62,706 nucleotides of DNA from Fundidesulfovibrio magnetotacticus. GTDB taxonomy: Bacteria > Desulfobacterota > Desulfovibrionia > Desulfovibrionales > Desulfovibrionaceae. The DNA is taken from NCBI RefSeq assembly GCF_013019105.1, contig NZ_BLTE01000020.1, positions 1 to 62,706 of the forward strand. Direction: 5' to 3'. Position numbers and translations under genes: made by a program. Of the stretch, positions 1 to 62,706 are shown piece after piece; position 1 is the stretch's first letter, and each line of letters starts with the position of its first letter. Below the pieces are notes generated by a model. It was not told the DNA's origin and made no database searches. It saw only the letters and a program-made list of their open reading frames with translations.

Positions 1-99
1 CTGATCGCCCCCATCGCCATGGAGACCGGCCTGCGCTTCGCCATCCGCGAAGGCGGCCGTACCGTCGGCGCCGGTGTCGTGACCGAGATCATGGAGTAG
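1..99 (+). CDS. tuf: Elongation factor Tu, C-terminal end (partial)
   Basis: The last 32 codons of EF-Tu enter from the left edge and end at a TAG at 97-99. The reading frame gives the typical domain III ending ([19 protein letters not shown], then [13 protein letters not shown]). EF-Tu is the GTPase that carries aminoacyl-tRNA to the ribosome. rpsJ follows 7 bases later, so tuf is probably co-transcribed with the S10 operon, the usual bacterial str-S10 arrangement. The start and GTPase domain lie outside the window. Confidence 0.95.
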
Positions 100-106
100 A
101 AAGACA

Positions 107-415
107 ATGAACAGCGACCGCATCAGGATCAAGCTCAAGGCCTACGACTACCGTATCCTGGACAAGGCCGTGGCCGAGATCGTCGATACCGCGCGCAACA
201 CCGGCGCGGGCATTGCCGGGCCCATCCCGCTGCCCACCAACATCCACAAGACCACCGTGAACCGTTCCGTGCACGTGGACAAGAAGTCCCGCGAGCAGTT
301 CGAGATGCGCGTTCACAAGCGTCTGCTGGACATTCTGGAACCCACCCAGCAGACCGTCGATGCCCTGGGCAAGCTCTCGCTGCCCGCTGGCGTTGACGTC
401 GAAATCAAGCTTTAA
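107..415 (+). CDS. rpsJ: 30S ribosomal protein S10 (NusE)
   Basis: 102 residues, close to the 103 of E. coli S10. It starts [19 protein letters not shown] and contains the conserved GPIPLPT segment (about residues 37-43) and [17 protein letters not shown]. It is a 30S head protein and, as NusE, pairs with NusB in transcription antitermination. It is the first gene of the S10 ribosomal operon, just behind tuf and 18 bases ahead of rplC. Confidence 0.97.
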
Positions 416-433
416 GGAAAGGGGAAACGTATC

Positions 434-1069
434 ATGGCCAAGAAAACCCTTGGCATCATCGGCCGCAAGCTGGGCATGACCCGCGTCTTCAGCGATGACG
501 GCACGGTGGTCCCGGTAACGGTCATCGCCGCGGGCCCCTGTCCGGTGATGCAGATCAGGACCCAGGAGACGGACGGCTACACCGCCCTTCAGCTGGCCTT
601 TGACGAGCGCGAGGAGAAGGAGCTCAACAAGCCCGAGCGCGGCCATCAGGCCAAGGTCGGAAAGGGCTTCTTCCGTCAGCTTCGCGAAATCCGCCTCGAC
701 AACGTGGAAGGCTACGAACTGGGCCAGGAGATCACGGTCTCCATCTTTGCCCAGGGCGACAAGGTGAAAGTCACCGGTACTTCCATCGGCAAAGGCTTCC
801 AGGGTCCCATGAAGCGTTACGGCTTCGGCGGCCTCAAGGCCACCCACGGCACCGAAAAGGCCCACCGCTCCGGTGGCTCCATCGGCCATAACACCGAGCC
901 CGGAAAAGTCATGAAGGGCAAGAAAATGGCCGGACATATGGGCGCGCGCACCGTGACCTCCATCAATCTGGAGATCTACGACGTCAGGCCCGAGAACAAC
1001 ATCATCCTGGTCAAAGGCCAGGTCCCCGGCCACCGCAACGGCCTGGTGATGATCCGCAAGCAGGGGTAG
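434..1069 (+). CDS. rplC: 50S ribosomal protein L3
   Basis: 211 residues (E. coli 209). It binds 23S rRNA early in 50S assembly and sends a loop toward the peptidyl transferase centre. The loop is visible as [20 protein letters not shown] followed by [19 protein letters not shown]. The stretch that is GQNQTPG in E. coli reads GHNTEPG here, so the Gln methylated by PrmB in E. coli appears to be missing (my alignment by eye). A purine-rich Shine-Dalgarno stretch lies at about 414-424. Confidence 0.97.
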
Positions 1070-1072
1070 GGC

Positions 1073-1693
1073 ATGGCCACCGTCAAAGTATTCGATCAGA
1101 CGAACAAGGAAGTCGGGCAGCTGGAACTGGCGCCCGAGGTGTTCGAAGTCGCCGTGCGGCCCGAACTGCTGCATCTGGTGGTCCGCTCCCAGCTGGCCGC
1201 CAAGCGCGCAGGCACCCACTCGGTTAAGACGCGCTCCTTCGTTTCCGGCTCGGGCTCCAAGCCCTGGCGGCAGAAGGGCACCGGACGCGCCCGCTCCGGC
1301 GCCAAGCGCTCCCCCATCTGGAAGGGCGGCGCCGTTGTGCACGGCCCGCAGCCGCGCAGCTACGAATTCAAGGTGAACAAGAAGATCAAAGCTCTCGCGC
1401 TCAAGATGGCGCTCTCCACCAAGGTGGCCGAAGAGAGCCTGATCCTCGTGGACAAGCTCGACCTGCCCGAAGTGAAGACCAAGCTCTTCGCCGGGGTGGC
1501 CGGAGCGTTCGGGCTGAAAAAGGCCTTGATCGTTCTGCCCGAGTCGAATAACACTATCGAGCTTTCCGCCCGGAATCTTCCCGGCATCAAGGTCGTTCGG
1601 CAGGACATGCTGAACGTTTACGATTTGCTCAAGCACCCTCAGCTGGTGATGGTGCAAGGCGCGGCGCAGGCCGTCCAGGAAAGGTTGAGGTAG
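1073..1693 (+). CDS. rplD: 50S ribosomal protein L4
   Basis: 206 residues (E. coli 201). It carries the L4/L1 extended loop, KPWRQKGTGRARSGAKRSP at about residues 63-81, which lines the nascent-peptide tunnel opposite L22. In E. coli L4 also represses its own operon by attenuation; that leader would lie upstream of this window because tuf runs straight into rpsJ. It starts 3 bases after the rplC stop. Confidence 0.97.
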   Translation: MATVKVFDQTNKEVGQLELAPEVFEVAVRPELLHLVVRSQLAAKRAGTHSVKTRSFVSGSGSKPWRQKGTGRARSGAKRSPIWKGGAVVHGPQPRSYEFKVNKKIKALALKMALSTKVAEESLILVDKLDLPEVKTKLFAGVAGAFGLKKALIVLPESNNTIELSARNLPGIKVVRQDMLNVYDLLKHPQLVMVQGAAQAVQERLR

Positions 1694-1697
1694 AGCC

Positions 1698-1988
1698 ATG
1701 AGCTTCGCGAACATTCTCATCAAGCCGCTGATCTCCGAAAAGGCGACCAAGGCCAAGGAAGATTCCAACCAGGTGATCTTCTACGTTGCCCCCGACGCCA
1801 ACAAGATCGAGATCAAGGCGGCCGTCGAGGAAGCCTTCAAGGTGAAGGTCGACGAGGTCAACGTGGTGCGTCGCCGGCCGCTTAAGCGCCTTCGCGGCGG
1901 CCGCAAGGTCAGCCACGTGCCGGGCTACAAGAAGGCCTACGTGACCCTGGCCTCCGGCGAAAAGATCGAATTCTTCGAGGGAGTCTAA
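1698..1988 (+). CDS. rplW: 50S ribosomal protein L23
   Basis: 96 residues (E. coli 100). It begins MSFANILIKPLISEKATKAK and has the L23 core YVAPDANKIEIKAAVEEAFK plus RRRPLKRLRGG. L23 sits at the exit of the peptide tunnel and is the docking site for trigger factor and SRP. It lies in the S10 operon between rplD and rplB with 3-4 base spacers. Confidence 0.96.
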   Translation: MSFANILIKPLISEKATKAKEDSNQVIFYVAPDANKIEIKAAVEEAFKVKVDEVNVVRRRPLKRLRGGRKVSHVPGYKKAYVTLASGEKIEFFEGV

Positions 1989-1991
1989 GCC

Positions 1992-2822
1992 ATGGCCGTG
2001 CGCACGCTCAAACCCACCTCGGCCGGACGCCGCTTCCAGACCGTGTCCGACTTCGCCGAGGTCACCGCTTCCAAGCCGGAGCGGTCCCTCACCGAGGGCC
2101 TGAACAAGAAGTCCGGCCGCAACAACCAGGGCCGCATCACCTCGCGTCGCCGCGGTGCGGGCAACAAGACCCGTTACCGCATCATCGACTTCCGCCGCGA
2201 CAAGGTGGGCATCCCGGCCAAGGTCGCCACCATCGAGTACGATCCCAACCGTTCCGCCCGTATCGCCCTTTTGCACTATGCAGACGGTGAAAAGCGTTAC
2301 ATTCTCGCGCCGGTTGGCATCAATGTCGGTGACACCCTGCTGGCTGGCGAAGGCGCGGACATCAAGCCCGGCAACGCCATGGCCATGCAGAAGATGCCCG
2401 TGGGCACCCTGCTGCACAACATCGAGATGACCCCCGGCCGCGGCGGCCAGCTCTGCCGCGCCGCCGGCACCTACGCCCAGCTCATTGCCAAGGAAGGCAA
2501 GTACGCGCTGCTGCGCCTGCCCTCCGGCGAAGTGCGCAACGTGCTGGCCGCCTGCATCGCCACCGTGGGCCAGGTGGGCAACGTGACCCATGAGAACGTG
2601 TCCATCGGCAAGGCCGGCCGCAACCGCTGGCTGGGCAAGCGTCCCAAGGTGCGCGGCGTGGCCATGAACCCCGTCGACCACCCGCTGGGCGGCGGCGAGG
2701 GCAAGAGCTCCGGCGGTCGTCACCCCGTTTCGCCCTGGGGCAAGCCTGCCAAGGGCCAGAAGACCAGAAATCGCAAGAAGGCCTCGTCGCGGCTCATCGT
2801 GAAACGCCGCAACGAGAAGTAG
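1992..2822 (+). CDS. rplB: 50S ribosomal protein L2
   Basis: 276 residues (E. coli 273). It is a primary 23S rRNA binder needed for subunit association and peptidyl transferase assembly. The C-terminal signature [20 protein letters not shown] is present. The histidine in DHP, matching the functionally important His229 of E. coli L2, is conserved, although the next His of the E. coli DHPHGGG is Leu here. Spacing to rplW is 3 bases. Confidence 0.97.
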
Positions 2823-2832
2823 GAGCGCGCAC

Positions 2833-3117
2833 ATGCCTCGTTCGCTCAAGAAAGGCCCCTTTGTCGACGGTCACCTGACCGGCAAAGTCGAAAAGGCCAA
2901 CGAAACTCAGGATCGCCGGGTCATCAAGACCTGGTCGCGCCGCTCCACCATCCTTCCCGAGATGGTCGGGCTGACCTTCGCCGTGCACAACGGACGCAAG
3001 TTCATCCCGGTGTTCGTTTCCGAGAACATGGTCGGCCACAAGCTGGGCGAGTTCGCCCCCACCCGCACCTTCCACGGCCACGCCGCGGACAAGAAAGCCG
3101 CCAAGGGCAAGAAGTAG
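2833..3117 (+). CDS. rpsS: 30S ribosomal protein S19
   Basis: 94 residues (E. coli 92). It begins [20 protein letters not shown] and includes [20 protein letters not shown] and the C-terminal [19 protein letters not shown]19 sits in the 30S head, complexes with S13 and contacts the A-site tRNA region. A Shine-Dalgarno-like GTAGGAGCGC stretch overlaps the rplB stop. Confidence 0.97.
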
Positions 3118-3128
3118 GGGAGCCGGAC

Positions 3129-3464
3129 ATGGAAGCCAGAGCCATCGCCAAATTCGTCCGGGTGAGCCCTCAGAAAGCCCGCCTGGTCGCAGCCACCGTC
3201 AAGGGCAGGGGCGTCGAGGAAGCCATGAACATCCTCAAGTTCACGCCCAAGAAGGCCGCCTTCCTCATCGGCAAGGTGCTGCACTCGGCCCTGTCCAACG
3301 CCGAACAGATGTCCGCCGACGTGGACACCCTGAAGGTGAAGGACGTCATCGTGAACCAGGGCCCCACCTGGAAGCGCATCATGCCGCGCTCCATGGGCCG
3401 GGCCAACCGCATCCTCAAGCGCACCAGCCACATCACCGTGGTTGTTGAAGAAGAGAAGGAGTAG
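3129..3464 (+). CDS. rplV: 50S ribosomal protein L22
   Basis: 111 residues (E. coli 110). It starts [20 protein letters not shown], has the internal [19 protein letters not shown] helix, and ends in the beta-hairpin [20 protein letters not shown] that lines the exit tunnel together with L4. This hairpin is where macrolide-resistance changes are known in other bacteria. No insertion or deletion is apparent here. Confidence 0.97.
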
Positions 3465-3469
3465 GGGCC

Positions 3470-4111
3470 ATGGGTCAGAAAGTCCACCCGTACGGCTTCC
3501 GCCTGGGCTACAACAAGAACTGGAATTCCCGCTGGTTCGCCAAGAAGGAATACCCCGGCTTCGTCTACGAGGACAACCGCATCCGCAAGTTTGTGAAGTC
3601 CTCGCTGTTCCATGCCGGCATTTCCAGGATCGAGATCGAGCGCGCCGGCGGAAAGATCAAGCTGATCATCCACACTGCCCGCCCGGGTATCGTCATCGGC
3701 CGCAAGGGCACCGAGATCGAGAAGGTTCGCGCCGATCTCAAGAAGCGCTTCGGCCGTGAGTTCGCCGTCGAGGTCAACGAGATCCGCCGTCCCGAAACCG
3801 ACGCCCAGCTGGTGGCCGAAAACATCGCCCTCCAGCTTGAGCGCCGCGTGGCCTTCCGCCGCGCCATGAAGCGCACGGTGGGCCTGGCCCGCAAGTTCGG
3901 CGCCGAGGGCATCAAGGTGTTCTGCGCTGGCCGCCTGGCCGGCGCCGAGATCGCCCGCTCCGAATGGTACCGCGACGGCCGCGTGCCCCTGCACACCCTG
4001 CGCGCCGACATCGACTACGGCTTGGCCACCGCCAAGACCACCTACGGCGTCATCGGCGTCAAGGTGTGGATCTTCAAGGGCGAGATTCTCGTCAACGAGG
4101 TCGAACAGTAA
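3470..4111 (+). CDS. rpsC: 30S ribosomal protein S3
   Basis: 213 residues, shorter than E. coli S3 (233) at the C-terminus, as in many non-enteric bacteria. The KH domain GXXG loop is visible as [18 protein letters not shown] at about residues 66-83. S3 forms part of the mRNA entry tunnel and helicase activity of the 30S subunit with S4 and S5. Its TAA shares its last base with the ATG of rplP, so translation is likely coupled. Confidence 0.97.
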
Positions 4112-4524
4112 TGCTCTCCCCCAACAGAACCAAATTCCGCAAGCGTCAGAAAGGCCGTCTGGACGGCCCCGCTACCGGCGGGACCGAGGTCTCTTTCGGC
4201 GACGTGGCCATCAAGGCCGTGGAGCACGGAAAGCTGACCAGCCAGCAGATCGAGGCTGCCCGCGTGGCCATCATGCGCCACATCAAGCGCGGCGGCAAAG
4301 TTTGGATCCGCATCTTCCCCGACTTCCCGGTGACCTCCAAGCCCGCTGAAGTGCGGATGGGTTCCGGTAAGGGCTCCCCGGTGGGTTGGTGCGCTCCCGT
4401 TAAGCCCGGCCGCGTGCTCTACGAGGTGAAGGGCGTCGAGATGGAAGTGATGGTCGAGGCCCTCAAGCGCGCCCAGCACAAGCTGCCCATCAAGACCAAG
4501 ATCGTGACCAAGGAACTGGTGTAG
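4111..4524 (+). CDS. rplP: 50S ribosomal protein L16
   Basis: 137 residues (E. coli 136). The start is the ATG at 4111, which overlaps the rpsC stop in TAATG; it gives the canonical [17 protein letters not shown]. The open frame extends upstream inside rpsC, but that part is not L16. The core [20 protein letters not shown] and [18 protein letters not shown] is conserved. L16 sits near the A site and central protuberance and helps position tRNA. Confidence 0.97.
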
Positions 4525-4526
4525 CC

Positions 4527-4724
4527 ATGGTTACCGCCAAGGAACTGCGCGAATTCGACGAGGCCAAGCTTGCCGAGCAGCTTACGCAGACCCAGGAAGA
4601 GCTCTTCAAGCTGCGCTTCCAGCACGCCACCGCTCAGCTGGAAAAAACGCACCGCCTGAACGAACTGAAGACCGACATCGCGCGCATCAAAACCGTGATG
4701 TCCCAAAAGAAAAGCGGCAGGTAG
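4527..4724 (+). CDS. rpmC: 50S ribosomal protein L29
   Basis: 65 residues, normal for L29. It reads MVTAKELREFDEAKLAEQL, then ELFKLRFQHATAQLEKTHRL, an all-helical hairpin. L29 packs beside L23 at the tunnel exit and helps form the trigger factor/SRP docking platform. It starts 2 bases after rplP. Confidence 0.95.
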   Translation: MVTAKELREFDEAKLAEQLTQTQEELFKLRFQHATAQLEKTHRLNELKTDIARIKTVMSQKKSGR

Positions 4725-4730
4725 GAAACC

Positions 4731-4991
4731 ATGGAAGAGCACAAGAGCAACCGCCGGGTGCTGACCGGCATCGTGGTCTCGGACAAGTGCGACAAGACCA
4801 TCGTCGTGCGCGTTGAGACGCTGGTGAAGCACCCCCTGGTGAAGAAGTACATCCGCCGCCGCAAGAAGTTCATGGCCCACGACCCGATGAACGAGTGCGG
4901 CATGGGCGACAAGGTGCAGATCATCGAGCACCGCCCGCTGTCGGCCCGCAAGCGCTGGCATCTGGTGAAGATCATGGAGAAGGCGAAATGA
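4731..4991 (+). CDS. rpsQ: 30S ribosomal protein S17
   Basis: 86 residues (E. coli 84). It is an OB-fold protein that organises 16S rRNA early in 30S assembly. It has the family core [19 protein letters not shown] and [20 protein letters not shown]. Its TGA overlaps the ATG of rplN in ATGA, suggesting coupled translation. Confidence 0.96.
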
Positions 4992-5356
4992 TCCAGGTTG
5001 AATCCGTACTCGACGTCGCCGACAACTCCGGCGCCAAGAAAGTGGCCTGCATCAAGGTGCTGGGCGGTTCCCGCCGGCGCTACGCCTCCGTGGGCGACAT
5101 CATCGTGGTCTCCGTCAAGGAAGCCATGCCCCATTCCAAGGTGAAGAAGGGGCAGGTGATGAAGGCCGTCATTGTTCGCACGAAGAAGGAAGTGGGTCGC
5201 CCGGATGGCACCTACATCAAGTTCGACAACAACTCTGCCGTGCTGCTCTCCGCGCAGCTCGAGCCAGTGGGAACCCGTATCTTCGGACCCGTGGCCCGCG
5301 AACTTCGCCTGAAGAATTTCATGAAGATCGTGTCGCTGGCCCCTGAAGTCCTGTAG
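4988..5356 (+). CDS. rplN: 50S ribosomal protein L14
   Basis: 122 residues (E. coli 123). The start is the ATG at 4988, overlapping the rpsQ stop by 4 bases. It shows the hallmark [19 protein letters not shown] and the ending [20 protein letters not shown]14 contacts 16S rRNA in an intersubunit bridge and is the docking site for the silencing factor RsfS. This is the promoter-proximal gene of the classical spc block. Confidence 0.97.
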
Positions 5357-5376
5357 ATAGGAAGCCCGAGGACGCC

Positions 5377-5700
5377 ATGAAAACGTATCGTATCCGCAAA
5401 GACGACAAGGTGATGGTCATTGCGGGGAAGGACAAGGGCAAGATCGGAAAGGTCTTGAAGATCCTCCCCAAGAGCGACCGGATCCTGGTGGAGAAGGTGA
5501 ACCTGGTGAAGCGTCACCGCAAAGGCAACCCCTACGCCGGCCAGGCCGGCGGCATCGAGGAGAAGGAGGCCGCCCTGGCCATCTCCAACGTTGCCCTCAT
5601 GTGCGACGCGTGCGCCAAGCCCACCCGCGTGGGCTACAAGTACACCGAGGACGGCAAGAAACTCCGCTTCTGCAAGAAGTGCAATGAAGTCATCAGCTAA
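5377..5700 (+). CDS. rplX: 50S ribosomal protein L24, zinc-ribbon type
   Basis: 107 residues. The N-terminal KOW motif [20 protein letters not shown] (about residues 9-28) starts 50S assembly on 23S rRNA domain I. The C-terminus carries two CxxC pairs (CDAC and CKKC, about residues 73-102), a zinc-ribbon form found in many bacteria but not in E. coli. It is one of four zinc-binding ribosomal proteins in this operon. Confidence 0.96.
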
Positions 5701-5713
5701 AGGGAATCACACC

Positions 5714-6253
5714 ATGACTCGCCTCGAACAAATCTACTCCGAAAAGGTCGTGCCGGCCTTGCAGAAGGAGTTCGGGTACAAGTCTTCCATGCAGATTCCC
5801 AAGTTCAAGTTCATCTCCCTGAACATCGGACTTGGCGAAGCCTCCCAGAACTCCAAACTGATCGACGAGGCCGTCAACGAGTTGACCGCCATCGCCGGGC
5901 AGAAGGCCGTGGTCACCCGGGCCAAGAAGTCCATCGCGGCCTTCAAGCTGCGCGAGAATCAGCCTGTGGGCTGCCGGGTGACGCTTCGCCACGACCGCAT
6001 GTGGGACTTCTACGACAAGCTGGTGAACTTCGCGCTGCCTCGCGTGCGCGACTTCCGGGGTGTCCCCGACCGCGGGTTCGATGGTCGCGGCAACTTCACC
6101 CTGGGCATCAAGGAACACACCATTTTCCCCGAGATCAATATCGACCGGGTCGAACGTGTGAAGGGCATGAACATCACCATCGTGACCAGCGCCGTCAGCG
6201 ACAAGGAAGGCAAAGTCCTCCTCGACCTGCTCGGCATGCCCTTCAAGAAGTAG
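5714..6253 (+). CDS. rplE: 50S ribosomal protein L5
   Basis: 179 residues, same length as E. coli L5. The ATG at 5714 gives [20 protein letters not shown]; the longer open frame reaching back into rplX is not used. Family features are [20 protein letters not shown] and [21 protein letters not shown]5 binds 5S rRNA in the central protuberance and contacts P-site tRNA. Confidence 0.97.
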
Positions 6254-6265
6254 GAGGATACGACC

Positions 6266-6451
6266 GTGGCACGCACTGCCCTCATGGTTAAGGCCCGGCG
6301 CAAGCCCAAATTTTCGGCCCGGGCGTACAATCGTTGCCCCATCTGCGGCCGTTCCCGGGCGTTCCTTCGCAGATATGGCATTTGCCGCATCTGCTTCCGC
6401 AACATGGCCCTGGCCGGAGAACTTCCCGGCGTCAGGAAATCGAGCTGGTAG
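6266..6451 (+). CDS. rpsN: 30S ribosomal protein S14, type Z (zinc-binding)
   Basis: 61 residues, the short zinc-binding form of S14 (E. coli has the longer 101-residue, zinc-free form). CPIC and CRIC pairs bracket [12 protein letters not shown]. The start is a GTG at 6266 behind the strong Shine-Dalgarno TAGGAGGA that overlaps the rplE stop. S14 helps assemble the 30S head with S3, S10 and S19. Confidence 0.96.
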
Positions 6452-6462
6452 GAGGCCCGAAC

Positions 6463-6846
6463 ATGTCCGTGACCGATCCAATCGCCGACATGCTGGCCCG
6501 CATCCGCAACGCGTACCACGCGCTGCACAAGAAGGTCGCCATGCCGCACTCCAAGATGAAGGAGTCCATGGCTGGGATTCTGAAGGATCAGGGCTACATT
6601 GAGGAATTCGCCGTGGATGGACGTGATCTTGTGATCACGCTCAAGTATGCAAAGGGCCGCCCGCTTATCGCAGGCCTCAAACGCGTGAGCAAGCCCGGCC
6701 GTCGCATCTATGTCGGGGCGCACGACATCCCGCGCGTCCAGAACGGACTTGGCATCTGCATTCTCTCCACCTCCCGTGGCATCATGGACGGCCTGGCCGC
6801 CCGGAGCGCCAACGTGGGCGGCGAGCTGCTTTGCGAAGTCTGGTAA
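6463..6846 (+). CDS. rpsH: 30S ribosomal protein S8
   Basis: 127 residues (E. coli 130). The ATG at 6463 follows a TAGGAGG sequence that overlaps the rpsN stop. It starts [20 protein letters not shown] and ends with the conserved [12 protein letters not shown]-type motif (read [20 protein letters not shown]). S8 binds the central domain of 16S rRNA; in E. coli it also represses the spc operon at the rplE site. Confidence 0.97.
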
Positions 6847-6859
6847 GAGGATTCAAGCC

Positions 6860-7399
6860 ATGTCCCGCATAGGCAAGAAAGAAATTGAGATCCCCAAGGG
6901 GGTCGAGGTAAAGGTCGCCGGGGAGGCCTTGAACGTGAAGGGGCCCAAAGGGGCCCTGGAAACGCCCGCTCATCCCAAGCTCACCTACGAAATCGACGGT
7001 TCCGTGGTCCGCGTGGGCCGCACAGACGACTCGCGTCTGGCCCGTGCCCAGCACGGCCTGCGCCGCACGCTCCTGGCCAACTGCATCGAAGGCGTCACCA
7101 AGGGTTTCTCCAAGACCCTGGAAGTCATCGGCGTGGGTTACAAGGTCCAGGTTGCAGGCAAAGCCGTTGTCCTGAACGTGGGCTTCTCCCATCCCGTCGA
7201 GTTCCCGCTGCCTGCCGGCATCGAAGCCAAGGCCGAGGGCAACAAGCTCACGATCTCGGGCATCGACAAGCAGCTCGTGGGCGAAACCGCCGCGCAGATC
7301 CGGCGCGTGCGCCCGCCTGAACCCTTCAAGGGCAAGGGCATCAAGTACGACAACGAGCAGATTCGCCGCAAGGCCGGCAAATCCGGCGGCAAGAAGTAG
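6860..7399 (+). CDS. rplF: 50S ribosomal protein L6
   Basis: 179 residues (E. coli 177). The ATG at 6860 gives MSRIGKKEIEIPKGVEVKV. Two repeated alpha-beta domains are followed by the C-terminal signature RRVRPPEPFKGKGIKYDNE. L6 lies near the factor-binding site beside L7/L12 and the sarcin-ricin loop. Confidence 0.97.
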   Translation: MSRIGKKEIEIPKGVEVKVAGEALNVKGPKGALETPAHPKLTYEIDGSVVRVGRTDDSRLARAQHGLRRTLLANCIEGVTKGFSKTLEVIGVGYKVQVAGKAVVLNVGFSHPVEFPLPAGIEAKAEGNKLTISGIDKQLVGETAAQIRRVRPPEPFKGKGIKYDNEQIRRKAGKSGGKK

Positions 7400-7410
7400 G
7401 GGGCCTGGAC

Positions 7411-7770
7411 ATGAAGCTCAGCAAGCAAGCCGCGCGTATGCGCCGCAAGGTGCGCATCCGCAAGAAGATCTCCGGCAGCCCGGAGAGGCCCAGGCTGGTG
7501 GTCTACCGCTCCAACCTGCACGTCTACTGCCAGATCGTGGACGACGAGACCGGCCAGACCCTGGTCTCCTCCTCGTCGCTCGCGCTCTCCAAGGGCGGCG
7601 AGTCGCTCAAGCCCAACAAGGACACCGCCGTCAAGGTGGGCCGCGACGTTGCGGCCAAGGCCAAGGAAAAGGACATCGCCAGCGTGGTCTTCGACCGCAA
7701 CGGCTACCTCTACCACGGCTGCATCAAGGCCTTGGCTGACGGCGCCCGTGAGGGCGGGCTGCAATTCTAA
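7411..7770 (+). CDS. rplR: 50S ribosomal protein L18
   Basis: 119 residues (E. coli 117). It has the 5S rRNA-binding core [20 protein letters not shown] and the ending [21 protein letters not shown]18 carries 5S rRNA into the central protuberance with L5 and L25. A Shine-Dalgarno-like AGTAGGGGG overlaps the rplF stop, 12 bases before the start. Confidence 0.96.
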
Positions 7771-7781
7771 CGGGGACCACC

Positions 7782-8273
7782 ATGGAACAGTCTGAACTGA
7801 CCCAAATCGAGAAGATCGTTTCGCTCAACCGCGTGGCCAAGGTCGTGAAAGGCGGCCGCCGGTTCAGCTTCAGCGCGCTGGTCGTCGTGGGCGACGGAAA
7901 GGGCTCCGTGGGCTTCGGCCTGGGCAAGGCCAACGAAGTCCCCGAAGCCATCCGCAAGGCCACGGACCAGGCCAAGAAGTCCATGATCAAGGTCCCCCTC
8001 CTGGACGGCACGCTGCCTTACCAGGTGATGGGACGCTTCGGCGCCGGCCGCGTGGTGCTTATCCCCGCCTCCAAGGGCACCGGGATCATCGCGGGCGGCC
8101 CGGTGCGCGCCGTCATGGAGGCCGCCGGGGTGCACGACATCCTTACCAAGGCCATCGGCACCAACAATCCGCACAACGTGCTCAGGGCCGCCGTGGCGGG
8201 CCTGGCATCGCTGCGCAGCGCCGAGCAGGTTTCCGAACTGCGCGGTAAAACCGTGGAAACTCCGAGGAAGTAG
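7782..8273 (+). CDS. rpsE: 30S ribosomal protein S5
   Basis: 163 residues (E. coli 167). It has the dsRNA-binding-like N-terminal domain ([20 protein letters not shown]) and the C-terminal core [20 protein letters not shown]5 works with S3 and S4 at mRNA entry and in decoding accuracy; spectinomycin-resistance changes map to its N-terminal loop in other species. Confidence 0.97.
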
Positions 8274-8277
8274 CACC

Positions 8278-8466
8278 ATGAGCGGGCAAGTGACCATCAC
8301 GCTCCTCAAGAGCAAGATCGGGTGCACCCCCAACCAGAAGGCCACTTTGGAGGCTTTGGGGTTGCGCAAGATCCGTCAGGCCAAAACCCTGCCGGACACT
8401 CCGGCCGTGCGGGGTATGATCTACAAAGTCAATCACCTGGTTGAGGTGAAAGAACATGCTGCTTAA
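8278..8466 (+). CDS. rpmD: 50S ribosomal protein L30
   Basis: 62 residues (E. coli 59). It reads MSGQVTITLLKSKIGCTPNQ then KATLEALGLRKIRQ, the L30/L7 family fold. It contacts 23S rRNA near the 5S region and is non-essential in some bacteria. Its last 11 bases overlap the start of rplO. Confidence 0.94.
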   Translation: MSGQVTITLLKSKIGCTPNQKATLEALGLRKIRQAKTLPDTPAVRGMIYKVNHLVEVKEHAA

Positions 8467-8914
8467 CGAACTCACTCCCTTCCCCGAGGAGCGCAAGGAC
8501 CGCAAGCGCATTGGGCGCGGACGCGGCACCGGCCAGGGCTGCACAGCCGGCAAGGGCAACAAGGGCCAGAATGCTCGTGCTGGAGTCAGCTCCAGGCCCT
8601 GGTTCGAAGGCGGCCAGATGCCTCTGGCCCGCCGTCTGCCCAAGCGCGGCTTCAAGAATCCTTTCAAGGTTTCCTACAGCCCCATCAATCTCGATCGCCT
8701 CGTGGAATCCTTCCCCGAGACCGCCGAGATTACACTCGACCTCATCTACGAGCGCGGCCTTGCCCCCAAGGGCGCCCCGGTGAAGATCCTCGGCAACGGG
8801 GACCTCACCAAGGCCATCACCGTGGAAGCCCACAAGTTCAGCGCCTCTGCCCTGGAGAAGCTCGCCAAGGCCGGCGGCGCCGCCAAGCCCCTGGAAAACG
8901 TGACGGAAGGCTAA
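8456..8914 (+). CDS. rplO: 50S ribosomal protein L15
   Basis: 152 residues (E. coli 144). The glycine/arginine-rich N-terminal extension KRIGRGRGTGQGCTAGKGNK penetrates 23S rRNA and is followed by FEGGQMPLARRLPKRGF. L15 is a late 50S assembly protein. The ATG at 8456 lies inside the end of rpmD, so the two are probably translationally coupled. Confidence 0.96.
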   Translation: MLLNELTPFPEERKDRKRIGRGRGTGQGCTAGKGNKGQNARAGVSSRPWFEGGQMPLARRLPKRGFKNPFKVSYSPINLDRLVESFPETAEITLDLIYERGLAPKGAPVKILGNGDLTKAITVEAHKFSASALEKLAKAGGAAKPLENVTEG

Positions 8915-8915
8915 C

Positions 8916-10229
8916 GTGGCACTGCAAGGCGTGGAGAATCTGGCTCGTCTGCCGGAGCTGAAAAAGAAGATCCTTTGGACCTTCCTGCTTCTGGCCGTCT
9001 ACCGTGTGGGCATCCATGTGCCCGTTCCCGGCGTGGACACCCTGGCGCTGGCGGATTTCTTCCACAGCGCCAAGAACACGCTGTTCGGGCTTTTCGACAT
9101 GTTCTCCGGCGGCGGCCTGAACAAGCTCTCCATCTTCACCCTGGGCATCATGCCCTACATCTCCGCCTCCATCGTCATGCAGCTGCTCACCGTGGTGAGC
9201 CCGGAACTCAACCGGCTGCAGAAAGAGGAAGGAGCGCAGGGACGCAAGAAGATCACCCAATACACCCGCTACGGCACGGTGCTCATCACCCTGGTTCAGG
9301 GTCTGGGCATCGCCGTTGGCCTTGAGAGCATGACCAGCCCCACCGGGGCGCCCATCGTGCTCCATGCTGGCCTGGGGTTCAAGTTCATGACCGTGATGAC
9401 CCTCACGGCCGGAACCGTGTTCCTCATGTGGCTGGGTGAGCAGATCACCGAAAAGGGGATCGGCAACGGCATCTCGCTGATCATCTTCGCGGGCATCGTG
9501 GCCGGTCTTCCGCGCGCGCTCATCAACACCTTCCAGCTGGTGGGCCAGGGCGAAATGAGCCTCATGGTGCTCATCCTGCTGGTCGGTGTGATGGCGGGCG
9601 TGTTGGTGGCCATCGTCTTCATGGAACGCGGCCAGCGCCGCATTCCCATACAGTACGCAAAGCGTATGGTGGGCCGTAAGATGTACGGCGGCCAGACCAC
9701 GCATCTGCCGTTGCGCATCAACACGGCAGGCGTGATTCCGCCCATCTTCGCCTCGTCCATCCTGCTCTTCCCGGCGACCATCGCCAACTTCTATCAGGCA
9801 GACTGGGTGCAGATGGTGGCTTCGTGGTTCAACCCGAGCTCCATTGTGTACAACTTCCTGTTTATTGGCATGATCGTCTTCTTCTGCTACTTCTACACGG
9901 CGATCATCTTCGATCCGAAGCAGATCGCCGAGAACATCCGCAAGCAGGGCGGCTTCGTGCCGGGCATCCGTCCCGGCCAGAAGACGAAGGAGTACCTGGA
10001 CCGCGTCCTGGCGCGCCTCACCCTGTGGGGGTCCATGTACATCTCTGCCGTGTGCGTGCTGCCCATGTTCCTGATCGCCCAGTTCAACGTCCCGTTCTAC
10101 TTCGGCGGCACGAGCGTGCTCATCGTCGTCGGCGTGGCCATGGACTTCATGGGGCAGATCGAGTCTTACATGATCAGCCGCCAGTACGAGGGACTCCTGG
10201 CCAAGGGCCGCATCAAGGGCAGGGCCTAG
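8916..10229 (+). CDS. secY: Preprotein translocase subunit SecY
   Basis: 437 residues (E. coli 443), ten predicted membrane spans. It is the channel of the Sec translocon. The plug region is near PGVDTLALADFF, and conserved cytosolic loop motifs are visible (RIPIQYAKRMVG at about 245, QGGFVPGIRPG at about 345). The start is GTG at 8916, one base after the rplO stop. It is in the usual spc position and is followed by map rather than adk. Confidence 0.97.
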   Translation: MALQGVENLARLPELKKKILWTFLLLAVYRVGIHVPVPGVDTLALADFFHSAKNTLFGLFDMFSGGGLNKLSIFTLGIMPYISASIVMQLLTVVSPELNRLQKEEGAQGRKKITQYTRYGTVLITLVQGLGIAVGLESMTSPTGAPIVLHAGLGFKFMTVMTLTAGTVFLMWLGEQITEKGIGNGISLIIFAGIVAGLPRALINTFQLVGQGEMSLMVLILLVGVMAGVLVAIVFMERGQRRIPIQYAKRMVGRKMYGGQTTHLPLRINTAGVIPPIFASSILLFPATIANFYQADWVQMVASWFNPSSIVYNFLFIGMIVFFCYFYTAIIFDPKQIAENIRKQGGFVPGIRPGQKTKEYLDRVLARLTLWGSMYISAVCVLPMFLIAQFNVPFYFGGTSVLIVVGVAMDFMGQIESYMISRQYEGLLAKGRIKGRA

Positions 10230-10230
10230 G

Positions 10231-11004
10231 TTGAAGAAGTTTCGCGGCATTTACGTCAAGAACGACGCTGAAATCTCCGTCATGCGCCAGGCGGGGGGCA
10301 TAGTGGCCTCCATCCTGGATGAACTGGAGAAGGCAGTCCGGCCCGGCGTCAAAACGATGCTCTTTGAAGAGATGGCCCTGGGGCTTTGCGACCAGTACGG
10401 CGTGAAGCCGGCTTTCAAGGGCTACCTGGGCTACCCGTTCGCCTTGTGTTGTTCGGTGAACGAGGAGGTTGTTCACGGATTTCCGTCCCAGCGCGAGCTG
10501 TGCGAGGGAGACATCGTGAGCTTCGACATGGGCGTGATCCTCAGCGGGTTTTACGGCGACTCCGCGCGCACGGTACCCGTCGGGGAGATCAGTGAGGAGG
10601 CTAAGAAACTCCTCGCGGTCACGGAAGAGTCGCTGCGCCTGGGCATTGACCAGGTGCAGGCGGAGGGAAACCTCTACGACGTGTCCCTGGCCATACAAAA
10701 ACATGTTGAAAGCCAGGGGTACTCTGTTGTAAGACGGTTCGTTGGGCACGGCATCGGCAGGAATCTCCATGAGAAACCGGAGGTTCCTAATTTTGTCCCC
10801 AAGGGGGCAAACCCTGTCGTGCTCAAGCCGGGCATGACCCTGGCCATCGAGCCGATGGTCACCATGGGGGGTCCCGAGGTGGAAATCCTCGCGGACAAGT
10901 GGACGGCGGTCACCAAGGACCGCAGCCTCGCCGCTCATTGCGAGCACACCGTGGTGGTTACGGCCGACGGACCGAAAATACTGAGCCAGCGCCTCGAGGC
11001 GTAG
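10231..11004 (+). CDS. map: Methionine aminopeptidase, type I
   Basis: 257 residues, start TTG at 10231, one base after the secY stop. It removes the initiator methionine from new proteins. The five metal ligands can be placed: the two Asp in [17 protein letters not shown], His in [16 protein letters not shown], Glu in IEPMVTMG and Glu in [10 protein letters not shown]. Length and absence of an N-terminal extension make it type Ia. The secY-map pairing is common in non-enteric bacteria. Confidence 0.96.
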
Positions 11005-11032
11005 GCCATACCCGTTTCTGGGGAGAAAGATT

Positions 11033-11146
11033 ATGAAAGTGCGGCCTTCGGTGAAGAAGCTCTGTCCGAAATGTAAGATCATCCGCCGTCACGGCGTGCT
11101 CAGGGTGGTCTGCGAAAATCCCCGGCACAAGCAGCGCCAGGGATAA
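11033..11146 (+). CDS. rpmJ: 50S ribosomal protein L36, zinc-binding type
   Basis: A 37-codon gene: [20 protein letters not shown] then [17 protein letters not shown]. The CxxC, later Cys and His (C11, C14, C27, H32) are the zinc ligands of the C+ form of L36. L36 stabilises 23S rRNA folding near the factor-binding region. A GGGGAGAAAG ribosome binding site sits just upstream. The infA gene that often precedes rpmJ is absent. Confidence 0.95.
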
Positions 11147-11173
11147 AGTTAAGAATCTAGCGAGGTATCGAAC

Positions 11174-11545
11174 GTGGCCCGTATTGCTGGAGTCGACCTG
11201 CCCAGGAACAAGCGCATGGACATCGCCCTGACCTATATCTATGGGATCGGGCACACCACCGCTTTGAACATCCTGGATGCCACCGGCGTGGAGTGGACCA
11301 AGAAGACCGACGACCTGACTTCCGAAGAAGTCAACACCATCCGTAAAGAGATCGAAGCTAACCACAAGGTTGAGGGCGATCTCCGGCGCGAGGTCACGGC
11401 CAACATCAAGCGGCTGATGGACATCGGCTGCTACCGGGGGCTTCGTCACCGCAAGGGCCTTCCCGTCCACGGACAGCGCACGCACACCAACGCCCGCACC
11501 CGTAAGGGACCGCGCCGCGCCGTGATGGCCAAAAAGAAGAAATAA
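11174..11545 (+). CDS. rpsM: 30S ribosomal protein S13
   Basis: 123 residues (E. coli 118), GTG start at 11174. It begins [20 protein letters not shown] and ends with the basic tail [20 protein letters not shown] that reaches toward the P-site tRNA. S13 forms intersubunit bridges in the 30S head with S19. It opens the alpha-operon part of the cluster. Confidence 0.97.
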
Positions 11546-11578
11546 CCGCTCGGCGCGTCATTCAATAGAGGAATCATC

Positions 11579-11968
11579 ATGGCAGCCAGACCCCGCCGTC
11601 AAGGCAAGAAAGAGAAGAAGAACATCCCTGTGGGCGTTGCCCACATCCAGGCGACCTTCAACAACACCATCATCACGTTCACCGACCAGCGCGGCAACGT
11701 GGTGAGCTGGGCCACCTCCGGCGGCGCCGGTTTCAAGGGATCGCGCAAGTCCACCCCCTTTGCCGCGCAGGTCGCCGCCGAAACGGCCGCTCGCAAGGCT
11801 CAGGATAACGGCATGCGCACCGTGGGCATCCTGGTTAAGGGTCCCGGCTCCGGTCGCGAGGCCGCCATGCGCGCCATCAACGCCGCGGGCTTCAAGGTGA
11901 GCTACATCCGCGACGTGACCCCCATCCCCCACAACGGTTGCCGCCCCCCTAAGCGGCGCCGGGTCTAG
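11579..11968 (+). CDS. rpsK: 30S ribosomal protein S11
   Basis: 129 residues, same as E. coli. The core [20 protein letters not shown] and the C-terminal [18 protein letters not shown] are conserved. The Asn-Gly in PHNGC is the site known to form isoaspartate in E. coli S11. S11 forms part of the platform near the E-site mRNA. An AGAGGAATC ribosome binding site precedes the ATG. Confidence 0.97.
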
Positions 11969-11986
11969 CTTTCCAAGGAGAACATC

Positions 11987-12613
11987 GTGGCCCGCTACAC
12001 TGGACCCAAATGCCGCCTGTGCCGCCGCGAGGGAGCCAAGCTCTTCCTCAAGGGCGACCGCTGCTTTACTGACAAGTGCGCCTATGAGCGCCGCCCCTAC
12101 GCCCCCGGCCAGCACGGCCGCATCCGCAAGAAGATGAGCGATTACGCCGTGCAGCTGCGTGAAAAGCAGAAGGCGCGCCGCGTCTACGGCATCCTGGAAG
12201 AGCAGTTCCGTTCCTACTTCGCCGAGGCCGACCGCCAGAAGGGCGTCACCGGCGCCAACCTCCTCATCAACCTGGAACGCCGCATGGACAACGTGATCTA
12301 TCGCATGGGCTTCGCCAATTCGCGCGACCAGGCCCGTCAGATGGTCCGCCATGGCCTCTTCCTGCTCAACGGACGCCGCGTTTCCATCCCCTCCATCCAG
12401 GTTCGCGTGGGCGACGTGGTGGAAGTGCGCGAAAAGAACCGCCAGGTTCCCGTGATTCAGGAAGCCCAGCAGGTCATCGCCCGTCGCGGCTGCCCCTCCT
12501 GGGTGGAAGTCGACGGTGCGGCCTTCAAGGGCAAGGTCAACGCCATGCCCACACGCGAAGACATCCAGCTGGCAGTAAACGAGCAGCTCATCGTCGAACT
12601 GTACTCCAAGTAA
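11987..12613 (+). CDS. rpsD: 30S ribosomal protein S4, zinc-binding type
   Basis: 208 residues (E. coli 206), GTG start behind AAGGAGAAC. The N-terminus has a zinc-knuckle cysteine set (CRLC at residues about 9-12, then CFTDKC), as in the C+ S4 of Gram-positives and many deltaproteobacteria. The S4 RNA-binding domain covers about residues 98-160 ([20 protein letters not shown]). It nucleates 30S assembly and in E. coli represses the alpha operon. Confidence 0.97.
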
Positions 12614-12622
12614 GAGGACACA

Positions 12623-13666
12623 ATGCTCATCCGTACAGGCGACAGGCTCATCAACACGCGCAACTGGTCCGAGTTGGTGCGCCCCGAGAAACTCGCGCGC
12701 GACCCCAAGTCCACGTCCACCTACGGCCGCTTCACCTGCGAGCCGCTGGAGCGCGGCTTCGGCACGACGCTCGGCAACGCGCTGCGCCGCGTGCTCCTCT
12801 CGTCGCTGCAGGGCGCGGCCATCGTGAGCGTGAACATCGAGGGCATTCAGCACGAATTCACCACCATCCCCGGAGTCATCGAGGATGTCACGGACGTCGT
12901 GCTCAACCTCAAGCTGATCCGCCTGGCCATGACCACGGACGAGCCCCAGCGCCTCACCCTCTCGGTGAACAAGCAGGGCGCGGTCACCGCCGGCGACATC
13001 ACCGCCAACCAGAACGTCACCGTTCTCGACCCCGAACAGCACATCTGCACGCTTTCGGAAGCGCGCGATCTGCGCATGGAGTTCGAGATCCGTATGGGCA
13101 AGGGGTACGTCCCCGCCGACATGCACGAGGGCCTGAACCAGGAGATCGGTCTTATCACGCTCGACTCCAGCTTCACCCCCGTCAAAAAGGTCGCCTATAC
13201 CGTTGACCAGGCCCGCGTCGGGCAGATGACCAACTACGACAAACTCATCCTCGATGTCTGGACCGACGGCTCCGTGACCCCCGAGGACGCCATCGCCTAC
13301 TCCGCCAAGATCCTCAAGGATCAGCTCTCCGTCTTCATCAACTTCGATGAGAAGGAGTCCGAGACTGAAGGCTCGCGCGGCGGCGACGACCACGACTTGA
13401 ACCCCAACCTGTTCAAGTCCATCGACGAGCTGGAACTCTCGGTGCGCGCCACCAACTGCCTGAAGAGCGCCAACATCTCCCTGGTCGGCGAACTGATGCA
13501 GAAGTCCGAAAACGAGATGCTCAAGACCAAGAACTTCGGCAAGAAATCCCTCGAGGAAATCCGTCGCGTTCTTGAAGAAATGGGCCTCGATTTCGGCATG
13601 CGCATCGACAACTTCGAACTGAAATACCAGGAATGGCTCAAGAGGAAGCAGACCAATGAGGCATAG
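12623..13666 (+). CDS. rpoA: DNA-directed RNA polymerase subunit alpha
   Basis: 347 residues (E. coli 329). The N-terminal dimerisation domain (about 1-240) includes [20 protein letters not shown], the beta/beta-prime assembly surface. After an acidic linker, the C-terminal domain (about 265-335) contains [20 protein letters not shown] and [14 protein letters not shown], which bind UP-element DNA and activators. The last 11 bases overlap rplQ. Confidence 0.97.
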
Positions 13667-14057
13667 CAAGAGCGGTAAAAAACTGGGAAGAACCTCCTCC
13701 CATCGCAAAGCCATGTTCCGCAACATGGCCCGGTCGCTTCTCACCTACGGGCAGATCAAGACCACCGAGACCAAGGCCATGGCCCTGCGCAAGGTCGCCG
13801 ACAACCTGGTCACCCTCGGACTGCGCGACGACGTGCACTCCCGCCGCCTCGCCTACAAGGTGCTTGAGAACCACCAGCTGGTGAAGAAGCTCTTCGACGA
13901 AATCGCCCCTCGCTTCTCGGGCGTCAACGGCGGCTACACCCGCGTCTACAAGCTCGGCCTGCCCCGCGTAGGTGACTGCGCCCCCATGGCCGTCATCGAA
14001 CTCACTCGCCGCGAGGAGGCCGCTCAGGCTCCCGCCGCCGAGGCCGAAGCGAAGTAA
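13656..14057 (+). CDS. rplQ: 50S ribosomal protein L17
   Basis: 133 residues (E. coli 127). It starts [20 protein letters not shown] and includes [20 protein letters not shown], the L17 signature, with an Ala/Glu-rich C-terminal tail. L17 sits near the tunnel exit. It ends the ribosomal cluster; a strong intrinsic terminator follows 24 bases later. Confidence 0.97.
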
Positions 14058-14081
14058 CGACCAGACCCCTATGGTCCTCAA

Positions 14082-14112
14082 AGCGGGATGGCTCTGCCAT
14101 CCCGCTTTTTTT
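14082..14112 (+). terminator. Intrinsic terminator of the ribosomal superoperon
   Basis: An 11-bp perfect stem (AGCGGGATGGC / GCCATCCCGCT) with a 3-base TCT loop is followed by seven T residues. It lies 24 bases after the rplQ stop. Confidence 0.95.
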
Positions 14113-14450
14113 CGCACGGTGTCCTTGCCTCTGTCTGCACAGGGAACGAACCTTTACCCATGCTTCGGCGTAAGGCACGGCTTCATGCAGTGAACCAAGT
14201 GCGTTCGTTCCTCTTCGCGCTTCCATAGCGAGAAACGCGGTTCACGGTGAGCTATCTCTATCATGAGCCGTCAGCGACGGTTCATCCATGGTCCGATCGC
14301 TTCACCAGGGCGGGCTCGACGGTCAGGGGACTTCAGCCCGGCGCCTCGCTCCATGGAACCAGCCTTACTGAGTGATGGCGTACCGGGAAATTGGCCATGA
14401 CCGGCACAGCCGGAACCTGTGTCATTACCTGAGTGAGCAGGCCGAGCTTT
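14113..14450 (+). other. Structured non-coding region upstream of lysR-selD
   Basis: No gene is seen here. The stretch is full of inverted repeats. GTGAACC (14190-14196) pairs with GGTTCAC (14239-14245), with GCGTT/AACGC just inside. GAGCCGTC-AGC-GACGGTTC is a tight hairpin at about 14265-14284. GGTTCATCCATGG (14279-14291) faces CCATGGAACC (14351-14360) with a 3-base bulge. CACAG/CTGTG forms a hairpin at 14405-14421. The position between a terminator and the lysR-selD pair fits a long 5' leader RNA or an independent small RNA. I could not match it to a known riboswitch or to selC. Confidence 0.4.
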
Positions 14451-14471
14451 ACTATCGGGCATTATGATAGT
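14451..14471. promoter_or_regulatory. Inverted repeat just upstream of lysR (candidate operator)
   Basis: ACTATC-N9-GATAGT is a perfect 6-bp inverted repeat. It overlaps an upstream in-frame ATG at 14464 and ends 13 bases before the preferred lysR start at 14485. LysR-type regulators often bind such dyads to control themselves. Assignment to this regulator is inference. Confidence 0.4.
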
Positions 14472-14484
14472 ACCAATCCCTTCC

Positions 14485-15399
14485 ATGGATATACGACGTC
14501 TCGAAGCGTTCCGCAAAGTGTACGAGTTGGGCAGTTTTTCCAAGGCCGGACAGGGGCTTTTCCTCTCCCAGCCCACCATCAGCGCCCATGTGCTCTCTTT
14601 GGAGCAGGAACTTGGCACTCAGCTGTTCGACAGGCTGGGAAGGACTATCCTTCCCACCCAGGCCGGCGAGATCCTCTACCGCCACGTCTTGCAGGTGTTT
14701 TCCGCCCTGGAGACGGCGCGGGCAGAGGTTGAGCTTTTGCAGCAAAAAGTGGCCGGAGAGTTGCTCATCGGAGGTAGCACCATTCCCGCCACTTATCTTC
14801 TGCCTGAGAGGTTGGCCGAATTCTCCCGGCGTTATCCCGACGTGCGCGTGCGGCTCACGGTTGGCGATTCCCAGGACATCATCGGGGCCGTGGCTCGGGG
14901 AGAACTCGCTCTGGGTGTTGTCGGGCTGGCGGTGAGCGATCCCGAACTCGTGTTCACACCGTTCATAGAGGACGAGCTTTCGGTTCTTGGCTCTCGCAAA
15001 CTTCCTGGCTTGCAGGCGTTGTGCGACGGGGGCACGCCGTCCATCGCGGTGGAGGACTTGCGCAATTGGCCGTGGGTTATGCGCGAGCACGGCTCCGGAA
15101 CCCGCAAGGCCTTCGAGCTGGCTCTGGGCGCGGCGGGGCAGGACATCCGAACACTCAACACGGTCATCGAGGCGCGCAGCCATGAAGCGGTGGTGCAATG
15201 CGCTCTGCACGGACTGGGACTGTGCGTCTCATCCAAGTTGGCCGTTGCGCCATGCATGGCCAAGGGCAACCTGATCCAGGTGTCCGTGTCCGGGCTCACC
15301 ATGCAGCGTTCCTTCCATATGGTGCGCCACGCCAAGAGACACGTGTTTCCCGCCATGCGTTATTTCATGGACTACCTCAACACCGTCGCGGGCGCCTGA
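14485..15399 (+). CDS. LysR-family transcriptional regulator
   Basis: 304 residues from the ATG at 14485. This start gives the family-typical MDIRRLEAFRKVYELGSFSK; an ATG seven codons upstream falls inside an inverted repeat and is less likely. The winged helix-turn-helix covers about residues 1-60 (SQPTISAHVLSLEQELGTQL), and a periplasmic-binding-protein-like effector domain about 88-295. The effector is unknown. It ends 3 bases before selD, so the two are almost certainly co-transcribed. That context suggests a role in selenium or sulfur metabolism, but nothing in the sequence proves it. Confidence 0.9.
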   Translation: MDIRRLEAFRKVYELGSFSKAGQGLFLSQPTISAHVLSLEQELGTQLFDRLGRTILPTQAGEILYRHVLQVFSALETARAEVELLQQKVAGELLIGGSTIPATYLLPERLAEFSRRYPDVRVRLTVGDSQDIIGAVARGELALGVVGLAVSDPELVFTPFIEDELSVLGSRKLPGLQALCDGGTPSIAVEDLRNWPWVMREHGSGTRKAFELALGAAGQDIRTLNTVIEARSHEAVVQCALHGLGLCVSSKLAVAPCMAKGNLIQVSVSGLTMQRSFHMVRHAKRHVFPAMRYFMDYLNTVAGA

Positions 15400-15402
15400 T
15401 CC

Positions 15403-16452
15403 ATGCAGCCGCTTCTCAGACTCGTCGATACCGTCAAAGCTGCCGGTTGAGCCGCCAAGCTCGCCCCAGGGGACCTGGCGGCAGTCTTGCGGGAACTGGA
15501 AATCCCAGACGATCCGAGGTTGCTGACGGGCTCGGGAGACAATGAGGACGCCGCGGTTCTGACGTTTCCTCCCGGAAAGGCCCTGATCCAGACCGTCGAT
15601 TTCTTCACCCCCGTGGTGAACGACCCCTACCGATTCGGCCAGATCGCCGCTTCCAACGCCCTTTCGGACGTGTATGCCATGGGCGGCGAGCCGTATGCTG
15701 CCATGAACATCGTCTGTTTTCCGGCGAAGTGCATGGACATGGCCATTCTGCGCGAGGTGCTGCGCGGCGGTCTTTCCAAGGTGCGCGAGGCCGGGGCGGC
15801 TCTGGCCGGAGGGCACAGCATCGAGGATGCGGAGATCAAGTACGGCCTGGCGGTGTCGGGGGTTGTGGAGCCCGGGCGCATCGCCACCAACCGGGGCCTT
15901 CGCCCCATGGACGAACTGGTGCTCACCAAGCCGGTGGGGACCGGGGTGCTGGCAACAGCCGTCAAGGCTGGACTTCCTGGGTGCGAAGCGCTGGAAGAGA
16001 GCATCTGGCGCGTGGCCTCGCGCCTCAACGCCGTGCCCGGGGCCGTGGTGCGCGAGCTGGGGCTGCGGGCGGCCACGGACGTGACCGGTTTCGGCCTGGG
16101 AGGACACACCCTGGAAATGTCCCGCGCTTCGGGCTGGGCCGTGGAGATCAACGCCACCTCCGTGCCGCTGCTGCCCGACGCCCTGGACCTGGCTCGTCAG
16201 GGGTTCGTGCCCGCAGGCAGCCACGCCAACAAGCAGCACTTCCAGGCCTGGACACGGATCGCTGCCGGAGTGGACCCGCTACTGGTGGACATGGTCTTCG
16301 ACGCCCAGACCTCCGGCGGCCTGCTTCTGGCGGTGCCCGGGGAACTGGTCGGGCGGGCCGTGAGGCTCCTCGAACAGGGAGGCGACGTGGCCGCACGCGT
16401 GGGTCGGGTGCTGGACGAACCTGCCCCGGACGGGCTCCTGCGCGTTGTCTAG
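15403..16452 (+). CDS. selD: Selenide, water dikinase (selenophosphate synthetase), selenocysteine-containing
   Basis: It makes selenophosphate from selenide and ATP, the selenium donor for Sec-tRNA. The ATG at 15403 opens a frame of 349 residues interrupted only by a TGA at 15448-15450, codon 16. Reading it as Sec gives KAAGUAAKLAPGDL. This aligns with the active-site Cys17 and Lys20 of E. coli SelD, with Sec16 and Lys19 at the same spacing. Downstream [30 protein letters not shown] and TDVTGFGLGGH are conserved SelD motifs. A hairpin follows the TGA directly. A gene finder that does not read UGA as Sec would start at the TTG at 15487 and lose the catalytic residue. The stop is 15399+3 bases behind lysR, so the pair is one operon. 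Confidence 0.95.
15448..15482 (+). promoter_or_regulatory. Candidate bacterial SECIS element after the selD UGA
   Basis: Directly after the in-frame TGA, GCCGCCA (15451-15457) pairs perfectly with TGGCGGC (15476-15482). The 18-base interior can form a short upper stem (CCC 15464-15466 with GGG 15470-15472). Bacterial SECIS hairpins bind SelB and lie immediately 3' of the UGA, as here. Position and stem are seen; SelB binding is inferred. Confidence 0.7.
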
Positions 16453-16552
16453 ACGGTGCTCACGGGCAATCTTGCCCTGAAAGCCCTTGCGTTCGCGGAC
16501 TTCTCCAGCGCCTGCGCAAGCGTCGGTCTTCCCTTGATGATCCGAGCCGCCC

Positions 16553-16581
16553 TGGACAGGGCAGGGGAAACCTGTCATACT
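16553..16581 (+). promoter_or_regulatory. Sigma-70-type promoter for the 16645 gene
   Basis: TGGACA (16553-16558) and CATACT (16576-16581) are spaced by exactly 17 bases, each one or two changes from TTGACA/TATAAT. The start codon is 63 bases downstream. Confidence 0.55.
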
Positions 16582-16644
16582 GTCAAAACGGAATCGTTGA
16601 AGGATTCCGCCCGCATCGTGTCCAGCATTCCAAGGAGGAGATAC

Positions 16645-17058
16645 ATGAAGCCTGAGGAAAAGGTTGTTTCCATGGACGAATTCCGCAAGCCCAAGGAGAA
16701 CGAGGTGCCTTCCCTAGCCGAGCTCAATGCCAAGACTTCCCAGGACATCAGCCGCATGTCCCTCATCCTGGCGCTTGTCGCCGTGCTGCTCGCCGGCGTG
16801 CTGTTCTTCAAGTCCAACCAGAGCGTGAACGTCCTCACGAAGGACGTCGCTGGAATTTCCGCCAAGGTCGGCGTCATGGACGCCCGCATGGCCGAACTTG
16901 AGAACCTGCCCGCCAAGTCCAAGCGCATGGTCATGGGCACCCTGATCATGGAAATGGCCCAGAAGGCTTCCTACCTCTCCACCCAGGTAGACAATCCCGA
17001 GCAGGCCGCCAAGCTCCTCCAGGCCATGGAACTGCTCCAGCAGGCCAAGCCCGAGTAG
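16645..17058 (+). CDS. Small single-span membrane protein, function unknown
   Basis: 137 residues from the ATG at 16645, chosen because of the strong AAGGAGGAG ribosome binding site 5 bases upstream. The polar N-terminus contains MDEFRKPKENEVPSLAELNA. One membrane span follows at about residues 39-58 (MSLILALVAVLLAGVLFF). The rest is a helical, probably coiled-coil stretch (ISAKVGVMDARMAELENLP). This looks like a membrane-anchored protein with the coiled coil outside or in the cytoplasm; orientation is not clear. It has its own promoter and terminator. I recognise no family. Confidence 0.8.
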   Translation: MKPEEKVVSMDEFRKPKENEVPSLAELNAKTSQDISRMSLILALVAVLLAGVLFFKSNQSVNVLTKDVAGISAKVGVMDARMAELENLPAKSKRMVMGTLIMEMAQKASYLSTQVDNPEQAAKLLQAMELLQQAKPE

Positions 17059-17079
17059 TTGCTTCCCCGCAATGGAAAG

Positions 17080-17114
17080 GCCCGTCCGCGCAGTGCGCGG
17101 GCGGGCTTTTTTTT
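17080..17114 (+). terminator. Intrinsic terminator
   Basis: A 12-bp GC-rich stem GCCCGTCCGCGC / GCGCGGGCGGGC with loop AGT is followed by eight T residues. It lies 22 bases after the stop of the 137-residue membrane protein gene. Confidence 0.92.
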
Positions 17115-17272
17115 GGGGCGTTCGAGGTTCGGGCGGGGCGGCCATATCCTACCATAAAGGGTTATTTATTTAATGATCACAAGCTGGTGACAGGGGGGCG
17201 TGGTAGTTTACATCTTTGTGGCGATATCATAAGCAACCTCTTCGTGGGGATAATCAACCGGAAGGGGTGGCT

Positions 17273-19300
17273 ATGCGCGTTTCGCTGTCGGTCAAGATCG
17301 CGTTTCTGGTGGTGGCCTGCATTTTGGTGGTGAGTCTAGGAATCTTTTTGACGACCAACCATTTCATTACCGAAGGTTTCGACTCCCAGGCCACGGCTGA
17401 ATTGGAAGCAAGGCAACGCGCCGTGCAGTCCAAGCTCGACACCATGAAAGAGGCCACCCTGGCCGAGGCGTTCCTCATCGCGTCGGACCTGGCCCTGGCG
17501 CAGGCCATTGAAGCGCGCGACATCCCGTTCCTCCAGAAGCACGCCAAGACCATTCTGCAGCGCACCAAGATCGACTTCCTCACCATCACCGACGCAAAGG
17601 GCGTGGTGGTGGCGCGCGGCCATTCCGACAAGACAGGCGACTCCGCCATGGATCAGCTGGCCATCCAGCGCGCCCTCCAGGGGCAGGAGACCGTGGGCAT
17701 CGAGGAGGGCACTGTTGTGAAGCTCTCCGTGCGCGGCGGCGCTCCCGTGCGTCTGGGCGGCAAGCTGGTGGGCGCGGTGGCCCTGGGCGAAAACCTGGGC
17801 ACCCATCAGTTCGTGGACGAGGTCAAGCGCGACATGGGCGTGGAATGCACGCTCTTCAACAACGAAACCCGTGAGACCACGTCCATCCTGCGCGAGGGCA
17901 AGCGCGTCGTTGGCACCAGGATGGACAACCCCAAGGTGATCGAAACGGTGCTCCAGAAGTCCGGGGTGTTCAAATCGCGCAACATGATCCTCGGCCAACT
18001 CTACGACACGGTCTACTGGCCCCTCGTCACCTCCAGCGGCAAGGTGGGGGGGATGCTCTTCATCGGCAAGGACCGGGCCAGCATCGAGGCCGTGCAGCGC
18101 GGCATCGTCTGGAGCGTGCTTGGCTCCGCCGGTGTGGTGGGCCTGTTCATGCTGGGCGTGGGCCTCTACGCCGCCCGACGACTGACCAAACCCATCCTGA
18201 CCACCATCGGCTTCGCCAAGATTGTGGCCAAGGGCAACCTCAACGAACGCCTCGACGTGGCGCGCAACGACGAGGTGGGCGAACTGGCCGACGCCCTGCG
18301 CGACATGGTGAAATCCATCAAGGAAAAGATCGCCGAAGCCGAGGAGAAGAGCGCCGAGGCCGGGCGTCAGGCCCAGATGGCCGAAGTGTCGCGGTGCAAG
18401 GCCGAAGAGGCCCACGCCCAGGCCGAGGCCGCGCGCTGCGACGGCATGCTCTCCGCCGCCGAACAGCTGGAAGGCGTGGTGCAGGGCATCAGCGTGGTGA
18501 GCACTCAGCTCTCCAGGCAGATCGACCTGACCAGCGAGGACATGTCCGTGCAGGAGCGGCGGACCGCCGAGGCCGCCACGGCCATGGAACAGATGAACGC
18601 CACCGTGCTGGAAGTGGCCCGCAGCGCCTCCAATGCGGCCCAGCAGGCCTCCCTGGCCAAGAACAAGGCCCAGGAAGGCCAGGACGTGGTCTCCAAGGCA
18701 GTGACGGCCATCGGCCAGGTTGACCGCATGGCCGCCGAGCTGGAGCAGGACATGGCCACCCTCGGCGAACAGGCCCGCGCCATCAGCGGCATTTTGGGCG
18801 TGATCTCCGACATCGCGGACCAGACCAACCTTCTGGCCCTCAACGCCGCCATCGAGGCCGCCCGCGCCGGCGACGCCGGGCGCGGCTTCGCCGTGGTGGC
18901 CGACGAGGTTCGCAAACTCGCCGAAAAGACTATGACCGCCACCAAGGAAGTGGGCGACTCCATCCGCGCCATCCAGGACGGCACCACGCGCAACGTGGGG
19001 CGCGTGAAGTCCGCCGCCGAGGCGGCCAAGAACGCCTCCGGGCTGGCCGAACGCTCCGGCCAGGCCCTTGAGGAGATCGTGGTGCTGGTGGACGAGACCA
19101 CCGGGCAGGTGCAATCCATCGCCGCCGCCTCCGAGGAACAGTCCGCCTCCAGCGAGGAGATCAATCGCATCGTGGAGGAGGTCAGCCGCATCACCTCGTC
19201 CACGGCCAGCGGCATGCGCGGCTCCGCCGACGGGGTGTCGGAGCTCTCCGAGCGCTCCAGGCAGCTGGAGGCTCTGATCACCTCCTTCCGCACCGGCTGA
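17273..19300 (+). CDS. Methyl-accepting chemotaxis protein
   Basis: 675 residues from the ATG at 17273 (GGAAGGGG upstream). TM1 is at about residues 7-28 and a Cache-like periplasmic sensor at about 30-280 ([20 protein letters not shown] is typical). TM2 lies at about 283-305, HAMP at about 306-360, then a coiled region with many Ala/Glu. The signalling hairpin tip is at about 520 ([20 protein letters not shown], then [18 protein letters not shown]). It signals through CheA/CheW to the flagellar motor. The ligand cannot be told. No CheW-binding C-terminal pentapeptide is seen. It stands alone, closed by a hairpin. Confidence 0.94.
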
Positions 19301-19324
19301 GGCCATCCCTCCCCCGAACGGTGG

Positions 19325-19362
19325 AACGCCCCGGAGCGCCTAGGCGCCCCGGGGCGTTCTTC
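19325..19362 (+). terminator. Probable terminator after the chemoreceptor gene
   Basis: AACGCCCCGG (19325-19334) pairs with CCGGGGCGTT (19349-19358), with AGCGCC/GGCGC able to extend it. The tail CTTCATT is only weakly T-rich. Confidence 0.65.
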
Positions 19363-19617
19363 ATTGGGCCGGGAGGGGCGGCGCGTCTGCTACTGTCACG
19401 CGCGACGTATGGCGCGCATCCCGGGTGTGGTTCTGGGCGCACGGCATGGGCGCAAAATGGGGCAGGGCGGCTTTGCCCCACGGCGGACGGCTTTCGCCGC
19501 ATCCGTCCCGGAGCATCAGGAGGTGGAGATCTTGGGGTGTTTCCCACCGTGCTTTCGGTGGGAGCGTCTGTCTGCGTGTCCGGGCAATCCGCAGGGACGG
19601 ATCGCGAGGACGCTGCG
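19363..19617. other. Convergent intergenic region with hairpin and a possible micro-ORF
   Basis: No conventional gene is seen between the chemoreceptor terminator and the end of mobA. It contains a hairpin TCCCACCG/CGGTGGGA (19542-19563, 6-base loop) without a T tract, and a strong Shine-Dalgarno sequence described separately. Confidence 0.5.
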
Positions 19618-19621
19618 CTAG
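19532..19621 (+). CDS. Possible 29-residue micro-ORF behind a strong Shine-Dalgarno
   Basis: A TTG at 19532 lies 6 bases after AGGAGGTG (19518-19525), an ideal ribosome binding site. The frame stays open for 29 codons to a TAG at 19619 and would encode a Cys/Arg/Pro-rich peptide starting MGCFPPCFRWERLSACP. It overlaps the convergent end of mobA by 4 bases. Coding is unproven; the Shine-Dalgarno may be chance in purine-rich DNA. Confidence 0.25.
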   Translation: MGCFPPCFRWERLSACPGNPQGRIARTLR

Positions 19622-20340
19622 AGCGAGCCGGTTCCCGGCACCTGGCGCAGTTCCTCGGGAGTGTTCACGTTGAAAAACGGGCGGGCGTTGGCCACGGTGT
19701 AGGGCACATCGTGGCGCAGGGCGGGCGGAAATGCCCGGGAGAGCTTGCGCTGTCCCTGGTCCAGGGCGCGGCGCATCACATCGGCGGCTCCGGGTTCATA
19801 GACGCTCACGAGGGCCTCGATGTAGTCGGTCTCGATCTGGGCGAAGGTGGTCATTAAGGCATGGGGCGGGCGGGTGCGCCACGCCGCCAGGAGTGTCCCC
19901 AGGGTGGACCGGTCCAGGAAGGGCAGGTCGCAGGAGAGCACGAGGCAGGGCGCGCGGAAGCGCTCCAGGGCCGTGAGGATGCCCCCCATGGGGCCGTTGC
20001 CGGGGCGCTCGTCCAGGAACCAGCAGGAGACGCCGGGCAGGGGGCCGGGATCGCGCCCCGAGACGGCCACTTCGGCGCAGAAGTTTCCGGCCAGGGCCAC
20101 GGCGCGCTCCAGGAGCGTGCGGCCCTCCATCAGCACGGCCGCCTTGTCACGGCCCAGGCGGCGGCTCTGGCCGCCGGCCAGGATCACGGCCGCGGGCGGG
20201 GCCGCGTCCGGGCCGGATGTCGGGACGGACACGGGCCCGGGCTCCGGCGCGGCACCCGATGGGGCCGAAGCGGCGGCCCCGGGCGCGAGCCCAGGTGCGG
20301 CCGTGGAGTCGCGCTCAGTCCCGAGCCAGGATGCGCCCAT
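19618..20340 (-). CDS. mobA: Molybdenum cofactor guanylyltransferase (MobA-like)
   Basis: 240 residues. The nucleotidyltransferase fold starts with AAVILAGGQSRRLGRDKAAV at about residues 50-69, the MobA signature that binds GTP, followed by CDLPFL (Mg-binding Asp) and NVNTPEEL near the end. It attaches GMP to molybdopterin to make the dinucleotide cofactor used by formate dehydrogenases. The first 49 residues are a low-complexity Ala/Pro/Gly stretch outside the family fold. The true start may be later, for example a GTG near residue 38. It overlaps the end of fdhD by 26 bases, which supports coupled expression. Confidence 0.88.
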   Translation of the reverse strand: MGASWLGTERDSTAAPGLAPGAAASAPSGAAPEPGPVSVPTSGPDAAPPAAVILAGGQSRRLGRDKAAVLMEGRTLLERAVALAGNFCAEVAVSGRDPGPLPGVSCWFLDERPGNGPMGGILTALERFRAPCLVLSCDLPFLDRSTLGTLLAAWRTRPPHALMTTFAQIETDYIEALVSVYEPGAADVMRRALDQGQRKLSRAFPPALRHDVPYTVANARPFFNVNTPEELRQVPGTGSL

Positions 20341-21028
20341 GCGGATCCGAAAAAATGCTGAAACGGTTCTCGCGGGAGAAGCCCGCCAGCGTCATGCCCG
20401 CCTCCCGGGCCTGGGCCACCCCGGCCGTGGTCACGGCCGAACGGCTCACCATGGCCGCATAGCCCGATGTGACGGCCTTGCGCACCAGCGACGCCGTGGC
20501 CCGGGCCGTGACGAAGAGCACCTGTCCCGCCAGGGGCGTGCCGGACTCCAGGGACCAGCCCGCCAGGCGGTCCAGGCAGTTGTGGCGGCCGATGTCCTCC
20601 ACGTGGCGCACGAAGGCCTTCTCCAGGGGATCGTAGAGTGCGGCCCTGTGGAAGCAGCCCGTGGCGTCCCAGCGTCCGGCCATCTCCATGAAGCGGCCCG
20701 CGCCCTCCAGGATGTCCCGGGCCGTGAGCGCCCCGGGCCAGGGACGCGCCGGGGGCGGCGCGCCGGGCTCGAAGCGCACGGCGAAGGCGCGCTCGCCCAA
20801 CGCCTCGACGCGGGGGACGGTTCCGTCCGGGGCGAGGTCCAGGAGGGCCTGCCCCAGCGCCAGGGCGCGCAGGTCCGTTGGGAAGGCCCAGAGGCGTTTG
20901 ATCCCCTGGCCCTGCACGTCGAGGGTCACGGAGACCTCGAAGGCCGCGTCGTCGTCGAAGTCCCGCCAGGCTCCGTCCTTGAACTGCCGACAGGGCAGCC
21001 GCGCCAGATCGGTTTCGTTTTTGTCCAT
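20315..21028 (-). CDS. fdhD: FdhD-like sulfurtransferase for formate dehydrogenase, lacking the CxxC loop
   Basis: 237 residues from the ATG at 21028 (E. coli FdhD 277). FdhD passes sulfur from IscS to the Mo/W-bis-MGD cofactor of formate dehydrogenase. The C-terminal half is clear: DATGCFHRAALYD, EDIGRHNCLDRLAG, LFVTARATASLVRKA and AVTTAGVAQAREAGMTLAGF. The segment that in E. coli holds CGVCG (Cys121/Cys124, Cys121 being the catalytic Cys) is missing: the sequence runs from RPWPGALTARDILEGAGRF straight on. Only two cysteines flank the active-site region besides one near the N-terminus. It may be a divergent paralog with altered chemistry. It is divergent from tupA. Confidence 0.85.
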   Translation of the reverse strand: MDKNETDLARLPCRQFKDGAWRDFDDDAAFEVSVTLDVQGQGIKRLWAFPTDLRALALGQALLDLAPDGTVPRVEALGERAFAVRFEPGAPPPARPWPGALTARDILEGAGRFMEMAGRWDATGCFHRAALYDPLEKAFVRHVEDIGRHNCLDRLAGWSLESGTPLAGQVLFVTARATASLVRKAVTSGYAAMVSRSAVTTAGVAQAREAGMTLAGFSRENRFSIFSDPHGRILARD

Positions 21029-21083
21029 GTGTCCTGATTGACATAGTGTCGGCCCATCTGGCAAGTGTGTCAAAACAGACACA
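21029..21083. promoter_or_regulatory. Repeated GTGTC/GACAC half-sites between fdhD and tupA
   Basis: The spacer holds GTGTC at 21029-21033, GACATAGTGTC (a dyad) at 21040-21050 and TGTGTC-AAAACA-GACACA (a perfect 6-bp dyad) at 21066-21083. TTGACA at 21037-21042 could be a -35 for tupA. The arrangement suggests an operator shared by both divergent operons, plausibly metal-oxyanion responsive. No regulator is encoded nearby. Confidence 0.45.
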
Positions 21084-21094
21084 AGGGGGTTTTC

Positions 21095-21916
21095 GTGAAG
21101 ACGAAACACATCGTTGCGCTCGCTCTCGCCGCGCTCCTGAACCTGGCGGGCATGGCCTGGGCCCAGGAGAAGGTGCTCATGATGGCCACCACCACCAGCA
21201 CCGAGGACACGGGACTCCTGCCCGTGCTGGCGGAGGCCTTCAAGAAGAAGTCCGGCGTGGAGCTGCGCTGGGTGGCCGTGGGCACGGGCAAGGCCCTGGA
21301 GATCGGCAAGAACTGCGACGCCGATGTGCTCATGGTGCACGCCCCCGCCGCCGAGAAGAAGTTCCTGGAAGAGGGTGCGGGCAAAGCGCGCACCGAGATC
21401 ATGTACAACGATTTCGTGCTCATCGGCCCCAAGGCCGACCCGGCCAAGATCAAGGGCAAGAGCGTGGCCGACGGCCTCAAGACCCTCGCCGGGCAGAAGG
21501 CCGTGTTCGTGAGCCGGGGCGACAAGTCCGGCACCCACATGGCCGAACTGGCCCTGTGGAAGTCCGCGGGCATGGACGCCCCGGACAAGGAGGCCTGGTA
21601 CGTCTCCTCGGGCCAGGGCATGCTCCAGTGCATGCGCATGGCGGCGGAGAAGGGCGGCTACGTGCTGGCCGACCGGGGCACCTGGATCAAGTTCGAGGCC
21701 ATGCCCGAGGCCAAGGACATGGCCATCGTCATCGAGGGCGACGCCCCTCTGCGCAACCAGTACAGCGTGATCACGCTGAACGCCGAAAAGTGCCCCAAGG
21801 CCAAGCACGAATGGGCCGAGGCCTTCGCCAAGTGGATGGCCACCGAGGGCCAGAAGGTGGTGGCCGATTTCAAGGTGATGGGCAAGCAGCTCTTCTTCCC
21901 CAACGCCCAGAAATAA
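21095..21916 (+). CDS. tupA: Tungstate ABC transporter, substrate-binding protein
   Basis: 273 residues from the GTG at 21095, supported by an AAGGGGG ribosome binding site and a clean signal peptide (about residues 1-23, ending MAWA). An upstream ATG would spoil the signal peptide. The mature protein opens with MMATTTSTEDTGLLPVLAEA, the TTTS oxyanion-binding motif of TupA/WtpA-like proteins. Later VSRGDKSGTHMAELALW is also a TupA hallmark. It binds tungstate in the periplasm and hands it to TupB. It heads the tupABC-mobB operon. Confidence 0.92.
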   Translation: MKTKHIVALALAALLNLAGMAWAQEKVLMMATTTSTEDTGLLPVLAEAFKKKSGVELRWVAVGTGKALEIGKNCDADVLMVHAPAAEKKFLEEGAGKARTEIMYNDFVLIGPKADPAKIKGKSVADGLKTLAGQKAVFVSRGDKSGTHMAELALWKSAGMDAPDKEAWYVSSGQGMLQCMRMAAEKGGYVLADRGTWIKFEAMPEAKDMAIVIEGDAPLRNQYSVITLNAEKCPKAKHEWAEAFAKWMATEGQKVVADFKVMGKQLFFPNAQK

Positions 21917-21926
21917 CATGACGTTG

Positions 21927-21952
21927 CGGCGCGGCGGAGACACGCCGCGCCG
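21927..21952 (+). promoter_or_regulatory. Hairpin between tupA and tupB
   Basis: A 10-bp perfect stem CGGCGCGGCG / CGCCGCGCCG with a 6-base loop and no T tract. Hairpins here commonly protect the binding-protein message or attenuate reading into the permease genes, giving excess TupA. The role is inferred from position. Confidence 0.5.
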
Positions 21953-21964
21953 TACCCCGCATCC

Positions 21965-22663
21965 ATGAGCTATCTTCTCGACGGAATCGCCAGGGCGGGC
22001 GAACTGCTCGCCTCGGGCGATCCCGAGACCTTCTCCGCCGTGGCCGCCACCCTGGAGGCCACGGCCCTGGCCATGGCGGCGGCCCTGGCCCTGGGGCTGC
22101 CCGCCGGATTCTGCCTGGGCTATTTCCGGTTTCCCGGCAAGCGCGCCCTGCGCACCCTCTCTGACGCCTTCATGGCCTTCCCCACGGTGGTCATCGGGCT
22201 TCTGGTGTACGCGCTGCTCTCGCGGCGCGGCCCCTTCGGCGAGATGGGCCTGCTCTTCACTGTGCCGGGCATGGCCCTGGGCCTGGCCCTGCTGGCCCTG
22301 CCCATGCTCGTGAGCCTCACGGCCTCGGCCGTGGAGCAGATGGACGCTCGCCTGCGCCTGACCCTGCGTACCCTGGGCGCGGACAACCGCCAGCTGCTCC
22401 TGGGCATCCTCTGGGAGGCCCGCCACGGCGTGATGGCCGGAGTGGTGGCCGCCTTCGGGCGCGTGGTCTCCGAGGTGGGCATCGCCATGATGGTGGGCGG
22501 CAACATCAAATGGCATACGCGCACCATCACCACGGCCATCGCCCTGGAGACGGGCAAGGGCGAGTTCGCCCAGGGCATCGCTCTGGGCATGGTGCTCCTG
22601 GCCATCTCCATGGCGGTCAACGGGCTGCTGGCGCTGCTCAAGCGGCGGGGCGGGGCGCGGTGA
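21965..22663 (+). CDS. tupB: Tungstate ABC transporter, permease
   Basis: 232 residues, five to six hydrophobic spans. The cytoplasmic EAA loop, which docks with the ATPase, reads RLTLRTLGADNRQLLLGILW at about residues 137-156, followed by ARHGVMAGVVAAFGRVVSEVG. This matches the TupB/CysT-type single permease family. Its TGA overlaps the GTG of tupC in GTGA. Confidence 0.9.
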   Translation: MSYLLDGIARAGELLASGDPETFSAVAATLEATALAMAAALALGLPAGFCLGYFRFPGKRALRTLSDAFMAFPTVVIGLLVYALLSRRGPFGEMGLLFTVPGMALGLALLALPMLVSLTASAVEQMDARLRLTLRTLGADNRQLLLGILWEARHGVMAGVVAAFGRVVSEVGIAMMVGGNIKWHTRTITTAIALETGKGEFAQGIALGMVLLAISMAVNGLLALLKRRGGAR

Positions 22664-23337
22664 GCCTGGTCTACAAGGTTTCGGGCCTGCGCCACGCTTT
22701 CTCTGGGCGGCCCGCCCTGCGCTGCGACGCCTTGAGCGTGGAGGCAGGGAGCATCGTGGGCATCCGGGGGCCGAACGGGGCGGGCAAGAGCACGCTGCTC
22801 TCCATCCTGGCCTTCCTCCTGACCCCCGACGAGGGTCAGGTGCTCTTTCTGGGACGCCCCGGGCGCGTGGGCGACGTGGCCCTGCGCCGCGCCGCCGTGC
22901 TCATGCCCCAGGACCCGGCCCTCCTGCGCCGCCGCGTGGAGGACAACGTGGTCTACGGGCTCAAGGCCCGGGGCGTGCCCGAGGGAGACGCGGCCTCCCA
23001 GGCCCTGGACCTGGTGGGGCTCGACCCCGCGCGCTACCTGCGCCGCTGGTGGTGGGAGCTCTCCGGGGGCGAGGCGCGCCGGGTGGCTCTGGCCTCGCGC
23101 CTGTCGCTGTCGCCCAGCGTGCTTCTGCTGGACGAGCCCACCGCCAGCCTGGACCCCGAAAGCTCCGGCCTGGTGGCCCAGGCTCTGGGCGCCGCACGCG
23201 AGCGCCGGGGGCTCACCGCCGTGATCGTCAGCCACGACGGCGAGTGGCTGGACGCCTGCTGCGACCAGGTGTACCGTCTGTCCCCCCCCGAGGGGCTCCA
23301 ACCTGCAATCACGGAGAACAGGCCATGCGCGCTGTGA
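22660..23337 (+). CDS. tupC: Tungstate ABC transporter, ATP-binding protein
   Basis: 225 residues from the GTG at 22660. Walker A is GPNGAGKST (about residues 36-44), Q-loop MPQDP, signature LSGGEARRVALA, Walker B VLLLDEPTA, switch His in IVSHD. It powers tungstate import through TupB. Its start and its end (13-base overlap with mobB) both overlap neighbours, so the four genes behave as one translated unit. Confidence 0.92.
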   Translation: MSLVYKVSGLRHAFSGRPALRCDALSVEAGSIVGIRGPNGAGKSTLLSILAFLLTPDEGQVLFLGRPGRVGDVALRRAAVLMPQDPALLRRRVEDNVVYGLKARGVPEGDAASQALDLVGLDPARYLRRWWWELSGGEARRVALASRLSLSPSVLLLDEPTASLDPESSGLVAQALGAARERRGLTAVIVSHDGEWLDACCDQVYRLSPPEGLQPAITENRPCAL

Positions 23338-24038
23338 ACGTCGTCGGCTTCAAGGACACGGGCAAGACCACCCTGGCGGCCGGGCTGCTGGAAGGGCTCA
23401 CGGCCCTGGGGCTGGCCCCGGCGGCGCTCAAGTTCACCCATCAGGCGGGCCTGGACAAGCAGGGCACCGACACGGCCAAGCTGCTCTCCCGGGCCGTGGC
23501 CTCGGCCGCCATCGGCGAGGCCGAGTCCGCGGTGTTCTGGCGGGAGAAGAAGCACCTGCGCGACATGCTGGCGCTGCTGGGCAGCCGGACCGTGGTGGTG
23601 GAGGGCGGCAAGGACCTGGGCGTGATGCCGCGCATCGTCATCGCGGCCGATCAGGCCCAGGCGCGGCAACTGGGCGCGGGGGAGGGCGGTCTGGCCCTTG
23701 CCGTGTACGGCCCCGAGGGCGTGGACGGCGTGCCTGCCGAACGCGACGTCGCCAAGCTCGCCCGTCTCGCGGCCGAGCGCGGCTTCCTGCTGCCCGGGCT
23801 GGACTGCGGAGGCTGCGGGCGGGCCTCCTGCCGCGAGCTGGCCGTGGAGATCGTGGCCGGCCGAGCCGCGCCCGAGGACTGTACGGCCCAGGGAGGAGAG
23901 ATTTCGGTGACCATGAACGGCGTGCCCCTGGGGCTAAACCCCTTCGTGGCGCGCATGCTGAAGGCTGGCCTCGCGGGCATGTTGCGCGAACTCAAGGGCT
24001 TCACCCCGGGCGAGACGGTGATCACCCTCAAGCTCTGA
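23325..24038 (+). CDS. mobB: MobB-like GTPase fused to a putative Fe-S cluster domain
   Basis: 237 residues from the ATG at 23325. The N-terminal MobB domain has the P-loop GFKDTGKTT (residues 8-16) and TVVVEGGKDLGVMPRIV. MobB assists MobA in making molybdopterin guanine dinucleotide. The C-terminal half carries C161-x2-C164-x4-C169-x16-C186 in LDCGGCGRASC, then an Ala/Gly spacing and PEDC. This is the pattern of the four-cysteine [4Fe-4S] domain family (Fes, PF04060), which standard MobB (about 170 residues) lacks. Fusion and co-operonic tungstate import suggest delivery or redox control of Mo/W for cofactor insertion. That step is inference. Confidence 0.85.
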   Translation: MRAVNVVGFKDTGKTTLAAGLLEGLTALGLAPAALKFTHQAGLDKQGTDTAKLLSRAVASAAIGEAESAVFWREKKHLRDMLALLGSRTVVVEGGKDLGVMPRIVIAADQAQARQLGAGEGGLALAVYGPEGVDGVPAERDVAKLARLAAERGFLLPGLDCGGCGRASCRELAVEIVAGRAAPEDCTAQGGEISVTMNGVPLGLNPFVARMLKAGLAGMLRELKGFTPGETVITLKL

Positions 24039-24149
24039 AGCCTCCCGGGCGGCGCGACGCCCGATTGCACCGGCTTCTTCTTGTGTTCGCGGCTTCAGGA
24101 GTGTAATGCTGTGCACAACGGTTGAACCAGCACACGCCAGGAGCCGGCC

Positions 24150-25577
24150 ATGGACCCTTCCGACTGCCCGCCCGTACCGGTTGGACCGGGCCACGCCCAG
24201 GAACAGCACCTGGCGCGGCTGGACATCGTGTCCCGGCGCATCGTCGACAAGCTCGACAACTACAAGGCCTACAATTTCACGCAGCTCCAGAGCGTGGCCC
24301 TGAACATCTTCTTCGACCTGGCCCAGGAGTTCACCAAGGTCGAGGACGTGTACGCCCTCTGTGTCATGATCCCCAAGACGCTCTTCAACCTGGAATGCAC
24401 CCTCTACGTCATCGACGGCCAGAACGACGTGCTGAGCTGTTGCGCCTCCCACTGCCCCGCCCACGACGGCGAGATCCGTTTCGCCCAGGAACCCGTGGTG
24501 AAGGAAGGGCACCTGCGCATCCCCATCAAGGGCAACCGGGAACTGCTCTCCCAGCTTCCTTTCAAGCCCCAGGGCGACTCCATCGGCATGTTGGAGATCT
24601 TCCCCGCAGACACCCTCACCGAGCACGACCGGCTCTTCTGGGGGCGCTACGCCAACCGCATCGGCTTCCAGCTGCACAACCGCTTCATAAGCTTGAAGAA
24701 CAAGGAACACGTCCAGTTCATCCGCAACCTCGTGAAGGACATCGGGCACAACGTCATCGTGCCCAACATGTTCTTCAAACTCTTCTACAAGCGGCTGGAG
24801 GCGCGCATCGGTCTCATCCGCTCCTACCAGGAGAAGTTCCACGGGCTCATGGAGCATTGCCTCAAGCTGGACAAGAGCCTTGCACTCGATTTTTCCCGTC
24901 TTGAGCAGGATGTCGAATATTTCTACAACGCCATTCTCAATCAGTACAAAGAGATATTCAGCCACTACCAGAACACGAGCCTCTTCCTGGAGACGCTGCT
25001 GCGCTCCAGCCACTTCGAGGCCGGGCGCTACGTGCTGGAAAAGCGCAAGTGCAATTTCAAGAGCCAGGTGATCGACCCCCAGGTGGAGCGCTACCGCGCC
25101 CGCCTGGAGGAGCGCGGCATCGAGATCGACACCTCCATGGGCGGCGTGCCCGACCAGGAGATCGAGGTGGTGGCCGACATGGGGCTCATCTCCCAGGTGT
25201 ACGCCAACCTCTTCTCCAACGTGGTCAAGTACACCCGCGAGGTGGACGACGGTACCGGGCGCAAGCGCAAGTTCATGTCCTACGGCTGGCAGGTGCTCAA
25301 GAACCATTTCGCCCCGGGGCGCGACGGCATCAAGTTCAACGTGTTCAGCTCGGGCCAGCCCATCGCGCCCGTGCAGGCCGGACAGCTCTTCTCCGAGGGC
25401 TTCCGGGGCGAGAACTCGCAGGGCGAGCACGGAACGGGCCACGGCCTCTACTTCATCCGCGAGGTGGTGGCCCTGCACGGCGGCGAGTCCGGCTACGAGC
25501 CCACGCCCCAGGGCAACAATTTCTACTTCGTCCTGCCCGTGCGGCCCCACTCCGGCGACGATTTCCGCAACGACTGA
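24150..25577 (+). CDS. Sensor histidine kinase-like protein, soluble
   Basis: 475 residues from the ATG at 24150 (CAGGAG upstream). No membrane span is seen. A GAF-like N-terminal region (about 40-190: FTKVEDVYALCVMIPKTLFN, LYVIDGQNDVLSCC) is followed by a likely phosphoacceptor helix NLVKDIGHNVIVPNMFFKL (His about 204). The HATPase domain spans about 300-465: N-box YANLFSNVVKYTRE, FSSGQPI replacing the usual DNG-type G1 box, and GTGHGLYFIREVVALHGG. The G1 box is degenerate, so activity may differ. No response regulator is adjacent. Confidence 0.82.
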   Translation: MDPSDCPPVPVGPGHAQEQHLARLDIVSRRIVDKLDNYKAYNFTQLQSVALNIFFDLAQEFTKVEDVYALCVMIPKTLFNLECTLYVIDGQNDVLSCCASHCPAHDGEIRFAQEPVVKEGHLRIPIKGNRELLSQLPFKPQGDSIGMLEIFPADTLTEHDRLFWGRYANRIGFQLHNRFISLKNKEHVQFIRNLVKDIGHNVIVPNMFFKLFYKRLEARIGLIRSYQEKFHGLMEHCLKLDKSLALDFSRLEQDVEYFYNAILNQYKEIFSHYQNTSLFLETLLRSSHFEAGRYVLEKRKCNFKSQVIDPQVERYRARLEERGIEIDTSMGGVPDQEIEVVADMGLISQVYANLFSNVVKYTREVDDGTGRKRKFMSYGWQVLKNHFAPGRDGIKFNVFSSGQPIAPVQAGQLFSEGFRGENSQGEHGTGHGLYFIREVVALHGGESGYEPTPQGNNFYFVLPVRPHSGDDFRND

Positions 25578-25622
25578 CCCCGCGCCGGGCGTTTCGCCCG
25601 GCCGCCCGACGGACCCATCCCC

Positions 25623-26045
25623 ATGCCCCGAAGCTACCTCGACGACGTGCGCAGGCCCGGCCAGACGGTCAATCCCCTCTTCGCCTTCCTGGGCGTGAAA
25701 CCCGTGGCCCTGGAGCGCGAGCGCGCCGTGCTGGAGCTGCCCTTCCGGCCCGAGTTCGTGCAGGGCGGCGGCGTGATGGCCGGCGGGCTCCTGGCCGCGC
25801 TGGCCGACGAGGCCATGGCCCACGTGGTGCTGGCGAACCTGGAGCCGGGACGGCGCACCGCCACGGTGGAGATGAGCGTTCGCTACTTTCGCCCCGTGCT
25901 AGAGGGCGCGCTCACGGCCACGGCGGAGCTTGTCCACGCGGGGCGGCGCATCGTGAGCGTGGAGGCCCAGGTGCGCGACGCGGCCGGACGCCTTGCGGCC
26001 AAGGCTTCGGGATCGTTCTTCATCTTGGAACCCAAGGCCCCTTGA
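25623..26045 (+). CDS. PaaI-type hotdog thioesterase
   Basis: 140 residues. It has the hotdog-fold core of the PaaI/YdiI acyl-CoA thioesterase family: FVQGGGVMAGGLLAALADEA at about 43-62 (catalytic-loop Gly-Gly and Asp/Glu) and TVEMSVRYFRPVLEGALTA at about 81-99. It would hydrolyse an acyl- or aryl-CoA; the substrate is not evident. It lies 45 bases after the sensor kinase gene and has a GC-rich hairpin after it. Confidence 0.85.
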   Translation: MPRSYLDDVRRPGQTVNPLFAFLGVKPVALERERAVLELPFRPEFVQGGGVMAGGLLAALADEAMAHVVLANLEPGRRTATVEMSVRYFRPVLEGALTATAELVHAGRRIVSVEAQVRDAAGRLAAKASGSFFILEPKAP

Positions 26046-26054
26046 CGTGAAGAA

Positions 26055-26080
26055 GCCCCCGTCCTTGCAGGGCGGGGGCC
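26055..26080. terminator. GC-rich hairpin between convergent genes
   Basis: GCCCCCG(T)CC and GG(G)CGGGGGC form a stem around TTGCA, followed by GGTTT. It lies between the thioesterase gene and the convergent stress-protein gene and could stop transcription from either side. The T tract is poor. Confidence 0.5.
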
Positions 26081-26118
26081 GGTTTCACGGGAGGGTCAGG
26101 CGGGAGGTCTCCGACGGG

Positions 26119-26589
26119 TCAGGCCGGGAAGCCGTCCTCGGCGGGGGCGGGGCGGTTGCGCTTGGGAGGCTCGCCCCAGCGCAGCACCAGCACCGAGCAG
26201 AAGGCGTGGGTCACCACCTTGCTGGCCACGCTGCCGATCAGGAAACGGTCCAGGCCGGACTTGGCCCGGCTGCCCATGACGATCACGTCCGGGTGCTCCT
26301 CCTCGGCCAACGCGAGGATGGCGTCGGCCGCCGAGGGTCCTTCTTCCAGCACGGCGCGCGCCGCCACCCCGGTGTCCCTGGCCCTGGCCAGGGCCAGGTC
26401 CAGGACCTTGCGGCCCTCGGAGCGCAACATGTCCTGGAAGTCGGTGGAGACGCCCTCCCCGAAGTCGATGAAGTCCTCCACCACGGTGACGAAGACCAGT
26501 TCGGCCTTCTGCCACGTGGCCAGCTCCAGGGCGTTTTCGAGCACCCTGGGGGCCTGGTCGGAACGATCGAGGCAAGCGAGCACTTTCAT
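26119..26589 (-). CDS. Universal stress protein (UspA family)
   Basis: 156 residues from the ATG at 26589, chosen for the AGGAGG 6 bases upstream; the frame continues further but without family sequence. It starts MKVLACLDRSDQAPRVLENA and has the ATP-binding signature GSRAKSGLDRFLIGSVASKV (G-2x-G-9x-G-S) at about 111-130. It is a single-domain cytoplasmic stress protein, likely ATP-binding. It is followed upstream by aroK on the same strand with an 83-base gap. Confidence 0.93.
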   Translation of the reverse strand: MKVLACLDRSDQAPRVLENALELATWQKAELVFVTVVEDFIDFGEGVSTDFQDMLRSEGRKVLDLALARARDTGVAARAVLEEGPSAADAILALAEEEHPDVIVMGSRAKSGLDRFLIGSVASKVVTHAFCSVLVLRWGEPPKRNRPAPAEDGFPA

Positions 26590-26672
26590 GGCGGGCCTCC
26601 TCCCGGCCTGGGCCGGGGGTTTATGGGCTCCGGCCCACACCGGGCCGGTTCGCTTGCGGGGGCGCGGCGCGT

Positions 26673-27203
26673 CTATTCGGACCAGTCGGCCAGTTCCCGG
26701 GCGAGCCTTTCGGCAAGCTCTTCCAGCGGGCGGTCCGGGGCCACCAGGTGGGCGCAGGCCAGGTAGTAGGGTTCGCGCTCGCGCACGGTCTTGCGCACTT
26801 CGTCCTCGAGGTTGAGGTCGGTCAGGGCGGGGCGCTGGGCGGGCTTGAGTTCCGCCATGAGGCGTTCCACGACTTTTTCGGGGTCGGCCTGGAGGTAGAC
26901 CACCACGCCCTCGGCCAGGATTTCCCGGTTGCGCGCCTTGAGCGTGGCCCCGCCGCCAGTGGCAACCACGTGGCCCGGGGTCGCGGCCACGGCGGCCAGC
27001 ACGGTGGTCTCCAGCTCCCGGAAACTGTCCCAGCCCTCGGATTCCACCACGTCGGCGATGGTGCGTCCGGTGGTCTCCACGAATTCGTCGTCCAGGTCCA
27101 CGAAGGGTCGGCCCAGGGACTGGGCCAGCATCCGGCCCACGGTGGTCTTGCCGCAGGCTCGCGGACCCACGAGATAGATGTTCTTTTCTTCGGAAACGGC
27201 CAT
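26673..27203 (-). CDS. aroK: Shikimate kinase
   Basis: 176 residues. The ATG at 27203 is preferred because GGGAGGAG precedes it; upstream in-frame ATGs add only a short basic leader. The P-loop is GPRACGKTT (about residues 13-21), followed by VDLDDEF (shikimate-binding Asp) and VVATGGGATL (shikimate-binding GGG). It phosphorylates shikimate in chorismate synthesis. No other aro gene is nearby. It is divergent from trmJ. Confidence 0.93.
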   Translation of the reverse strand: MAVSEEKNIYLVGPRACGKTTVGRMLAQSLGRPFVDLDDEFVETTGRTIADVVESEGWDSFRELETTVLAAVAATPGHVVATGGGATLKARNREILAEGVVVYLQADPEKVVERLMAELKPAQRPALTDLNLEDEVRKTVREREPYYLACAHLVAPDRPLEELAERLARELADWSE

Positions 27204-27287
27204 GCGCTCCTCCCTCTCCATGCTATAACACCGCCGCCCTTGCATGCCAAGCCGCGCGGGGCTAATGGTCCGGCGCCGGGAGGATTT

Positions 27288-28064
27288 ATGCTGAACAACC
27301 TTGGAGTGGTGCTGTTTCGCCCGAAATTTTCCGAGAACGTGGGGAGCGCCGCGCGGGCCATGGCCAACATGGGCTGCCGGGACCTTGTGCTGGTGGACCC
27401 CCAGGACTTCGATCCGGGCCGCGCGCGCGCCCTGGCCACGGCCAAGGGGCAGGAGATCCTGGAGACCATGCGCGTGGTCCCGGACCTGGCCCAGGCCCTG
27501 GCCCCCTACGAGGCCGTCTACGGCACCACGGCCCGCACGGGCGGATGGCGCAAGGGCCTGCTCACGGCCGAGACGGCCGCGCGCCGGGGCGTGGAGACCC
27601 TGCGCCAGGGCGGACGCGTGGCCCTGCTCTTCGGCCCCGAGGACAAGGGCCTGACCAACGACGAAACCAAGGTCTGCTCACGCCTGGTGACCATCCCCAC
27701 CGACGCCGAGGCCACCTCGCTCAACCTGGCCCAGGCGGCGCTCCTGGTGCTCTACGAGTTCCTGAAGGCCTCCCGGGCCACGCCCGCACCGGCGGCCTTC
27801 GAGCCTGGATCGCGCCAGGCGACCTTCGACGAGCGCGAGTCCCTTTTCGCGGCCCTGCGCGAGACGCTCCTGGCCGTGGACTTCCTCAAGGCCGACAACC
27901 CCGACTACTGGATGCTCCCCGTGCGCTCCTTCGTGGAACGCATCCGCCTGAAGCGCGCGGAGTTCAACCTGCTCATGGGCGTGTGCCGACAGGTGCGCTG
28001 GGCCGTGGGCCAGCGGGACAAGGCCCAGCCCGGGCAGGGCCGGGACGGGCAGGGCGCGGCCTAG
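27288..28064 (+). CDS. trmJ: tRNA (cytidine/uridine-2'-O-)-methyltransferase TrmJ
   Basis: 258 residues from the ATG at 27288 (GGGAGGATTT upstream). It is a SPOUT-family enzyme: N-terminal VVLFRPKFSENVGSAARAMA, then LLFGPEDKGLTNDETKVCSR and IPTDAEATSLNLAQAALLVL, the three knot motifs binding SAM. It methylates the 2'-OH of nucleotide 32 in tRNA anticodon loops. Its TAG shares the CTAG at 28061-28064 with the stop of the convergent aldolase-family gene. Confidence 0.93.
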   Translation: MLNNLGVVLFRPKFSENVGSAARAMANMGCRDLVLVDPQDFDPGRARALATAKGQEILETMRVVPDLAQALAPYEAVYGTTARTGGWRKGLLTAETAARRGVETLRQGGRVALLFGPEDKGLTNDETKVCSRLVTIPTDAEATSLNLAQAALLVLYEFLKASRATPAPAAFEPGSRQATFDERESLFAALRETLLAVDFLKADNPDYWMLPVRSFVERIRLKRAEFNLLMGVCRQVRWAVGQRDKAQPGQGRDGQGAA

Positions 28065-29227
28065 CCCCCCAGGGCCTCCACGCGCCGGAAGTATTCCTCC
28101 CGGCAGAAGTTCTCCACCTCCAGGAGCGTGGCGAAGGGCGTGCGGAAGTCCTCTTCCCCCACGGCGAAGAGGCCGTGCCCGTGCACGATCACGCCCGGGC
28201 GGCCCTTCATGGCCGGGGGCAGGGTGTTCACCAGCCCCTTCGGCCCCGTGCCCACCTCGCCCGGCACCACGGGCACGTCCGCCACGAAGCGCTCCTCGGA
28301 GCATTCCACGTGGCAGCGGCCGCGCGCGGGGCAGTCCGGCTTGGGGCAGTCCATGGAGAGGATCACCGCGAAGCGCGGGTGTCCGTGCAGGATGGCCCGG
28401 CCCCCGGCCCCCAGGATCACCCCCTGGTGGGCCATGAGCTCCGAGGAGGCCGTGAGCCCCGCGCAGGAAGAGCCGTCCAGGGGGCAAGGGTCCACGCAGT
28501 CGGCCAGTTCGTCCAGGGAGGAGCCGGTCTGGCTGATGTGCAGCACGTCGTCCAGGCAGTAGGAGATGTTGCCGAAGAAGGAGTCCACCAACCCGTAGTC
28601 CACGGTGGCCTTGCCCGCCTGGACGATGGCGCGCAGCGCGGCCTCGGGCGTGGCGAAGGGGCCTTTGTCCAGGTCGGGCAGGTCGCGGCGCAGGGCGGGC
28701 AGGTGCTCCCGGACCTTGCGGAAGGCCTGGCGGTAGCCCTCGTCAAGCGCACCGGCGCGGGCGAGGTCCAGGTAGTCGGCGAAGAACTTCACGAAGCAGG
28801 CGAAGCAGACCGAACAGGCGCTCACGAAGGCCTGCTCCGGGCTCACCACGCCGTGGGCCGCCACGCCCCGGCCGGGCACGATCACGGACTTGCGCCGCCG
28901 CAGGGCCAGGGCCAGGGCCTCGGCCGTGAACTCCCGGGCCACGGGCAGGTCGTGGAAGAAGGTGCGGGTCTCGCAGTCGCTGGGCCGGATGGAGCCCCCG
29001 GACCGCCCGGCCAGGAAGTCCACCAGGGTGGCGTAGGGCTCGGCCAGGGGCAGGAAGAGCAGGGAGTTGATGCTCATCAGCTCGAACACTCTGGCCAGCA
29101 CCGGGGCCTCGGGGGCCTCGCGGCTGAAGACCAATTGGTCGTCCAGGGCGGCCAGCAGGGGCTGCCCGGGCAGGGTGAGGCGCGCGGCCGCAAGCTTGGC
29201 GGCGTACTTGTCCAGCAGGCGTTTCAT
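28061..29227 (-). CDS. Class II aldolase/adducin family protein with a long N-terminal domain
   Basis: 388 residues. The C-terminal aldolase domain (about 200-388) has HGHPRFAVILSM near 280 and HGHGLFAVGEED near 348, which supply the metal-binding histidines. Standard fuculose-type aldolases are about 215 residues. Here about 190 extra N-terminal residues are present, containing CSVCFACF near 138. Cysteine-rich insertions (CVDPCPLDGSSC and DCPKPDCPARGRCHVEC) sit inside the aldolase domain and could bind metal. The substrate is unknown. It lies 39 bases downstream of the diguanylate cyclase gene on the same strand. Confidence 0.8.
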   Translation of the reverse strand: MKRLLDKYAAKLAAARLTLPGQPLLAALDDQLVFSREAPEAPVLARVFELMSINSLLFLPLAEPYATLVDFLAGRSGGSIRPSDCETRTFFHDLPVAREFTAEALALALRRRKSVIVPGRGVAAHGVVSPEQAFVSACSVCFACFVKFFADYLDLARAGALDEGYRQAFRKVREHLPALRRDLPDLDKGPFATPEAALRAIVQAGKATVDYGLVDSFFGNISYCLDDVLHISQTGSSLDELADCVDPCPLDGSSCAGLTASSELMAHQGVILGAGGRAILHGHPRFAVILSMDCPKPDCPARGRCHVECSEERFVADVPVVPGEVGTGPKGLVNTLPPAMKGRPGVIVHGHGLFAVGEEDFRTPFATLLEVENFCREEYFRRVEALGG

Positions 29228-29266
29228 GAAGACTCCGGCGCGGCGTGGGGCCGCGAGGGGTTGCGG

Positions 29267-30658
29267 CTAGGCGGCCACCCGGTTGCGGCCTTCCCGTTTG
29301 GCCCGGTAGAGGCGTTCGTCGGCGGCCTTGCAGACCTCTTCGGCGTCCTGGCCGTCGGGGCCGAACTGGGCCGCGCCGATGCTCACGGTGAGGCGCGGCG
29401 ACCCGCCGCCGGAGCGCACGTCCAGGCGTTCCACGGCCAGGCGCAGGCGCTCGGCCGTGTGGGCCGCCTCGGGGAGCGCCGCGCCCGGCAGCACCGCCAG
29501 GAACTCCTCTCCGCCCAGGCGGCCGAAGAGGTCGTGGGCGCGCAGACCGGCATGCACGCATCCGGCGAAGGCCACCAGGGCCGCGTCCCCGGCCTGATGG
29601 CCGAAGGTGTCGTTGATGCGCTTGAAGTGGTCCAGGTCCATGGAGAGCACGGAAAGGGGCGCCCCGGTGCGGCGCGCCCGCGAGACCTCGACATCCAGGC
29701 GGGCCAGGAGGTCCCGGCGGTTGCTCACGCCGGTGAGGGGGTCGGTGGCGGCCAGGTTCTCCAACTGTTCGTTGGCGGTCTTCAGGCGCTCCAGGGCGCA
29801 CAGGGCGGTCTGGTTGGCCGCCTCGAGGCGGCGCATGATCTCCTCTTGCCCGTAGATGCCAGAAAGGGTGCGCGTGGTCAGGAAGGCCCGCGCAACGCCG
29901 TGGCTGAGCACCACGAAGCCCGTGCCGAACACGGCGTGGGCCATCCACCACTGGTGGTTCCAGGGCCGGGCCAGCAGGAAGCCCAGGGAGGCCTGGGCGA
30001 AGAAGGCCAGGGAGAGGCAGTAGAGCTGCATCATGGGCGAGCGCAGGCCCCGGCGCACGATGAGGACGATGCTCGAAAGGTAGCACGCCATGGCGCAGAC
30101 CTCCACGGCCTGCAACAGGAGCCTGCCCCCGGGGAGGGAGCGGCCCAGCGCGTCGAGCAGCAGATCGAGCAGGGCGAAACCCGCCAGCCAGCCGCCCCAG
30201 AAGAGCAGGCCGCCGCGTCGCTCCGGGGGATCGGCCGGTTCGCCGTAGACCAGCAGGCCCTTGAGCAACAGACCCGCCATCACCAGTCGGGCCACCGGCC
30301 CGTAGATCAGGAAGAGGGCCATGTGGTGCGAGGAGGCCCGGGTGTAGACGCCGTGCAGGGCGTACACCGCCGTGAAGCCCAGGAAGGCCAGGGCCAGCCA
30401 GCGCAGCACCGGCTCGCCGGAGGCGCGGTGGCACAGCCACGTTACAAGGCTGACGAAGGCGCTGGTGGCGATGGCCAGGGCGATGGCCAGCTCGTGGACG
30501 GCGTGGCTGTCGAAGAGCAGGTCCGGGTCCTGGAACCATTGGAGATAGAGCACGGCCGCCAGGGGCGCGAGGGCCAGGCTGACGGCCAGCATGCGAAGAT
30601 AGAGCCGGGTGAGCCGTTCCATGAGGACACCGGCGCCGGGGAAACCGCTTGCGGGCAT
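29267..30658 (-). CDS. Diguanylate cyclase with multi-span membrane sensor
   Basis: 463 residues from the ATG at 30658 (AAGGAG upstream); a later ATG at 30622 lacks a ribosome binding site. About seven hydrophobic segments cover residues 15-245, then a short coiled linker. The GGDEF domain covers about 290-460: DPLTGVSNRRDLL, DLDHFKRINDTFGH and the active site GRLGGEEF (GGEEF). RAHD lies five residues before GGEEF and forms a complete inhibitory I-site. It makes c-di-GMP; a PilZ protein and MotAB are encoded in this window. Confidence 0.92.
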   Translation of the reverse strand: MPASGFPGAGVLMERLTRLYLRMLAVSLALAPLAAVLYLQWFQDPDLLFDSHAVHELAIALAIATSAFVSLVTWLCHRASGEPVLRWLALAFLGFTAVYALHGVYTRASSHHMALFLIYGPVARLVMAGLLLKGLLVYGEPADPPERRGGLLFWGGWLAGFALLDLLLDALGRSLPGGRLLLQAVEVCAMACYLSSIVLIVRRGLRSPMMQLYCLSLAFFAQASLGFLLARPWNHQWWMAHAVFGTGFVVLSHGVARAFLTTRTLSGIYGQEEIMRRLEAANQTALCALERLKTANEQLENLAATDPLTGVSNRRDLLARLDVEVSRARRTGAPLSVLSMDLDHFKRINDTFGHQAGDAALVAFAGCVHAGLRAHDLFGRLGGEEFLAVLPGAALPEAAHTAERLRLAVERLDVRSGGGSPRLTVSIGAAQFGPDGQDAEEVCKAADERLYRAKREGRNRVAA

Positions 30659-30720
30659 GGGCACTCCTTGCGGTGGTATTCCGACCGGCATGATCGTGTA
30701 TTTCGAGGCGGAAGGAAACA

Positions 30721-30734
30721 GGAAATATTCCTTG
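30721..30734 (-). promoter_or_regulatory. 14-base motif upstream of the diguanylate cyclase gene, shared with 40644-40657
   Basis: On the minus strand this reads CAAGGAATATTTCC, 63-76 bases before the cyclase start. The identical 14-mer lies upstream of the 40787 gene on the plus strand. In DNA this GC-rich an AT-rich exact match is unlikely by chance, so it may be a shared operator or promoter part. Confidence 0.35.
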
Positions 30735-30741
30735 CGCTGGA

Positions 30742-32526
30742 TTATTTCCGCAATAAGGAGCGAGCGGAGTCCAAAAAGCGTTCGTAGCTCTCCTCCAGAC
30801 CCAGCTGCCGGGCCTTCTCGGGGGTGGGCAGGCCCTCGGGGGTGAGGCCGCGCACGGCGTAGTATTTGGCCCGGGCTTCCAGGAACTCCTCGCGGGGCAC
30901 GGGGCGGATGTCCGGGCCCAGCCCCCCCTGGCCGGGGGGGGCGAAGAAGCGGCCGGGGATGTCGTCGTGGACGCTGTTGAAGCCCAGCCGGGCGTTGAGG
31001 ATGCGCTCCCGGTAGTAGATGCGCTCGCCCCTGGCCAGCAGGGAGTGGGCCGTGTAGGGCTCGCCCGTGGCGGCCTGGAGGGCGGCGGCGTACTCCTCCA
31101 GGGAGGCCGCGAAGAAGATGAACTTGCAGGCCGTGAGGGAATCCACCATGGCCCCGGCGTCTTCGGAAATCTTGATGATGCGCGCCTTGCCCTGGAAGCT
31201 GAAGCGGTCCGTGGCCACGGGTTTGCGCAGGATCTCGTGGCTCACGGGGTAGGCGCGCAGGTGGCAGCCGCCGCGCGTGGAGAGGGCGTAGGCCAGGCCC
31301 ATGCCGTAGGCCCCCCGCGGGTCGTAGGCGGGCAGCTCCATGCCCTTGACGGCCATGGCCGCCTCCGGCCGCCCCGCCCCGGCGGCGTAGCGGGCAGCGC
31401 CCAGGGCCAGCAGGGGTTCGCGCCCTCGTCCGATGGCCTCGATGGTCTCCAGCACGTCCCGGGGCGTGGGGCGCTTCCCTTCGATCTCCGCACGGCAGGC
31501 CAGGGTGACGGCCGTGGAGATGGTGTCCATGCCCAGGTCGTTGCACAGGGCGTTGGCGGCCACCACGAGCTCCATGTCCGTGAGGCCCAGAAGGGCGGTG
31601 AAGTGGGACATGGTCTCGAATTCGGGCATGGAGCGGCCGTCGGCCGCCACCTTCTTGCACTGGATGTGGCAGCCCTTGCAGCCGTGCTTCGTGGTGCGGA
31701 AGGCCTCCTTGAAACGCACGGCGTTGAGCTGCGGGGCATGCTCGAAGCGGGAGGCCCGGAAGTTGTCGGTGGGCATCATGCGCCGCGAGTCCATGAGGTC
31801 GTAGAGCGCGCCCGTGCCGAAGCAGGAGAAGCCGTGCCCGCCCGAGAGCACCGGCGAGGCCGCCACCAGCCGGAAGATGTCCTCCCTGGCCTTCTTGAGC
31901 GCCGCCGGGTCGGCCACGGACACCCGGCCGACGCCCGACACGGCCAGGTACTTGAGGTTCTTGGCCGCCAGGCAAAGCCCCAGGCCGCCGCGCCCAAAGG
32001 CGTGGTGTTCGTCCACCATCACCGAGGAGAAGAGCACCCCGTTCTCGGCCGCCGGACCGGTCACGGCCAGCGATCCCTTGGGGTCCACGGCCGAGCGGAC
32101 CTCGCCGCGCGTTGCCCCGGCCAGGGCCGAGGCGTCCGCCACGCGGGCCTGGCCTTCCTCCACCACCAAGCCCACGGGGCGCTCGGAGCGGCCCGTGAAC
32201 ACGATGCCGTCCAGCCCGGCCTTCTTGAGCTGCGTTCCCAGGCTGCCGCCCACGGAGGCGTCGCAGAAGGCCCCCGTGAGGGGCGAGCGCGAGGCCATGC
32301 AGGCCCGCCCGGACGTGGGGGCCACCGTGGCCGTGAGCGGCCCGGCGAAGAGGCACACGGGCATGTCCGGGTGGTCCCAGGGCAGGTGGACGTAAGGGTC
32401 GAGAAAACGTCCGGCCAGGCCCCTGCCGCCGATGTCCTGCCGGGCGGCCTCGGGGTCCAGGGGTTCGCGGACGGCGCTCCCCGTGGAGAGGTCCACCCGC
32501 AAGACGTTTCCCATCCATCCGTTCAT
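30742..32526 (-). CDS. aor: Aldehyde:ferredoxin oxidoreductase, tungsten-pterin type
   Basis: 594 residues, typical AOR length. It oxidises aldehydes to acids with ferredoxin, using a tungsten-bispterin and a [4Fe-4S] cluster. The start MNGWMGNVLRVDLSTG and the N-terminal pterin domain (SVMVDEHHAFGRGGLGLCLA) are typical. GCKGCHIQCKK near 290 gives three cluster cysteines, and the fourth is in DSLTACKF near 495. The cofactor would be supplied by the tupABC-mob genes at 19.6-24.0 kb. The ATG at 32526 has no clear Shine-Dalgarno. Confidence 0.9.
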   Translation of the reverse strand: MNGWMGNVLRVDLSTGSAVREPLDPEAARQDIGGRGLAGRFLDPYVHLPWDHPDMPVCLFAGPLTATVAPTSGRACMASRSPLTGAFCDASVGGSLGTQLKKAGLDGIVFTGRSERPVGLVVEEGQARVADASALAGATRGEVRSAVDPKGSLAVTGPAAENGVLFSSVMVDEHHAFGRGGLGLCLAAKNLKYLAVSGVGRVSVADPAALKKAREDIFRLVAASPVLSGGHGFSCFGTGALYDLMDSRRMMPTDNFRASRFEHAPQLNAVRFKEAFRTTKHGCKGCHIQCKKVAADGRSMPEFETMSHFTALLGLTDMELVVAANALCNDLGMDTISTAVTLACRAEIEGKRPTPRDVLETIEAIGRGREPLLALGAARYAAGAGRPEAAMAVKGMELPAYDPRGAYGMGLAYALSTRGGCHLRAYPVSHEILRKPVATDRFSFQGKARIIKISEDAGAMVDSLTACKFIFFAASLEEYAAALQAATGEPYTAHSLLARGERIYYRERILNARLGFNSVHDDIPGRFFAPPGQGGLGPDIRPVPREEFLEARAKYYAVRGLTPEGLPTPEKARQLGLEESYERFLDSARSLLRK

Positions 32527-32599
32527 GGGGCCGGTTGATACGCGCCAGCCGGGAAGCGGGCAACCCCAAAATTGTCGCGCCCCGGCAAGTGGGCACGCC

Positions 32600-32627
32600 T
32601 AAAGTTCCGGGTCCGCTCGGCCGATAA
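32600..32627 (+). promoter_or_regulatory. FliA (sigma-28)-type promoter for the 32646 gene
   Basis: TAAAGTTC (32600-32607) and a perfect GCCGATAA (32620-32627). The consensus is TAAAGTTT-N11-GCCGATAA; here the spacer is one base longer. The start codon is 18 bases downstream, leaving a very short leader. Confidence 0.75.
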
Positions 32628-32645
32628 CGCGGCTGGAGACACCCC

Positions 32646-33425
32646 ATGAACATCGGCCCGCTGAGCGGTTCGCTCTTCGGGGCGGCGACGCCCGTCCGCC
32701 CGTACATCCCCCTCAAGACCGGGGCCGTGGAGGCCTTTGCCGACGAGATCGCCCGGCGCGCCTCCCAGACGCCCGCGGCCGAGGGGGCCGAACGGAGCGT
32801 GGGCGGCGAGGGGCTCTCCAGCGCCGTGGAGGACGCCGTGGACTACGTTCGCGAGCGCCACGGCGACCAGGCCGCCCGGGCCGTGATGGGCATCGTGCTC
32901 TCGCGCGCGGGCGACGGCCCCGTCAGCGAGGACGCCCTGGGCCAGGGCTTCGTGGACGCCCTTGAGTTCATCGACCGCCAGTTCGGCGTCGCATCCGGCG
33001 ACCAGGCCATCGCCCGCTTCAACGGCGCGCTCAACAAGGCCATCAACGGCTTCTACCAGAACGGCCACGAAGAATCCTTCATGGTCCAGGGCGCGGAACA
33101 GGCCTCCCAGGGCGTGGCCGTGGCCACCAACATCGCCGTCTCGGGGCTGGCCGGGAACTTCGCGGACCAGCAGGACGACCAGGATTCCTCGCTCCTGGAA
33201 CAGGCCCTGGAGAACACCGAGGCCTTCCTGGCCGCCGGGAAGGAAGAGGAATACCCCCTCACGCCCGGCGGGACCGATCCCCTCGATGCGGCCCTGGATG
33301 CCTCCCCGGCCTCCGCCGCCGGGACCACGGGGCTGGGCCTCGCCCGGCTTGCCTCGCGCAGCCTGTCCGCCTACGCCGGACGCTCCGGCCTCGCCCCGGG
33401 GCTGGTGCTCGACGCCTCGGCCTGA
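32646..33425 (+). CDS. Protein of unknown function under a FliA-like promoter
   Basis: 259 residues, start MNIGPLSGSLFGAATPVRPY. No signal peptide or membrane span. The middle region (about 55-150) is predicted helical (SAVEDAVDYVRERHGDQAAR; DALEFIDRQFGVASGDQAIA). The C-terminal third is Ala/Gly/Pro/Asp-rich and probably flexible. I recognise no family. The promoter suggests expression with late flagellar genes. It could be a secreted or filament-associated accessory protein, or a motility regulator, but neither is shown. Confidence 0.75.
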   Translation: MNIGPLSGSLFGAATPVRPYIPLKTGAVEAFADEIARRASQTPAAEGAERSVGGEGLSSAVEDAVDYVRERHGDQAARAVMGIVLSRAGDGPVSEDALGQGFVDALEFIDRQFGVASGDQAIARFNGALNKAINGFYQNGHEESFMVQGAEQASQGVAVATNIAVSGLAGNFADQQDDQDSSLLEQALENTEAFLAAGKEEEYPLTPGGTDPLDAALDASPASAAGTTGLGLARLASRSLSAYAGRSGLAPGLVLDASA

Positions 33426-33433
33426 TTCCCCCC

Positions 33434-33460
33434 TAAAGCATTTCCAGAAACCGACGATAG
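33434..33460 (+). promoter_or_regulatory. FliA (sigma-28)-type promoter for the 33569 gene
   Basis: TAAA (33434-33437), exactly 15 bases, then GACGATAG (33453-33460), six of eight matches to GCCGATAA at the consensus spacing. The start codon lies about 108 bases downstream. Confidence 0.55.
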
Positions 33461-33568
33461 GCCTTGCAAGGGAGAGGAGATTGCGGTGCGGACCCGCGCC
33501 TACGGGCAGTCCGCGCCGCAATCGGCGGACGAGTGCGTCCGCCGCATCCAGACCAAACGAGGTTCGCC

Positions 33569-34750
33569 ATGCAAGCCGCCAGGACAGACGCTCTCCCCGC
33601 CCCGCTGCGCACCGCTCTCGTGGTTTCGGCCAGCGAGGGACACGCCAGGGTCGACAGGATCAGTTTGAAGAACGCCCGCATCCCCATCTCGCGCGCCGTG
33701 AAGAGCGGCAAGGCGGCCGTCGCCCACCTGCTCAAGCACGGGGCCGACGTGGTGCTGGTTGACGACGTGCTCGAGGACGGCTCCGGCTGGGACTTCGTGC
33801 GCTTCCTGCGCTCCGACGCGCGCCTGCGCCAGTTCCCGGTGATCCTCGTGAGTTCCACGGGCGAGCGCGAGAACGTGGTGCGCGCCATCCGCATGGGCTG
33901 CTCGGGCTATCTGGTGCGCCCCTACACCCTGGACACCTTTTTCCGCCATCTGGCCCTGGCCGGACAGAACCGGAGCTACCTGGGCCAGGCCATGGGCGAA
34001 GCGGCCGAGGGCCTGGACCTGGCCGAGGAAGGGCGCGCCGCCGAGGCCCTGCCCCTGCTGGAAGAGGCCGTGGAGAACCCCCGCCAGGCCCGAGCCCTCT
34101 ACGAGCAGGGAATGCGCCAACTGGCCAAAGGCGACTACACCCGGGCGGTGGAATCCTTCACGCAGGCCGCGCGCGTGAACAAGCGCATGGCCGAGGCCTA
34201 CCTGGGCCTGGCCCGCTGCTGGCTGGCCCTGGGCGACGGCGTGCGCTACCGCAAGGCCCTCACCCAGGCGGCGGGCGTGTGCGCCGAGGCCGAACGCTTC
34301 GAGCGCTACAAGGAGGAGTTCCTGGCCATCATCGCCTCCGATTCCAGCCGCTTCAATCCCTTCACCAGCCTGGGCATGCGCCTGGGCCGGGCCATGGACT
34401 GGGACGGCGCGCTCATGGCCCTGCGCAACGCCGTGTGGCTGAACCCCGACGACGCCAAGGCCCACCTAGAGCTGGCCAAGGCCTACCACTTCAAGCGCGA
34501 GCCCGAACTGGCCAAGCAGAGCGTGAGCCAGGCCCTGACACTCTCGGCCCACGACCCCGAGGCCTTCGAGCTCTACGAACGCTGGACCGGCAGGCCCTGG
34601 GGCGTGCGCGGCGACGATTCCCACGAAACGCAGACCATCGGCAGGGTCCGGCGCGGGCCGGACGCCCTCCCGGCGGTGCTGAACGGAGTTCTCTATCTGG
34701 CCGGTGTGGTCACGGAAGGCATTCACCGGTTCAGGCGCGACTACGCCTAG
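33569..34750 (+). CDS. Receiver-domain protein with TPR repeats (degenerate receiver)
   Basis: 393 residues from the ATG at 33569 (ACGAGG upstream); the longer frame lacks family sequence. The receiver domain spans about residues 12-130. VVLVDDVLEDGSGWDF supplies the phosphoacceptor-position Asp and VILVSST the Thr/Ser. The usual acidic pair after beta-1 is replaced (ALVVSASEGHA) and the invariant Lys of KP is Arg (YLVRPYTL). Phosphorylation is therefore doubtful. TPR-like helices follow from about 170 to 360 (ALYEQGMRQLAKGDYTRAVE). It may act as a protein-interaction platform in motility, given the FliA-like promoter. Confidence 0.82.
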   Translation: MQAARTDALPAPLRTALVVSASEGHARVDRISLKNARIPISRAVKSGKAAVAHLLKHGADVVLVDDVLEDGSGWDFVRFLRSDARLRQFPVILVSSTGERENVVRAIRMGCSGYLVRPYTLDTFFRHLALAGQNRSYLGQAMGEAAEGLDLAEEGRAAEALPLLEEAVENPRQARALYEQGMRQLAKGDYTRAVESFTQAARVNKRMAEAYLGLARCWLALGDGVRYRKALTQAAGVCAEAERFERYKEEFLAIIASDSSRFNPFTSLGMRLGRAMDWDGALMALRNAVWLNPDDAKAHLELAKAYHFKREPELAKQSVSQALTLSAHDPEAFELYERWTGRPWGVRGDDSHETQTIGRVRRGPDALPAVLNGVLYLAGVVTEGIHRFRRDYA

Positions 34751-34843
34751 GCCCGGCCCCGTCGGAAACGACGGGAACGGGGACGGGCGCGGCGGCGCGA
34801 GCCCGGAGGCAGGCAGGGACGCCGGTCCCTCGGGGCACACCAC

Positions 34844-34884
34844 AAACCGGCGGCATGGTCATCAAAGAGGCCTGCCGCCGGTTT
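34844..34884. terminator. 12-bp inverted repeat, likely bidirectional terminator
   Basis: AAACCGGCGGCA (34844-34855) and TGCCGCCGGTTT (34873-34884) pair perfectly with a 17-base loop. It lies between two convergent genes; short A and T runs flank it on both strands. Confidence 0.65.
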
Positions 34885-34940
34885 CGCGCGTTGCGCATCA
34901 GGGCGTTTCGGGAGGAAGTGGCGCGGTGCGGCCGCGCTCC

Positions 34941-35840
34941 TCAAGGGTAGTAGACGCTTTCGATGCGTGCGAGGGTCCCGTCGGCGCGCATGTCCGCCAG
35001 GGCCTGGTCGAGGCGGCGGGCCAGCGCGATCCGGCCGGAATTGCGGGAGATCTGGAGGACGATTTCGTAGGTGTCCAGCACGAGCGGCTCGCCCAGCTGG
35101 CGCAGCATGCCCAGGCTGCGGGCCACGGCCCGGATGGTGGGCACGGAGCCCGCCACGCCGTCCACGCGGCCCAGGGCCAGCTTGTTCAGGGAGGTCTTGT
35201 AGTCGGGGTCCTCGTCCTTGCGGACGGAGGCGTCGCTCTGGAAGGGCTCCGCGAAGCGCAGGCCGCGCAGCACCGCCACGGTGAGCCCCTTGAGGTCGGC
35301 ATAGCTCCCGAGGGTGACGCTCCTGGCCGGGAGCACGCCCACGGGGTGGACAGCCACCGTCTGGCCGCGCAAGGCGAAGGCCCCGGCGGCCTTGTTCCAG
35401 GCGAACACGGCGCAGTCCTGGCGGCCGGATTCCAGCTCCGGGGTCAGGCGGGCGAAGGGCATGAGGTGCACCTGGACGGCGACGCCGGTGCGCCGCTCCA
35501 GTTCGCGGACCACGTCGGGCAGGAATCCCTCGGGAGGGGTGGCGTTGCCCTCCTGCCAGGCCCAGGGGTAGGTCTCCAGGGTGGCCAGGGAGAGTTGTCC
35601 CGAGACGCCCGCCGGGTGCTGGGCCTGGAGCCGGGTTGGGCCGAGGAGCGTCGCCAGCGCGAGGGCCAGGGCCGCCAGAAGGCCCCGCGCGAGCATGCGG
35701 ACCGGGAAACGCCCCGCGCCCTGGCCCCATTGCGGAACCTGCCCGGGCGAGCCATCGCGCGGGGGGGCTCCTGACCCGCCTTCCGGGCTGGGGCGGCTGG
35801 CGTTGCGGACCGCGCCGATCACACGAAGGGCGCGGGGCAT
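34941..35840 (-). CDS. Periplasmic solute-binding protein, family 3 type
   Basis: 299 residues from the ATG at 35840, which directly abuts the TAG of the upstream macA-like gene. A better signal peptide starts at the Met at 35696 (MLARGLLAALALALATLLG, then AQ), giving 251 residues. The long 48-residue leader would be unusual. Body motifs LSLATLETYPWAWQEGN, GFLPDVVRELERRTG and ADMRADGTLARIESVYYP match amino-acid-type binding proteins (SBP_bac_3). No permease or ATPase is adjacent, so it may be an orphan sensor-like protein. Confidence 0.78.
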   Translation of the reverse strand: MPRALRVIGAVRNASRPSPEGGSGAPPRDGSPGQVPQWGQGAGRFPVRMLARGLLAALALALATLLGPTRLQAQHPAGVSGQLSLATLETYPWAWQEGNATPPEGFLPDVVRELERRTGVAVQVHLMPFARLTPELESGRQDCAVFAWNKAAGAFALRGQTVAVHPVGVLPARSVTLGSYADLKGLTVAVLRGLRFAEPFQSDASVRKDEDPDYKTSLNKLALGRVDGVAGSVPTIRAVARSLGMLRQLGEPLVLDTYEIVLQISRNSGRIALARRLDQALADMRADGTLARIESVYYP

Positions 35841-37175
35841 CTAGCGCCCGCCGCCGCCGGGCCTGCCGCCTCCGCCCGGGGCTCCTCCGCCCGGTCCGCC
35901 TCCGCCCGGGGGCCCGCCGCCCGGGCGCGCCCCGGCCTGCTGGCCCGGTTCGGGCTTCTTGCCCTGGCTCGGCAGCACGATCTGGGTGGCCACCTTCTGG
36001 CCCGCGGCGATCCCGGAGAGAACCTCGGTCTCGTTCAGGCCCGCAAGGCCCAGTTCGGGCTTCACGCGCACGGCCTTGCCGTTCTCCACCAGGAACACGG
36101 CCTGCTGGTTGTCCACCCACTTGAGGGCCGAGTTGGGGATCACCAGCACGTTCTTGAGCTCGCGCACCACGATCTGGCACTGGGTGGTCATCTCCGGGCG
36201 CAGGCGCACGGCGTTTTCTGGCGTCAGGCGCACGAGGGCCTGGTAGTAGACGATGTTGTCGCGGATTTCCGGCTGGGGGTAGATGGTCTCCACCTCGCCC
36301 TTGAACACCTGGTCGGGGTAGGCGTCCACGCGGAATTCCACGGGCATGTCTGGCTTCACCTGGCCCACGTCGGTCTCGTCCACGTAGATCCACATTTCCA
36401 GGCGCGAGGGGTCCAGCACGGTGATCAGGTTGGCCACCTGGAGGCCTGCCACCACGGTCTCGCCCTGCTGGGTGCTCACCTGGCTGACAACCCCGCTGAT
36501 GGGCGAGACGATGCGCGTGTAGGAGATGCGGGTGTTCACGGTCTCCAGGGCGGCCTGGGCCTCCTCCACGGCCTTCTGGGCCTTCACCGTTTCGCGGGTG
36601 AACTCGGTGCGGGTGAGGTCCAGGGTGGCCTTGCGGGCGCGCACGGTGTTGGAGGTGACAAGTTCCTCGCGCTGGGCGGCCTCCTGGGTGTCGTGGGAAA
36701 CAAGGTTCTGGCGCAGCAGCTGGGCCTGGCGGGCGCTGTTGGCCTTGGCGTATTCGTGCTGGGCCTCGGCCAGCTTGAGCTGGGCCTCGGCCTCCTGGAT
36801 GCGGCGGGGGTAGACCTCCTCCACGCGCAGCTGTTCGGCCTGGGCCTTTTCCAGCACGGCCTCGGCCTGGTCGCGCTGAGCCTTGAGCTCGCGGTCGTCG
36901 ATGACGGCGATCACCTGTCCGGCCTGCACGGCGTCGCCCACGCGCACGCGCATTTCCTGGATGGCCCCGGTGGCGCGCGCGCCGATGCGCACGATGGCCC
37001 CCACCTGGGCCTTCACGATGCCCGTGGCCTGGAGCACCTTGCGCACGTCGCCCATGCGGGCCTCGGCCGAGGCCAACACTTTGATCTCGCGGTCTCCGCC
37101 GCCCCGGCGCAGCCAGAGCACGGCCCCGAGGACCACGAGGACGACCGCGACGGCCCAGACGATCACCTTGCGCAT
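35841..37175 (-). CDS. Efflux periplasmic adaptor, MacA/HlyD type
   Basis: 444 residues. One N-terminal anchor is at about residues 4-22. The lipoyl half motif is ARATGAIQEMRVRVGDAVQA near 70, a long coiled-coil hairpin spans about 95-205, then ISPISGVV-type return (IVSPISGVVSQVSTQQGETV) and a beta-barrel (VIPNSALKWVD). It links an inner-membrane exporter to an outer channel. The last 30 residues are a Gly/Pro/Arg tail (GGGPGGGAPGGGGRPGGGGR). It starts 4 bases after the phosphomannomutase gene. A MacB-type ATPase/permease pair lies apart at 43.6-45.5 kb. Confidence 0.88.
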   Translation of the reverse strand: MRKVIVWAVAVVLVVLGAVLWLRRGGGDREIKVLASAEARMGDVRKVLQATGIVKAQVGAIVRIGARATGAIQEMRVRVGDAVQAGQVIAVIDDRELKAQRDQAEAVLEKAQAEQLRVEEVYPRRIQEAEAQLKLAEAQHEYAKANSARQAQLLRQNLVSHDTQEAAQREELVTSNTVRARKATLDLTRTEFTRETVKAQKAVEEAQAALETVNTRISYTRIVSPISGVVSQVSTQQGETVVAGLQVANLITVLDPSRLEMWIYVDETDVGQVKPDMPVEFRVDAYPDQVFKGEVETIYPQPEIRDNIVYYQALVRLTPENAVRLRPEMTTQCQIVVRELKNVLVIPNSALKWVDNQQAVFLVENGKAVRVKPELGLAGLNETEVLSGIAAGQKVATQIVLPSQGKKPEPGQQAGARPGGGPPGGGGPGGGAPGGGGRPGGGGR

Positions 37176-37179
37176 GGCG

Positions 37180-38547
37180 TCAGCTCATCTCCGCGATCCA
37201 GGCGGAGAGCGGCGTTTCCACGAGGGCGCGGATTTCGGCCAGGCGCTCCTCGCTCTCGGCCTCGAAGCGCAACACGAGCACGGGCTGCGTGTTGGAGGCG
37301 CGCACCAGGCCCCAGCCGTCGGGGAAGACGATGCGCGCTCCGTCCACGTCGATCATGTCGTAGAGGGCCCTGAAGTGGGCCTGGGCGCGCTCCACCACCT
37401 TGAACTTGATGGCGTCCGGGCAGTCGAAGCGGATCTCCGGGGTGTTGCAGGTGCGCGGCCAGTCGGCCAGGAGGCCGGAGGCCTTGGCGTCGGGGTTGCG
37501 GTCCAGCACCTCCAGGAAGCGCAGGGCGGCGTAGGTGGCGTCGTCGTAGCCGTAATAGCGGTCGGCGAAGAACATGTGGCCGCTCATCTCTCCGGCGAGC
37601 TTGGCTCCGGTTTCCAGCATGCGGGCCTTGATGAGCGAATGCCCCGTGGCCCCCATGACGGCGTCGCCCCCGTGGGCGGCGATGTCGCGGTAGGCCAGGT
37701 GGGAGCACTTCACCTCTCCGATCACGGTGGCCCCGGGGAGGTCCTTGAGCACTTCGCGGGCGTAGATGGCCAGGAGCTGGTCGCCGTAGAGCAGGCGTCC
37801 GGTCTCGTCCACCACGCCCAGGCGGTCGCCGTCGCCGTCGAGGCCGATGCCGCAGTCCGCGCCTTCGGCGAGCACCCGGGCCTTGAGGGTTTCCATGTTG
37901 GCCTCCACCACTGGGTCGGGGTGGTGGTTGGGAAAGTTACCGTCGGGCTCGCAGAAAAGGGGGATCACCCGGGCGCCCGCCGCGCGCAGCACGTCCACGG
38001 TGACGGGGCCGCCCGCGCCGTTGCCGCCGTCCACCACCACCTTGAGGGGGCGGGTGAACCGTGTTCCTTTGGAGAGGGCCTCCACGTAGGCCGGGGCGAT
38101 GTCGTGGCGGGTGGCCACGCCTTTGCCCTCGGGGAACTTGCCGGCGGCCATGGTGCGGTAGAGGGCCTGGATCTCCACGCCGTGGATGGTGGCCGGCCCG
38201 GCGATGACCTTGAAACCGTTGAACTGGGGCGGGTTGTGGCTGGCGGTGATCATCACCCCAGCGTCCGTGCCCAGGTGCTTGCAGGCGAAGTAGCACACGG
38301 GGGTGGAGACCATGCCCAGGAGCGTGACGTCCAGGCCGGAGTCGGTCATTCCCTTGGCCAGGCGCTCCTGGTAGACGGGGGAGGAGAGGCGGGCGTCGTG
38401 GCCCACCACGGCGCGGCGGTAGCCCTTTTCAAGGAAATACGCGGCGCAGGCGCGGCCGAAGACCTCCACCCAGGCCGGGTCAAAGTCCTTGTCCACGATG
38501 CCTCGGATGTCGTATGCACGGAAAATGTCGGGGACGATGGGTTTCAT
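37180..38547 (-). CDS. Phosphomannomutase/phosphoglucomutase
   Basis: 455 residues. It interconverts hexose 6- and 1-phosphates for cell-surface polysaccharides. Active-site TASHNP (phosphoserine, about residue 103), metal loop DGDGDR (about 237-242), sugar loop GEMSGH and phosphate loop RASNTQP near the end give all four conserved segments of the AlgC/ManB group. The start ATG at 38547 is only 38 bases from the divergent hflK start. Confidence 0.93.
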   Translation of the reverse strand: MKPIVPDIFRAYDIRGIVDKDFDPAWVEVFGRACAAYFLEKGYRRAVVGHDARLSSPVYQERLAKGMTDSGLDVTLLGMVSTPVCYFACKHLGTDAGVMITASHNPPQFNGFKVIAGPATIHGVEIQALYRTMAAGKFPEGKGVATRHDIAPAYVEALSKGTRFTRPLKVVVDGGNGAGGPVTVDVLRAAGARVIPLFCEPDGNFPNHHPDPVVEANMETLKARVLAEGADCGIGLDGDGDRLGVVDETGRLLYGDQLLAIYAREVLKDLPGATVIGEVKCSHLAYRDIAAHGGDAVMGATGHSLIKARMLETGAKLAGEMSGHMFFADRYYGYDDATYAALRFLEVLDRNPDAKASGLLADWPRTCNTPEIRFDCPDAIKFKVVERAQAHFRALYDMIDVDGARIVFPDGWGLVRASNTQPVLVLRFEAESEERLAEIRALVETPLSAWIAEMS

Positions 38548-38585
38548 GCTGTCGTTCTTCCAGTTTTCTTGAGGAGTGTGTCTAC

Positions 38586-39656
38586 ATGAATTGGGACTGG
38601 GAAAAGCTCCAGGACAAACGGCAGCGGCAGTTCGGCAACGGGCCGGATTTCAAGAACATCGGGGACGAGTTCAAGCGAATCACGGATTTCAACTTCAACA
38701 TCCCCGGCGGTCCCAAGCTGGTGGCGATCGCCGTCGTCCTGTTGTGGATCGCCTCGGGCATCTACATCGTGGAGCCCGACGAGGTGGGCGTGGTCCAGCG
38801 TTTCGGCGCCTATGACCGCTCCACGGGCCCGGGACCTCACTACCACATCCCCTTCCCGGTGGAAAGCGTGCAGACCCCCAAGGTCTCGCAAATCCAGAAG
38901 GTGGAGGTGGGCTTCCGCAGCGTGGGCGTCAAGGAGGGCGGCGGCTCCCAGTACAAGGCCGTGCCCGAGGAAGCCCTGATGCTCACGGGCGACGACAACA
39001 TCGTGGACGTGCAGTTCATCGTGCAGTTCCAGATCGGCGACCCGGTGGAATGGCTCTTCCGCATCCAGCGCCCCTACGAGACCGTGAAGGCCTCCGCGGA
39101 GGCCGCCATGCGCGAGGTGGTGGGCAACAAGACCATCGACACCGCCCTGACCACCGGCAAGCTTGAAATACAGAACACCGCCAAGGAACTGCTCCAGTCC
39201 ATCCTGGACCGCTACAACTCCGGCGTCACCGTGGTGGCCGTGCAGCTCCAGGACGTGCACGCCCCCAAGGACGTCATGGACGCCTTCAAGGACGTGGCCA
39301 GCGCCATGGAGGACAAGAACCGCGTGATCAACGAGGCCGAATCCTACTCCAACGACATCCTGCCCAAGGCCAGGGGCCAGGCGGCGGCCGTGCTCAACGA
39401 CGCCCAGGCCTACAGGGAGTCAGTGGTGCGCAAGGCCAAGGGCGAGGCCGCGCGCTTCGCCTCCATCCTGGCGGAATACGACAAGGCCAAGGACATCACC
39501 AAGGAGCGCATGCTCATCGAGGCCATGGAGGAGATCTTCTCCAATCCCGAGCTGGAAAAGGTGATCCTCTCCGACGAGGCCCTGCGCCAGTCGGTACCCT
39601 ACCTGCCCCTGGACCGCCAGGGCAAGCCGGCCGCCGGCCGCAAGGGAGGCAACTAG
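38586..39656 (+). CDS. hflK: FtsH protease modulator HflK
   Basis: 356 residues from the ATG at 38586 (TTGAGGAG upstream; earlier frame rejected). The N-terminal segment is cytoplasmic, one span lies at about residues 43-61 (LVAIAVVLLWIASGIYIV), then an SPFH/prohibitin domain (EPDEVGVVQRFGAYDRSTGP) and a long helical C-terminus. HflK and HflC form a membrane cage around FtsH that tunes degradation of membrane proteins. hflC follows after 2 bases. Confidence 0.93.
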   Translation: MNWDWEKLQDKRQRQFGNGPDFKNIGDEFKRITDFNFNIPGGPKLVAIAVVLLWIASGIYIVEPDEVGVVQRFGAYDRSTGPGPHYHIPFPVESVQTPKVSQIQKVEVGFRSVGVKEGGGSQYKAVPEEALMLTGDDNIVDVQFIVQFQIGDPVEWLFRIQRPYETVKASAEAAMREVVGNKTIDTALTTGKLEIQNTAKELLQSILDRYNSGVTVVAVQLQDVHAPKDVMDAFKDVASAMEDKNRVINEAESYSNDILPKARGQAAAVLNDAQAYRESVVRKAKGEAARFASILAEYDKAKDITKERMLIEAMEEIFSNPELEKVILSDEALRQSVPYLPLDRQGKPAAGRKGGN

Positions 39657-39658
39657 CC

Positions 39659-40504
39659 ATGCGCCGCCTTCTCTTCCTGGGCATCGGCGCGGCCCTGGCC
39701 GCCATCGTCGCCCTCCAGAGCGTGTTCACCGTGGACGAGGGCCAGCAGGCCATCGTGCTCCAGCTGGGCAAGCCCGTGCGCGACACCCTCGGCCCCGGGC
39801 TGCACTTCAAGATCCCCTTCATCCAGAACGTGGCCGTCATCGACTCGCGCGTGCTCAACTACGAGGCCAACCCCGCCGACGTGCTCACCAAGGACAAGAA
39901 AACCCTCCTGGTGGACAACTTCGCCAAATGGCGCATCGTCAACCCGCTCCAGTTCTACCGCACCCTGCGCACCACCGAGCGCGCCAAGTCCCGCCTGGAC
40001 GACCTGATCTACGCCGAGGTGCGCGTGGCCATCGGCAGCTACACCATGGAAGAAGTGGTTTCCTCCCGGCGCGCCGAGATCATGGCCATCGTCACCAGCA
40101 ACGTGAACGACACCGTGAAGAACTTCGGGCTCCAGATCATGGACGTGCGCGTCAAACGCACCGACCTGCCCCCCCAGAACGAGAAGGCCATCTTCGGGCG
40201 CATGCGCGCGGAGCGCGAACGCCAGGCCAAACTCTACCGCTCCGAGGGCCAGGAAGAGGCCGCCAAGATCAAGTCCGGGGCCGACAGGGAGCGCACCGTG
40301 CTCCTGGCGGAAGCCGCCCGCGAGGCAGAAGTGCTGCGCGGCCAGGGCGACGCCGAGGCCACGGCCACCTACGCGGCCTCCCTGGGGCGCTCGCCGGAGT
40401 TCTACTCCTTCATGCGCAGCCTCGAAGCCTACCGCAAATCCTTCAAGGACAACGCCCGCGTGATCATGACCCCGGGCTCGGGCTACATGAAATATCTCAA
40501 ATAG
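39659..40504 (+). CDS. hflC: FtsH protease modulator HflC
   Basis: 281 residues. N-terminal anchor at about 3-22, SPFH domain (FTVDEGQQAIVLQLGKPVRD; GPGLHFKIPFIQNVAVIDSR), then the helical segment RAERERQAKLYRSEGQEEAA. It is the partner of HflK in the FtsH complex. A GC hairpin with a short T run follows. Confidence 0.94.
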   Translation: MRRLLFLGIGAALAAIVALQSVFTVDEGQQAIVLQLGKPVRDTLGPGLHFKIPFIQNVAVIDSRVLNYEANPADVLTKDKKTLLVDNFAKWRIVNPLQFYRTLRTTERAKSRLDDLIYAEVRVAIGSYTMEEVVSSRRAEIMAIVTSNVNDTVKNFGLQIMDVRVKRTDLPPQNEKAIFGRMRAERERQAKLYRSEGQEEAAKIKSGADRERTVLLAEAAREAEVLRGQGDAEATATYAASLGRSPEFYSFMRSLEAYRKSFKDNARVIMTPGSGYMKYLK

Positions 40505-40530
40505 CCCAAGGCGCCTCGCTCCGGCTCGCG

Positions 40531-40564
40531 GCCCCTTCCCGGACTCGCTCCGGGAGGGGGCTTT
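40531..40564 (+). terminator. Intrinsic terminator after hflC
   Basis: GCCCC-T-TCCCGGA / TCCGGGA-GGGGGC around CTCGC, followed by TTTCGTC. Strong stem, short T tract. Confidence 0.7.
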
Positions 40565-40643
40565 CGTCTCCCCGCGCCGGGACGTCCGGGGGCGGGCGCG
40601 TCCTTCCCGGCAAGGCCGCCCGTCATGGTGCGGGCGGAACCTT

Positions 40644-40657
40644 CAAGGAATATTTCC
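40644..40657 (+). promoter_or_regulatory. 14-base motif upstream of the 40787 gene, shared with 30721-30734
   Basis: CAAGGAATATTTCC, followed by a partial repeat ATAATATTTCC. It is 130 bases before the start codon and sits in an AT-rich island within GC-rich DNA. CATAAT at 40656-40661 could be a -10 element. Confidence 0.35.
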
Positions 40658-40786
40658 ATAATATTTCCAGGTGTTTTGAGTGCGACGTGGCGAGCCGGGC
40701 GCTGGCGCATCTTGCAAATCGGTTCCCCCGGGTGTACCCCGAAACCACCTTCACGCGGCCCTTCAGACCGCCCTCCGAGGAGTTCC

Positions 40787-41134
40787 ATGCGTTCGTTCGG
40801 TTTCAAGCTGCTGCTCCTGCTGGCGCTGTTCGCGGCCCTGGTGATCAAGGGCGGCCAGCTCATTTCCGGGCAGAACACCCTGGCCATGGCCAAGCTGGTG
40901 GAAAGGTCCTTTCCCGAGCCCCCGGCCGCGGCCCAGCCCCGGCCCATCGAGGAGGAGTTCCGGGGCGTGAGCCCGCTGCCCTCCCTGCTGGAGGGCGCTC
41001 CGGCGCGCAAGGAAGGCAAGGACCGGCCCGTGGTCAAACGCAAGGCCGTGAAGACCCAGGCCGCGCAGGCCAAGGAGTCGCCCAAGCCCTCCCAGGCCAG
41101 GGACGCCGCCAAAAAGCCCGCCCGCAAAGGCTGA
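40787..41134 (+). CDS. Small membrane-anchored protein, function unknown
   Basis: 115 residues from the ATG at 40787 (GAGGAGTT upstream). The N-terminus has one span or uncleaved signal at about 5-23 (FKLLLLLALFAALVIKGG). The rest is polar, Pro/Ala-rich and then strongly basic (KAVKTQAAQAKESPKPSQ, ending AAKKPARKG), a low-complexity histone-like tail. It would be periplasmic or cytosolic depending on topology. It lies upstream of secF but is not SecD or YajC. I recognise no family. Confidence 0.7.
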   Translation: MRSFGFKLLLLLALFAALVIKGGQLISGQNTLAMAKLVERSFPEPPAAAQPRPIEEEFRGVSPLPSLLEGAPARKEGKDRPVVKRKAVKTQAAQAKESPKPSQARDAAKKPARKG

Positions 41135-41211
41135 TCATCCCGCCTCCGGACGGGGCTTCCTCGTCGGCGCGTCCGCATGTCGGCTGCCCGCCGCCCCCGG
41201 AAACGTCCCGA

Positions 41212-41244
41212 AGGCTTGACAAGCCTCGCGAAAAAATCGAATTC
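41212..41244 (+). promoter_or_regulatory. Possible promoter and dyad upstream of secF
   Basis: A perfect TTGACA (41216-41221) sits inside the dyad AGGCTT-GAC-AAGCCT (41212-41226). A -10 at the right spacing (GAATTC, 41239-41244) is poor. The overlap of dyad and -35 suggests a repressible promoter; evidence is weak. Confidence 0.3.
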
Positions 41245-41291
41245 ACTTCGCTTGCGCCGGACGGCGCACCACTTCCGCCCAGGGGGACCAC

Positions 41292-42383
41292 ATGGGTCTT
41301 GAGCTGATCAAGCTGAACACGAACATCAATTTCCTCGGCTACCGCAAGTACGCCTACATCTTTTCGGCGCTCCTGGTCCTGGCGGGCCTGGTGTCGCTGG
41401 TGACCAAGGGCGGCCCCCGCTACGGCGTGGACTTCGCGGGCGGCATGACCATACAGCTCAAGTTCGCCAAGGCCGTCACACCCGACGAGATCAAGAAGCC
41501 CCTGGACGGCGCGGGCCTGCACGGCCTTTCGGTGCAACGCCTGGGCCAGGACAAGGACAACACCTTCCTCATCAGCGCCTCGGAGCGCGGCGAGCCCCTG
41601 GAGCAGGTGCGCTCCATGGTGAACCAGACCCTCAAGGCCAGCCTGGGCGAAGGGGCCTACGAGGTGCAGCGCATGGAGGTGGTTGGCCCCAAGGTGGGCG
41701 CGGACCTGCGCCAGGGCGCGCTCAACGCCATCTTCTGGGCGGTGCTGCTCATCGCGGTGTACATCTCCGGGCGCTTCGAGCAGCGCTGGCTGGCCGCCGC
41801 CGCCATGGCGGGGGGGCTGGGCCTGGCCATGTGGGGCTTCAACAGGATGGGCTTCTCCACAGGGGCGCTCATCGGCGTGGCCATCCTGGTCACCCTGGCC
41901 CTGTGCTGGGCGCTCAAGCTCAAGTTCGCCCTGGGCGCGCTCATGGCCGACCTTCACGACATCTTCGTGACCATAGGCATCTTCTCCATCTTCGACCTGG
42001 AGTTCGACCTGACCATCGTGGCGGCGCTGCTCACCATCCTGGGCTACTCGCTCAACGACACCATCATCGTCTACGACCGCATCCGCGAACGCCTGCACGC
42101 CGACAAGGACCTCCCTCTGGAGAAGCTCATCAACAGCGCCGTGAACCAGACGCTCTCGCGCACCATGCTCACCTCCCTCATCACGCTCTTCACGGTCACG
42201 GCGCTCTACCTCTTCGGCGGCAGCGTGCTCAGGGACTTCGCCCTGGCCATGATCATCGGCATCGCCACGGGCACCTTCTCCTCCATCTTCGTGGCCAGCG
42301 CCGTCCTGCTCGATCTGGGCGGCGGGCTTGACGCCTTCCAGAGCGACGAGCCCCAGGCGGACGTCCAGGGCGGCAAGGCGTGA
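41292..42383 (+). CDS. secF: Protein translocase subunit SecF
   Basis: 363 residues (E. coli 323). Start MGLELIKLNTNINFLGYRKY behind AGGGGGACC. It has RYGVDFAGGMTIQL (SecD/F signature D/GG), GPKVGADLRQGALNAIFWAV, ADLHDIFVTIGIFSI and YSLNDTIIVYDRIRE, all typical of SecF. It uses the proton gradient to help Sec export. Extra hydrophobic sequence at about 160-200 lengthens the protein. The usual secD partner is not adjacent; the gene upstream is an unrelated small protein. Its TGA overlaps the GTG of tatC. Confidence 0.92.
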   Translation: MGLELIKLNTNINFLGYRKYAYIFSALLVLAGLVSLVTKGGPRYGVDFAGGMTIQLKFAKAVTPDEIKKPLDGAGLHGLSVQRLGQDKDNTFLISASERGEPLEQVRSMVNQTLKASLGEGAYEVQRMEVVGPKVGADLRQGALNAIFWAVLLIAVYISGRFEQRWLAAAAMAGGLGLAMWGFNRMGFSTGALIGVAILVTLALCWALKLKFALGALMADLHDIFVTIGIFSIFDLEFDLTIVAALLTILGYSLNDTIIVYDRIRERLHADKDLPLEKLINSAVNQTLSRTMLTSLITLFTVTALYLFGGSVLRDFALAMIIGIATGTFSSIFVASAVLLDLGGGLDAFQSDEPQADVQGGKA

Positions 42384-43447
42384 GCCCGATCCCCTCGGGG
42401 CACGGCGAAGGCCACGAGATGAGCCTGCTCGACCACCTGGAGGAGCTCCGGGCGCGTCTGGTGCGCTGCATCCTCGCGGCCGCATTGGGTTTCGCCGTCT
42501 GCTTCGCCTTCGCCGAGCGCATCCTGGAGATTCTGCTGCACCCGCTCAAGCAGGTGCTGCCGCCCAAGAGCGAGTTGATCACCACGAGCCTCACCGAAGG
42601 CTTCTTCGTCTCCATGAAGGCCGCCTTCGTGGCAGGCCTGTTCCTGGTGAGCCCCATCATCTTCTACCAGATCTGGAAGTTCATCGCGCCCGGGCTCTAC
42701 GAGTCCGAACGCAAGCTGGCCGTGCCCGTGGCCTTCTTCACGGCCTTGTGCTTCGTCTCCGGAGCCTGCTTCGGCTACTTCATCGTCTTCCCCTTCGGCT
42801 TCACCTTCCTGGCCAACTACGCGGCCGACGTGGTCACGCTCATGCCCCGGCTCGCGGAGTACTACTCTTTCAGCCTGGGTCTGCTCTTCGCCTTCGGCAT
42901 CATCTTCGAGATGCCGGTGTTCATCTTCTTCCTGGCGGCCTTCGGCATCGTGGACCACACGTGGCTGCGCCAGAAGCGGCGCTGGGCCATCGTGATCTTC
43001 TTCGTGGTGGCGGCCGTGCTTACGCCCACCCCGGACGCCGTGAACCAGATCCTCATGGCCGCGCCCATGGTGGTGCTCTACGAGGTGTCCATCTGGGTGG
43101 CCTACTTCTTCGGCAAGAAGCGCCCCGCGCCCGCCGAGGAGGCCCCGGCCGCCGTGGAGGGGCAGCCCTCCGCCGAGGCCCTGGCCGCCACCGACTCGGC
43201 CCTGGAGGACGCCCGCGCCTCCGAGGAGCCCGAGACCCCGGCCCACGAAGCCCCGGACACGGACACGGCGGAACACGAAGATGCGGCGTCTGCGCCCGCC
43301 GCCCCGGAGACGTCTGATCCCGGGACGCCTCCCGGACAGGCTCCGGCTCCGGACGCAGCCGAAACCGCATCGGCCTCCGACGCCCTGGACCACGGCGAGA
43401 CCCCGGCGAAAACGTCCCAGGACCGGCAGGACAAAAAGCCCTCCTGA
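42380..43447 (+). CDS. tatC: Sec-independent protein translocase TatC
   Basis: 355 residues from the GTG at 42380, or 342 from the ATG at 42419 (MSLLDHLEELRARLVRCILA). The latter gives the standard TatC start. Six spans cover about residues 30-250, with FIAPGLYESERKLAVPVAFF and the conserved periplasmic Glu in IIFEMPVFIFFLAAFGIV. TatC receives twin-arginine proteins, including folded metal-cofactor enzymes. The C-terminus carries an unusual acidic Ala/Glu/Pro tail of about 100 residues. TatA/B are not in the window. Confidence 0.92.
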   Translation: MSPIPSGHGEGHEMSLLDHLEELRARLVRCILAAALGFAVCFAFAERILEILLHPLKQVLPPKSELITTSLTEGFFVSMKAAFVAGLFLVSPIIFYQIWKFIAPGLYESERKLAVPVAFFTALCFVSGACFGYFIVFPFGFTFLANYAADVVTLMPRLAEYYSFSLGLLFAFGIIFEMPVFIFFLAAFGIVDHTWLRQKRRWAIVIFFVVAAVLTPTPDAVNQILMAAPMVVLYEVSIWVAYFFGKKRPAPAEEAPAAVEGQPSAEALAATDSALEDARASEEPETPAHEAPDTDTAEHEDAASAPAAPETSDPGTPPGQAPAPDAAETASASDALDHGETPAKTSQDRQDKKPS

Positions 43448-43472
43448 TCCTTGGCCTTCCATACGATCACGC

Positions 43473-43511
43473 GGCGTCCCGGACCATGGGTCCGGGACGC
43501 CGTACGCTTTT
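43473..43511 (+). terminator. Hairpin terminator after tatC
   Basis: A 13-bp perfect stem GGCGTCCCGGACC / GGTCCGGGACGCC with a 3-base ATG loop ends at 43501; TTTT follows at 43508-43511. Confidence 0.7.
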
Positions 43512-43565
43512 GCGCGGCCGCGAACCTCTCGACCTCGCCGCCCCGATCTGGCAGAGTGCCCGCCC

Positions 43566-44240
43566 ATGGAAGACGCCCCTCTCATCCGCCTGGAGCAGGC
43601 CACCAAGACCTACCACCTGGGCGACGTGGAGACCCACGTCCTGCGCGGCGTGGACCTGGACATCGGCTCGGGCGAGTTTGTGGCCCTGCAGGGTCCATCG
43701 GGGTCGGGCAAGTCCACGCTTTTGCACATCATCGGCCTGCTGGACCGGCCCAGCTCCGGGCGCTATCTCCTGCGCGGGCAGGACGTCTCCCAGCTGGACG
43801 ACGACGCCCTCTCGGGCCTGCGCAACCGGCTCATCGGCTTCGTGTTCCAGAGCTTCTACCTGATCCCCTACGCCTCGGCCCTGGACAACGTGCTCCTGCC
43901 CGGGCTCTACGGCGACAGGCCCGGCCACGAACTCCGGGAGCGCGCCGCGCACCTCCTGGAGCAGGTGGGCCTGGGCGACCGCATGCGCCACAAGCCCTCC
44001 CAGCTCTCCGGCGGCCAGCAGCAGCGCGTGGCCCTGGCCCGCAGCCTGCTCAACGACCCGGACCTCATCCTTGCCGACGAACCCACCGGCCAGCTCGACT
44101 CCGCCACCTCGGCAGAGATCATGGCCCTTCTGGCCCAGGTGAACGCCCAGGGCAAGACCATCGTCGTGGTCACCCACGACGAGGAGACCGCCAGCCATGC
44201 CAAGCGCCGCGTCCTGGTTCTCGACGGCCGCATCGAGTGA
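43566..44240 (+). CDS. ABC transporter ATP-binding protein, MacB/LolD type
   Basis: 224 residues from the ATG at 43566. Walker [10 protein letters not shown] (about 43-51), Q-loop [18 protein letters not shown] (LolD/MacB-type), signature [15 protein letters not shown], Walker [13 protein letters not shown], His-switch VVTHDEE. It pairs with the permease that overlaps its 3' end by 44 bases. Such pairs move lipoproteins, peptides or small molecules outward, or act mechanically in envelope work. The cargo is unknown. Confidence 0.9.
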
Positions 44241-45483
44241 GGCCCTGGCCCGGGCCGCGCGCCTCCGGCGCGTGCTGGGCATGGCCTGGGGCGCTTTGTG
44301 GGCCTTCAAGCTGCGCTCCGTCTTCGTGATCCTGGCCGTGGCCCTGGGCATCGCGGCGCTCACCATCATCATCGCCTCGGTGGACGGCGCGCGCCGCAAG
44401 ACCCTGGAAATCGTGGAATGGTTCGGCCCCGACGCAGTGCTCATCTTCGGCGGAAACATTGAGACGCGCGCCGTGGGGCAGCGCACCCTCACCCTCACCT
44501 GGGCAGACGCCCTCTCCATCGAACGCTCCCTGCCCGGGGCCTACCTGGTGGTGCCCATGCGCTCCAAGGCCCAGTTGACCCTGCGCAACGGCAACCGCAA
44601 CATGGTCACCCCCGTGGTTGTCGGGGCCACGGGCGACTACGCCCAGGCCTGGAACTGGCCCCTGGCCGAAGGGCGCGATCTCTCCGAGGAGGACGTGAAG
44701 CACTCGGCCAAGGTCTGCCTCATCGGCGACAACCCCGCGCGCGAACTCTTCGGGGACGAATCGCCCATAGGCAAGGTGATCCTCGTGCAGGACCTGCCCG
44801 TGCAGGTGGTGGGCAGGCTCTCCTACAGGGGCTTCGCGCCCGGCGGCGGCGGAAGCTCCGTGGACGACCGCCTCATCATGCCCATCTCCACGCTGACCCA
44901 GCGCTTCCACCTGGAGCGCAACTACTTCCGCGCCCTGCGCGTGAAGTTCCTCGAACCCGAGTTCATGGACTCCCACATCGACGGCCTGCGCTCGCTCCTG
45001 CGCCACAACCACGGCCTGCGCCCCGAGGACCCGGACGACTTCTCCATCATCTCCGCCAGCGAGGTGCTCAAGTTCCTGAGCATGATCACCGGGGGCATCA
45101 TGGTCTTCCTGGGCATCACGGCCGGGGCGGCCATGCTGGTGGGCGGCTTCGTGTTGGCCAACCTGCTCTTCCTCTCGGTAAGCGAGCGGCGCGAGGAGAT
45201 CGGGCTCAAGAAGGCCCTGGGGGCCACCTCCACGGCCATCACGGTGCAGTTCCTGGCCGAGGCGGTGCTGCTCACGCTGATCGGGGCCATCGTGGGCATC
45301 GCCCTGGGCGTGGCCATGGGACAGCTCCTGGCGGGCCTGGGGGTGCTGGAGATCCGCCTCTCGGGCAAGCTCTTCGCCCTGGGCCTGGCCTCGGCCCTGG
45401 CCATCGCCCTGATCTTCGGGCTCAAGCCCGCGCGCGGCGCGGCCGCCCTGGACCCCATCGAGGCCCTGCGCGGCGGCGGATAG
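44197..45483 (+). CDS. ABC transporter permease, MacB/FtsX type
   Basis: 428 residues from the ATG at 44197, overlapping the ATPase gene. A later ATG at 44281 ([20 protein letters not shown]) is also possible. The first span is at about 40-60, then a large periplasmic domain (about 65-280) and three C-terminal spans (about 295-425) with the FtsX-domain loop [20 protein letters not shown], and the typical end [12 protein letters not shown]. It is a type VII ABC exporter subunit. Its stop touches the repeat at 45483. Confidence 0.9.
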
Positions 45484-45606
45484 CAGCCTGCTGAAAAATC
45501 CTCGCTGGCCGCGTTGCTGGAAAAAACCAAACCCTCACGTAGGGGGACTACGCTTCGGGCTTGGCTTTTCCCAGCGCCTTGCCAGCGAGTTTTTTGAACA
45601 GGCTGC
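45483..45606. repeat. Long imperfect palindrome, MITE-like
   Basis: About 60-base arms with a small centre near 45544. The left end GCAGCCTGCTGAAAAATCCT and the reverse complement of the right end GCAGCCTGTTCAAAAAACTC match closely and then CGCTGGC and further in. The transcript would be a long hairpin with an internal TTTTTTGAACAGG. It abuts the permease stop. No transposase is present; the terminal sequence resembles insertion-sequence ends, so a non-autonomous element is likely. Confidence 0.7.
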
Positions 45607-45701
45607 CCGAATCGGTTCTTTCCATGGGCGGGTGGGGCGGCTGTTTACAGCCGTGGCCAAGTCTGTCAGAGAGGCCGCGTGACCCCCTTCGAGGTTGCTC
45701 C

Positions 45702-46829
45702 ATGACCCTGCTCGGCTTTCGCGGCGTCCACCCCCTCGCTCTCCTCTTCCTCCCGGCGGCCCTGGCGGCCGTGTTCGGGGGCTTCTGGCTTTTGCGCCGC
45801 CATCGCGCGGCCCTGGGCGCCCCGGCGCTCCGCATCTGGCTGGCGGCCTGGATCGCCTCGGCCCTGGGCGCGGCGTGCTTTTTCCCGCTGGTGCGCGCGG
45901 CCCACGCCAAATACCTGCTCATCTACTATCTGTGCGTGCTGGCGTGCTTCGCGGCCCTCACCCTGGGCCTGGCCCTGAAGATCTCCCTGGGCCGCGCCGC
46001 CGCTTCGCATCTGCCCGCGCGCCGCCGCCTGCTGGCCGGGGGGCTTCTGGCCTGCGCGGGGGCCGCCTGCACCAAGGCCCTGGCCGAAACCTCCGCCGGG
46101 GAAGCCGTGGTGGAAGAACGCAGGATCCGGCTGGAGCGCCATCCCGAGGCCCACCGGGGCCGCGAGCTGCGCCTGAGCATGGTCACGGACCTCCACGCCG
46201 GGTTCTTCCTGCCCCAGGCGCACTTGGCGCAGGCCCTGCGCCACGTGGAGGCCTTCGCTCCCGACGCCGTGCTCTTCGGCGGCGACCTGGTGGAGTACGA
46301 GCTGGAGCACCTGGCCGAAACCGAGCATTTCCTGCGCGAACTGGCGCGCGTCGCCCCCGTCTTCGCGGTGCTGGGCAACCACGACATCTACGTGGACGGC
46401 GGGCGCGTGGCGCGCTTCCTGTCCGTGTGCGGGGCGCGAGTGCTGCGCGGCGAGTCCGTGCCCCTGGCCGGTCCCTGGGGACGCTTCACCCTGGCGGGCC
46501 TGCGCGACGCCTACGAGCCCGAACGCTCCTGGCGCTGCCTGGAGGGCCAGGACCCCGCCACCACACTCATGCTGGCCCACAATCCCCAGATGGCCCTGGC
46601 CGCCCCCGAGGGCCTGGCCCCGTGGCTCACCCTCTCGGGCCACACCCACGGCGGCCAGCTGCGCCTTCCCGTGATCGGCGCGGCCATCAACCAGGCCGAC
46701 CGTCGCATCGGACCGGGCCTGGGCACCGTGGACGGCAGGCGCATGGTCGTCTCGGCGGGCCTGGGCTATGCCGGGCTGCCGGTGCGCCTGGCCTGTCCGC
46801 CGGACGTGACCCACGTCGTGATCGCATGA
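45702..46829 (+). CDS. Membrane-anchored metallophosphoesterase
   Basis: 375 residues from the ATG at 45702; the frame extends upstream into the repeat, which is not coding. Three to four hydrophobic segments lie at about residues 8-125 and the catalytic domain at about 150-370. Metal-binding motifs in order are DLHAG, GGDLVE, GNHD, AHNP and GHTHGGQ, complete for the YaeI/YkuE-type subgroup, some of which act on UDP-diacylglucosamine or other lipids. The substrate is not known. It overlaps the next gene by ATGA. Confidence 0.88.
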   Translation: MTLLGFRGVHPLALLFLPAALAAVFGGFWLLRRHRAALGAPALRIWLAAWIASALGAACFFPLVRAAHAKYLLIYYLCVLACFAALTLGLALKISLGRAAASHLPARRRLLAGGLLACAGAACTKALAETSAGEAVVEERRIRLERHPEAHRGRELRLSMVTDLHAGFFLPQAHLAQALRHVEAFAPDAVLFGGDLVEYELEHLAETEHFLRELARVAPVFAVLGNHDIYVDGGRVARFLSVCGARVLRGESVPLAGPWGRFTLAGLRDAYEPERSWRCLEGQDPATTLMLAHNPQMALAAPEGLAPWLTLSGHTHGGQLRLPVIGAAINQADRRIGPGLGTVDGRRMVVSAGLGYAGLPVRLACPPDVTHVVIA

Positions 46830-47710
46830 ACGCTCTCCGGGAGATCGCCTGGGACGGGCTGGGCCTTACGGTCCCCGCCGCGTGGGAGCCCGCCCGCGTT
46901 GGCCTGGGCTATCTGCGCCTGGAGGACGGCTCGGGGCCCCGGCTCACCCTGCGCTGGCAGCCCCTGAGGCCCGGGGCCGTCCCTGAAAAGGCCCTGAAGC
47001 GCCTGGCCCGGCGCGGAGTGCTCGCGCGCGAGGAGCGCCCCGCCGGGGTGCTGGAGGCTTCGCTGCGCGCGATGGGGGAGGGGGCCTGGGCCTGGGCCTG
47101 CCGCACGGGTTCGGGCAGGGGGCCGGACGCCGTGTTCTTCGCCCCGCCCGGAGCGGGCCTCGCGGTGCTGGCCGCCCCCCACGCCCGGGAGGGGGAGCCC
47201 GCCCTGCCGTGGACGCAGGCTCTCGCCTCCGTGAAGGGCCTTCCTCCGGGGACCTTCCGCCTCTACGACGTGGCCGGGGAGGCCCCGGCGGGCCTGCGTC
47301 TGAAGGCCTTCGACCTCAAGCTTGGGCACTACCGCCTCGCGTTCGCCGGGCGCGGCGAGACCGTGGAGTTCCACCGCTTCGCCCCGGCCGAGGCAATCCT
47401 GCGGGGCCAGTCCCTGGACGGTTGGGCCGGGAAGGTTCTGTCCCAGACCTTCGGCGGTCGCGGGGGCTTCAGGCCGGGATATCTGGAGGGCAGCCCGGCG
47501 GCGTTCTGGAGCGAGGCCGCGCCGGGTGTCTTCACCCGTCTGGCGGGGCCGTTGCTGGCGCGATGTTTCGAGGCGGCCCGTCCGGTGTCGGGCGTGGTCT
47601 GGCGGGCGGACCGCTCGCGCATCCTGGCGCTGGCCGCGCGCACGCGCCGCGGGATGACCCGCGAGGAGTTGGAGGAGGTGTGCGGCAGGTATGTGGCCCT
47701 GGAAACGTAA
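46826..47710 (+). CDS. Unknown protein between metallophosphoesterase and PqqD-like genes
   Basis: 294 residues from the ATG at 46826. No signal or membrane span. The N-terminus (EIAWDGLGLTVPAAWEPARV, then GYLRLEDGSGPRLTLRW) looks like a beta-rich sandwich, and the same kind of strand pattern recurs. The C-terminus RRGMTREELEEVCGRYVALE is helical. Reading overlaps on both sides (4 and 20 bases) show a tightly coupled trio. I recognise no family. Confidence 0.75.
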   Translation: MNALREIAWDGLGLTVPAAWEPARVGLGYLRLEDGSGPRLTLRWQPLRPGAVPEKALKRLARRGVLAREERPAGVLEASLRAMGEGAWAWACRTGSGRGPDAVFFAPPGAGLAVLAAPHAREGEPALPWTQALASVKGLPPGTFRLYDVAGEAPAGLRLKAFDLKLGHYRLAFAGRGETVEFHRFAPAEAILRGQSLDGWAGKVLSQTFGGRGGFRPGYLEGSPAAFWSEAAPGVFTRLAGPLLARCFEAARPVSGVVWRADRSRILALAARTRRGMTREELEEVCGRYVALET

Positions 47711-48086
47711 GCCCCCGCCGCCCGCCCCCGAGGAGCCGGGGCGCGAGGAGCGCCTGGCCATGCGACCGGCGCGCAACCGCATGGTGCGCGAGGAACGCCT
47801 GGAAGGCGGCCTGGCGCGCCTGACGTACCTTTCGGCCTACAGGCCGTGGTTCGCGGGCCTTGCCCGGCGCATGGGGGCCTGGGACGGCAGGCCCCTGCAA
47901 AAAAAGCTGGAGCTGGACGAGCTGGGCACGTTCTGCTGGGATTTGATCGACGGCGAGCGCACGGTGAAGGATATGGCCCTGGCCCTGGGCGAGCGCTACG
48001 GCGTGCCCGCCCGCGAGGCCGAACTCTCCGTGGCGGCCTTCCTGCGGGAACTGGGCCGGCGGGGGCTCATCGGGGTGCGGGAGTAG
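47691..48086 (+). CDS. PqqD-like protein
   Basis: 131 residues. The region about 60-131 (RPLQKKLELDELGTFCWDLI, GERTVKDMALALGERYGVPA, AFLRELGRRGLIGV) matches the winged-helix PqqD/RiPP recognition fold, with the typical central WxLIDG-type motif. An N-terminal basic Pro-rich leader and a segment RMVREERLEGGLARLTYL precede it. PqqD proteins present peptide substrates to maturation enzymes. No radical-SAM enzyme or peptide precursor is visible nearby, so another role is possible. Confidence 0.8.
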   Translation: MWPWKRKPPPPAPEEPGREERLAMRPARNRMVREERLEGGLARLTYLSAYRPWFAGLARRMGAWDGRPLQKKLELDELGTFCWDLIDGERTVKDMALALGERYGVPAREAELSVAAFLRELGRRGLIGVRE

Positions 48087-48150
48087 GGCGGGCGCGGGAT
48101 ACAAGGCCGTTACGCCCGGCCCGCGTGCGCCGGTATCACCGTCGTTCGGG

Positions 48151-48223
48151 CCTGCCCCCTGGCTGGGAGCGCGGACCGATCGTCTTCCGATCGGTCGGTC
48201 CGCGCTCCCAGCCAGGGGGCAGG
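48151..48223. repeat. Perfect 27-bp palindrome between convergent genes
   Basis: The arm at 48151-48177 (starting CCTGCCCCCTGGCTGGGAGC) is the exact reverse complement of 48197-48223. The 19-base centre itself contains GATCG/CGATC. There is no T tract. It sits between the ends of the PqqD-like gene and the convergent phosphorylase gene, so it may act as a bidirectional terminator or a mobile hairpin. Confidence 0.85.
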
Positions 48224-48237
48224 GCCGCAAGGCGGCT

Positions 48238-49080
48238 CTACAACTCCGGGGCCACGGCCTCCAGGAGCCGCCAGAGCTTGACGCAGGCCTCGGAGGCGGC
48301 GTCCAGCACGCACTCCAGGGTCACCTCCGCCATGCAGTCGGGCAGGTTCTGGTTCACCAGGCAGGAGAGGCCCAGCACCTCCAGGCCCATGTGGCGCGCC
48401 GCGATGACCTCCTGCACCGTGGACATGCCCACGGCGTCGGCCCCGAGCAGGCGCAGCATGCGCGTCTCGGCCGGGGTCTCCAGCTGGGGGCCGACCACGC
48501 CCGCGTAGACGCCGCGCTCCAGGCGGAGGCCCAGGCGCAGGGCGGCCCGCCCGGCCGCCTCGGCCAGGCGCGCGCTGTAGGCCCGGCTCATGTCCGGGAA
48601 ACGCGGCCCCCAGGCGTCCACGTTGGGGCCGGTGAGGGGGCTTAGGCCCGTCAGATTGACATGGTCGGAGATGACCAGTAACTCCTTTATTTTATGGAGC
48701 GGGTTGAGAGAGCCCGCCGCGTTGGCCGCCACCAGGACGCCGGCCCCCAAAAGGGCCGAAACGCGCACCCCCAGGCACACCTGGGCCGGGGTGTAGCCCT
48801 CGTAAAGGTGGAAACGACCGCTCCAGACGAGCACGCGGGTCCCGGCCAGGCGCGCGGCCAGGAGCTGCCCCGCATGCCCCGGCACGGTGGAGCGGGGGAA
48901 GCCCGGGATGTCCCGATAGTCCAGCCGGTCGAGAATTTCCAGGGACGGGGCCGCTCGGCCCAGCCCCGTGCCCAGCACCAGGGCCGCCCTGGGCCGGAAG
49001 CCTTCCGGGAGTCTGGCGCGAAGGAAGGCCGCTGCGTTCTCAGCCGTGGTGCGTTCCTGCGCCGTGTCGCGTTCCTGCAT
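48238..49080 (-). CDS. Purine nucleoside phosphorylase, trimeric type
   Basis: 280 residues. It splits inosine/guanosine to base and ribose-1-phosphate. Family motifs in order are LVLGTGLGRAA (phosphate loop), GHAGQLL, SGRFHLYEGYTP, VAANAAGSLN, GVVGPQLETPAETRM, and VGMSTVQEVIAARHMGLEVL, then SCLVNQN with the base-contacting Asn. Methylthioadenosine phosphorylase is related, but the ETPAE and N features favour PNP-I. It is divergent from motA with a 47-base gap. Confidence 0.9.
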   Translation of the reverse strand: MQERDTAQERTTAENAAAFLRARLPEGFRPRAALVLGTGLGRAAPSLEILDRLDYRDIPGFPRSTVPGHAGQLLAARLAGTRVLVWSGRFHLYEGYTPAQVCLGVRVSALLGAGVLVAANAAGSLNPLHKIKELLVISDHVNLTGLSPLTGPNVDAWGPRFPDMSRAYSARLAEAAGRAALRLGLRLERGVYAGVVGPQLETPAETRMLRLLGADAVGMSTVQEVIAARHMGLEVLGLSCLVNQNLPDCMAEVTLECVLDAASEACVKLWRLLEAVAPEL

Positions 49081-49127
49081 GTGAGTCTGGCCTTGCGGGT
49101 TGGGGTCGGGGAAGTAGAGGTGACCTG

Positions 49128-49883
49128 ATGGATTTCGCGACGCTTCTGGGGCTGACCACGGGCCTGGGCCTGGTGGTGGGCGCCATCATCATGGGGGGCT
49201 CGTTCCTCCAGTTTCTCGACGGCCCCAGCGCCATGATCGTGCTCGGAGGAACCACGGCCGCGCTCTGCGTGAGCCACCCCATCGAGGAAGTGCTACAGGC
49301 CTTCAACGCCTTCTTCAAGATATTCTCCTCGCGCAAGGTGACGGCCCAGGAAGTGGTGAACGTCATGGTGCGCATCGCGGAAATCTCGCGGCGCGAGGGC
49401 CTGCTCGCCCTGGAGAACATCCGCACGGACAACGTGGTGCTCAAGAAGGCCTGCAAGCTCATCGCCGACAGCGCCGGGCCGCAGCTGATCCACGACACCC
49501 TGCGCATCGAGATCCACTCCCTCAAGCGCCGCCACCAGATCGGCGAGACGGTGTTCAAGTCCCTGGGCACGTTCTCCCCGGCCTTCGGGCTCATCGGCAC
49601 GCTCATAGGTCTGGTGCAGATGCTGGGACGCCTGAACGACCCCAAGAGCCTGGGACCGGCCATGGCCGTGGCCCTGCTCACCACGTTCTACGGTGCGCTT
49701 TTGTCCAACCTGTTCTTCCTGCCCGTGGCCGCCAAGCTGCGCGCGCGCACCTACCAGGAAGTGCTCAACCTGGAGATCATCTTCGAGGGCGCGCGCTGCA
49801 TCCTGCAGAACAACAACCCCCTGCTCGTGCGCGACAAGCTCTCCTCGTTCGTGCCGCCCAAGGAGCGCACCGTTGGCAGATGA
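49128..49883 (+). CDS. motA: Flagellar motor stator protein MotA
   Basis: 251 residues, four membrane spans: about 5-24, 33-50, 148-168 and 180-200. PAFGLIGTLIGLVQMLGRL, the MotA/PomA ion-path segment, and the cytoplasmic loop (residues about 60-145) that contacts FliG are clear. It forms the ion-driven stator with MotB. The next gene starts inside its 3' end. Confidence 0.93.
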   Translation: MDFATLLGLTTGLGLVVGAIIMGGSFLQFLDGPSAMIVLGGTTAALCVSHPIEEVLQAFNAFFKIFSSRKVTAQEVVNVMVRIAEISRREGLLALENIRTDNVVLKKACKLIADSAGPQLIHDTLRIEIHSLKRRHQIGETVFKSLGTFSPAFGLIGTLIGLVQMLGRLNDPKSLGPAMAVALLTTFYGALLSNLFFLPVAAKLRARTYQEVLNLEIIFEGARCILQNNNPLLVRDKLSSFVPPKERTVGR

Positions 49884-50610
49884 CCAGGGCCGCCTTGAGG
49901 AAGAAGACGAACACGAGGACATCCCCCAGGTGTGGCAGATAACCATGGCGGACATGTCCATGCTGCTGCTGTGCTTCTTCATCTTTCTCTTCTCCCTGGC
50001 CACCCTCAAACCCGAGAACGTCTCGGAGACCCTGGAGAGCGTGCGCCAGCGGCTCAAGTCCGAGAAGGCCCCCAACAAGAAGACCCCCGGCGCGCAGTCC
50101 ATGGAGGAGAAGGTGCTCGAACAGCTGAGCCTGCGCGAGCAGCTCATCATGCGCCAGCGCCAAGTCTACCAGGACCTCACCGCCTACTTCCAGGGGCGCG
50201 GCGAAACCACCTTCAAGACCACGCTCCAGGGCTCGCGCATGACCGTTTCCGTGCCCTCCGACGGCATGTTCGAGGCCAACGACGTGACGCAGCTCACCAA
50301 CGCGGGGAAGCAGCGCCTGCTCCTGGTCAAGGATTTCCTGGCCCGCCATCCGGACCAGCGCGTGCACATCAAGGGCTTCACCGACGACACCCCGCCGCCC
50401 CCCCAGGCGCGCCTGCGCAACAACTGGGAGGTTTCCTCCCTCCAGGCCGTGTCGGCCCTGCGTTTCCTCCTGTCCCAGGGCGTGCCCGCGAACAGGTTGA
50501 CATCCACCGGGTTAGCTGATTTAGAACCGCTGCTCCCCAACACGAGCGAGGCGAACCGGGCCAGAAACCGCCGCCTGGATTTCGTAATGGAAGTGCAGGT
50601 TGAGGGATGA
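49873..50610 (+). CDS. motB: Flagellar motor stator protein MotB
   Basis: 245 residues from the TTG at 49873, which overlaps motA by 11 bases. This start is needed to include the plug/TM motif VWQITMADMSMLLLCFFIFL, whose Asp is the ion-binding residue of the stator. The next ATG (49943) would cut into it. The OmpA-like peptidoglycan-binding domain spans about 125-240 (HIKGFTDDTPPPPQARLRNN; ANRARNRRLDFVMEV). It anchors the stator to the wall. Its TGA overlaps the pilZ gene ATG. Confidence 0.92.
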   Translation: MADDQGRLEEEDEHEDIPQVWQITMADMSMLLLCFFIFLFSLATLKPENVSETLESVRQRLKSEKAPNKKTPGAQSMEEKVLEQLSLREQLIMRQRQVYQDLTAYFQGRGETTFKTTLQGSRMTVSVPSDGMFEANDVTQLTNAGKQRLLLVKDFLARHPDQRVHIKGFTDDTPPPPQARLRNNWEVSSLQAVSALRFLLSQGVPANRLTSTGLADLEPLLPNTSEANRARNRRLDFVMEVQVEG

Positions 50611-51008
50611 AGAACGACCTGATGTTCACCTACGAGGCCGAAAAGGAAGCCAATCGCCAGACCTTTCGCGCTCGTTTCCCGGACATGGCGGCCTGGACGC
50701 TCCCACTGGAGCAATCCTTCCCCGTGCACGACATAAGCGCCGGGGGCGTCTCCCTGGACGACCCTGGCGGCGCGCTCGCGGAGCAGGCGGAACTGGTCCT
50801 GGACATCCTGCTCAGGGGGCGTCCCCTCATCAGGAGCCTCAAGGCCCAGGTCGCCCGGCGCAAGGACACCGTGGCGGGACTCAAGTTCCTGGACCTGACC
50901 CGGCGACAGGAAGAGCACCTGGACAAGCTGGTGCTCGAGGTCCAAAAGTATCTCATCGCGAAGCAGAAAACCGGCGGGAGCCACATTGACGACGACAACC
51001 AAACATAA
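50607..51008 (+). CDS. PilZ-domain protein (c-di-GMP receptor)
   Basis: 133 residues. The first c-di-GMP motif RQTFRAR (residues about 17-23) and the second DISAGGVSL (about 42-50) fit PilZ. Translationally coupled to motB (ATGA). PilZ proteins such as YcgR slow the motor by touching MotA, so this one probably links c-di-GMP to the stator. Its last 23 bases overlap the biotin-carboxylase-like gene. Confidence 0.82.
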   Translation: MKNDLMFTYEAEKEANRQTFRARFPDMAAWTLPLEQSFPVHDISAGGVSLDDPGGALAEQAELVLDILLRGRPLIRSLKAQVARRKDTVAGLKFLDLTRRQEEHLDKLVLEVQKYLIAKQKTGGSHIDDDNQT

Positions 51009-52398
51009 GGTGCTGGTGGCGAACCGGGGCGAGATCGCCCAGCGAATCATCCAGGCCTGCCGCAAACTGGGCCTGGATTTTGTTTGCGTCTTCACCCGGG
51101 AAGACCACGCCTCCGGGCACGTGTCCATGGCCCGCGAACTGGGCGGCGAGGCCGTGCGCATCAGTTCCTACCACGACGCCAACGAGCTCATGGCCGTGGC
51201 CGACCACGCCATGGCCACCGCCGTGCACCCCGGCTACGGCTATTTCGCCGAAGACTACCGGTTCGCCCGGCGCGTGAGCGAACGCACGCGCCCCATGATC
51301 TGGATCGGCCCCAGCTGGAACGTGATCCGCACCCTGGGCGACAAGATCAACACCAAACGCCTGGCGCGCTCCCTGGGCGTGCCCACCGTGCCCGGCTCCG
51401 ACCGCCCCGTCTACGACGAGCTGGAAGCCGAGGAGATCGCGGACTCCCTCTTCCGCTTCCAGGCCGAGCAGGGCATCGACAACGCCCGCGTGCTGGTGAA
51501 GGCCTCGGCGGGCGGCGGCGGCATGGGCATCGAGGAGGTCCAGAACCTGGACCACTTCAAGACCGTCTACCGGCGCATCCGCAACTACTCCAAGCGCCAG
51601 TTCCACGACGAGGGCGTGCTCATCGAGCAGCGCATCCTCACCTTCAACCACCTGGAAGTGCAGATCGCCGCCGACCGCCACGGCAACGTGGCCCACTTCG
51701 GCACCCGCAACTGCACCATCCAGTCCACCGGACGCCAGAAGCGCGTGGAGATCGCCCCCGGCTTCGCGCCGGACCAGGTGAAGTACTCCTTCGACGCCGC
51801 CAAGGTGCTCGCGGACATCACCGCTCACTCGCTCTCCATCGCCCGCGAGGTGGGCTACGACAACGTGGGCACCTGGGAATGGATCGTCACCCCGGCGGGC
51901 CAGCCCTTCCTGATGGAAGTGAACACCCGCATCCAGGTGGAAAACGGCGTCTCCGCCGCCATCGCCCGCATCAAGGGCAAGCCCGGCGTGGACATCATCC
52001 GCGAGCAGATCCGCATGGGCCTGGGCGACCCCATGGGCTTCACCCAGGACGACATCACCTTCGAGGGCATCGGCATCGAATACCGCATCATCGCCGAAGA
52101 CCCCGCCAACCGCTTCACCCCCTGGGTGGGCCGCATCGACCGCTTCGGCCCCCCGGCCTTCTCCTGGGCCGAGCTGCACTCGCAGATCCCCCGGGACAAG
52201 CCCTACGACATCCCCACCGAGTTCGACCCCAACCTCGCCCTGGCCATCATCTGGGGCAAGGACCTCGAAGAGGCCAAGACCAGGGGCGTGAAGTACCTCG
52301 ACGACCTCACGCTCGAAGGGCAGGACCAGGCAGGGGCTCCCATGAAGTCCAACATCGCTTTCCTGCGGGAGAAAACCCGCGACATCCTGGTGTTCTAG
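50986..52398 (+). CDS. Biotin carboxylase-like ATP-grasp protein, divergent
   Basis: 470 residues from the TTG at 50986, which overlaps the pilZ gene. It has the N-terminal VLVANRGEIAQRIIQACRKL, ATP-grasp glycine loop VKASAGGGGMGIEEV and metal/bicarbonate strand FLMEVNTRIQVENGVSAAI. It would carboxylate biotin with ATP. It departs from standard AccC: the ERDCSIQRRHQK stretch reads TRNCTIQSTGRQK, and QVEHPVTE reads QVENGVSA. It forms an operon with the AccAD fusion and the biotinyl-like protein. Either a special acyl-CoA carboxylase or the cell's acetyl-CoA carboxylase. Confidence 0.85.
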   Translation: MTTTTKHKVLVANRGEIAQRIIQACRKLGLDFVCVFTREDHASGHVSMARELGGEAVRISSYHDANELMAVADHAMATAVHPGYGYFAEDYRFARRVSERTRPMIWIGPSWNVIRTLGDKINTKRLARSLGVPTVPGSDRPVYDELEAEEIADSLFRFQAEQGIDNARVLVKASAGGGGMGIEEVQNLDHFKTVYRRIRNYSKRQFHDEGVLIEQRILTFNHLEVQIAADRHGNVAHFGTRNCTIQSTGRQKRVEIAPGFAPDQVKYSFDAAKVLADITAHSLSIAREVGYDNVGTWEWIVTPAGQPFLMEVNTRIQVENGVSAAIARIKGKPGVDIIREQIRMGLGDPMGFTQDDITFEGIGIEYRIIAEDPANRFTPWVGRIDRFGPPAFSWAELHSQIPRDKPYDIPTEFDPNLALAIIWGKDLEEAKTRGVKYLDDLTLEGQDQAGAPMKSNIAFLREKTRDILVF

Positions 52399-52431
52399 GC
52401 CGACGGGCCAGACACCCGAGAAAACCAACCC

Positions 52432-54684
52432 ATGGACATCGAAAAAAGCATCCAGGAGCTTGAAGCCAGGCTCCAGTACATCCAGGATGTCTTCGGGACG
52501 CGCCGTCCCGAGGACGTGGCCCTCCTCTCCGCCAAGCTGGCCGGGCTGCGCTCCGGCGAGCAGGACGCCAAGCTCTCCGACAAGGTGAAGCTCCTGGCCC
52601 AGCTGGAGGACCTCTTCGGCTTCGTGGAGCAGAAGCTCGACCCCGAGCTCACCCCCATGGACCGCGTGCGCATCGTGCGCCACCCCCAGCGCATCACGCT
52701 CAAGGACATCCTCGAGTTCTGCTACGACAACTACACCGAGATCGGCGGGCAGGACGAGTACTCCATCGACCCCTCCATGGTCATCGCGCGGGCCTACATC
52801 ACCCGCCGCCAGGGCGACAAGGTGCACAACCAGCCCGTCATGGTCATCGGCCAGGAGAAGGGCCACGGCCAGGAGTTCCGCAACGGCGGCTCCGTGAAGC
52901 CCTGGGGCAACGCCAAGGCGTTGCAGTACATGAAGGTGGCCGAGACCGAGAACATCCCCATCCATACCTACGTCTTCACCCCCGGGGCCTTCCCCGTGGA
53001 GGACTACCCCGGCGCGGCCCAGCAGATCGCCCGCAACCTCTACGAGATGGCCGCCCTGCGCGTGCCCGTGATCGCCTGCATCTCCGAAGGAGGCTCCGGC
53101 GGGGCCGAGGCCATCGCCCTGGCCGACACCCGGCTCATGCTCTCCCACGGCTACTACTCGGTCATCTCGCCCGAGGGCGCTGCGGCCATCGAGTCGGGCA
53201 TTCGCCAGGGCCAGCGCGCTCCGGTGGAACTCATCGAAGAGGTGGCCTCGCGGCTCAATATCACCGGCGCGGACAACCTGCGCATGGGCTACGTGGACCG
53301 CGTGATCCAGGAGCCCTCCCTGGGCGCGCGCCCCCACCACTACGACTTCTTCAAGCGCCTGCGCCAGGAGATGATGCTCGCCACCGACGAGGCCTTCCTC
53401 TCCGTGAAGGGCATGAACTTCATCCGCGCCATGGCCGTGAAGCGCCGCAAGAAGGCCCACCTGGCCGACGCGGAAGCCTTCTTCGTGCGCTGGTCCCTGG
53501 ACGAGAGCGCGGCCGAACGCCTGGTCTGGCGGCGCTACCGCAAGTTCCGCGACATGGCCCAGCAGGCCTACCAGGACAAGACGCCCGTGTCGCGGCGCAT
53601 GGCCGAATCGCTGCGCCAGCTCTCCTGGTCCACCTATTCCTACCTGCGCTACGAGTTCCTGCGCGCCTACGGGACCAAGCTCCAGCAGCTGCGCGAGGAG
53701 GCCGAGGCCGAGGTGCGCCTGGTGGCCAACAAGCTCCTGCGGCCCTTCCGCTCCACCGGCGGGGCGCGCAAGGTGGACACCCAGACCATCCAGAAGCTCA
53801 CCGAGCTCTCCTGCGCCGAGGACGGCATCTGCCTGGACGGCGACGGCAACAGCGTCTACGTGAGCCCCAAGACCCGCGAAGACAAGGCCGTCACCTGCCC
53901 CAACGCCGCCACCCACGGCTGCCTGGACCTCTGGGCCCCGGACCTCTTCGGGGACTTCGCCGGGGTCTGCCAGTACTGCGGGCACCACTTTCCCATGGAA
54001 TACCAGTGGTTCACCCACAACGTGCTGGACCGCGACTCCGTCTCCGAGTTCAACGCCGAGGTGGAGGCCGCCAATCCCCTGGACTACCCCGGCTTCGACC
54101 AGAAGCTCGACGACGCCAAGAAGAAGCTCAAGCTCAAAAGCTCCTGCATCACCTACGAGGCCTCCATCGAGGGCATCAAGGTGGTGGTGGGCCTGCTGGC
54201 GGCGCCCTTCCGGGGCGGCACGGTGGGCGCGGCCGAGGGCGAGAAGTTCATCCGGGCGCTCTCCCGCGCGCGCAAGAAGCACTATCCCTTCCTGGCCTAC
54301 GTGCACGGAACCGCGGGCATCCGCATCCAGGAGGGCACCAACGGCGTCATCCAGATGCCCCGCGTGACCATGGCCGTGCGCCGCTACATCGAGGCGGGCG
54401 GGCTCTACATGGTGCTCTACGACACCAACTCCTACGCCGGACCCGTGGCCAGCTTCCTGGGCTGCTCGCCCTACCAGTTCTCCGTGCGCTCGGCCAACAT
54501 CGGCTTCGCCGGCCCCGGCGTGATCAAGGAGACCACTGGAACGGACATCCCCCCGGACTACCACCTGGCCTACAACGCCCTGGCGCGCGGCCACATCCAG
54601 GGCATCTGGGACCGCAGGGAAATCCGCAACAACCTGGTGCAGGCCTTCCAGACCATCGGCGGCCGCAACCTCTACTACCGCTAA
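52432..54684 (+). CDS. Fused acyl-CoA carboxyltransferase (AccA-AccD order)
   Basis: 750 residues. Residues about 1-345 are the alpha subunit (AccA): MDIEKSIQELEARLQYIQDV, GQEKGHGQEFRNGG, FTPGAFPVEDYPGAAQQIA, ISEGGSGGAEAIALAD. Residues about 480-750 are the beta subunit (AccD), with a zinc-ribbon-like opening CPNAATHGC near 488 and CQYCGHH near 512, then GLLAAPFRGGTVGAAEG. In E. coli these are two proteins. The first zinc knuckle is altered from CxxC. A helical linker with YRKFRDMAQQAYQDKTPVSR lies between. It moves carboxyl from biotin to acyl-CoA. Confidence 0.9.
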   Translation: MDIEKSIQELEARLQYIQDVFGTRRPEDVALLSAKLAGLRSGEQDAKLSDKVKLLAQLEDLFGFVEQKLDPELTPMDRVRIVRHPQRITLKDILEFCYDNYTEIGGQDEYSIDPSMVIARAYITRRQGDKVHNQPVMVIGQEKGHGQEFRNGGSVKPWGNAKALQYMKVAETENIPIHTYVFTPGAFPVEDYPGAAQQIARNLYEMAALRVPVIACISEGGSGGAEAIALADTRLMLSHGYYSVISPEGAAAIESGIRQGQRAPVELIEEVASRLNITGADNLRMGYVDRVIQEPSLGARPHHYDFFKRLRQEMMLATDEAFLSVKGMNFIRAMAVKRRKKAHLADAEAFFVRWSLDESAAERLVWRRYRKFRDMAQQAYQDKTPVSRRMAESLRQLSWSTYSYLRYEFLRAYGTKLQQLREEAEAEVRLVANKLLRPFRSTGGARKVDTQTIQKLTELSCAEDGICLDGDGNSVYVSPKTREDKAVTCPNAATHGCLDLWAPDLFGDFAGVCQYCGHHFPMEYQWFTHNVLDRDSVSEFNAEVEAANPLDYPGFDQKLDDAKKKLKLKSSCITYEASIEGIKVVVGLLAAPFRGGTVGAAEGEKFIRALSRARKKHYPFLAYVHGTAGIRIQEGTNGVIQMPRVTMAVRRYIEAGGLYMVLYDTNSYAGPVASFLGCSPYQFSVRSANIGFAGPGVIKETTGTDIPPDYHLAYNALARGHIQGIWDRREIRNNLVQAFQTIGGRNLYYR

Positions 54685-54694
54685 GGGGACCGCC

Positions 54695-55345
54695 GTGAAG
54701 GACGTGAAAGCCATCCTCGAACAGTTCAAGGCCTCCCCCTACGAGGAGGCCGTGGTCTGCGCGCCGCACTGCGGCGTGGTCTCCTTCAAGACCACCGCCG
54801 GAGAGACCCGCGTGCTGGGCCCCTCGGGCACGTGGCGCGAGAAGCCCGGAACCCTCCTGGCCACCGTGACCCGCGAGCGCAACGCCAAGCCCATCCACTG
54901 CCAGCGCAAGGGACAGGTGCGCGAGGTGCACTCCCACCTGGACGGCCGGTTCGTCGAAGCGGGCACGCCGCTTTTGGTGTTGCGCCACTTCCTCACCAAG
55001 GAGGAGGTCACCCAGGCCATCCTCAAACAGGTGCTCCACCTCTTCGAGGCCCCGGAGCGCGCCAAGTATTACTTCGCCCCGGACGTGGACAAGAAGGTCA
55101 AGGTGTCGGGCTGCCGCTCCATCCGCGTCAAGGACGGCATGGACCTCTTCATCGTCTCGCGCATGAAGCGCGAGAAGCCCCTGAACTACTCCGGCCCCGA
55201 GGGCATCATCTACGACGTCTACTTCTCCCACGACCAGAACGTGGACGCCGGAGCGCCGCTCATCAGCGTCTGCCCGGAAGACCAGATGGGCGTCATCCAG
55301 GACGTGGTGAACCGCGTCCAGTCCGACTGGGAAGAGCAGGAGTAG
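54695..55345 (+). CDS. Biotin carboxyl carrier-like protein with two biotinyl-type half domains
   Basis: 216 residues, GTG start at 54695. Two lipoyl/biotinyl-like segments are visible. The first (about 20-97) ends KGQVREVHSHLDGRFVEAGT but has RERNAKP where biotinylation occurs. The second (about 130-195) reads SRMKREKPLNYSGPEGIIYD then DAGAPLISV, with Met-Lys (Lys158) as the candidate biotin site. Standard carriers have EAMKM. It would shuttle carboxyl between the two preceding enzymes. It ends the operon. Confidence 0.78.
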   Translation: MKDVKAILEQFKASPYEEAVVCAPHCGVVSFKTTAGETRVLGPSGTWREKPGTLLATVTRERNAKPIHCQRKGQVREVHSHLDGRFVEAGTPLLVLRHFLTKEEVTQAILKQVLHLFEAPERAKYYFAPDVDKKVKVSGCRSIRVKDGMDLFIVSRMKREKPLNYSGPEGIIYDVYFSHDQNVDAGAPLISVCPEDQMGVIQDVVNRVQSDWEEQE

Positions 55346-55470
55346 GGAAGGGCCCGTTCAGCCTCCTCGGGGCCCGGGCTTGCCTTCCCGGGTTCTCACG
55401 GGGGCGGCGTCCCTCGGGTCTGGCGGGGCGGCGGTCGATTCCTCAACCGGAGAACCCCAGGAGGTCACAG

Positions 55471-55818
55471 ATGGGCAAGCTGCTCCAGGTGCGCGTGAGC
55501 GCCGCCACCACGGACCCCGGCAAGGTGGACGACGCCTGGCCCATCCTCTCCCACCTGGCCTATCCGCCGGGTCACGACTACGCTCCCGCCCGGCGCGGCG
55601 TGCTGGAACTGGTGGACACCCTGCGCGCGCGTCTCGCCGCCGGGGAGGTCTCCCCGAACGTGGCCGAACGCGTGGCGCCGGGCCTGGCCAAGGCCGAGTC
55701 CCTCGTGGAGCGCTTCAACGAGGCCCTGGCCGCCTGGAAGCCCGAGGCCGCCCAGCGCCTGAGCGAGGAGATCGAAGAGGCTCTGGACGATCTTGAAGAC
55801 CAGGCCGGTTACCGCTAG
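55471..55818 (+). CDS. Small helical protein, function unknown
   Basis: 115 residues from the ATG at 55471, with CAGGAGGTCACAG ideally placed upstream. Acidic, helical: SHLAYPPGHDYAPARRGVLE, then LVDTLRARLAAG and LSEEIEEALDDLEDQAGYR. No signal or membrane span. No family recognised. It stands alone between the carboxylase operon and ssb; hairpin-forming CCCGGG repeats lie at 55373-55392 upstream. Confidence 0.75.
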   Translation: MGKLLQVRVSAATTDPGKVDDAWPILSHLAYPPGHDYAPARRGVLELVDTLRARLAAGEVSPNVAERVAPGLAKAESLVERFNEALAAWKPEAAQRLSEEIEEALDDLEDQAGYR

Positions 55819-55950
55819 AAGAGGCCGTGGCGCGCGACATCCCGCGCGCACGATATCGACCGGATGATCGAGCTGCGGGCGAGCCCGCGCGGTCAACGCA
55901 CGAACACACGACGCGACGCGGCTTCGCGCGCGATACCCCCTGGAGGGAGC

Positions 55951-56538
55951 ATGGCCGGCAACGTGAACAAGGTGATCCTCATCGGCAGGCTCGGGCAGGA
56001 CCCCAAGCTGACCTATCTCCCTTCCGGACAGCCTGTGGCGGAGTTGCGCCTGGCCACCTCCGAATCCTACAAGAACAAGGACGGCGAGAAGGTCGAGGCC
56101 ACCGAATGGCACACGGTGAAGGTCTACGGCCGCTCGGCCGAGTTCTGCGGCAACTACCTGAGCAAGGGCCGCCTGATCTATGTGGAAGGAACCCTGCGCA
56201 CTCGCTCCTGGGAAGACCAGCAGGGGCAGAAGAAGTATTTCACGGAAGTGATCGTCACCGCGCCGGGCCACACCGTGCAGTTCCTTGATTCCAACAAGGG
56301 CGGCGGCGTGGACAACGCGCCTTCCGAAGGCGGCTACGGCGGCTACGGCGGGGGGCAGCAGGGCGGCTACGGCGGCGGCCAGGGCGGCGAGCGGCGCGGC
56401 GGCGGCGCGCCCCAGCAGCAGGGCAACCGCGCTCAGGGCGGCGGACGCCAGGGCGGCCAGCGCCAGCAGCCCCGCGAGGAGGACATGGCCCCGGCCTTCC
56501 CTTCCGAGGCCTCGGGCATGGACGACGTGCCGTTCTAG
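55951..56538 (+). CDS. ssb: Single-stranded DNA-binding protein
   Basis: 195 residues from the ATG at 55951 (TGGAGGGAGC upstream). The OB-fold covers about 1-110 (MAGNVNKVILIGRLGQDPKL, WHTVKVYGRSAEFCGNYLSK). A long Gly/Gln/Arg-rich linker follows, then the acidic tip DDVPF that recruits replication and repair proteins. The frame continues upstream but without family sequence. A very clear terminator follows. Confidence 0.96.
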   Translation: MAGNVNKVILIGRLGQDPKLTYLPSGQPVAELRLATSESYKNKDGEKVEATEWHTVKVYGRSAEFCGNYLSKGRLIYVEGTLRTRSWEDQQGQKKYFTEVIVTAPGHTVQFLDSNKGGGVDNAPSEGGYGGYGGGQQGGYGGGQGGERRGGGAPQQQGNRAQGGGRQGGQRQQPREEDMAPAFPSEASGMDDVPF

Positions 56539-56564
56539 GGCGATCGCCCGGTCAAGCTTGCTCA

Positions 56565-56597
56565 AGGCCCGACGCGCCAAGCGCGTCGGGCCTTTTT
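56565..56597 (+). terminator. Intrinsic terminator after ssb
   Basis: A 13-bp perfect stem AGGCCCGACGCGC / GCGCGTCGGGCCT with loop CAA, then TTTTCC. Confidence 0.93.
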
Positions 56598-56656
56598 CCT
56601 TGGGCGCGACAGGCGGACCGGCACGGAGAAGCCCGGTACAAGGGGGGCTGCCCGCG

Positions 56657-57154
56657 TCAGGGCTCCGGCTGACGGTCCTTCTGTTTCAGAACCTGGCGCT
56701 TGCCCGGCGGGACATAGCCGGGGCTGCGCGCGAGGATCACGGTCCACAGCGCGAACGCCGCCGCGCCGATCCAGGCAACGGCGTCGGTTCGTTCGGGCAG
56801 CAGCCAGCGAACCAGGGGGACCCAGCAACCGAGAAAGACGGCCCAGTTGAGCACGTGGGCCAGCACCAGCAGGCCGAAGCCGTCCCAGCCCCTGGCCACG
56901 GCCCTGTACTGCGCGATGACCAGGGCCGGGAACGCCACCGCCACGTTCAGGATGAAGCCGCCGAGCAGGATGTCCTCGAAGTTCGTGGCAAACCCCAGGG
57001 CCTCGTTGAGCGCCGCGAAGCAGGCCACCCCCAGCGGCGTGATCCAGGATGCCAACTGCACCAGGACGAAGGCGCGAGCGAACGCCCCGAAGGTCATGCC
57101 CGTGAAATACCGGCGCGGCCCGGAGGCGGAGGGCGGCTCGTGCGGCTGCGTCAC
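56657..57154 (-). CDS. Membrane protein, four spans, function unknown
   Basis: 165 residues from the GTG at 57154, which overlaps the stop of the glycosyltransferase-like gene (GTGA). About four spans: GAFARAFVLVQLASWITPLG, FEDILLGGFILNVAVAFPAL, FGLLVLAHVLNWAVFLGCWV and DAVAWIGAAAFALWTVILA. A basic tail ends it. Position suggests a partner of the glycosyltransferase-like protein, for example in lipid or surface-sugar handling. No family recognised. Confidence 0.75.
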   Translation of the reverse strand: MTQPHEPPSASGPRRYFTGMTFGAFARAFVLVQLASWITPLGVACFAALNEALGFATNFEDILLGGFILNVAVAFPALVIAQYRAVARGWDGFGLLVLAHVLNWAVFLGCWVPLVRWLLPERTDAVAWIGAAAFALWTVILARSPGYVPPGKRQVLKQKDRQPEP

Positions 57155-57903
57155 TCCGCCTCGTCCGCGCCCAGGTTGGTGAGATACGCCGGGAAGTCCC
57201 CCTCGTAGGCGTGGCCGCCCAGGTGGGTGAAGCGGCTGGCCACGTCGGCGTGGATGGTTCCGCCCAGGGCAGTCCAGCGCTTGCAGAAGGCGTAGTCCTC
57301 GGGGAGGTAGTCGCGCGTGTCGGGGTCTATCATGGTGTCGAAGAAGGCGTGGTTGTCCACGTCGTCGCGCGAGGCGTTCACGTAGCTGTTGCGGTAGATC
57401 AGTTCCGGGTAGGCCCGGCTCATACGCTCCAGCACGCCGCGCCGGATGAGCATGAACCCCGTGGAGCCGTACTCCACCTCCACCAACCCCAGGGCGTCCA
57501 CCTTGCAGCCGGGCTTGAACTTCACGGTATACTTTAGGGACGCCGCCTCGGCCTGGGCATCTGGCAGCCCCCGGGGCATGCGCCGGAGCTTCCCCACGTC
57601 CAGGTGCTTCACCGGGTAGATGCCGCAGACCACGTCGCGGTCGGCCTTGAGGTAGCGCAGGGCCGTCTCGGGCTCGAAGCCGATGTCGGCGTCGATGAAG
57701 AGCAGGTGGGAGCACTCCGCGTCGCGCAGGAAGGCGTTGGCCACGTGGTTGCGCGCGCGGGTCACCAGGCTCTCGTGGGAGGGCGTCTGGAAGGAGGCCT
57801 GCACCCCGGCCCCAGCCAGGGCGTCCAGGAGCCCCAGCACGGAGCGCATGTAGGCCAGGGTGACCTTGCCGTCGTAGCAGGGCGTGCCGATCATGATGGT
57901 CAC
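57151..57903 (-). CDS. Glycosyltransferase family 2-like protein
   Basis: 250 residues from the GTG at 57903, three bases after the stop of the gene before it. Start MTIMIGTPCYDGKVTLAYMR; then ESLVTRARNHVANAFLRDAE and LLFIDADIGFEPETALRYLK, with the DAD as a nucleotide-sugar/metal motif. It has CGIYPVKHLD and DDVDNHAFFDTMIDPDTRDY later, as in GT-A proteins that act on glycans. Sugar and acceptor are unknown. Confidence 0.82.
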   Translation of the reverse strand: MTIMIGTPCYDGKVTLAYMRSVLGLLDALAGAGVQASFQTPSHESLVTRARNHVANAFLRDAECSHLLFIDADIGFEPETALRYLKADRDVVCGIYPVKHLDVGKLRRMPRGLPDAQAEAASLKYTVKFKPGCKVDALGLVEVEYGSTGFMLIRRGVLERMSRAYPELIYRNSYVNASRDDVDNHAFFDTMIDPDTRDYLPEDYAFCKRWTALGGTIHADVASRFTHLGGHAYEGDFPAYLTNLGADEAE

Positions 57904-57905
57904 GG

Positions 57906-58202
57906 CTAGACCACCACGTCCAGCCCCGACGTGCGGGCCGGAAGCTCGCGCAGCACGATGTCGGGCGCGAGGCTCACGATCAGGAAGCCCCGCTCCCGCC
58001 CCAGGCGGGAATCGGGCGACACCTGGGCCAGCAGCCGGTGGCCGTCGATCTCCACCCAGGCCAGACCCTCGCCCTGCCATTCCACCACCGTGCCGCGCAC
58101 CTTCTGGCCCGGCTTGTGGGCCTTGCGGAAACGCTCGGAGCGCTCGCGCCCGCGCTGTTCCCCGCCGGAGCCGAATGATGTTGATCGACCGTGCACGCGC
58201 AT
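57906..58202 (-). CDS. Small basic protein, possible nucleic-acid-binding beta fold
   Basis: 98 residues from the ATG at 58202. The N-terminal 35 residues are basic (GRERSERFRKAHKPGQKV). Residues about 30-95 form strands VRGTVVEWQGEGLAWVEIDG and RLLAQVSPDSRLGRERGFLI, like a small OB/S1-type barrel. The frame continues upstream by 50 codons without clear start. No family recognised; it shares a transcript with the glycosyltransferase-like gene. Confidence 0.65.
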   Translation of the reverse strand: MRVHGRSTSFGSGGEQRGRERSERFRKAHKPGQKVRGTVVEWQGEGLAWVEIDGHRLLAQVSPDSRLGRERGFLIVSLAPDIVLRELPARTSGLDVVV

Positions 58203-58556
58203 GACGCATCTCCTGATGCGCGCGCGGACGCCGCCTCGCTGGGCCTGCACCAAGGGCCGCCCCTGAGGGCGACGCGCCCGCGCGCGGACGCCGTTCTCCA
58301 GGGAATCTAACGGCCGAAAGGGCCGGAAGGCAAGGGGCCGCCTTTCAGACAATCGACGGAGTTGGCGATGCGCGCCGGACTCTCCGAGTGGATGGCCGAA
58401 GCCCGGTCGCGCTCTTGCGGTCGTTCAGGCCGGACCGGAACGGCTACGGCCTGATCGTCGCCCTGTCCATGGGCGGGAACGTCTGGCAGCGCGGCTCGTT
58501 TTGGGCTAGAGCGGTGGAAACCCGTCTTTCGGGAACCGCATCAGGAGGTGAGCGCC
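58203..58556. other. Divergent intergenic region with direct repeats
   Basis: No gene is seen in this 354-base stretch between the small basic protein gene and fabI. GCGCGCGGACGCCG occurs at 58220-58233 and again at 58280-58293, exactly 60 bases apart. GCATCTCCTGATGC near 58206-58219 is a short dyad. No convincing promoter was recognised for either side. Confidence 0.5.
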
Positions 58557-59321
58557 ATGCTGCTCAGCGGAAAAAGAGCCTTGATCTTCGGAGTGGTGAA
58601 CAACCGCAGCATCGCCTACGGCATCGCCAAGGCCTTCGTGGAACAGGGCTGCCGCATCGGGCTCAGCTACTCGCGCGACGCGGTGCGCAAACGCATCCTG
58701 CCCATCGCCGAGGAGTTGGGGGCGGATTTCGTGGTGCAGTGCAACGTCACCTCCGACGAGGACATCGCGCGCATCCGTCGGGAGATCGCCGGACGCTGGG
58801 ACGGCCTGGACGTGCTGGTGCACTCCATCGCCTACGCCAACCGCGAGGACCTGGCGGGCCGCTTCATCGACACCAGCCGCGAGGGCTTCCACGTGGCCCT
58901 GGACGTGTCGGCCTTCTCGCTGGTGGCCCTGTGCAAGGCCTTCGAGGAGCTTTTCGCGCCCGAGGCCTCCGTGATGACCATGAGCTACTACGGCGCGGGC
59001 CGCGTGGTGGCCAACTACAACGCCATGGGCGTGGCCAAGGCCAGTCTGGAGTGCTGCGTGCGCTACCTGGCCGTGGACCTGGGGGCGCGCGGCGTGCGCG
59101 TGAACGCCCTGAGCGCCGGCCCCGTGCGCACCATGGCGGCGGCGGCCATACCGGGCTTCAGGAGCATCCTGGGGGCCATCGAGGACAAGTCCCCCCTGCG
59201 GCGCAACATCACCCTGGAGGACATCGGCCGCTGCGCCCTCTACCTGGCCTCGGACCTCTCCTCGGGCACCACGGGGCAGACCGTGTTCGTGGATTCGGGC
59301 TACAACATCATGGGCATCTAG
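58557..59321 (+). CDS. fabI: Enoyl-[acyl-carrier-protein] reductase (NADH)
   Basis: 254 residues from the ATG at 58557, which follows AGGAGGTGAG at 58543-58552; the GTG inside that stretch is not the start. It performs the last reduction in fatty acid elongation. Cofactor loop FGVVNNRSIAYGIAKAF, catalytic YNAMGVAK (Tyr-x6-Lys), and SAGPVRTMAAAAIPGF are FabI features and the expected triclosan-site region. It is apart from other fab genes. Confidence 0.93.
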   Translation: MLLSGKRALIFGVVNNRSIAYGIAKAFVEQGCRIGLSYSRDAVRKRILPIAEELGADFVVQCNVTSDEDIARIRREIAGRWDGLDVLVHSIAYANREDLAGRFIDTSREGFHVALDVSAFSLVALCKAFEELFAPEASVMTMSYYGAGRVVANYNAMGVAKASLECCVRYLAVDLGARGVRVNALSAGPVRTMAAAAIPGFRSILGAIEDKSPLRRNITLEDIGRCALYLASDLSSGTTGQTVFVDSGYNIMGI

Positions 59322-59347
59322 CGGCACGCAGGCCGCGTGCCGCATTT
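59321..59347 (+). terminator. Hairpin overlapping the fabI stop
   Basis: GCGGCACGC (59321-59329) pairs with GCGTGCCGC (59335-59343), 5-base loop, then ATTTCC. Weak T tract. Confidence 0.5.
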
Positions 59348-59461
59348 CCCCGGAACAACGCCGTTGCATTTACCCAGGGATTCCGTATGACGCAATAGAG
59401 CGCGAACCGTTCGTGCGGCAAAGAAGACGTGCGGCGATCCATTCTGAAGAAGGGGAAGGCA

Positions 59462-60820
59462 ATGCCCAAACCATCATGGAGTGCCATTGCGTTGTGTTTC
59501 CTGGCGTTTTCACTTCCGACAGGCGTTGCTCGCCCGGAGGTGCCCATCGTGTTCAACCTCCCCTCGGGAGCGGACCCGGACAAGGTGTTCGTCTCCTTCT
59601 TCAACAACGGGGGGAGCATCGACGGATGGTACTACGACGATGCAGGCGGCAAGGAGACGCTCAAGACCAACACCTCCTATTCGATGTCCCAGCTGACGGA
59701 CAACGCCAAGGACAAGGACAAGCCGAAATCCGTCGGCGTGGGCGTGCCGAGCGATGTGCCCGCCGTGATGGTGAACAGCTTCAACAGCGGACGGATCTAC
59801 ATCAGCTACGGCAGCGCCATGGACTATTCCGGCGGATTCCCGGACCCCGGGAACAGTTCGGACAAGAACAGGAACACGCGGTATCAGTACCTGGAGCCCA
59901 CCATCTCCGGCAGCACGATCAACGTGGACCTTTCCTACATCGACGATCTTTCGATCCCCCTGAGCATGGAGGCGGTCAACGCCTCCAAGAGCGCCACCAA
60001 TTCGCCCCAGAAGACCACCGTGAGCGGCGCCGACCTGGCCAAGGCGGCATCCAGCGCGGCGACATCCACCTCGGCGGTCTACAAGGAAGGGTCCATCGGC
60101 AGTTCTCTCTCGGGAGACTTCAAGCGCGTGCTCACGCCCCACAACGACGGCAGCCTCTACCACGACTGGTCCTGGCTCAAGGCCGACAAGCCCACGGCGA
60201 CCCTTGAGAACTACTTCAACGGAGTGGGGGAAAAGCCCAGCGAGGCCTCGCTCAAGGCGCAACAGTACAAGTTCACCGTGACGTTCGACGGTTCCGGCAA
60301 CGCCTCCATCACCGGCAGCGGCGACAGCATCAAGAGCAGCACCATCACCATCAACTTCACGGACCTGAACGCCGCCACGGGCGTCTACGGGGCCAACCCC
60401 TCCTACACGGTGAGCAACTACGACAACACCGGCAAGAGCAAGACGTTCAACGGCATCAACAACGACATCTACGGCTACATCGTGGGCGACCTGCTGGCCG
60501 GGCTGGACTGGGGCTTCGTGGGCAGCACGACAAAGCTCGGGGGAACCGAGATCGGCAAGCTCTCCAGCGCCCACTGGTGGGGCGGCAAGACCTCGGACGG
60601 CAAGACGGTCTCCCCGGGCGACAGCGCCGTGGGCCAGGGGCTGGTGTTCTCCAAGGCCCAGTCGGACTCCAAAAAGTACGACAACTACGCCGCCAACCTG
60701 GACGGCAAGACCGCGGGCTACGCCGCGCCGTTCCAGGACCGGGCAGGAAGCAACCTCCTGTTCTTCGACAGGGGAAAGGACTCCTCGGCCTACCTGGAAG
60801 TGAGCATCGGGAAGGACTGA
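59462..60820 (+). CDS. Secreted GH64/thaumatin-like beta-1,3-glucanase-type protein
   Basis: 452 residues from the ATG at 59462 (AAGGGGAAGG upstream). A GTG 11 codons earlier is possible. Signal peptide at about 1-24 (WSAIALCFLAFSLPTG, then VAR). PIVFNLPSGADPDKVFVSFF, NSGRIYISYGSAM and RYQYLEPTISGSTINVDLSY-type strands resemble the GH64 laminaripentaose-producing glucanase fold; the Glu in LEPTI and the Asp in NVDLSYIDDLS are candidates for the catalytic pair. Family assignment is by eye. Substrate would be beta-1,3-glucan outside the cell, unusual for a sulfate reducer. It could instead be a binding protein. Confidence 0.68.
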   Translation: MPKPSWSAIALCFLAFSLPTGVARPEVPIVFNLPSGADPDKVFVSFFNNGGSIDGWYYDDAGGKETLKTNTSYSMSQLTDNAKDKDKPKSVGVGVPSDVPAVMVNSFNSGRIYISYGSAMDYSGGFPDPGNSSDKNRNTRYQYLEPTISGSTINVDLSYIDDLSIPLSMEAVNASKSATNSPQKTTVSGADLAKAASSAATSTSAVYKEGSIGSSLSGDFKRVLTPHNDGSLYHDWSWLKADKPTATLENYFNGVGEKPSEASLKAQQYKFTVTFDGSGNASITGSGDSIKSSTITINFTDLNAATGVYGANPSYTVSNYDNTGKSKTFNGINNDIYGYIVGDLLAGLDWGFVGSTTKLGGTEIGKLSSAHWWGGKTSDGKTVSPGDSAVGQGLVFSKAQSDSKKYDNYAANLDGKTAGYAAPFQDRAGSNLLFFDRGKDSSAYLEVSIGKD

Positions 60821-60837
60821 CCGACCGCTTGTGAAAG

Positions 60838-60865
60838 CGACGCCGGCCCCCTGGGGTCGGCGTCG
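60838..60865. terminator. Hairpin between convergent genes
   Basis: CGACGCCG and CGGCGTCG flank CCCC/GGGG, a near-perfect stem without T tract. It lies after the glucanase-type gene and before the convergent TPR gene. Confidence 0.5.
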
Positions 60866-61004
60866 GGCACTCCCGGAGCCGGGGGCAACGGTTTCGGGAC
60901 GAAGTGTGTGTGGAAATTTGGAGTTCTGTGAGCAGGGTCCCCGTGATGAACACTCCGTGTCTGGTTGCGTGGGGACAATCTGCCATTTCGGCGTGCATCG
61001 TGTC

Positions 61005-62706
61005 TTATTCTTGCCAAGAAAATATGGCTTTCCGACAAATATCAATGCATTTCTCAACAATTAAGCTGTTGGTTTCGTAGTGCTGGTAGTGTGATCTGAC
61101 GAAGTCTACGGCGGATATTTTTGCGCTATAGATTGAAAAACAGGCGCTTCCATTCTGTACTAGTGAAAGTTCGTTCCTGATTTTCTCGTTGACGAGCCAT
61201 TGAATGTAATTGAGACGATCTGATGTTGCATTAACAATGTGCTGAGGCAATCTACCCATCCCCAGAATGCCGAGGAGAGAGTTGGCTGCGTCGTGAAGCA
61301 AGCATGCGTTCGGGTGGTTAAAGGTGTGGAACAAGATGCCACTCTTGTAACTTTTGTAGAGGTTGTCCGTGAATTTGACATCCCAATGCCTTTCCCTGTG
61401 GTATAGCTCCTCAAACAGAGAGGAGAGATAGGTTCTGTAGCCTCTTTCGATCCAATCCCCGGATGTCAGGCGCTTGGCGCAATCCTCCGGGGTTACTCCG
61501 TCGAAATAGGACGTTACGATCAGGGCCGAGTGGTAGTTGGTGAGGGGGGCGTTCCTCGGGGTGGCGTCGTCTGTCTTCAGGGTCACCATGTCCGGAAAAT
61601 ACCCTGTGAAATGAAATGTTGGAAAGACGATCGTTGACTGCGCAATGCCCTTTGCGACGTTGGTTTTCAGTGGACAATGTAGGTTCAAGAGGTCCTGGGT
61701 GACAAGCAAATCAATCCTCGGCAGAAGCATATCGGATACAAAGTGTTGAAGCTCGATGGACATTTCATGTATCGGAGGGATGGAATTGATGATAGAATAT
61801 TCTGAAGTGAATTCTTCGTGTAACTCAAGAATGGATGACATTGCTATTGATTGGCAGTTTCCGATGATGAGTGCTGTTTTTTTTGACGAGCAAAAGTATG
61901 TTGCATCAATGAAATCCATCAGTGACTGGTTGTCGCCCGAGCGTGACAAGAAATTTGAGAAGCCATTGATCAGGATCGGATGGTTTCCAAGTTTATTTAA
62001 TGCCAGTTTGTAGATTCTTTTTGCTTCTTCATGCTCGCCGAGATGTTCTAGAGCGGACGCGAAGTCATGGTATTGCGCGGGAAGCGTGAGCAATCTGTCG
62101 ATACTTCTGTACGTTCTGTTGGAGTCGTTGAATTTATTGTTTCTCAGGCAGCAATGAGCGTGTCTTTCCAGTGCAGAAAACTCATTTGGAAACAAGGCTG
62201 CAGCATTTCTTGCCACACTCTCTGCTTCTTCAAGTTTGTTCTGCACCAGCAGTGCGTTTGTCAGTCCGGTCCAGGCCTGGACTTTTTCCGGATAACGTTC
62301 GGAAAGGGTCCTGTAGGCCACTTCGGCATCACGGTACATCCCTTTGCGATGTCGTAAGTGCGCACATCTTTCCAGGGTCGGAAAGTCGTCTGGGAACAGG
62401 ACTTTTGCCCTGAGCGCCACGCTCTCGGCTTCATCCGGCTTGTCTTGCGACAGCAAGAGGTTCGTCAGGCCAATCCAGCCATGTGTCTTGTCGGGAAATC
62501 GATTGATGAGGAGCTTGTAAGCCTCTTCGGCGGCACGGCGCTTCCCCCCGCGGTGCAGCGTGTGCGCGAATCTTTCCAGGGCCGGAAAGTCTTCCGGGAA
62601 CAGGGCCTTTGCCTTGCCCGCCACGCCCTCGGCTTCATCCAGCTTGCCTTGCGACAGCAGGACATTCGTCAGGCCAATCCAGCCATTTGTCTTGTCGGGA
62701 TATCTC
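61005..62706 (-). CDS. TPR-repeat protein with C-terminal WcbI-like domain (partial at the right edge)
   Basis: At least 566 residues; the frame is open to the window end, so the start is missing. Three 68-residue repeat units, each two TPRs, are seen (RYPDKTNGWIGLTNVLLSQG; RFPDKTHGWIGLTNLLLSQD; RYPEKVQAWTGLTNALLVQN). The first two are very similar in DNA, suggesting recent duplication. The C-terminal half starts TALIIGNCQSIAMSSILELH, the GNCQ motif of WcbI, a family tied to capsule sugar acetylation. Base composition is visibly lower in GC and codon use differs from its neighbours, so it was probably transferred. Confidence 0.82.
   Translation of the reverse strand, partial: RYPDKTNGWIGLTNVLLSQGKLDEAEGVAGKAKALFPEDFPALERFAHTLHRGGKRRAAEEAYKLLINRFPDKTHGWIGLTNLLLSQDKPDEAESVALRAKVLFPDDFPTLERCAHLRHRKGMYRDAEVAYRTLSERYPEKVQAWTGLTNALLVQNKLEEAESVARNAAALFPNEFSALERHAHCCLRNNKFNDSNRTYRSIDRLLTLPAQYHDFASALEHLGEHEEAKRIYKLALNKLGNHPILINGFSNFLSRSGDNQSLMDFIDATYFCSSKKTALIIGNCQSIAMSSILELHEEFTSEYSIINSIPPIHEMSIELQHFVSDMLLPRIDLLVTQDLLNLHCPLKTNVAKGIAQSTIVFPTFHFTGYFPDMVTLKTDDATPRNAPLTNYHSALIVTSYFDGVTPEDCAKRLTSGDWIERGYRTYLSSLFEELYHRERHWDVKFTDNLYKSYKSGILFHTFNHPNACLLHDAANSLLGILGMGRLPQHIVNATSDRLNYIQWLVNEKIRNELSLVQNGSACFSIYSAKISAVDFVRSHYQHYETNSLIVEKCIDICRKAIFSWQE

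Follow-up and report, generated by a model that had tools for sequence, protein, structure and literature searches.

The window, a stretch of 62,706 nucleotides from Fundidesulfovibrio magnetotacticus, encodes a selenide water dikinase (SelD) whose reading frame is interrupted near its beginning by a TGA codon. The question raised by this locus is whether the TGA is a true stop, is read as one of the ordinary amino acids or specifies selenocysteine (Sec), in which case the enzyme would itself be a selenoprotein, as proposed in a first-pass annotation of the sequence.

Reading frame of selD and the codon at its catalytic position

The selD gene (15403..16452, forward strand) runs from an ATG at 15403 to a TAG at 16450-16452 and encodes 349 residues, with Sec as residue 16 if the TGA at 15448-15450, the sole in-frame stop before the TAG, is read through. 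The product of the complete frame scores 335.4 bits against the SelD profile TIGR00476, for which the cut-off is 125, and matches SelD of E. coli (PDB code 3u0o) with an E-value of 4.5e-61. The two proteins can be aligned over residues 5-320, and the alignment places U16 on Cys17 and K19 on Lys20 of the E. coli enzyme, which we take to be its catalytic residues. The frame read from the ATG and this alignment with a Cys-containing SelD, which the first-pass annotation had suggested as a check, agree with its placing of the codon at the equivalent of Cys17. Similarity flanks the codon in the alignment with 3u0o as well as in the relatives, and homologous coding does continue on both sides of the TGA. 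The residue context is K12-A13-A14-G15-U16-A17-A18-K19, in which the Sec is situated two residues past the last alanine (A14) of the KAA motif and not four residues after it as had been described. In a genome of the same genus (L027) the N-terminal context of SelD is identical to that of Fundidesulfovibrio agrisoli (L021), by which the window would probably belong to that genus.

Calling of open reading frames under table 11 yields, in the SelD frame, 15487..16452 on the forward strand, a truncated product of 321 residues that starts at a TTG and has lost the active site, exactly as had been predicted for a standard gene caller. In the absence of Sec-aware calling this selD would be truncated or called a pseudogene, and the same misannotation would probably affect the family's other selD genes with a UGA. 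A second selD has not been found in the genome (4.46 Mb, rated 100% complete), where a search with its own SelD as query, at E-values up to 10, matched only the locus in the window.

The codon has been followed in 149 genomes of the family, sampled evenly from a larger group. A SelD match is present in 133 of them and absent from the remaining 16. Five of the matching genomes were left out of the codon-level set: G118, whose copy has a further stop and is in two pieces, G113 and G014, which gave fragments, and G035 and G140, which gave weak hits only. In all the 128 loci that constitute this set the site could be placed by means of a G-x-x-x-K motif no more than 12 residues away from its expected position. 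The codon is TGA in 126 loci and a Cys codon in two, namely TGT at L110 (genome G111) and TGC at L114 (genome G008). Since the TGA recurs at this site in 126 of 128 loci, its occurrence in frame is far beyond chance. These data (126 Sec and two Cys codons in 128 loci, and 16 of the 149 genomes without a match) provide a usable set for the study of the change from Sec to Cys and of the sequence of the SECIS element.

The hairpin downstream of the UGA

The hairpin reported in the first-pass annotation is real and is located at 15463..15482 on the forward strand; it does not follow the UGA immediately but begins 12 nt past it. It is comprised of 8 base pairs with one bulged base (15479) and a GGA loop (15471-15473) that lies 20 nt past the UGA, and occupies positions 15-34 when the U of the UGA is numbered 0. 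Bacterial SECIS (bSECIS) elements have been described, in the part of PMC13188914 that bears on them, by a loop of 3-9 nt, an upper stem of 4-16 bp, a G within the first two positions of the loop, a spacing of 16-37 nt and a minimum free energy of -7.5 kcal/mol or lower. With its GGA loop, 8 pairs, spacing of 20 nt and energy of -13.1 kcal/mol, the hairpin of the window satisfies all of these constraints, and this region is predicted to be the apical hairpin of a bacterial SECIS element and a binding site of SelB. The constraints, applied to a fold of positions 13-36 that was picked after the consensus fold, are satisfied at 125 of the 126 TGA loci, the sole exception being L150 with a weaker hairpin of -5.1 kcal/mol. 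Between the two Cys loci, L114 satisfies the constraints and L110 fails them. As the Cys-SelD of G008 (L114) has a satisfactory hairpin without a UGA, the hairpin alone is no proof of recoding.

The fold of the window is by itself unexceptional when compared with dinucleotide shuffles (z between -0.47 and -1.59 over four stretches). Tests on the relatives have therefore been used, and the case for the SECIS element rests on them. No SECIS model of Rfam was matched anywhere in the window when the gathering threshold was applied, though Rfam may include no model of this kind; over 15380-15560, at E-values up to 10, no SECIS was matched either, and the two hits obtained, to microRNA and msiK models, are far below their gathering scores.

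Covariation was assessed on the 126 TGA rows, which reduce to 115 distinct sequences. The two pairs ranked highest by APC-corrected mutual information are 22-26 and 15-33. The former takes the forms GC, AU, GU and CG, with pairing in 103 of the 115 distinct sequences, and the latter the forms GC, CG, UG and UA, with pairing in 87. Pairing at both exceeds that in all of 1000 column shuffles, which ignore the relatedness of the sequences. The columns 12-36 and 13-25, unpaired in the model, have mutual information of 0.208 and 0.194 as against 0.226 for 15-33. The inner pairs 16-32, 18-30 and 19-29 are nearly invariant and provide little covariation information, and the pair 17-31 is a C-C in five of the 115 distinct rows. 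The outer stem in the window itself shows a shifted register and a bulge.

Permutation of synonymous codons within each gene gave a mean z of -1.38 for the segment following the UGA (124 of the 128 loci, both Cys loci included, four loci being unusable) and a z of -1.59 for the window's own segment. This segment is therefore, on average, more stable than its permutations, unlike seven segments taken as controls from elsewhere in these genes, for which the mean z values range from -0.38 to +0.13.

Sec machinery and the alternative readings of the TGA

The genome encodes the machinery for the insertion of Sec. Profile searches identified selA (587.6 bits) and selB (367.4 bits), both over their cut-offs and separated by about 2.3 kb on the same contig, as well as a tRNA-Sec (79.4 bits) with the anticodon tca as assigned by ARAGORN. 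The first-pass annotation had suggested a search for selA, selB and selC, and held that its proposal would fail if selB or selC were absent or if a second selD, of the Cys type, were present; all three components of the machinery have been found, and neither of these situations is encountered. Two formate dehydrogenase alpha subunits of the FdnG type also score over the cut-off of TIGR01553 with one in-frame TGA each. At these loci (L151 and L152) the TGA with the shared context AR(I/V)UHS was kept and TGAs outside the coding frame were set aside. In each of these genes a hairpin with a GGC loop is found 23 nt past the UGA, as might be expected if one SelB serves all the three UGA-containing genes. 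A match to the selenouridine synthase family TIGR03167 was not obtained in this genome (G000), in G008 or in G111 (E 0.001).

The two relatives with a Cys codon differ in their machinery. In G008 no selA is matched at an E-value of 1e-20, no selB scores over the cut-off and no tRNA-Sec is matched at 1e-9 among the 150 scored of 599 first-look candidates, so that, as far as seen, both the Sec codon and the Sec machinery are absent. G111 has SelA, SelB and tRNA-Sec, all over cut-off, and yet a Cys-containing SelD, which indicates that Sec is not strictly required at this site where the machinery is present. The hairpin past the TGC of L114, which satisfies the constraints in a genome also devoid of a TIGR03167 match, is perhaps a relic SECIS, and the SelD of this locus perhaps an orphan.

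Some genomes of the family present the opposite situation. G010, G047 and G145 have selA, selB and tRNA-Sec over cut-off with no SelD over cut-off. Completeness is rated at 100% for G145 and at 99% for G047, which is in 4 contigs. In G063, selA and selB likewise score over cut-off, with neither a SelD over cut-off nor a tRNA-Sec match (E 1e-9). Three genus mates of G145 (L116, L126 and L136) have rplQ shortly upstream of selD, and in G145 the roughly 1.4 kb past rplQ (L175) hold no selD-like open reading frame; an assembly gap or a masked stretch may account for the missing gene.

The TGA could be read, by readthrough or in a changed genetic code, as another amino acid such as Cys or Trp. The inserted residue is not deducible from sequence, and the Cys found at this site in two relatives would agree with such a reading. 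It is opposed by the Sec machinery of the genome (selA, selB and the tRNA-Sec, whose anticodon is tca), by a hairpin that fits the SelB-dependent model and by the LysR gene upstream of selD, which ends in a TGA of the same frame just where the match to its family ends (residue 307 of 311), so that TGA appears to be an ordinary stop there. We regard this reading as very improbable and have rejected it. That the TGA is a true stop, leaving selD as a pseudogene or as a gene starting at the internal TTG at 15487, agrees with the table 11 calling but has next to no probability and has likewise been rejected, as the same codon recurs at nearly all the loci, coding similarity flanks it, the genome has no other selD match, a covarying hairpin follows and selA, selB and tRNA-Sec are all present.

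The proposal that this SelD is a selenoprotein is thus supported by the site, its conservation, the SECIS element, the machinery and the lack of a second gene. The sequence data indicate, almost with certainty, that in the lone selD of this Desulfovibrionaceae-type bacterium the catalytic residue is Sec, the insertion of which would depend on SelB and the hairpin.

Genomic context and relation to known Sec-containing SelD

The gene preceding selD (14464..15399, forward strand) encodes a LysR-type regulator that scores 267.7 bits against NF040786 (LysR_Sec_metab), over the cut-off of 250, and is assigned to the selenium-metabolism subfamily. Its TGA stop lies 3 nt before the start codon of selD, and the two genes are probably co-transcribed. 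Of the 124 loci that have at least 1000 nt of sequence ahead of selD, 41 (the window among them) carry a LysR homologue there on the strand of selD. These proteins share 44-100% identity with the LysR of the window (itself included), and are counted by this homology rather than by the NF040786 cut-off. A subfamily called LysR_Se has been proposed, in the relevant portion of PMC5322559, as a regulator of Sec genes that most likely senses selenophosphate. The regulator of the window resembles it in scoring over the NF040786 cut-off and in adjoining a Sec gene, no difference being found within that account, and LysR_Se and NF040786 presumably represent the same subfamily.

On the other side of selD, an open reading frame of 137 residues (16645-17058) shortly past the gene has no match in NCBIfam or Pfam (E 0.001). 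Genes for MobA-like and FdhD-like proteins on the minus strand adjoin a gene for a TupA-like tungstate-binding protein at 19618-21916, about 3 kb past selD. All three score under the curated cut-off of the model that fits each best, and the region is perhaps a cluster for molybdenum/tungsten cofactor and formate dehydrogenase maturation.

In the mechanism that we propose, ribosomes would start at the ATG at 15403, and the hairpin at 15463-15482 would recruit SelB with Sec-tRNA-Sec at the UGA at 15448, with the result that Sec is inserted. The full-length SelD would then produce selenophosphate, from which SelA would make further Sec-tRNA-Sec to serve SelD itself and the two formate dehydrogenases with an in-frame TGA, and the output of the gene would be expected to depend on the supply of selenium. 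The positive feedback pointed out in the first-pass annotation is a correct logical consequence of this pathway, SelD being dependent on itself by construction; its role in regulation is putative. A more elaborate arrangement, in which the UGA of selD and the selenium-type LysR 3 nt upstream would form a selenium-sensing autoregulatory unit, appears distinctly unlikely. Low selenium would there shut off SelD by termination at the UGA, and the product from the TTG at 15487 or a form with misinserted Cys would preserve a basal function and so allow the loop to start again.

E. coli SelD differs from the protein studied here in having Cys instead of Sec and a second Cys two residues on (GCGCK), where the SelD of the window has Ala (GUAAK). 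Table 3 of PMC1794560 lists Sec-containing SelD among the selenoproteins of Desulfovibrio vulgaris and other Deltaproteobacteria. The D. vulgaris protein is the same enzyme, a listed selenoprotein of related bacteria, and from that listing alone no basic difference from the present case is seen. According to the pertinent passages of PMC4561486, a reference set of SelD genes has Sec in 19% of its members, at one and the same position throughout, and RNAz recovered the bacterial SECIS elements of Sec-containing SelD genes. The dependence of SelD on its own product is of interest and has already been recognised. Sec-containing SelD has long been known, Desulfovibrio included, and the case described here is a sound but ordinary example of a feature that is common in this family.
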